From: a virus
Direction: 5' to 3' (one strand)
Virus record (IMG/VR): IMGVR_UViG_3300008259_002068
Span: 1 to 22,103 of that record
Length of the DNA stretch: 22,103 bases
The notes under the pieces were generated by a model. That model did not search any database, was not told the DNA's origin, and worked only from the letters and a program-made list of their open reading frames with translations. Position numbers and translations under genes: made by a program. The number at the start of each line of letters is the position of its first letter. Position 1 is the stretch's first letter. This document shows, in pieces, positions 1 to 22,103 of the stretch.

Positions 1-1891
1 TACCAGTTGGAGAAAATCCCCAACTTTTATAGCCATTTGATAATCCCCCAACCGGCACAGGTCCAGGTCCAGTACTTAGAGCCCACCCGATGAGATCATT
101 GCTGGTGTATTTGGCATCACCATCTATGAATACAAACCAAGTGCCGCCTAGATTTTCCACAGTAACACTACTGTTGTCATTACCTGTATAAAGTGTATCG
201 TTAGTTTTGTTATAGGTTTGATTTACTGGACCATTACCAGCACCACTTAGAGTTAGTATAGCAGTTTGATCAATAGCATCAAGACTGATACCTTCACCGC
301 TGGCAATGTGGAATCCCATGCCCACACGGATTGTTGTGTTGTTGCGGTCAAATACTATGCCACCATCTTGCGGTAAATCTAAATCGCCGTCAAATCCAAA
401 TCTCCAAACATTATTAGAAGCTCCCGTGTTTGTGCTAATCTCTATGCCGTCAGTATCCTCTTGACCGTCATTCCGATTAAGTGTTATTTCTAAAAGGCTA
501 CCAGCTTGAATAACAATATCATCTGCTGCGATAAGATCGATATCTCTACCTGAGCGTATATCAATGTCATCATTGTCAGTGGCTATACCAAAGCGATCTT
601 CTTCTACATCTAACCCAACGGTGTTGTTATAGTCGTAGGATATGGTAATGTCTGTAAGGACACCTACCACTGCTGTAGGATCTTCATCTATGGTTATTTC
701 GTAGGTCAATGGATCGTAGTTGGTTTCTGATACTGAAGTTATATTAGCCACTACTGCTTGATCTTCGGGATTGAGATTGATATGAACATTGCTGTAGTCA
801 TAGATGAAATCAGTGCCTCCAAAATTTAATTTAATTTGTAGTCGCTCTAACAACTGTCTAAAATATAAGCCTACGTTGGGACTAAATGTCACTGTTACTA
901 TGTGTGGCGGACCCGCAGTGGCAGTAATAGTCCAATCCCCACCATCACCAAAGTTTCTATTAAATGACTTCTTTGCTATGAGAAGAGTAGATTGATTTAG
1001 TCTGTTTAATCTTACACCAGCATCGTCTGAGCCTATTTGTAACAGATTAGGATCTTCAGCATCAATTTGCTGTCCATTTGGCAGAGTTAAAGTACCAGTG
1101 TTACCGTAATTCCATGTGTAACTACTACTATCGTCATTGTTGATGGTGATATTGATGTCGTCGTTGCTGGTTAGGCCGTTCGCTGAACCACCGCCTAATA
1201 CACTTGCTCCAGTGCTGTCTAAAATATCTCCACCTAGTGGTAGTTGTAGTTTACCGTCGTCACGGAATTCAAAAATTTCTTCGCCTTCTCCAGTGTTAGT
1301 AACAACTTGAACACCACCGCGACCAAACACCTGTACAATACTGCTGGCGTCACCTTTGTTGTAAATCTGTAAAGCAGCACCGCTTTCTTGTTGTGCTACA
1401 CTAGGGATACTGATATAGGCATTACTTTCACCGCCTGGATCGAGATAAAGATTATGGTTGCCCCAACTATTGCTGTCTGCTCCTTGTGTTCCTAACGTGC
1501 TACTTTCAATCTTCAAATTACCTAAATTAGCAGCACCACCTATTTCGCTGCTGGCATCACTATCTTCTGGATCTTCTGCTTCGTTTTCTTCACCAGGATT
1601 AATAACTTTTGTAGCAACAAACTTACCGCCAACGTTGGTAAGTTTAATATCATCTAAGTAGATACTGCCGCCGGCAGTATAAACGTGACGCCATTGTCTT
1701 GTAGGAGATCCTAGATCGTAGGAGTTATCTACGCTAGGAATAATGCTTTCTGTAATGTTTGATAGATCAAGACCGCCTGTAGAATTGTAAAGTTCTGTAA
1801 AGTTTTCGTTTATTTTTGTAAAAGCCGTACGTAGCGGATCGCCGTCACCTTTGTTAACTGAAGTACCTATGTTGATTGTTTGTTTTGTCAT
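1..1891 (-). CDS. Tail-fibre-like structural protein, C-terminus off the left edge
   Basis: Reading the minus strand from the ATG at 1891, the frame stays open for 630 codons to the window edge, so the 3' end is missing. The protein starts MTKQTINIGTSVNKGDGDPL and continues RTAFTKINENFTELYN, a start commonly seen in tail-fibre or baseplate-associated proteins of marine myoviruses. A DLGSPTRQWRHVYT segment follows around residue 70, also typical of these repetitive fibre proteins. The rest is rich in Gly, Asn, Asp, Ser and Thr, with beta-repeat-like stretches such as DDIDIRSGRDIDLIAADDIV and no membrane segment or signal peptide. The ATG overlaps the stop of the upstream 74-residue gene (TAATG), so translation is probably coupled and expression late. 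Family assignment is by recognition of the N-terminus; the exact part of the virion is not determined. Confidence 0.8.
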   Translation of the reverse strand, partial: MTKQTINIGTSVNKGDGDPLRTAFTKINENFTELYNSTGGLDLSNITESIIPSVDNSYDLGSPTRQWRHVYTAGGSIYLDDIKLTNVGGKFVATKVINPGEENEAEDPEDSDASSEIGGAANLGNLKIESSTLGTQGADSNSWGNHNLYLDPGGESNAYISIPSVAQQESGAALQIYNKGDASSIVQVFGRGGVQVVTNTGEGEEIFEFRDDGKLQLPLGGDILDSTGASVLGGGSANGLTSNDDINITINNDDSSSYTWNYGNTGTLTLPNGQQIDAEDPNLLQIGSDDAGVRLNRLNQSTLLIAKKSFNRNFGDGGDWTITATAGPPHIVTVTFSPNVGLYFRQLLERLQIKLNFGGTDFIYDYSNVHINLNPEDQAVVANITSVSETNYDPLTYEITIDEDPTAVVGVLTDITISYDYNNTVGLDVEEDRFGIATDNDDIDIRSGRDIDLIAADDIVIQAGSLLEITLNRNDGQEDTDGIEISTNTGASNNVWRFGFDGDLDLPQDGGIVFDRNNTTIRVGMGFHIASGEGISLDAIDQTAILTLSGAGNGPVNQTYNKTNDTLYTGNDNSSVTVENLGGTWFVFIDGDAKYTSNDLIGWALSTGPGPVPVGGLSNGYKSWGFSPTG

Positions 1892-2115
1892 TATAGTCCG
1901 CCCAATGTTCTAATTCTATCTAGCTCGTCAGTGCTACCCTGCTGCTTCATGAATTCAATGATATTATTATAATCGGCCATTGTAACTACATGATCTCTAC
2001 TAAGTTCAGCAACTTTTTCAGCAACATCATGTAAATCAGTGTCCTGTTTGATTTCTTCACGTGCTAATTCCAGCAATCGAAGAAAGGTAGGGACGTCAAC
2101 TTTGATTATATCCAT
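1891..2115 (-). CDS. Small conserved phage protein (74 aa)
   Basis: This 74-residue protein begins MDIIKVDVPTFLRLLELARE and is acidic and helical, with no signal peptide or membrane segment. It resembles a small protein often found beside structural genes in T4-like marine phages, but I know of no function. Its TAA stop overlaps the ATG of the tail-fibre-like gene (TAATG), a typical coupling arrangement. A late-promoter-like box (GATAAATAC on the minus strand, 2148-2156) lies 33 bases before the start, so the two genes probably form one late transcript. The start at 2115 has only a weak upstream AAGG as ribosome site. Confidence 0.75.
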   Translation of the reverse strand: MDIIKVDVPTFLRLLELAREEIKQDTDLHDVAEKVAELSRDHVVTMADYNNIIEFMKQQGSTDELDRIRTLGGL

Positions 2116-2147
2116 TTTTTTAAACCTTAAATATAGAGTAATACACA

Positions 2148-2156
2148 GTATTTATC
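2148..2156 (-). promoter_or_regulatory. T4-late-like promoter box
   Basis: The minus strand reads GATAAATAC, which matches the T4 late promoter core TATAAATA at 7 of 8 positions. It lies upstream of the 74-residue gene and the tail-fibre-like gene, where a late promoter would be expected. The same ATAAATAC occurs before the structural-type gene at 11530. No sigma-70 -35 element accompanies it. Confidence 0.5.
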
Positions 2157-2164
2157 GGACAACT

Positions 2165-3361
2165 ATGATTAACAAAGAACCATTTCAACGATTAATAGAC
2201 CAGTTAAAAGCCGAGGGAAAATATAGGGTTTTTAATGATATCCTGCGGGAAGCCGGGGATTATCCCTATGCTATATGGTATGGGCCATATAACATCAAGA
2301 AGATAGTTAATTGGTGTTCAAACGATTATCTAGGCATGGGACAGCACAAAGTTGTCCTAGACGCTATGCGTACAGCATTAGATCAAACAGGAGCAGGCTC
2401 AGGGGGTACCAGAAACATAGCAGGTACCAGTCATTACCATGTTGCTCTAGAACACGAACTAGCCACCCTACATGATAAGTCAGGAGCCCTATTATTCAGC
2501 TCTGCCTATGTAGCCAATGAATGGACTTTGATAGCTTTGGCTAAAATAATTCCAAACATAGAATTTGTATCAGATTCTAAGAACCATGCTAGTCTTATAG
2601 AGGGTATGCGTCATAGTCGTGCTCCTAAACATGTTTTTAAACACAACGATCTCAGCGACCTTAGATCAAAACTAGAAGATGTAACATCTAGAAAATCAGT
2701 ACCCTGTGTGGTATTAGAATCAGTTTACTCAATGGATGGCGACATTTCAAAGTTAGAGGAAATTGTTAAATTGTCTAGGTTGTATGCTTCCATAGTTTAC
2801 GTAGATGAAGTACATGCTGTTGGTCTCTACGGCGAGCATGGTGCTGGCATTATTGAACGATTAGGATTAGAAAAAGACGTTGATATAGTCAACGGTACGC
2901 TAGGAAAAGCCTATGGAGTTCAAGGCGGTTACATAGCTGCTGATAAAATAATAATAGATGCTGTCAGATCTATTGCCAGCGGATTTATCTTTACCACTTC
3001 AATGTCGCCTGTAACCTGTGCTGGTGCGTTGGCTGCTGTCAAATATCTAAAACAACACAATGAGCTTAGAATTCAACATCAGGAACGTGCGGCTAGATTA
3101 AAACAGATGTTGAGAGATAACAGTCTTCCTGTTATGGACAGTGAAACACACATTGTTCCTGTACTAGTTGGTGATGCGTTTCGCTGTAAGAAGATATCCG
3201 ATGTGCTGTTAAACGAATATAATATCTATGTTCAAGCTATTAACTATCCTACAGTGCCAGTAGGCACAGAAAGATTAAGATTTGCTCCTACACCTTATCA
3301 TACAGACGCTATGATGAGCGATCTAGTTGATAAACTAACTGTGTGTTTTAATACCCTTTGA
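2165..3361 (+). CDS. hemA: 5-aminolevulinate synthase (ALAS), phage-borne metabolic gene
   Basis: The protein (398 aa, close to the roughly 400 usual for bacterial ALAS) condenses glycine and succinyl-CoA to 5-aminolevulinate, the first step of C4-pathway tetrapyrrole synthesis. It is a PLP enzyme of the alpha-oxoamine synthase family. Visible motifs are NWCSNDYLGMGQH (49-61), the glycine-rich GAGSGGTRNIAGT (76-88), YVDEVHAVGLYG (212-223) with Asp214 and His217 for PLP binding, and GTLGKAYG (244-251) with the Schiff-base lysine Lys248. The opening YRVFNDILREAGDYPYA is specific to ALAS rather than KBL or BioF. I chose the ATG at 2165; an in-frame start at 2039 would run antisense through the upstream gene. 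The ribosome site is weak. The gene sits alone on the plus strand between minus-strand genes, and its last 14 bases overlap the 3' end of the gene at 3348. All catalytic residues checked are intact, so it is probably functional. Confidence 0.93.
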   Translation: MINKEPFQRLIDQLKAEGKYRVFNDILREAGDYPYAIWYGPYNIKKIVNWCSNDYLGMGQHKVVLDAMRTALDQTGAGSGGTRNIAGTSHYHVALEHELATLHDKSGALLFSSAYVANEWTLIALAKIIPNIEFVSDSKNHASLIEGMRHSRAPKHVFKHNDLSDLRSKLEDVTSRKSVPCVVLESVYSMDGDISKLEEIVKLSRLYASIVYVDEVHAVGLYGEHGAGIIERLGLEKDVDIVNGTLGKAYGVQGGYIAADKIIIDAVRSIASGFIFTTSMSPVTCAGALAAVKYLKQHNELRIQHQERAARLKQMLRDNSLPVMDSETHIVPVLVGDAFRCKKISDVLLNEYNIYVQAINYPTVPVGTERLRFAPTPYHTDAMMSDLVDKLTVCFNTL

Positions 3362-3983
3362 CATAACGATCTTTTATCCCCCAGTCCATAGATTTTTCAT
3401 AGCTACGATCAAACTGATCATAGTGGTTGATCTCTGTTAAGACCTTATCAGAATGTTCTACAAATTCTAAATCAAATTGCTCCACAGGAAATGTCTGCTG
3501 TAACCACAAGAGGTAGTGGCTGGGTAGGGGATGTAGATCTAGTACAGGGCGGCTGATAGGAATACCAAACATGGCAGCATCCTTAATCATCATAGACTTT
3601 CCTTTATACCCTAATTCGTCAACAAATAGTTGGATCGGTTCTCCAGTCCACTCTGGGTAATCTAGCACAGGTTGGTAGAAATCTAGCTCTGGGTGGAGAC
3701 TTAGATCTACTCCCATATCTGTCCTAGATACCATATAAAATTTACAAGGCAGACTTTTCAGTAATGTCCTTGTGAGATGTATAGTATTAAGGCTTTCATA
3801 GATATAACTGCCTTCGTGCCATGTGTCTCTGATATATTCAATTTCGGTAGACTTAACATGTAGACTTCCGCCCAAACGCCAACTGCTTTCCGGAAATAGA
3901 TCTTTGATATGTTGATCAAATCTGTGATAGTCAGTCCACTGTATTATAATAGTATCCTGATCCGTTATCTGGTTCCTAAGCAC
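3348..3983 (-). CDS. Conserved phage protein with DLHPLPSH motif, possibly SGNH-like
   Basis: This 211-residue protein has no signal peptide or membrane helix. An N-terminal beta-strand ([13 protein letters not shown], 11-23) and a C-terminal [15 protein letters not shown] (147-161) recall marine phage and algal-virus proteins with an SGNH-hydrolase-like outline, in which a late Asp...His-Pro motif carries the catalytic base. The spacing here, Asp149-x-His151, is one residue shorter than the classic DxxH, and I could not place a convincing nucleophilic serine, so catalysis is unproven. The start is a GTG at 3983 that overlaps the end of clpP by eight bases; no ATG lies nearby. Translation is probably coupled to clpP. 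The 3' end overlaps the 3' end of the ALAS gene. Confidence 0.7.
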
Positions 3984-4572
3984 ACATACGTTGTGTGATG
4001 ATCTGATCGATTAAGCCGTAGTCTAGAGCTTCCTGTGCTGACATAAACTTGTCGCGTTCCATATCTGAAGTCATTTGATCAAACGTTTTGCCTTTGCTGT
4101 TATGTTTGACATAGATCTCAGTAAGATTCTTTTTCATCTTAAGGATTTCTTCTGCTTGGATCTGAATGTCTGTGGCCTGTCCACGAGCACCGCCACTAGG
4201 CTGATGGATCATGTGTCGAGCATTGGGCAACATATATCGTTTGCCGTCAGCACCGGCAGTGGCCAATAAGCTGCCCATACTACAGGCTTGACCCATAACA
4301 AATGTAGCCACATCACATTTAATAAACTGCATGGTGTCGTAGATGCTCATCCCAGCGGTTACTACCCCGCCTGGGCTGTTGATAAACAAACTAATCTGTT
4401 TGTCTGGGTTTTCACTTTCTAAGAACAGCAACTGAGCTACAACTAAGTTTGCCATGTGATCTTCAATTGGGCCGTTCAACATAATAATACGTTCTCTTAG
4501 CAATCGACTGTAGATATCATACGCTCGTTCGCCCTTGCTGGACGACTCAATTACCATTGGTACTAGGGTCAT
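3976..4572 (-). CDS. clpP: ClpP-type serine protease
   Basis: This 198-residue protein is a full ClpP peptidase core. The catalytic triad is visible: Ser98 in [14 protein letters not shown], His123 in [15 protein letters not shown], and Asp174 in MERDKFMS. The oxyanion and strand region [15 protein letters not shown] (61-75) is also present. It lacks the N-terminal propeptide of E. coli ClpP. ClpP forms barrel-shaped tetradecamers that degrade proteins delivered by Clp ATPases. In phages, ClpP-like proteases serve in head maturation or may redirect the host Clp machinery. This one looks like the cellular form and no Clp ATPase is visible nearby, so it may work with host ClpX or ClpA. It is first in a two-gene minus-strand operon behind a sigma-70 promoter. 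An AAAGGA ribosome site precedes the ATG. Confidence 0.95.
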
Positions 4573-4601
4573 TTTGATTCCTTTTGTTGTTGATTTAATA
4601 C

Positions 4602-4630
4602 ACTATACACTATTTTTTTCATTGACGCAA
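4602..4630 (-). promoter_or_regulatory. Sigma-70 promoter for clpP
   Basis: On the minus strand, TTGCGT (4630-4625) and TATAGT (4607-4602) are separated by 17 bp, with the clpP start 30 bases downstream. Its -35 element overlaps the -35 of the divergent promoter for the HNH gene: the shared sequence TTGACGCAA reads TTGCGTCAA on the other strand. Confidence 0.65.
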
Positions 4631-4650
4631 GTCTTAATTGATAGTATTAT
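4622..4650 (+). promoter_or_regulatory. Sigma-70 promoter for the HNH gene
   Basis: TTGACG (4622-4627), a 17-bp spacer and TATTAT (4645-4650) lie 36 bases before the HNH ATG. Its -35 overlaps that of the divergent clpP promoter, so the two may compete for polymerase. A late-like TTAAATAC (4658-4665) follows and could be a second start signal. Confidence 0.65.
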
Positions 4651-4686
4651 TGACTAGTTAAATACTATTTTATAGAAGTAACCATC

Positions 4687-5196
4687 ATGAGCACTTTACT
4701 TTTGAACGCAGATATGCAGCCTGTTAGCCTACTACCTCTTTCCACGGTAGATTGGCAGGAAGCCATACGCTACCTCGTTCTAGACAAGGTAGAAGTATTG
4801 GCATGGCACGACGATTGGATTGTTAGATCCTCACGTTGGGAAACTCGTGTGCCCGCAGTGATCATGCTTAAAGTATATCAAAAGCCCAAAAGCACCATGC
4901 GTCTCAGCAAACGTAATATTTTCTTGCGTGACGAATATAGATGCCAATACTGTGGATGTGAAGTCACAGAAGCCAATGCTACTTTGGACCACGTACATCC
5001 TGTAAGCCTAGGTGGTAAGACCACTTGGGAGAACTCTACTACGGCTTGTAAGTCTTGTAACTATCGCAAAGCAGCTCATACCAAAATGAAACCAAAACGT
5101 GTGCCTCACAAGCCACATTTTTGGGAATTGGTAGACAAGCGTAAACGTCGTGGATATCATCTACAGCACCCAAGCTGGGCTGACTTCTTGGCTTGA
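4687..5196 (+). CDS. HNH endonuclease family protein
   Basis: This 169-residue protein has a C-terminal HNH domain. CQYCG (86-90) and CKSC (121-124) form a likely structural zinc site. TLDHVHPVSLGG (99-110) holds the HNH Asp-His pair (Asp101, His102), and WEN (114-116) and N125 supply the asparagines. The N-terminal 70 residues (MSTLLLNADMQPVSLLPLST...) match a widespread bacterial and phage family of standalone HNH proteins. They probably nick or cut DNA; roles proposed for phage members include genome packaging, host DNA breakdown and gene mobility. No intron or intein surrounds it. It has its own promoter and is followed after 31 bases by the next gene, whose promoter overlaps its stop codon. 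Confidence 0.88.
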   Translation: MSTLLLNADMQPVSLLPLSTVDWQEAIRYLVLDKVEVLAWHDDWIVRSSRWETRVPAVIMLKVYQKPKSTMRLSKRNIFLRDEYRCQYCGCEVTEANATLDHVHPVSLGGKTTWENSTTACKSCNYRKAAHTKMKPKRVPHKPHFWELVDKRKRRGYHLQHPSWADFLA

Positions 5197-5221
5197 CTTT
5201 GTAATGGTTGTCTAGTATAAT
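5193..5221 (+). promoter_or_regulatory. Sigma-70 promoter giving a probable leaderless mRNA
   Basis: TTGACT (5193-5198), 17 bp, TATAAT (5216-5221). The ATG of the next gene begins six bases after the -10, so the expected +1 base is the A of the ATG. The -35 overlaps the stop codon of the HNH gene. Confidence 0.8.
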
Positions 5222-5227
5222 TATTAG

Positions 5228-6016
5228 ATGACCATTACCCTTAATCAACAACATCTAACTGCTCGAATCTATCACGGGTTAAAATCTCTCATGACTGAAG
5301 GAGACACACTCAGTCCTAGATATCTAGAACACGCTATCTGTATGAGCTTTGGTATGGATCACGTAGGCGATGGCAATTATTATGCTGACGGAGTGGGCAA
5401 TGATGTTCAAGCCAGTGTTAAAACTCGCATGATGAATCCGCATGTGCTCAAGACCAAAGAAGGCAGAGATTTTATAAGTCATCCTGAAAAGTTTCTAGGT
5501 CCTCAGGTTAATCAAAAACACGATCGTTGGACTGCGGGTGTGGAAATTGTACAACGCAGGCAGGCCTTAGACTTTGATGACATGGCTGCTACTGCTGAAC
5601 AAGTTGGTAGAGCAAGTCTAACAGGATTTCAAAAGAATGTAGATGAAAGCCTTGATCGTTATAAAGTCAATCAAAGTTATGAAATTGTTGCCATACACGG
5701 ATACGGACACGATCTTACTAACTACAAAGTCAGTTTGTTTTGGCAACCTTATCAGCATCTCAACGCCGATAGCATAGAATGGCAACGTGTCGCTTACGGT
5801 GTATGGGGTTTAATAGATGTAGATGGTAAGAAGCATCGTATCATGGAACGGGTGAATGGTAATGCCAAACGTGAAGCCACATGTTTTAAAGAGTTTAAAA
5901 ACCTAAATAAATATCTCTGTTCCGCTAGCATCGTAGTACCTATTCCTAGCCCTTGGCTGTTTAATGAAACTACTCTGTTAGCTGAAATACAAGCAAAGGC
6001 ACCTAATGGCAACTAG
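5228..6016 (+). CDS. Unknown protein paired with a DNA methylase, candidate restriction-type nuclease
   Basis: I do not recognise this 262-residue protein with certainty. It has no membrane segment or signal peptide. Residues 34-66 contain Glu34, then Asp54, Asp59 and VQASVKT (60-66). This resembles the acidic-to-lysine core of PD-(D/E)xK nucleases, where an S-x-K variant (SVK) is known in some type II restriction enzymes. Its last 11 bases overlap the start of a DNA methyltransferase gene, the usual layout of a type II restriction-modification pair. Both facts suggest a nuclease, but the homology is not proven. It could instead be an accessory protein of the methylase. The ATG has no ribosome site and sits where the promoter predicts transcription to begin. 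Confidence 0.5.
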   Translation: MTITLNQQHLTARIYHGLKSLMTEGDTLSPRYLEHAICMSFGMDHVGDGNYYADGVGNDVQASVKTRMMNPHVLKTKEGRDFISHPEKFLGPQVNQKHDRWTAGVEIVQRRQALDFDDMAATAEQVGRASLTGFQKNVDESLDRYKVNQSYEIVAIHGYGHDLTNYKVSLFWQPYQHLNADSIEWQRVAYGVWGLIDVDGKKHRIMERVNGNAKREATCFKEFKNLNKYLCSASIVVPIPSPWLFNETTLLAEIQAKAPNGN

Positions 6017-6956
6017 TAAACCACTCAAACCCGTAAACTATCATTTAGATTCTGTAACCATACAGGACATAGAAACACACAAGAATATCACGACCACAGA
6101 GCTACGCAAAGACCTAGCCAACCTCAACAAGTTTGCCGCAGACACGAATGAAAACAATTTTGCCGGTAATCCATTTTTATATCATTTTCAATTCCAGAAT
6201 CTATTAAAGTGTCGTAGACAAGACGGCAAGACCATCTACGATATTGCCAACGATCCTACCAGCTGGGCCAAATTAATTGAAGATACCAAAGTACGTAATC
6301 GTGGTGGACGTACTGCCGCAGGCAATGTGTTTGAATGTTTTCGTATTAATCTAGGCAGCGTGGTCATGTTCAAAGCAACTACAGCCAAATACCTTTATAA
6401 AAAATACAAGGCCACCAGTGTATTAGATCCCACAGCAGGATGGGGTGGTCGTATGCTAGGTGCGTGGAGCCTGGGCATAGATTATACAGGATGTGATACT
6501 AACATTGAAATGATACCAGCTTATGATCAGATGGTACAGTTCTTAGATGCTGAAACACAGGCCAAGAATAGATTGTTTGACGCAGAGTCGTTTGAACTTA
6601 AGATGATTTGGTCTAGCTGTTTGGACGTAGACTTTAGTCAGCTCAACTACGACTTTGTATTAACAAGCCCTCCTTACATTAATCTAGAACTCTACGAACA
6701 TATGACACCTTGGGAAACGGACAAAGCATTCTACGAACTGTTCTTTATTCCACTTTGGCAGAAATGTGTGGACAATATCCAAAGGGGTGGAAATGTAGCA
6801 TTCAACATATCTCCCAAAATGTATGAAGATGCTGTTAAACATGGCCTGCCCCCTTGTCACGAGCAAGAAGATCTATTACAACAAATGGGCCAAAAGCACG
6901 AAGATCTCAAGAAGGGCAAGAAGAAGCAAGACAAGATCTACGTTTGGCATTGTTGA
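6006..6956 (+). CDS. DNA adenine-N6 or cytosine-N4 methyltransferase
   Basis: This 316-residue protein is an amino-group DNA methyltransferase. Motif I, VLDPTAGWGGRMLG (139-152), binds S-adenosylmethionine; an acidic motif II follows at GCD (162-164). The catalytic motif IV is TSPPYI (220-225), the SPPY form most often seen in N4-cytosine enzymes and some N6-adenine ones. Motif I precedes motif IV. The C-terminus ends in a Lys-rich helix and KIYVWHC. It overlaps the preceding possible nuclease gene by 11 bases, so the two are probably translated together. In a phage it may protect the genome from host restriction or from the partner nuclease. The target sequence cannot be read from the protein. 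Confidence 0.85.
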   Translation: MATSKPLKPVNYHLDSVTIQDIETHKNITTTELRKDLANLNKFAADTNENNFAGNPFLYHFQFQNLLKCRRQDGKTIYDIANDPTSWAKLIEDTKVRNRGGRTAAGNVFECFRINLGSVVMFKATTAKYLYKKYKATSVLDPTAGWGGRMLGAWSLGIDYTGCDTNIEMIPAYDQMVQFLDAETQAKNRLFDAESFELKMIWSSCLDVDFSQLNYDFVLTSPPYINLELYEHMTPWETDKAFYELFFIPLWQKCVDNIQRGGNVAFNISPKMYEDAVKHGLPPCHEQEDLLQQMGQKHEDLKKGKKKQDKIYVWHC

Positions 6957-6981
6957 CAGCTCTTTCAAACGATGCTATAAT
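6953..6981 (+). promoter_or_regulatory. Perfect consensus sigma-70 promoter
   Basis: TTGACA (6953-6958), 17 bp, TATAAT (6976-6981). It overlaps the methylase stop codon and drives the gene at 7000 and probably the following cluster. Confidence 0.85.
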
Positions 6982-6999
6982 ATTAGCATAGTTAGATTT

Positions 7000-7365
7000 A
7001 TGGAGCAGACAGTGCGTTATATTTTAGCATCATGGGATCGAGAAGGGTTTGAATGTCTACAAGACATCACAAGCAAGCACCCTGATAATTTTGAAAAATC
7101 TCAAATTATTGACGCTCTAAAAGGCAACACACCTCAGCGTAATCCGTTGGCTCAACAAATTGAGCACATGAAGCTTCGTGCTCGTTTTAACGCACAACGC
7201 TGTTATGAAATCTATGTGTTTACCACAGAAGATGATATCGAATTCAAAGAAGTAGAAGATTGGATGATCGCTGATCCACAGAGTCTGGTAAATTGGATTC
7301 GTGACAAGCACTATGCCAAAGTCTACTCAGACTATGAACCAAATCGTAAACCTGTTATTGTTTAA
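7000..7365 (+). CDS. Conserved phage protein of unknown function (121 aa)
   Basis: The protein begins MEQTVRYILASWDREGFECL and contains ARFNAQRCYEIYVFTTEDDI near residues 62-81. It is soluble, with no known catalytic motif. I recall similar small proteins (RYI-ASWD start, NPQR-YEIY core) in other phages, without a function. I chose the ATG at 7000 because it is the first after the promoter at 6953-6981; an open frame runs further upstream but lies inside the methylase gene. The leader is only about a dozen bases and has no clear ribosome site. It is followed nine bases later by a small gene with a good ribosome site. Confidence 0.75.
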   Translation: MEQTVRYILASWDREGFECLQDITSKHPDNFEKSQIIDALKGNTPQRNPLAQQIEHMKLRARFNAQRCYEIYVFTTEDDIEFKEVEDWMIADPQSLVNWIRDKHYAKVYSDYEPNRKPVIV

Positions 7366-7373
7366 GGAGAGAT

Positions 7374-7547
7374 ATGGAAACGTTGATACTGTTGTATGCT
7401 CTGTCGTTTGGTAATAAGGCCTATAATGAATTGACAGAACCTAAGCCCGAAGTTATAATTACTAAATTGCCGGTAGCACCAGAACTGTATTACCCGGATA
7501 TACATGAAGACATGTGGGATCCAAATTGGATTAACAAGAAAGGTTAA
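7374..7547 (+). CDS. Small unknown protein (57 aa)
   Basis: An ATG with AAGGAG four bases upstream opens a 57-codon frame ending one base before the ligase ATG. The protein starts METLILLYALSFGNKAYNEL and ends MWDPNWINKKG. The first dozen residues are hydrophobic but too short for a certain membrane helix. A perfect sigma-70 promoter is embedded in its codons 20-29. It is a plausible translated gene because of its ribosome site and tight fit, but no family is recognised. Confidence 0.6.
   Translation: METLILLYALSFGNKAYNELTEPKPEVIITKLPVAPELYYPDIHEDMWDPNWINKKG
7431..7459 (+). promoter_or_regulatory. Perfect consensus sigma-70 promoter inside a small gene, serving the ligase
   Basis: TTGACA (7431-7436), 17 bp, TATAAT (7454-7459). 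It lies inside the 57-residue gene, about 90 bases before the ligase start, so it would give the ligase cluster its own transcript. Confidence 0.75.
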
Positions 7548-7548
7548 A

Positions 7549-8877
7549 ATGCGTACCCAGCCACAAGATATTATCAAACAACTACAAGCAGACAACAGTC
7601 GTTTGGCCAAAGAAGCTGTGTTAGAAGCAGCCATGACTGAGGGTTTAGACGAGTTCTTTGAAGGGCTCAAGATGTGCTATGATACCCTATATACTTTTGG
7701 TGTTAAGCAGGTTCCTGTTAAACAGCCTGCCCAAGATCCACAGGGTCTAGGTTGGGACACATTTAAACAACTGGCTGACAAATTATATCGCAGAGAGCTC
7801 ACTGGCAACGTGGCCAAACGTGCTATCGAACTGTGTATGGATCTAGCCACAGAAGAGCAATGGAATCTGTTCTATGCTCCTATACTTCGCAAAGATCTGC
7901 GATGTGGCATCTCTGAAGTTACTATTAACAAAGTGGCTAAAAAGCTAAAGAAATCCAAATATGTGATTCCAGTGTTTGAATGCCAACTCAGTCATGATGC
8001 TGCCAATCACGAAGGCAAGATGACTGGCAAGAAGATTGTAGAACGCAAATTGGACGGTGTTCGCTGTCTTACTGTGGTAGATCATGACAACAAGACTGTA
8101 ACACAATACAGTCGCAATGGTAAAGAACTCAGCAACTTCAGCCACATCACAGACTATCTACAAAAGCACATAGATCAATTCCAAATTTCGTTTGTGCTAG
8201 ATGGCGAGATTATGAGCACCAACTTCCAATCGCTGATGAAAGAAGTACATCGCAAACATGATGTCAAGACATCTGATGCTGTGTTAAATCTGTTTGATAT
8301 TGTGCCATTAGATGAATTTAAGAAAGGTGCCAGCACCCTAGGACAACGTCAGCGTTCAGCATTCCTAAAAGGATTTGAAAAGCTGTTCACAGAGTCAGGG
8401 TTCATTAGCATTGTGCCACAACGTGAGTTTAATCTAGATGTGTTCACAGACGAAATTGAATTCAAAGATCACATGAAGGAAATGGTAGCTGCGGGCTACG
8501 AGGGTGTGATGATCAAAGACCCTAGTGCTGTCTATGAATGTAAACGCAGTACCTCATGGATGAAAATGAAACCCTTTATCGAAGTAAGCCTAGCTGTTAC
8601 AGCAGTAGAAGAGGGCACTGGCCGTAACGTGGGTAAATTGGGTGCCCTAATCTGTGAAGGTGAAGACGATGGTAAAAAAATTATGGTCAACTGCGGTTCA
8701 GGTTTTACAGACAAACAGAGAGCAGAATTTTGGCAAGCTCGAGATACGCTCCCTGGACAAGTCGTGGAAGTCCGTGCGGATGCGGCAACTAGGAGCCAAG
8801 ATAGTGAAGACACATGGTCGCTACGTTTCCCTCGCTTCCTCCGATTCCGTGGCTTTACGAAAGGTGAGAAAATCTAA
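7549..8877 (+). CDS. ATP-dependent DNA ligase
   Basis: This 442-residue enzyme seals nicks in duplex DNA using ATP, joining Okazaki fragments and repaired strands during phage replication. Motif I is ERKLDGVR (165-172) with the adenylated Lys167. Motif III is FVLDGEIM (215-222), motif IV EGVMIK (318-323), and motif V WMKMKP (337-342). An N-terminal helical domain of about 140 residues precedes the nucleotidyltransferase domain and an OB-fold C-terminus ends in LRFPRFLRFRG. This layout is that of T4-type ligases (T4 gp30 is 487 aa). The ATG at 7549 has AGG five bases upstream; an in-frame ATG at 7504 would overlap the preceding gene. It heads a cluster with the genes at 8879, 9120 and 9380. 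Confidence 0.95.
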   Translation: MRTQPQDIIKQLQADNSRLAKEAVLEAAMTEGLDEFFEGLKMCYDTLYTFGVKQVPVKQPAQDPQGLGWDTFKQLADKLYRRELTGNVAKRAIELCMDLATEEQWNLFYAPILRKDLRCGISEVTINKVAKKLKKSKYVIPVFECQLSHDAANHEGKMTGKKIVERKLDGVRCLTVVDHDNKTVTQYSRNGKELSNFSHITDYLQKHIDQFQISFVLDGEIMSTNFQSLMKEVHRKHDVKTSDAVLNLFDIVPLDEFKKGASTLGQRQRSAFLKGFEKLFTESGFISIVPQREFNLDVFTDEIEFKDHMKEMVAAGYEGVMIKDPSAVYECKRSTSWMKMKPFIEVSLAVTAVEEGTGRNVGKLGALICEGEDDGKKIMVNCGSGFTDKQRAEFWQARDTLPGQVVEVRADAATRSQDSEDTWSLRFPRFLRFRGFTKGEKI

Positions 8878-8878
8878 G

Positions 8879-9118
8879 ATGCAGAAATCAGCTATCAAAG
8901 ATCTAGTCTACGGTGGGCTGGAAGAAATCATCAACAACCGCAACTATTACTACAAAAGCTCTGTGGGTTCTAATTACTGCCATTTCACTGATGAGGGTAA
9001 GATAGCAGTCTGCGAGTTCATAGATCTAATGGCCTACAAGATATCAGAATCAGAAAATGCTGACCTAGATTGTAGAGCCAAACAACAGGTCATAGATCAA
9101 CTTAAAAAACGGGATTGA
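8879..9118 (+). CDS. Small unknown protein (79 aa)
   Basis: The frame starts one base after the ligase stop and ends one base before the next ATG. The protein starts MQKSAIKDLVYGGLEEIINN and has an aromatic patch (NRNYYYKSS, 20-28) and a charged C-terminal helix ending QLKKRD. No family is recognised. The tight spacing on both sides and an AGGTGAG upstream support translation. It is probably co-expressed with the ligase. Confidence 0.75.
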   Translation: MQKSAIKDLVYGGLEEIINNRNYYYKSSVGSNYCHFTDEGKIAVCEFIDLMAYKISESENADLDCRAKQQVIDQLKKRD

Positions 9119-9119
9119 A

Positions 9120-9383
9120 ATGAAAGAGATATGGAATTTTTTACAGTGGCAATGGCAAAGGTTTGAAGGCTGGCAAAAGATGTTTATGTTCGCTATGTTC
9201 CTTCAAGGAGCAGGGTGGGGTATGGGTAGAGATATAGGCCTGTATGTCAGCGGACTAGGTATGGGTATCATTGTCAGTTACATTTTAAAATGGTGTGTTT
9301 GGGACGGAATTAGATCCAGCTGGGCTAAGTACAAATCACATCGCAACGAATTACTAACAACTATCAGGGATTCTCATAAATGA
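9120..9383 (+). CDS. Small membrane protein (87 aa)
   Basis: The protein starts MKEIWNFLQWQWQRFEGWQK, then has two hydrophobic stretches around residues 20-38 (MFMFAMFLQGAGWGMG) and 41-58 (GLYVSGLGMGIIVSYILKW), and ends in a basic tail. It is probably an inner-membrane hairpin with a tryptophan-rich amphipathic N-terminus. It could be a holin-like or a superinfection-control protein, but nothing in the sequence decides this. Its stop overlaps the next ATG (ATGA). Confidence 0.7.
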   Translation: MKEIWNFLQWQWQRFEGWQKMFMFAMFLQGAGWGMGRDIGLYVSGLGMGIIVSYILKWCVWDGIRSSWAKYKSHRNELLTTIRDSHK

Positions 9384-9634
9384 AGGAAGTAGAACAATTC
9401 GAGTACAACAATGAAGAAGAGGCCGAAATGGCCCAAATCCACAGTCTACATATCAATATGAACGCTGTGGCTGATGTACAGAAACAACTGGCCAAACAAC
9501 GTAGCCTACCAACCCAATCAGAATGTCAAGACTGCGGAGAAGAAATACCCCCGGAGCGTCAACGAGCAGTGCCGGGGGTTCAATACTGTATCCATTGTCA
9601 GGGCCTACAGGAACGTAGGGCTCGAGGGCTTTAA
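9380..9634 (+). CDS. DksA/TraR-family C4 zinc-finger protein
   Basis: This 84-residue protein has the DksA/TraR signature: Cys49-x2-Cys52, then Cys70-x2-Cys73 in VQYCIHCQ, with the typical EEIPPERQRAVPGV between them. A short helical N-terminus rich in Glu and Gln precedes it, as in TraR rather than full-length DksA. Proteins of this family insert in the RNA polymerase secondary channel and change promoter selection, acting like DksA with ppGpp. A phage copy may tune host polymerase during infection. The start overlaps the stop of the membrane-protein gene by four bases. The 3' end overlaps the convergent gene at 9631 by four bases. Inside the gene, ACCCCCGG (9547-9554) and CCGGGGGT (9572-9579) form an inverted repeat. 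Confidence 0.87.
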   Translation: MKEVEQFEYNNEEEAEMAQIHSLHINMNAVADVQKQLAKQRSLPTQSECQDCGEEIPPERQRAVPGVQYCIHCQGLQERRARGL

Positions 9635-10146
9635 CTCCAATCAGGCAGGGGTCCACCATGGGCCTTGCCCTTGATCTTCTTATCCCCTACTGTGACTCGT
9701 TTGTCACCAATCTTATGGCTTTTCTTGCCTTCGCGGGCACGATAGCCTTGGCTTTTACACGATGCCAGATTACTAGCACCCAGGCTGGCGTCCGAGCGGC
9801 TGCTAGTACAGAGCTTTTTTGAGGCCTGTGTCTCCTCAATGTCACCGTCTAGATCGTCTGTGAGATCTTCATCACCTTTGGCAGCATAGCCCATCATGAT
9901 GTCGTCGTTGATGGGAAAGTCTAGCTCATATAGGTCTTCGGGCAGTTCACCCGTTTTGATAATGTACTCTAACTGTTCCTGTGAAGGGTGTGCCTTTAAC
10001 AAGACTTTGGCAGCTTCATCGTGGGCTTCACCGTTTTCCCAGATGTTGATGTTGTAGTGGCTGTCATAGAGTTTGGCCACAGCGTTCATGACCTTGTGGT
10101 AGTCAGTGGTGAATATGTTTTCTGTGATGATGTCACGGATTTTCAT
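9631..10146 (-). CDS. Unknown phage protein with basic C-terminal module (171 aa)
   Basis: The N-terminal half (MKIRDIITENIFTTDYHKVM...) is acidic and helical and reaches a strongly acidic DEDLTDDLDGDIEET near residues 92-106. The C-terminal 60 residues switch to basic, with SNLASCKSQGYRAREGKKSH, repeated VGDKKIKG-type elements and an end in GGPLPDWS. I have the impression that this tail recurs in other marine phage proteins, but its role is unknown to me. The acidic-then-basic layout may suit binding of nucleic acid or a protein partner. Its ATG overlaps the upstream stop (ATGA), so it is the last gene of a coupled minus-strand set. Confidence 0.7.
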   Translation of the reverse strand: MKIRDIITENIFTTDYHKVMNAVAKLYDSHYNINIWENGEAHDEAAKVLLKAHPSQEQLEYIIKTGELPEDLYELDFPINDDIMMGYAAKGDEDLTDDLDGDIEETQASKKLCTSSRSDASLGASNLASCKSQGYRAREGKKSHKIGDKRVTVGDKKIKGKAHGGPLPDWS

Positions 10147-10376
10147 GCTAGTTTGGCTCCAATCATTACCGCAGCAACCAACATGTTTTTGATCTCCATG
10201 TCGTCTGCTTCTGCCATAAATTGATCACTGGCGATCAAGTCGATCATCAGTTCTTTGTACTCTGATTCTGAGATCTCACCGCGTTCTAGGCTTCCAGTGA
10301 TCTCTAGAGCAAATTGTGCTCGCTGCTCAGCCCATGGTCGGCCACAGCTGGCTAGTTGTTCAAGTTGTTGTTTCAT
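10143..10376 (-). CDS. Small conserved phage protein (77 aa)
   Basis: The protein begins MKQQLEQLASCGRPWAEQRA and continues with ERGEISESEYKELMIDLI, then MEIKNMLVAAVMIGAKLA. It is helical and soluble apart from a mildly hydrophobic C-terminus. The pattern (GRPWAEQ near the start, GEIS-SEYKELM, AEADDMEIK) occurs in small proteins of other phages, with no function known to me. Two starts are possible: ATG at 10382 and ATG at 10376. I chose 10376 because GGGGAG lies six bases before it and the TAA of the upstream lipoprotein gene overlaps it as TAATG; the same GGGGAG abuts the other ATG directly. Confidence 0.7.
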   Translation of the reverse strand: MKQQLEQLASCGRPWAEQRAQFALEITGSLERGEISESEYKELMIDLIASDQFMAEADDMEIKNMLVAAVMIGAKLA

Positions 10377-10756
10377 TACCATCTCCCCAATATGACCTTA
10401 GCGGCCCGTTCTGACTGTGTGACCAACAGCTTCTTCTTGATCTCGCAATAGGTCTTGGAACCCTCTCCACGCTTGACCCATTCTGAAGTGGTCTGCTTCA
10501 TGGGCTCTATTAGACGCAGGACATCTTGCTGTAGTGTGCCCTTGGCCTGTGAATACAGTTGGAATCTACGCAGTTCTTGATCCACTCGCTGTATCTGTGC
10601 CAGCTGCGGCTGACCACAGTCTATCTGTTCCACGTAGAGGCCCGCATCCGCGATCATGCGGCTTTGGTTATCATCCCAGAAACTGGGCACCCACTTCTGT
10701 ACATGCGTGCAGCCTGTGATCACTGCCAGTAGGCATAAAGCTATTATGGTTTTCAT
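10376..10756 (-). CDS. Predicted phage lipoprotein (126 aa)
   Basis: The protein has a lipoprotein signal peptide, MKTIIALCLLAVITGC, with lipobox ITGC and the acylated cysteine at residue 16. The mature part is helical and charged, with a PSFWDDNQSRMIADAG segment after the signal and an end in ERAAKVILGRW. It is longer than a typical Rz1 outer-membrane spanin and is not proline-rich, so a lysis role is only possible. It lies four bases after the upstream gene and overlaps the next start by one base. No ribosome site is visible, so coupling or a leaderless start is likely. Confidence 0.8.
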   Translation of the reverse strand: MKTIIALCLLAVITGCTHVQKWVPSFWDDNQSRMIADAGLYVEQIDCGQPQLAQIQRVDQELRRFQLYSQAKGTLQQDVLRLIEPMKQTTSEWVKRGEGSKTYCEIKKKLLVTQSERAAKVILGRW

Positions 10757-10760
10757 ATGA

Positions 10761-11303
10761 TTATTTAGCCCACCCTCGGACTCTGCGAGTGAGTCTTTCT
10801 AGCCAATCTGGCCTGTCAGGATCTGCGACCAAATCCCAGTGTACCAAATGATGTGTACGCTGACTCCAGGTCAACCATAGATGTTCACCCCCAAAACTCT
10901 CAGCAGCTCTACGCCAGGTCTGTAGTCGTAGGGCCTGATCCCAATCCGGAGTCTGACCCTGGGCATGCCAACGATTGTCCTGAACCACACCCCAGCGTAG
11001 AATACTGTCAGCATGATCAAACACTGGGATTCTACCAGGATCGGGCATGACCCACACACATCTCAGAGGCCGTAGCCCTTGCTGATCTAGCAGCTCTAGA
11101 TTGCGTATGTGAAAGTTCGGTGCACTAGCTGGCTGTGATAGATTGATCCACCCAGGGCCAAATTGCTCAGAGACTGGCCACAGTGCTGTATAAGTACAGC
11201 CGAACACTACTGTAGCCCTAGCCCAATCAACACTGGTCCACTCCGGTGCCAAATAGCCCTGTGAGTTAGCAGCCGCCTTGAATTGTCCCTGTAAGAGTCT
11301 CAT
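10761..11303 (-). CDS. Tryptophan-rich unknown protein (180 aa)
   Basis: The protein begins MRLLQGQFKAAANSQGYLAP and is rich in Trp (more than a dozen) and Arg. It has no membrane helix or signal peptide. Segments such as WINLSQPASAPNFHIRNLEL and LWLTWSQRTHHLVHWDLV are beta-like. I do not recognise a family. The ATG at 11303 is preferred to the in-frame TTG at 11306. A late-like TAAATAC lies three bases upstream on the minus strand, with no room for a leader. It is the first gene of the minus-strand set 9631-11303. Confidence 0.7.
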   Translation of the reverse strand: MRLLQGQFKAAANSQGYLAPEWTSVDWARATVVFGCTYTALWPVSEQFGPGWINLSQPASAPNFHIRNLELLDQQGLRPLRCVWVMPDPGRIPVFDHADSILRWGVVQDNRWHAQGQTPDWDQALRLQTWRRAAESFGGEHLWLTWSQRTHHLVHWDLVADPDRPDWLERLTRRVRGWAK

Positions 11304-11336
11304 CAAGTATTTACAGTCAGAGTCTAGAGTATACTG

Positions 11337-11368
11337 GGATCTCGGAGAGATCCGCGAAGCGGTTTTTT
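11337..11368 (+). terminator. Double hairpin with rho-independent terminator
   Basis: GGATCTC (11337-11343) pairs with GAGATCC (11347-11353) around a GGA loop. CCGC (11352-11355) pairs with GCGG (11359-11362) around GAA and is followed by six T. The two stems share two C residues, so they cannot both form fully. The signal works on the plus strand, although no plus-strand gene lies directly upstream. Confidence 0.6.
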
Positions 11369-11502
11369 CAGCGATTTTTTTACATAGTGTTACTGAGTCT
11401 AAAGTGTGATTTACTGGCTAATTTTAACGGTAAACTGGGGAATCTTCGAAGCTAAACCCCCGCAAACAGGCCATAAAGTGTAAAACTGGGATCAGTAACA
11501 GA

Positions 11503-11510
11503 ATAAATAC
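11503..11510 (+). promoter_or_regulatory. T4-late-like promoter box
   Basis: ATAAATAC (with the base before it, AATAAATA matches T4 late TATAAATA at 7 of 8) lies just upstream of AAGGAG (11515-11520) and the ATG at 11530. The same octamer is found on the minus strand at 2148-2155. No sigma-70 -35 element is present. Confidence 0.55.
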
Positions 11511-11529
11511 CCATAAGGAGAACACAGCA

Positions 11530-12165
11530 ATGGCACACAACACAGGCGGTGTAATCACAGCTGAAGAAGCACGTGAGATATCAAATCGCATAGTAGAAGA
11601 GGGTCGCACACCCGTAGAACTCAAAGAAAGATACCGTAATGCACTTAGAGCCATTGAAGCAGCAGCCAACGAAGGTCGTTACGGAGTAGCTCTGCGTGTG
11701 GGCGATGATGACCTTTCAGAATTCACCCAATTCATCACACCCGAAGGTTTTACCATAATACAGAACACTACTGTACCAGACACAGGCACAGTGGTAAATC
11801 AAGATCCGCAGCCCGATTCAGAATCACTGACTAACCTAGAGTTGATATGGTCAGAGTTTGCGTTTGAACAGACGACTATAGAAATACAACGCCCAACTGG
11901 TGTAAACCTTATAGTACGTGTGAGCAGCTATCCATTAGCCCGTCCTTTGTACTATACACTCACAGGCACACTAGTGGCTGCTGACTATACTAATAACATA
12001 GATCAGGGTGAATTGGTCTTTGACTCGCAGGGTGAAGCCAACGTGTTTATCAACGTAAAGCTGGGCGGTAGTCGAGTGGGCAAAACAGTACAGGCATTGA
12101 TCTACTATGAAAGCACACGTGAAACACTGCTGCACTCATTTAACGAACTGACAGTTACGCTATGA
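11530..12165 (+). CDS. Probable virion structural protein (211 aa)
   Basis: The N-terminus (MAHNTGGVITAEEAREISNR, then a charged helix to about residue 50) is helical. The C-terminal half is beta-rich and has a segment, YYTLTGTLVAADYTN (near 140-154) followed by GELVFDSQGEANVFINVKL, that resembles a Calx-beta or Ig-like fold of phage surface proteins. There is no signal peptide. A strong AAGGAG lies nine bases before the ATG, and a late-type box lies just upstream, both fitting a late structural gene. The stop overlaps the ATG of a tiny membrane-peptide gene. The structural role is inferred from fold and regulation. Confidence 0.65.
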   Translation: MAHNTGGVITAEEAREISNRIVEEGRTPVELKERYRNALRAIEAAANEGRYGVALRVGDDDLSEFTQFITPEGFTIIQNTTVPDTGTVVNQDPQPDSESLTNLELIWSEFAFEQTTIEIQRPTGVNLIVRVSSYPLARPLYYTLTGTLVAADYTNNIDQGELVFDSQGEANVFINVKLGGSRVGKTVQALIYYESTRETLLHSFNELTVTL

Positions 12166-12236
12166 CAGAGATGGATATAGCCATGTTGATCATAGTCTCC
12201 GGGTGGGCCCTATTGATCTTTTGGGGAGCATTATGA
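12162..12236 (+). CDS. Tiny membrane peptide 1 (24 aa)
   Basis: The frame encodes MTEMDIAMLIIVSGWALLIF followed by WGAL. It is almost entirely one hydrophobic helix, enough to span a membrane. Its ATG overlaps the stop of the structural-type gene (ATGA) and its own TGA overlaps the next ATG. Such overlaps favour real translation by re-initiation. No homologue is recognised. Confidence 0.5.
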   Translation: MTEMDIAMLIIVSGWALLIFWGAL

Positions 12237-12295
12237 TAGAACTCACAGTGTTGGTCTTGGCTCTGTGCGTGATATTCATAGTGAAGCTGCTGTGA
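12233..12295 (+). CDS. Tiny membrane peptide 2 (20 aa)
   Basis: The frame encodes a 20-residue peptide, MIELTVLVLALCVIFIVKLL, a single hydrophobic helix. Its ATG overlaps the preceding stop (ATGA) and its TGA overlaps the next start (GTGA). The support is the conserved overlap pattern and the hydrophobic content; the gene is below the size usually annotated. Confidence 0.45.
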   Translation: MIELTVLVLALCVIFIVKLL

Positions 12296-12429
12296 ACATC
12301 ATAGATTGGTGTATATTTGCTCTGTACATGCTGGCACTGGCTTACACACAGTGGAATGGGGATCTATGGCTTTGGTGGATTTTGATACCCTTGTTCCTTG
12401 TGCTGATGCTACGCAGAGGCTGGGATTAA
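12292..12429 (+). CDS. Small membrane protein 3 (45 aa)
   Basis: A GTG start overlaps the preceding TGA (GTGA). The 45-residue product has two hydrophobic segments, IIDWCIFALYMLALAY (3-18) and LWLWWILIPLFLVLML (25-40), joined by a short TQWNGD loop and closed by a basic RRGWD tail. It is a likely membrane hairpin. It ends the chain of three coupled membrane peptides behind the structural-type gene; holin-like action is one option but is not shown. Confidence 0.5.
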   Translation: MNIIDWCIFALYMLALAYTQWNGDLWLWWILIPLFLVLMLRRGWD

Positions 12430-12445
12430 ACTGCTATCGGCTGCT

Positions 12446-12456
12446 GGCCCCGCTGC
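12446..12456 (+). repeat. Intergenic motif GGCCCCGCTGC, copy 1
   Basis: This 11-base motif occurs four times in the window, always on the plus strand and outside the genes called. Copy 1 lies 16 bases after the stop of the 45-residue membrane protein. Confidence 0.75.
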
Positions 12457-12501
12457 GAGTGTGAGCAAGTGTGTGATAATGTGTACTATATAGCACAGTA
12501 A

Positions 12502-12536
12502 CACAGGGTCTAGAGTGGGAAATGATCTAGACTGTG
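12502..12536 (+). ncRNA. Stable hairpin in noncoding stretch, possible RNA element
   Basis: GTCTAGA (12508-12514) pairs with TCTAGAC (12526-12532) around an 11-base loop. The stem extends by CACA (12502-12505) with TGTG (12533-12536) after a two-base G bulge. There is no T run, so it is not a simple terminator. An RNA role is inference. Confidence 0.3.
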
Positions 12537-12744
12537 TAGAAAAGTAGTAAAAAGTGTGAAAAAGTGTGGTATTTTTACTAAGCCTCATAACCCACGCTAG
12601 TCAACTCTGCTAAACACTGTGATTCACGATCCAAACCCCACTATTCTGAATCGTATTCAACCATTTTGTCACTGAAGATCCCACCTTAAAATGGTAAAAG
12701 CAGGTTTTTTCTTACTGGGACACAGTGATCCCACCGTGGTAAAT

Positions 12745-12755
12745 GGCCCCGCTGC
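12745..12755 (+). repeat. Intergenic motif GGCCCCGCTGC, copy 2
   Basis: This copy lies 14 bases upstream of the promoter at 12770, in the noncoding stretch. Confidence 0.75.
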
Positions 12756-12769
12756 ACCATGTTCTACGG

Positions 12770-12798
12770 TTGACACTCAGGAGATTCTCACATATAAT
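12770..12798 (+). promoter_or_regulatory. Perfect consensus sigma-70 promoter, probable leaderless mRNA
   Basis: TTGACA (12770-12775), 17 bp, TATAAT (12793-12798). The ATGATG of the tiny lipoprotein gene starts six bases after the -10. It probably also serves the gene at 12974 and the tRNAs. Confidence 0.85.
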
Positions 12799-12804
12799 AT
12801 ACAC

Positions 12805-12948
12805 ATGATGAGAACACTGGCATTACTAGCTGTGCTGTACACACTACAAGGCTGCGGTCATGTACAGCTGGTAAACAATCGTGATGGATCTATGCATGCA
12901 TATACAGTAGGCCGGCATCGTGGATCAGAACTCTATATAGGTGAATAG
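12805..12948 (+). CDS. Tiny predicted lipoprotein (47 aa)
   Basis: The protein begins MMRTLALLAVLYTLQGC, a signal peptide with lipobox LQGC and the acylated cysteine at residue 17. The mature peptide of about 31 residues includes GHVQLVNNRDGSMHAYTVGR. Lipoproteins this small in phages can be Rz1-type spanins or exclusion proteins; this one lacks proline-rich sequence. The start is either of two adjacent ATGs (12805, 12808); the promoter predicts transcription starting at the first. Its TAG stop supplies the first G of a GGCCCCGCTGC motif. Confidence 0.7.
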   Translation: MMRTLALLAVLYTLQGCGHVQLVNNRDGSMHAYTVGRHRGSELYIGE

Positions 12949-12958
12949 GCCCCGCTGC
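12948..12958 (+). repeat. Intergenic motif GGCCCCGCTGC, copy 3
   Basis: This copy starts on the last base of the TAG stop of the tiny lipoprotein gene and ends 15 bases before the ATG at 12974. Confidence 0.75.
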
Positions 12959-12973
12959 GTAGGATATAAAAAA

Positions 12974-13246
12974 ATGACATTACCAGATGAACGCTATCGC
13001 AGTGTAGTACAGACTAGGAGGTTCTTGTTGGATCTCTGTAATCCTGAACACACGCCCAGAGTGCCCAAACTTGTACGTGAAACAGCTCGTAGTATGCTGC
13101 GTCATTATCCTTCAGACTGGGACATGCAGCTAGCAGCAGAGGGGTCACCAGAGGTATTCCAGGAACGCATGGAAGATCTACACAGATTCATAGCTGCGGG
13201 ATCACGTGAAGCAGGATTCACAGCAGCAGAAGAGGACGTAAAGTAA
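12974..13246 (+). CDS. BPSL0761-family-like protein (90 aa)
   Basis: The protein begins MTLPDERYRSVVQTRRFLLD and includes RETARSMLRHYPSDWDMQLA (43-62). This closely resembles the small bacterial BPSL0761 family (an M-T-P-ER-RA start, then an R-A-LLRHYP motif), whose function is unknown. The C-terminal extension of about 30 residues is helical and acidic. I chose the ATG at 12974, with AGGA about ten bases upstream; a GTG at 12941 lies inside the lipoprotein gene. It is followed by two tRNA genes and may share their transcript. Confidence 0.7.
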   Translation: MTLPDERYRSVVQTRRFLLDLCNPEHTPRVPKLVRETARSMLRHYPSDWDMQLAAEGSPEVFQERMEDLHRFIAAGSREAGFTAAEEDVK

Positions 13247-13254
13247 CAGTTAAG

Positions 13255-13332
<78 letters not shown>

Positions 13333-13338
13333 AACAAT

Positions 13339-13415
13339 CACGCATTAGCTCAGTTGGATAGAGCAACAGCCTTCTAAGCTGTGGGTCAGGGGTTCGAATC
13401 CCTTATGCGTGGCCA
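13339..13415 (+). tRNA. tRNA-Arg (anticodon TCT)
   Basis: The acceptor CACGCAT pairs perfectly with ATGCGTG. The D stem is GCTC/GAGC, the anticodon stem ACAGC/GCTGT around CTTCTAA, and the T stem AGGGG/CCCTT around TTCGAAT, with G discriminator and encoded CCA. It reads AGA/AGG. It lies six bases after the tRNA-Met gene, so both probably come from one precursor. Confidence 0.93.
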
Positions 13416-13437
13416 CAACAGCAGCACAGCAGCAACT

Positions 13438-13578
13438 ATGATGAGATCACCAAACCCCATGGACCCATTCGACAATGTTAAACGTTGGTGGGCTGAGCTT
13501 TGGCCTATTCAGCAGCTTGGGGTCGTGATCGCAGCAGCAGTGGTCTTGTGGGCTTTGAGCCTGTGGATATTTCGCTAA
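13438..13578 (+). CDS. Small single-pass membrane protein (46 aa)
   Basis: The protein begins MMRSPNPMDPFDNVKRWWAE and ends with one membrane helix, LGVVIAAAVVLWALSLWIF. No ribosome site is visible; ATGs at 13438, 13441 and 13459 are in frame, and the first pair is the likeliest. It follows the tRNA-Arg gene by 22 bases, so it may be read from the processed tRNA transcript. Its last codons overlap a DnaA-box-like site. No family is recognised. Confidence 0.5.
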   Translation: MMRSPNPMDPFDNVKRWWAELWPIQQLGVVIAAAVVLWALSLWIFR

Positions 13579-13599
13579 CTGTGGATAAGCTGTGGATAA
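13562..13599 (-). promoter_or_regulatory. Cluster of three DnaA-box-like sites
   Basis: TGTGGATAA, the reverse complement of the DnaA box TTATCCACA, occurs exactly at 13580-13588 and 13591-13599. TGTGGATAT (13562-13570) differs by one base. All three point the same way. They lie in a short gap between genes. Host DnaA binding or an origin role is inferred. Confidence 0.5.
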
Positions 13600-13638
13600 C
13601 CAAAGACCCTGCTAGAGACTCGGGTATAGATCGTTTGG

Positions 13639-13667
13639 TTGACGGATTGGCTAGAGACTGCTATACT
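13639..13667 (+). promoter_or_regulatory. Sigma-70 promoter
   Basis: TTGACG (13639-13644), 17 bp, TATACT (13662-13667), 28 bases before the ATG at 13696. Its left part, TCGTTTGGTTGAC then GATTGGC, is nearly repeated at the promoter at 13894. Confidence 0.75.
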
Positions 13668-13695
13668 ACGTGTATTGTAATTAGAAGGAGCGATG

Positions 13696-13878
13696 ATGCA
13701 CACAGTTTTTGTAGTACAAGCACAAGGGTTTGGAGACGACGAGGCGGCGTTTTATAACATCGCAGCCTTTAGTAAAAGACAGCTCGCAGACACCTATGTC
13801 TCAGATCTACAGCAGCAGGACGCAGCAGACGACAACGATTTTGTATACAGCATAGACGAAATAACCCTACAGGCCTAA
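13696..13878 (+). CDS. Small acidic unknown protein (60 aa)
   Basis: The protein begins MHTVFVVQAQGFGDDEAAFY and has a glutamine- and aspartate-rich segment, LQQQDAADDNDF, near its middle. It is soluble and strongly acidic, a trait of phage proteins that mimic DNA or bind polymerase, though nothing proves either. Two ATGs (13693, 13696) are adjacent; I chose 13696 because AAGGAG then lies five bases upstream, as in the other GGAGCG-led genes. It is transcribed alone. Confidence 0.65.
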   Translation: MHTVFVVQAQGFGDDEAAFYNIAAFSKRQLADTYVSDLQQQDAADDNDFVYSIDEITLQA

Positions 13879-13893
13879 GGGCTTTTCGTTTGG

Positions 13894-13922
13894 TTGACAG
13901 ATTGGCACTGTGATCGTATACT
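13894..13922 (+). promoter_or_regulatory. Sigma-70 promoter, probable leaderless mRNA
   Basis: TTGACA (13894-13899), 17 bp, TATACT (13917-13922). The ATGATG of the GIY-YIG gene begins six bases after the -10; an earlier in-frame ATG at 13923 abuts the -10 and would not be transcribed. Confidence 0.8.
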
Positions 13923-13928
13923 ATGCAT

Positions 13929-14252
13929 ATGATGAAAAAGAAACGTTCAGATCGCAATCACGTTATATACATGATTGTAGGCCCCCAGGGCTCATACATT
14001 GGTGTCACAGCTAAGACGGAAACCACAGTGCTGAAGAGCATACGTGCCCGAGTAGCCAAACACTACTATAGGGCCAAAACAGAAACCCGGCAGTGGGCCC
14101 TGTGCACACTGTTACGGGGCTACGAGTCAAAAGACGAGATAGATGTTCGCGTCTTAGAGATCGTCCGCGGCAAGTCAGCGGCACATGCTCGCGAGCGTGA
14201 ATTAATCCGTGAACTCAATCCATTCTACAACACAGACAAGAGAGGTGCATGA
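13929..14252 (+). CDS. GIY-YIG-family protein, probable small nuclease (107 aa)
   Basis: The protein shows the GIY-YIG outline. HVIYMIVGPQGSYIGVT (11-27) is the IY...YIG pair, followed by RARVAKHYYRAK with the conserved Arg and His, and ARERELIRELNPFYN (86-100) with the catalytic-type Glu and the closing L-P--N motif. The first half-motif reads IYM rather than GIY, a variation common in the family. GIY-YIG enzymes cut DNA as homing endonucleases, repair nucleases or restriction enzymes. Standing alone and small, it may act in phage DNA processing or mobility. It begins a three-gene unit with the genes at 14252 and 14559. Confidence 0.75.
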   Translation: MMKKKRSDRNHVIYMIVGPQGSYIGVTAKTETTVLKSIRARVAKHYYRAKTETRQWALCTLLRGYESKDEIDVRVLEIVRGKSAAHARERELIRELNPFYNTDKRGA

Positions 14253-14557
14253 TGTGGTACGTATACGACAAGAGATCTACAGCGATCGTGAAAAGCTATA
14301 AGACACACCCAGCAGCACAGGCCGCGATCACCCGTGCACATAAGAAGTATGCAAGGGCGTTTCCCTACGTGCCGGGCAGCAATGCCCACGAAGATGATCC
14401 CCTGTTTTGGATGGCCGCTGCGGACTCACAGTACTATCATCTGATGATTGAACGTAAGAAGACTGTAAAGAACCTCATGACGGGCAAAGACGTGGAGATC
14501 TCTGTTAACACTCCCCGTAGTTGCGACCCTAGTTCAGAACTCTATTGGAGCATGTAA
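14252..14557 (+). CDS. Conserved phage protein (101 aa)
   Basis: The protein begins MWYVYDKRSTAIVKSYKTHP and ends with KNLMTGKDVEISVNTPRSCD and then SSELYWSM. This start and end are recalled from a family of small proteins in large phages with no known function. It is basic and probably alpha/beta. Adjacent ATGs at 14249 and 14252 overlap the previous stop; GAGG lies six bases before 14252, which I prefer. It ends one base before the next gene. Confidence 0.75.
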   Translation: MWYVYDKRSTAIVKSYKTHPAAQAAITRAHKKYARAFPYVPGSNAHEDDPLFWMAAADSQYYHLMIERKKTVKNLMTGKDVEISVNTPRSCDPSSELYWSM

Positions 14558-14558
14558 T

Positions 14559-15050
14559 ATGGAATCAGTGGTACTCAAAGGCGAAGACTTCAAGACTGTG
14601 CACAACACCCTCTGCGAGCTGCGTTCAGTACAGCAGCAGCTCTGTGGGGTGGTCAATGATCGTGTCTTAGATCAGATCACAGCAGCGATCAGAGGATTTG
14701 AGCTGGGTCTCAGGGATGCCTACGATCAGGACTCAGCAGCGTTTGAACGCAAGAGCGAACACTACGAGCAACTGAGAACAGAGCTAGGGCTCCGCAGCAT
14801 CTGGAGCATCTACTCAGTGTCAGATCTCCGTAAGTCGCATCCCTACACAGCAGCACGTGAGATCTGCTATCGCGACCATTGGGGCGAAGCAGCAGTCTAT
14901 GAGACCATCAATGGGCCCACGTGGGCTGACCTCTTTCAAGCTGCGGATCATGCTATCCGTAGATCGGGCGACGGGCATCATGTGTTCATTGAGAGCTTTG
15001 AGCCTGTGGCAGATCAGCCACGGCAACTGAGGTTGACAACTGGGTCCTAA
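14559..15050 (+). CDS. Conserved phage protein of unknown function (163 aa)
   Basis: The N-terminal half (MESVVLKGEDFKTVHNTLCE...) is helical, probably a coiled coil. The C-terminal half has SIYSVSDLRKSHPYTAAREI, then WGEAAVYETINGPTWADLFQ and HHVFIESFEP, which recur in small phage proteins of unknown role. It is soluble. It starts one base after the preceding stop. Its last codons contain the promoter of the next gene, whose -35 begins at 15033. Confidence 0.75.
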   Translation: MESVVLKGEDFKTVHNTLCELRSVQQQLCGVVNDRVLDQITAAIRGFELGLRDAYDQDSAAFERKSEHYEQLRTELGLRSIWSIYSVSDLRKSHPYTAAREICYRDHWGEAAVYETINGPTWADLFQAADHAIRRSGDGHHVFIESFEPVADQPRQLRLTTGS

Positions 15051-15061
15051 AACTGTATAAT
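15033..15061 (+). promoter_or_regulatory. Perfect consensus sigma-70 promoter
   Basis: TTGACA (15033-15038), 17 bp, TATAAT (15056-15061), overlapping the end of the preceding gene. The stretch AATATGCACATAGTAAGG (15059-15076) is repeated exactly at 18080-18097. Confidence 0.85.
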
Positions 15062-15110
15062 ATGCACATAGTAAGGGAATGAGCCCTGCTATAACAACTA
15101 GGAGCGAAGC

Positions 15111-15464
15111 ATGGAACAAGCACAACGCGAGTATTTTGTCCGCCGTCTTAACGAGATCGCCGCGGAAAAGATCCAATCTAAAGCACAAGAACTGTTTGGC
15201 CCTACTGGCCGTCCAGAACAGCCTACATGGGGCATGGTGTTTGAGGGCATCGCTAGCGGCGAGATTACCCTTAAAGAAGAAAAGCGGGATTACACTGGTC
15301 CCTACTTGAACCCTAGCGATGTAGTGTGGCCTGCTATGGAAGCAAAGGTCGCAGAGCTGGCGGAATACCGCAAGCGTGTGGAAGCAGACAAGCAACGGGC
15401 TATGGATCGCTGCATGCTGGACACTGACGCACAGAAAGCCCTTGACGTGTTCCAGGGTATTTAA
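15111..15464 (+). CDS. Unknown phage protein (117 aa)
   Basis: The protein begins MEQAQREYFVRRLNEIAAEK and is helical and charged, with a central segment DYTGPYLNPSDVVWPAMEAK and a coiled-coil-like C-terminus. AGGAG lies six bases before the ATG. It has its own promoter and a leader of about 40 bases. I do not recognise a function. Confidence 0.75.
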   Translation: MEQAQREYFVRRLNEIAAEKIQSKAQELFGPTGRPEQPTWGMVFEGIASGEITLKEEKRDYTGPYLNPSDVVWPAMEAKVAELAEYRKRVEADKQRAMDRCMLDTDAQKALDVFQGI

Positions 15465-15469
15465 ATTGG

Positions 15470-15498
15470 TTGACAGGGCCTTCGGGCCCTGTTATACT
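15470..15498 (+). promoter_or_regulatory. Sigma-70 promoter whose spacer is a perfect hairpin
   Basis: TTGACA (15470-15475), 17 bp, TATACT (15493-15498). The whole spacer is an inverted repeat: ACAGGGCC (15473-15480), loop TTCG, GGCCCTGT (15485-15492). The hairpin lies just after the stop of the preceding gene and might also slow read-through. Confidence 0.85.
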
Positions 15499-15528
15499 GT
15501 AGGCTAAGTTAACAACACGGAGCGAACT

Positions 15529-15975
15529 ATGGGAACACGATCACTAGTGGGTGTCATGCACGGCACCGTATGTAAATCAGTCTACTGCCACTACGATGGC
15601 TATCTCAGCTACACAGGCGAGATCCTTAACAAGCACTATGACAGCACCCTAGCCAATGCCCTAGTAGCACGTGGAGACAACAGTGGTGTCAAGCCCACCC
15701 TAGACGAAATCAGCTTCTACGAAGATCGTCAGACAGAGGGCGAGGATGTCAAAGAGTTCATTAACAGCACTCCTTGGCAGGTAGCACACACCTTTGACGA
15801 GTTCCTCGATCAGGTTCATGGCTGCTGTGCCGAGTACTACTACGTGATGAAAGAGGGTGTTTGGTATGCGGGTGCGGTCTATGACACGCCCGGGCTAGCC
15901 AAAGGCAAATTGGTTCCGTTGGAAGAGGCCCTGGCCCAGCTGGCCATAGAGCAGCTGATCGCAGACGAATCATAA
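15529..15975 (+). CDS. Conserved phage protein, MGTRS family (148 aa)
   Basis: The protein begins MGTRSLVGVMHGTVCKSVYC and continues HYDGYLSYTGEILNKHY, a start widespread in phage proteins of unknown function (MGTRS, then Y-CHWDGY). The middle is acidic and the end helical. GGAG lies six bases before the ATG. It is transcribed from its own promoter. After the stop, ACCCTA (15975-15980) and TAGGGT (15988-15993) form a weak hairpin without a T run. Confidence 0.8.
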   Translation: MGTRSLVGVMHGTVCKSVYCHYDGYLSYTGEILNKHYDSTLANALVARGDNSGVKPTLDEISFYEDRQTEGEDVKEFINSTPWQVAHTFDEFLDQVHGCCAEYYYVMKEGVWYAGAVYDTPGLAKGKLVPLEEALAQLAIEQLIADES

Positions 15976-16008
15976 CCCTACAGGTTATAGGGTCATCCAA
16001 AATAACAG

Positions 16009-16037
16009 TTGACAGGGTGGCCAGGATTTGCTATACT
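16009..16037 (+). promoter_or_regulatory. Sigma-70 promoter for the AAA+ operon
   Basis: TTGACA (16009-16014), 17 bp, TATACT (16032-16037), 30 bases before the ATG at 16068. It probably drives 16068-17585. Confidence 0.85.
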
Positions 16038-16067
16038 AGCGGTATGTTAACACAAACAGGAGCGGAA

Positions 16068-17171
16068 ATGTATATTACTTTCACCGAGGGCTATTACAAC
16101 ATCAAGGGCCAGCCCACTAATGTTGCAGGTATGACTTTTAAACTAGTAGAAGACTACAAAGTAGCCAAAAGTGGCGAAGGATATGTCACAGTAGAGGGCG
16201 GGGGTAATCCTGGCTTCCCGGATCGCAACATCCGTATCAAATGTTCGCAGGGTGCCTACAATGTTGCGGGCTCTGCTAAACCCATTCCACAAGGTGTAAC
16301 CATGCTCCAAGCACTGAAGAAGCCAGCCAAAGCAGGCGATGCTGTGGTCACTGATATGACCCAGATCAAAGTGCCAGATCAAGCTGTAGCACACGAGACC
16401 GATGCCGAGATCATCGAGCGTACTCGTCTGCGTTTTGAGATCCTCAAGGACATGACCAAAGCAGTCAAAGGCGGCGATGTCCGTGCTATGATTGTCACAG
16501 GCCCTCCAGGTGTGGGTAAGAGCTTTGGTGTTGAAGAAGTACTAAGCAAGGACGATCTGTTCAATACCCTGGGCGAGCGTAAGCCACGCTATGAGATCGT
16601 CAAAGGTGCTATGAGTGCCATTGGCTTGTACAAGAAGCTCTACGAGTTCTCAGACGCTAAAAACATCCTTGTGTTCGACGACTGTGACAGCATCCTTTTG
16701 GACGACATTGCTCTTAATATTTTGAAGGCAGCTCTGGACAGTTCCAAGAAGCGTACTATCAGCTGGAACACTGACAGCCGTTTGCTACGCTCTGAGGGCA
16801 TCCCAGACAAGTTTGAGTTCAAGGGTGGTGCTATCTTTATCACTAACTTGAAGTTTGAGAATGTGCGAAGCAAGAAGCTTCAAGAGCACTTGGCGGCTTT
16901 GGAATCACGCTGTCACTATATCGATCTGCGTATGGACACTGATCGCGAGAAGGTCCTGCGTATCAAGCAGATCGTCAAAGACGGCATGTTGGATAGCTAC
17001 GAAATGGAAGATGTAGCTCGCGACGAGGTTGTGGACTTCATCGAAGCCAATCGTGCTACCATGCGTGAATTGAGTCTGCGTACTGTTTTGAAGGTAGCGG
17101 ATCTGCGTAAGAGCTTCCCTACTAACTGGCAGAACATGGCTCGTGTAACTGTTATGAAGGGAGCTTATTAA
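16068..17171 (+). CDS. AAA+ ATPase (367 aa)
   Basis: The ATPase core is clear: Walker A GPPGVGKS (145-152), Walker B ILVFDDCD (200-207), sensor-1 GAIFITN ending at Asn260, and a likely arginine finger at Arg281 in ESRCHYIDL. A C-terminal lid helix carries RELSLRTVLKVADLR. The first 110 residues form a separate beta-rich domain (MYITFTEGYYNIKGQ...). Proteins of this type occur in marine phages; a helicase-loader, remodelling or DNA-partition role is possible but not shown. It differs from the MoxR ATPase at 18828. AGGAG lies before the ATG at 16068; an in-frame ATG at 16017 lies inside the promoter. It heads an operon with the GcrA-like gene. Confidence 0.87.
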   Translation: MYITFTEGYYNIKGQPTNVAGMTFKLVEDYKVAKSGEGYVTVEGGGNPGFPDRNIRIKCSQGAYNVAGSAKPIPQGVTMLQALKKPAKAGDAVVTDMTQIKVPDQAVAHETDAEIIERTRLRFEILKDMTKAVKGGDVRAMIVTGPPGVGKSFGVEEVLSKDDLFNTLGERKPRYEIVKGAMSAIGLYKKLYEFSDAKNILVFDDCDSILLDDIALNILKAALDSSKKRTISWNTDSRLLRSEGIPDKFEFKGGAIFITNLKFENVRSKKLQEHLAALESRCHYIDLRMDTDREKVLRIKQIVKDGMLDSYEMEDVARDEVVDFIEANRATMRELSLRTVLKVADLRKSFPTNWQNMARVTVMKGAY

Positions 17172-17172
17172 T

Positions 17173-17397
17173 ATGGAGTGCCAGTATATTGGTAAGGAAC
17201 AGGACCCCCGAAAGGGGCCTGTGACCTACTGTGGTGCCAAGACCATAGAGGGTAAGAGCTATTGTCATGAGCACTACTACGTGATCTATCAACGAGGCAG
17301 TGCCCCTAGTGGCAAGAAGAAGGAAAAGGCCATTGACGCTGAGCTCGAACAACTTAAACGACAGCAAGAAATAGATGAATTGGAGTCTCTAGAATGA
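17173..17397 (+). CDS. GcrA-like small zinc-binding-type protein (74 aa)
   Basis: The N-terminal 45 residues carry Cys3, Cys20 in VTYCGAKTIEG, and Cys31-x2-His34 in SYCHEHYYVIYQRG. This pattern matches the C-terminal part of GcrA, an alphaproteobacterial regulator that binds sigma-70 in RNA polymerase and acts at CcrM-methylated promoters. The DNA-binding N-terminal domain of GcrA is absent; instead a charged coiled-coil tail follows (LEQLKRQQEIDELESLE). It could bind host sigma-70, but similarity over so short a stretch is suggestive only. It starts one base after the AAA+ stop and its own stop overlaps the next ATG. Confidence 0.65.
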   Translation: MECQYIGKEQDPRKGPVTYCGAKTIEGKSYCHEHYYVIYQRGSAPSGKKKEKAIDAELEQLKRQQEIDELESLE

Positions 17398-17585
17398 AAA
17401 GCCTACTGACTATTATCGCATTCGCTGCCCTGATCGTAATCCTAGTAGTGGCTGGGCCACTGCTGGTGATCTGGGCATTGAATACCCTGTTCCCCGCGTT
17501 GGCTATTCCTTACACGGGTTGGACATGGTTAGCCGCTCTTATTTTGGGTGCGGCAGTTGGTCCTAACATCAAGTACAAACGGTAA
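17394..17585 (+). CDS. Small membrane protein (63 aa)
   Basis: The protein has two membrane segments, LLTIIAFAALIVILVVAG (4-21) and a second around residues 42-56 (GWTWLAALILGAAVG), joined by ALNTLFPALAIPYT, and a basic tail. Proteins with the NTLFPALAIPYT segment recur in marine phages, with no known role. The ATG overlaps the preceding TGA (ATGA), so translation is coupled. Confidence 0.75.
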   Translation: MKSLLTIIAFAALIVILVVAGPLLVIWALNTLFPALAIPYTGWTWLAALILGAAVGPNIKYKR

Positions 17586-17594
17586 GATTCGTTG

Positions 17595-17623
17595 TTGACT
17601 TATGTTTTGGATCATTGTATAAT
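17595..17623 (+). promoter_or_regulatory. Sigma-70 promoter for the DNA-binding protein gene
   Basis: TTGACT (17595-17600), 17 bp, TATAAT (17618-17623), 54 bases before the ATG. Confidence 0.85.
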
Positions 17624-17631
17624 GTTTATAC

Positions 17632-17664
17632 GCTGATAGGATATCAGCTTTAATTTAAATTAAA
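17632..17664 (+). promoter_or_regulatory. Leader hairpin and AT palindrome, possible operator
   Basis: GCTGATA (17632-17638) pairs with TATCAGC (17642-17648) around GGA. Directly after lies the perfect 16-base palindrome TTTAATTTAAATTAAA (17649-17664). Both precede the ribosome site of a DNA-binding protein gene, so autoregulation or mRNA stabilisation is plausible. Confidence 0.45.
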
Positions 17665-17677
17665 GGAAAACACACAG

Positions 17678-17953
17678 ATGAAATATCAATACTCTAAAGA
17701 AACAAAGACTTTCAAACTTCAACAAGCACTACAAGGTGGTGACGTTATTACTGCTAGCCAAGCAGAAAAGCGTTTCGGTATCAAGAACATTGGTGCTGAA
17801 GTAAGCCGTATCCGTCAAAACGGTTACGCTGTATTCACCAAGAACCGTACAGCTGGTAACGGTGTGAAGGTCACTGAGTATGTGATGGGCAATGCTAGCC
17901 GTGAGATCGTTGCTCTTGGCTACAAAGCTAAATCGCTTGGTATCACTCTTTAA
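17678..17953 (+). CDS. Winged-helix-type phage DNA-binding protein (91 aa)
   Basis: The protein begins MKYQYSKETKTFKLQQALQG and contains a helix-turn-helix-like stretch ITASQAEKRFGIKNIGAEVS (25-44), followed by RIRQNGYAVFTKNRTAG, which looks like the wing. The end reads SREIVALGYKAKSLGITL. This pattern is common in small marine phage proteins, thought to be DNA-binding; I know of no proven target. Its leader, hairpin, palindrome and strong terminator make it a well-insulated single-gene unit, suggesting high expression. Codon choice is cleaner than in its neighbours, also a sign of strong expression. Confidence 0.8.
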   Translation: MKYQYSKETKTFKLQQALQGGDVITASQAEKRFGIKNIGAEVSRIRQNGYAVFTKNRTAGNGVKVTEYVMGNASREIVALGYKAKSLGITL

Positions 17954-17999
17954 TTAGGGTTTCAAAGACCAACCGATTCGCTCCCGGGTAATCTTTGGA

Positions 18000-18028
18000 G
18001 GGTGTTGTGGAAACGCAACACCCTTTTT
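18000..18028 (+). terminator. Rho-independent terminator
   Basis: GGGTGTTG (18000-18007) pairs with CAACACCC (18016-18023) around an eight-base loop, followed by five T. It ends the DNA-binding protein transcript. Confidence 0.9.
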
Positions 18029-18053
18029 CTTTGGCCGGCACTCCCAAAACAGG

Positions 18054-18082
18054 TTGACAGGCTGGGTCCAATCTGCTAAAAT
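18054..18082 (+). promoter_or_regulatory. Sigma-70 promoter
   Basis: TTGACA (18054-18059), 17 bp, TAAAAT (18077-18082). Spacer and leader share CTGGGTCC and AATATGCACATAGTAAGG with the promoter at 15033, so one is probably a duplicate of the other. Confidence 0.8.
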
Positions 18083-18111
18083 ATGCACATAGTAAGGAAA
18101 CGGAGCGAACA

Positions 18112-18747
18112 ATGGAATTTACTGCTGATCAAGTCTGGGGATGTGCTGCAGCTGCTCAACGCATCAACGGGGGCTACTTCAAAGAGCCCGTGTATGATTT
18201 TGACGTAGATCAGAAGAACCCTGTGACCCAGGCCAACAAGCTGATGGTCAAGCAATGGCTTCGCGAGGGCAACTTCGCCCAGATCACCGAAGCCGACTAC
18301 GCTGCGGGCCGCCAAGCCCGGGATCATTTCAAATCCTATACGCTGTTGATGATCGCTGGTAAGCTCAACGAGTTCCAGCAGACTGCCTACAAGATCGCAG
18401 TCAAGGATTCGTTTACGGGCCGCGATATGTATGATTTCGCTGTGGTCAGCTGCTTGCCATCTGTAGCCTCACGCGATCAACAACGCACAGAGCTCAAGCG
18501 GGATATCTATGCTTCTGAGCAACTGACCGGTGCCGTGGGTGCTGCTGTTGTGGGGGATATCACTGTGATCAGCTCTCGCTTCAACCCTGACTACAATAAA
18601 CACAAGATCACAGCCCGTATGGGCGAGAGCTTTGTGGACTTCTGGTTCTCTAAGGAGCTAACAGGGGAGCTGAGGATCAAGGGCAAGATCAAAGCTGTCC
18701 GTGGCGATAAAACAACACAGCTCAACTATGTAAAGATCAGCGGTTGA
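18112..18747 (+). CDS. Unknown phage protein with OB-fold-like C-terminus (211 aa)
   Basis: The protein begins MEFTADQVWGCAAAAQRING and is soluble. The C-terminal third, from VGDITVISSRFNPDYN to GELRIKGKIKAVRGD and LNYVKISG, looks like the beta strands of an OB fold, a common single-strand nucleic acid binding fold. I recall related proteins in other phages and cyanobacteria without a set function. GGAG lies seven bases before the ATG. It has its own promoter. Its TGA stop lies inside the -35 of the next promoter (GGTTGACA). Confidence 0.7.
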   Translation: MEFTADQVWGCAAAAQRINGGYFKEPVYDFDVDQKNPVTQANKLMVKQWLREGNFAQITEADYAAGRQARDHFKSYTLLMIAGKLNEFQQTAYKIAVKDSFTGRDMYDFAVVSCLPSVASRDQQRTELKRDIYASEQLTGAVGAAVVGDITVISSRFNPDYNKHKITARMGESFVDFWFSKELTGELRIKGKIKAVRGDKTTQLNYVKISG

Positions 18748-18772
18748 CAGTAGTTGGGTCCGGTGCTATAAT
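18744..18772 (+). promoter_or_regulatory. Perfect consensus sigma-70 promoter for the MoxR ATPase gene
   Basis: TTGACA (18744-18749), 17 bp, TATAAT (18767-18772). The spacer shares TGGGTCC with the promoters at 15033 and 18054. The leader to the ATG at 18828 is about 50 bases, the longest here. Confidence 0.85.
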
Positions 18773-18827
18773 TTAAACACTGAGAAAGCAATTTTGTTCG
18801 TAGTTCTAACTTTAACGAGGTCTTAAA

Positions 18828-19913
18828 ATGGCAAAAGCACAAGACGTTTCCGTCCGTCAAATTGGTCCAAAGAGTGCGACCAAGTCTATCCGTAAGTCAC
18901 TGGCAGTTCGCCGCCCGGTATTCCTGTGGGGCCCTCCAGGCATTGGTAAGTCTGATCTTGTTAAGCAGATCGGTGACGAACTTGGCCGCGAAGTCATTGA
19001 CGTTCGCCTAGCATTGTGGGAACCCACCGACATCAAGGGTATTCCTTATTACAACTCCGATCAAGGCAAGATGGTTTGGGCTCCCCCTTCAGAGCTTCCT
19101 ACAGACCCAGAGTCTACTGCTATCATCTTCTTGGACGAGCTGAACTCCGCTCCTCCTGCAGTACAGGCCGCTGCCTACCAATTGATCCTTAACCGTCGTG
19201 TGGGCACCTATGTGTTGCCTAAGGGTGTTGACGTGGTTGCCGCTGGTAACCGTGAAGGTGACCGTGGTGTTACCTATCGTATGCCTGCTCCGTTGGCTAA
19301 TCGTTTCCTACACTTGGAGATGAAGGTAGACTTTGAAGACTGGCAAGACTGGGCTACGCTCAACAAGATCCACCCTGAGGTTGTGGGTTATGTAGGCTAC
19401 GCCAAGCAGGACTTGTATGACTTTGACCCTAAGTCAGCATCTAAGGCTTTCGCAACTCCTCGTTCATGGTGCTTCGTTAGCGATCTGCTCAGCGATGACG
19501 ACATCGATAACGAAACCCTTACTAACTTGGTATCGGGTGCTATTGGTGACGGCTTGGCTGTTAAGTTTATGGCTCACCGTAAGATCGCAGGCAAATTGCC
19601 TAAGGCGGAAGACATCCTCGACGGTAAGGTCAAGGATTTGAGCATCAAGGAAGTGTCTGCGATGTATTCTTTGACTGTGAGCTTGTGCTACGAGTTGAAA
19701 GACCGTGCTGAGAAGAAGACCAAGGGCTGGGATGCTATGGCTGATCGCTTCTTCCGCTACATGATGGACAATTTCCCAACTGAGTTGGTTGTGATGGGTG
19801 CCAAGACTGCTCTCAGCAATTACGACTTGCCGTTGGACGCTACAAAGATGGAATCCTTTGATGAGTTCCACAAGCGTTTTGGTAAGTATGTGTTGTCAGC
19901 AATGGAGAATTAA
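18828..19913 (+). CDS. MoxR-type AAA+ ATPase
   Basis: This 361-residue protein has Walker A GPPGIGKS (35-42), Walker B IIFLDE (99-104), sensor-1 Asn141 in AAGNREGDRG, and the arginine-finger segment PAPLANRF (153-160, Arg159). The motif order and spacing are those of MoxR ATPases, which act as chaperones or metal-insertion factors with a von Willebrand A partner (MoxR, RavA, and GvpN or NorQ types). The C-terminal 150 residues are helical. The partner is probably the HExxH/VWA protein at 20095. A GAGG ribosome site precedes the ATG. It has its own promoter and terminator, so the two proteins are made from separate transcripts. Confidence 0.92.
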   Translation: MAKAQDVSVRQIGPKSATKSIRKSLAVRRPVFLWGPPGIGKSDLVKQIGDELGREVIDVRLALWEPTDIKGIPYYNSDQGKMVWAPPSELPTDPESTAIIFLDELNSAPPAVQAAAYQLILNRRVGTYVLPKGVDVVAAGNREGDRGVTYRMPAPLANRFLHLEMKVDFEDWQDWATLNKIHPEVVGYVGYAKQDLYDFDPKSASKAFATPRSWCFVSDLLSDDDIDNETLTNLVSGAIGDGLAVKFMAHRKIAGKLPKAEDILDGKVKDLSIKEVSAMYSLTVSLCYELKDRAEKKTKGWDAMADRFFRYMMDNFPTELVVMGAKTALSNYDLPLDATKMESFDEFHKRFGKYVLSAMEN

Positions 19914-19930
19914 GACCTCGTCCATTGCTA

Positions 19931-19968
19931 GGGCTACGGGTTTCTCAGAGCTCGTAGCCCACCCTTTT
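19931..19968 (+). terminator. Terminator-like hairpin after the MoxR gene
   Basis: GGGCTACG (19931-19938) pairs with CGTAGCCC (19953-19960), followed by ACCCTTTT. The T run is short. Confidence 0.65.
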
Positions 19969-19996
19969 CCGTGCCATCTAGTCACTGGCGGAGAGT

Positions 19997-20035
19997 GCCC
20001 TTAGTGTTGTGGTATGACAACATTAGGGGCTTTTT
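19997..20035 (+). terminator. Strong rho-independent terminator before the VWA gene
   Basis: A 14-bp stem (19997-20010 with 20017-20030, two G-T pairs) around GGTATG is followed by TTTTT. With the hairpin at 19931 it forms a double terminator just upstream of the promoter at 20041. Confidence 0.9.
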
Positions 20036-20040
20036 ATTGG

Positions 20041-20069
20041 TTGACAAGGGTGCCGAGCGGTGCTATAAT
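20041..20069 (+). promoter_or_regulatory. Perfect consensus sigma-70 promoter for the VWA gene
   Basis: TTGACA (20041-20046), 17 bp, TATAAT (20064-20069). AAGGAG follows 11 bases before the ATG at 20095. Confidence 0.87.
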
Positions 20070-20094
20070 ATATACATATTAAGGAGAGCGACTA

Positions 20095-21300
20095 ATGTCA
20101 GATTCAGCAATTATCGAAAAACTCACTACTGCCCGAGTAGGTCTGCTTCTTAAGGCTCCTTTCTTTGGCAACATGGCCACTCGTATGCGTTTGGTCAATG
20201 CTGATGATTGGTGTCCTACTGCCGCAACTAACGGCCGTGACTTTTATTACAATACCAAGTTCGTTGAGAAGCTCTCGGTGAAGAAGCTGGAGTTCTTGTT
20301 TGGACACGAGATCCTCCATTGTGTTCTTGATCACTTTGGCCGTGTTGGTAGCCGTGATCGACAACTGTCTAACATCGCACAGGACTATGCTGTAAACCAA
20401 ATCCTCGTAGATGAGCGTATCGGTGACAAGATCTCCGAAGTTAAGATCTGCTATGACAGCAAATACCGTGGCAAGGCTTGGGAAGAGATCTACGACGAGC
20501 TCTACGAAAAAGCAGAGAAGATCAGTATGCCACAACTGCTCAAAGAGCTGGGTGACCTGCTTGACGAGCACATCAAAGAAGGCGACGGTGCTGGCGAGGG
20601 TGACAAAGAAGGCAAAGGCAAGAAGCCTGGTATGAGCAAGGAAGAAGCACAGGCAATCAAGGACGAGATCAAGCAGGCTATGATCCAGAGTGCCGCGGCC
20701 GCTGGTGCTGGTAAGACCCCCGCAGGTATCATGCGTATGATCAAGAACTTGACTGAGCCTAAGATGGACTGGCGTAATCTTGTTCGTCAAGAGATCCAAA
20801 GCATCATCCGCAATGACTACTCCTTTACACGCCCTAACCGTAAGAGCATGCACAGTGGTGCTATCCTCCCGGGCATGAAAGAAGCAACTACCATTGACGT
20901 GGCTATCAGTATCGATATGTCTGGTTCTATTGGTGAAGAAGATGCTACAACTTTCCTTAGTGAAGTTAAGGGCATCATGGATCAATACGAGGACTTCAAA
21001 GTCAACATCTGGTGCTTTGACACAGACATTTACAACCATCAAGAGATCACACATGACAACGCAGAAGACCTGCTGTCGTATGAACCTCAAGGCGGTGGTG
21101 GCACAGACTTCGAAGCCAACTGGGAATTTATGAAAGAGCAAGGCATTGCTCCTAAGAAGTTCATTATGTTTACAGACGGCTACCCATGCGGTAGTTGGGG
21201 CGACGAGGACTATTGCGATACCATATTCGTTGTCAAAGGCAATGAACACGCAGACGCACCCTTTGGTCAGACTGTGATCTATGAAAAAGAAACTGCGTAA
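20095..21300 (+). CDS. Metallopeptidase-like and VWA-domain protein (partner of MoxR ATPase)
   Basis: This 401-residue protein joins two domains. The N-terminal domain has GHEILHCVLDHF (70-81), a zinc metallopeptidase HExxH motif (His71, Glu72, His75), followed by AQDYAVNQ, as in the DUF2201-type putative metallopeptidases. A Lys/Glu/Gly-rich linker (about 160-185) leads to the C-terminal von Willebrand A domain, with the complete MIDAS metal site: DMSGS (274-278), Thr337 in GGGGTDF, and Asp361 in MFTDGYP. Such proteins accompany MoxR-type ATPases, as ViaA does RavA. It may bind or remodel host protein targets, perhaps with peptidase activity; substrate unknown. The end overlaps the next gene by 20 bases. 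Confidence 0.9.
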   Translation: MSDSAIIEKLTTARVGLLLKAPFFGNMATRMRLVNADDWCPTAATNGRDFYYNTKFVEKLSVKKLEFLFGHEILHCVLDHFGRVGSRDRQLSNIAQDYAVNQILVDERIGDKISEVKICYDSKYRGKAWEEIYDELYEKAEKISMPQLLKELGDLLDEHIKEGDGAGEGDKEGKGKKPGMSKEEAQAIKDEIKQAMIQSAAAAGAGKTPAGIMRMIKNLTEPKMDWRNLVRQEIQSIIRNDYSFTRPNRKSMHSGAILPGMKEATTIDVAISIDMSGSIGEEDATTFLSEVKGIMDQYEDFKVNIWCFDTDIYNHQEITHDNAEDLLSYEPQGGGGTDFEANWEFMKEQGIAPKKFIMFTDGYPCGSWGDEDYCDTIFVVKGNEHADAPFGQTVIYEKETA

Positions 21301-21934
21301 GTTTCTAAGAGCACTCCTTTTTGGGAGTGCCTCTCCTGCTACCCATGATGTGAATCTAGACGCATTCAGCTCTAGCCAAATTGGATCTAAGGTTTGGTTA
21401 GCTGATCGTCTAGAAGAAGTCCTAGCACAACTCACAGCACCTGTTGGCGGATACAAGATCTGGATATACGGCGGCTGGTATGGCATAACCAACTTCATCA
21501 TTAGAGTCCGAGCTAGGATTCCCGTAGAGTTCGTACGCAGCATCGACAAGGATCCCACATGCGAACCTATCGCTGATAAGATCAACAAGTTTTGGGAATG
21601 GCAGGGTTGGCAATTTAAAGCACAGACAGGTGATGCCAATGGTGTGCTGTATGTCAGAGACAACCCCCACATCGTGATCAACAGCAGCATAGAACACATG
21701 GAGCAGCACACATGGTTCAACAACATTCCAGAAGATACGATCTGCGTTCTACAGGTCTGTGATCTACCGCATGAAGACCACGTGGCTGTGATCCGGGACT
21801 TAGATGAATTCAAACGACAGTTTCCTCTCAAAGAAGTACTCTACGAAGGTAAGATGACATTTAACTATCCCACAGGGGATATGTCAAGGCTGATGATCAT
21901 CGGACCCAAAGGGAGTGCCGGCCACTGTGGCTAA
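21281..21934 (+). CDS. Class I SAM methyltransferase-like protein (217 aa)
   Basis: After a basic N-terminus (MKKKLRKFLRALLFG) the protein has IWIYGGWYGITNF (60-72), a motif-I-like loop, then VRSIDKDPTCEPIADKINKF with the acidic residue at the end of strand 2, and VINSSIEHME (near 130-139) at the motif-IV position. This pattern matches a group of small phage class I methyltransferase-like proteins; the substrate is unknown and the SAM loop is not the classic GxGxG. The ATG at 21281 lies inside the end of the VWA gene with no clear ribosome site. A hairpin (21311-21330) forms early in the gene. Confidence 0.65.
   Translation: MKKKLRKFLRALLFGSASPATHDVNLDAFSSSQIGSKVWLADRLEEVLAQLTAPVGGYKIWIYGGWYGITNFIIRVRARIPVEFVRSIDKDPTCEPIADKINKFWEWQGWQFKAQTGDANGVLYVRDNPHIVINSSIEHMEQHTWFNNIPEDTICVLQVCDLPHEDHVAVIRDLDEFKRQFPLKEVLYEGKMTFNYPTGDMSRLMIIGPKGSAGHCG
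21311..21330 (+). other. Hairpin within the start of the methyltransferase-like gene
   Basis: GCACTCC (21311-21317) pairs with GGAGTGC (21324-21330) around TTTTTG, just after the VWA stop. It lacks a following T run, so it may protect the VWA mRNA end or lower downstream expression. Confidence 0.4.
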
Positions 21935-21943
21935 AATGCCACA

Positions 21944-21954
21944 GGCCCCGCTGC
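21944..21954 (+). repeat. Intergenic motif GGCCCCGCTGC, copy 4
   Basis: This copy lies nine bases after the stop of the methyltransferase-like gene and 14 bases before the promoter at 21969, about 9 kb from the other copies. Confidence 0.75.
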
Positions 21955-21968
21955 TTATGCAAGGGCGG

Positions 21969-21997
21969 TTGACAACCTTATCAAAAGATCTTACAAT
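21969..21997 (+). promoter_or_regulatory. Sigma-70 promoter
   Basis: TTGACA (21969-21974), 17 bp, TACAAT (21992-21997). The leader ends in CTAGGAGCAAAGC before the ATG at 22030, close to the leader at 15098-15110. Confidence 0.8.
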
Positions 21998-22029
21998 ATT
22001 AACAGTGATAAACTAACTAGGAGCAAAGC

Positions 22030-22103
22030 ATGGGCTATATCGTATCGTTTGTATTTGGTATTATCGTAGCAACTGTAGGGTTCACAGGCGTGGCCAAGAT
22101 TGG
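22030..22103 (+). CDS. Small membrane protein, C-terminus off the right edge
   Basis: The frame starts MGYIVSFVFGIIVATVGFTG and continues VAKI to the window edge. The visible part is one hydrophobic helix with small residues, as in short phage membrane proteins starting MGYI. AGGAG lies seven bases before the ATG, and a promoter lies upstream. The rest, and so the function, cannot be seen. Confidence 0.65.
   Translation, partial: MGYIVSFVFGIIVATVGFTGVAKI

Follow-up and report, generated by a model that had tools for sequence, protein, structure and literature searches.

What does a phage do with a MoxR ATPase and an adjoining protein that carries both a putative zinc-peptidase domain and a VWA domain? 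The question is posed by a viral stretch of 22,103 nucleotides (the window, i.e. the whole of the DNA that was analysed), in which a sequence-only reading had recognised adjacent MoxR ATPase and HExxH/VWA genes at 18828-21300, with all of the ATPase motifs, a zinc peptidase motif and a complete VWA metal site. Both open reading frames are at these positions, their domains were confirmed, the motifs are present and conserved in homologues, and the residue numbers that had been given for Lys41, Glu72 and Asp274 are correct. The two genes are as follows.

18828..19913, + strand: gene for a MoxR AAA+ ATPase (361 aa, PHROG 1297), from domain, PHROG, conserved-residue and fold evidence.
20095..21300, + strand: gene for a DUF2201 protein (401 aa) with an N-terminal putative metallopeptidase domain and a C-terminal VWA-like domain with a MIDAS, from Pfam, PHROG, conservation and fold.

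The upstream product is an intact MoxR ATPase, as judged from sequence and predicted fold. Pfam returned AAA_5 (E=9.7e-10) and AAA_3 (E=6.4e-8), both above the cut-off, the protein matched PHROG 1297 (E=5e-101), and in 28 aligned homologues the Walker A residues G38, G40, K41 and S42, the Walker B residues D103 and E104, and the candidates for sensor 1 (N141), arginine finger (R159) and sensor 2 (R212) were all invariant; the AAA+ core, these residues and similarity to the MoxR clade place it among the MoxR AAA+ ATPases. The C-terminal part of the predicted model (mean pLDDT 85) is helical, and a Foldseek comparison with solved structures placed NorQ at ranks 1-13 (best E=1.4e-10) and CbbQ at rank 14. 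NorQ and CbbQ also took ranks 1-4 by VIA (NorQ Z=14.5, with 220 residues aligned and an rmsd of 4.0; CbbQ Z=13.9), with Clp, dynein and other AAA+ folds scoring within 1 Z of them, and the best match of a sequence profile to solved structures was Midasin (E=2e-19). NorQ and CbbQ also work with VWA partners, and the NorQ-NorD and CbbQ-CbbO systems, although only about 15-20% identical to the pair in the window, resemble it in combining a MoxR-type ATPase with a VWA protein.

The pair had initially been likened to RavA-ViaA. The shared theme of MoxR plus a VWA partner stands, but RavA-ViaA was rejected as the family of the pair on the basis of domains: as regards the RavA-specific C-terminal region, Pfam found AAA domains only above the cut-off in the 361-residue ATPase, RavA was absent among the sequence or fold matches listed for this protein, the top-ranked folds being NorQ and CbbQ, and the partner carries DUF2201_N, a putative zinc-peptidase domain, whereas ViaA has, to our knowledge, no metallopeptidase domain.

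The downstream product belongs to the DUF2201 family, both domains of which were found by Pfam (DUF2201_N, a putative metallopeptidase, E=1.1e-40; the VWA-like DUF2201, E=1.2e-17), and it matched PHROG 1314 (E=2.6e-109). The MIDAS is complete and conserved (D274/S276/S278, T337 and D361), and the MoxR gene is thereby neighbour to a VWA gene with a MIDAS, as in a MoxR-VWA pair. The HEILH motif at residues 71-75 is likewise conserved, and H71, H75, H80, R83, D97 and N101 were invariant in 28 sequences. HExxH was also present in 62 of 5000 shuffled versions of the protein and is by itself a weak signal, so that the assignment depends on the Pfam match and on conservation, which together lift it far beyond chance: every one of the 164 distinct phage proteins scanned that span the region has HExxH (162 by script pattern, together with the remaining two, one truncated and one with a variant further on), as do 12 of 13 much more distant loci from phages or phage plasmids. 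Nearly all phages retain Glu72; Atu_ph07 has Gln in its place (HQILH). The model of the partner (mean pLDDT 78, pTM 0.53) has a clear VWA fold at residues 263-400 (Z about 12), the arrangement of its domains being uncertain because of the pTM value. Comparison of its profile with solved structures gave weak matches only, mostly to VWA domains, and the nearest viral models were phage proteins, several of them named metallopeptidase or VWA-like. Many phage records name PHROG 1314 proteins HNH endonuclease, despite the DUF2201_N and DUF2201 domains; this identity, which is also the label of PHROG 1314, was considered and rejected, as Pfam gave these two domains and no HNH domain.

The implication of the sequence-only reading that such a pair was new has to be abandoned, for the pair has already been described, in jumbo phages in 2021, and is the same as gp24/gp25 of N4; the copy in the window is an ordinary member. 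In group 2.2 jumbo phages, Iyer et al. 2021 reported MoxR paired with a vWA protein whose N-terminal part is a fused metallopeptidase (ASV44729.1 and ASV44728.2; PMC7824862). The genes for these two proteins adjoin in Atu_ph07, and the proteins match those of the window, in the same order, at about 40-43% identity and with HQILH in place of HEILH. In N4, gp24 followed by gp25 has the order and domain types of the window, but at only 28-30% identity and in the much smaller genome of a podovirus; the two are core genes of N4-like phages, listed without known function (PMC4193335; PMC7650795), and are middle transcripts (PMC4193335). Another paper (PMC9525291) names gp24/gp25 rIIA/rIIB-like; in the N4 record the rIIA/rIIB-like genes are separate ones, contrary to that label. 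In the literature on DUF2201 and N4 gp24/gp25 that was searched, no experiments on the function of the phage members (interaction, substrate, ATPase or peptidase) were found.

The MoxR protein and its VWA partner probably act together, a conclusion that is well supported by the comparison of sequences because the two have a near-equal distribution among phages, conserved order and adjacency, and parallel divergence, and because MoxR also lies upstream of DUF2201 in bacteria. A search for the pair in other phages had been proposed, with lack of co-occurrence in related phages as grounds for refutation, and the two do co-occur: among 50,697 public phage records the partner was found in 744 and MoxR in 840, the records for partner and MoxR per host genus being 187/187 for Escherichia, 112/112 for Pseudomonas, 70/70 for Klebsiella and 34/34 for Erwinia. 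The excess of MoxR includes 40 mycobacteriophage records in which, among the matches listed, part of the ATPase domain only was matched. Both genes were present in 138 of the 150 viral loci searched (149 fetched plus the window; among those fetched, the window's own pair recurs once and some contigs are represented twice); one locus, at a contig edge, had the partner only, and 11 had MoxR only, ten of which stop at a contig edge, the exception being L120. Where both were located on a viral contig, MoxR preceded the partner without a change of strand; the distance between them was mostly 100-290 nt, and a few contigs had larger gaps, from about 400 to 3650 nt. Genes intervene between the two in phi30-3, phage G and SCTP-2, and in Vequintavirus ECP32 they lie apart and on opposite strands, so that co-transcription of the pair is not needed. 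A third conserved partner was sought among the intervening or adjacent genes of phi30-3, ECP32, SCTP-2, an Acinetobacter plasmid and the window, and these have no common Pfam family. The divergence of MoxR and partner is parallel (r=0.975), as expected from joint descent.

The pair is also found outside phages. A scan of MAG contigs yielded only five loci, 50-55% identical to the query, which may come from phage contigs that binning had assigned to bacteria; to obtain bacterial relatives, 299 genomes were therefore searched for the family instead. DUF2201_N scored above the cut-off in 13 of these genomes, comprising one MAG with a phage-like contig, two marginal cases without a phage-profile match and ten convincing ones (L232-L241). 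In these sampled proteobacterial genomes MoxR was directly upstream of DUF2201 in all ten convincing loci and HHxxH replaced HExxH in six of the ten, the sample being small and the counts only indicative. In this respect several bacterial pairs differ from that of the window, and the HHxxH of the bacterial subgroup (within L232-L238) would remove the usual catalytic glutamate. Cellular and plasmid pairs otherwise consist of the same two adjacent families, as on the Synechocystis plasmid pSYSA, where MoxR is directly upstream of the DUF2201 gene with an overlap of 4 bp; a Cupriavidus plasmid differs in having an extra gene between the two, which resembles DUF3150 below the cut-off.

Transcription of the pair in the window was approached through the following signals.

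18744..18772, + strand: sigma-70-type promoter before the MoxR gene, TTGACA-N17-TATAAT, 12/12 matches, with TG before the -10.
19931..19960 (about), + strand: first intergenic hairpin, with a 13-bp stem and a 4-nt loop, then a weak T run (fold -22.1 kcal/mol).
19997..20030, + strand: canonical intrinsic terminator with a 14-pair stem and TTTTTATT tail.
20041..20069, + strand: sigma-70-type promoter before the metallopeptidase/VWA gene, TTGACA-N17-TATAAT, 12/12 matches, with TG before the -10.

Each gene therefore has its own consensus promoter, exactly as had been claimed. The accompanying claim of a double terminator holds with a qualification. There are two hairpins, the second of them canonical, but the first has only its weak T run, and a near-identical contig (L002), with an intergenic gap of 112 nt that is shorter than the window's, has one hairpin followed by CCTTTTTT; this is the equivalent of the first hairpin of the window, the second not being seen in the L002 gap. 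Among 156 distinct homologous gaps, a 12/12 promoter was found in 74 (0 in shuffled gaps), a promoter with at least 10/12 matches in 121 (5/156 shuffled) and a terminator-like hairpin in 131 (6 in shuffled gaps), the shuffling having preserved base composition alone. On the strength of these counts, separate transcription of the MoxR and partner genes appears to be conserved in relatives. Such promoters are, however, general in the window: between 9000 and 22103, 10 sites agree with the promoter consensus at 11 or 12 of 12 positions, all on the + strand with a spacing of 17 and before many genes, so that the possession of their own promoters carries little information about the MoxR/partner pair specifically. 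These ten sites suggest a phage that depends on promoters of the host type throughout. Elsewhere in the window, 2039-3361 (+) encodes a 5-aminolevulinate synthase (TIGR01821, E=3.4e-171), homologues of which, at 69-70% identity, occur in two related large viral contigs, and a paper of 2024 reported 5-ALA synthases encoded by phages (PMC11480375); 3976-4572 (-) encodes a ClpP-type protease (NF001368, E=1.5e-97) whose relatives are labelled head maturation protease in PHROGs.

As to the role of the pair, the reading that we favour, and hold to be somewhat more probable than not, is that it is a phage copy of a widespread MoxR-DUF2201 module which remodels a target of the replication/transcription phase, and that the zinc-peptidase domain may clip this target. 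Phages of very different kinds, and bacteria as well, keep the two genes together. By analogy with NorQ-NorD, CbbQ-CbbO and Midasin, MoxR would form a hexamer, and the VWA protein docked on it would use its metal site to recruit the target, which would then be remodelled or unfolded by ATP hydrolysis. The gene neighbourhood and the middle transcription of N4 gp24/gp25 suggest a target that belongs to the replication or transcription phase, either a host protein or a phage complex for replication/transcription, rather than to the virion. Once remodelled, the target is probably bound by the zinc-peptidase domain, which may also clip it, clipping being the least certain step.

The foremost competitor, which we regard as possible though clearly less probable, is the published proposal for the same jumbo-phage pair, namely a chaperone of virion assembly with proteolytic processing of structural proteins; Iyer et al. 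2021 drew it from a comparison with p618/p892, the proteins of tail development in Acidianus two-tailed virus (PMC7824862). There is a viral MoxR-VWA precedent (as cited in PMC7824862 and PMC7159879), and some neighbours of the pair are in keeping with it: the gp24/25 homologues of roseophage RPP1 lie near virion proteins of the mid-phase structural module (PMC4193335), the head-completion gene gp4 of RaK2 is about 5 kb upstream of the pair, and 38 of 122 related loci have a virion-structural-like gene family on the opposite strand, about 5 kb downstream. The conserved neighbours that can be recognised in the 122 loci are, however, mostly concerned with replication and nucleotide metabolism, being a 5'-3' exonuclease family (60 loci), a QueE-like protein (49), thymidylate synthase (36) and DHFR (22); several neighbours commoner than these belong to no known family. 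N4 gp24/25 sit between RNAP2 and dCTP deaminase, the nACB1 pair adjoins a helicase and a DNA polymerase, the Slicko01 pair is near a clamp-loader subunit and a DNase, and in Atu_ph07 and Phosso the genes near the pair include DNA polymerase I and RNA ligase. In the window itself neither the gene before MoxR (18112-18747) nor the 217-aa open reading frame that shares 20 nt with the end of the VWA gene (21281-21934, +) had a Pfam or PHROG match. These neighbours weaken the virion-assembly proposal and are circumstantial, sequence-based evidence for a role in the replication/transcription phase; evidence of this kind is weak, because phage chaperone genes need not adjoin their targets. Two further points against virion assembly are the middle transcription of N4 gp24/25 and the presence of the pair in short-tailed podoviruses and jumbo phages alike, which makes one shared structural client seem less likely.

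A split energy-dependent protease, in which the MoxR ring would unfold a target and pass it on to the partner's zinc-peptidase domain, is in our view rather unlikely, and its fullest form, a two-gene machine with the peptidase on a VWA adaptor, at work in hundreds of phages in the middle phase, still more so. The conservation of HExxH among phages and the six invariant residues of the partner argue for it. Against it, Atu_ph07, the published type example, has HQILH and most of the convincing bacterial relatives have HHxxH, so that the catalytic Glu is not needed everywhere; the third zinc ligand is not established, and we know of no proteolytic chamber in MoxR rings. The earlier suggestion that the peptidase motif raises the chance of target cleavage is thus tempered rather than lost: with Glu72 near-universal in phages and His in its place in some bacterial relatives, cleavage by the partner is plausible.

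A device for host takeover or counter-defence, directed at host proteins, is an improbable explanation. Broad distribution and middle expression are compatible with it and one Vequintavirus MoxR gene lies close to rIIA, but strong conservation and core status in N4-like phages fit a constant target better than an arms race, and PADLOC gave two weak matches for the ATPase only and none for the partner. Least probable of all is a machine that, like NorQ-NorD or CbbQ-CbbO, inserts a cofactor into or activates a specific enzyme, e.g. one of nucleotide metabolism, since the nearest solved folds and the presence of such enzymes among the neighbours are offset by the fact that no single enzyme gene accompanies the pair across all phages examined and that no metallopeptidase domain is known to us in NorD or CbbO.

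The interest of the pair lies in its family, and the copy in the window adds little, because the pair is already known. Its members are two core genes of N4-like phages, and jumbo phages, Vequintavirinae, plasmids and bacteria carry them too. What would be new is the target of the pair, or proof of proteolysis, and N4 in laboratory E. coli is an easy system in which to find the target; the neighbourhood data point to replication or transcription, against the published virion proposal.
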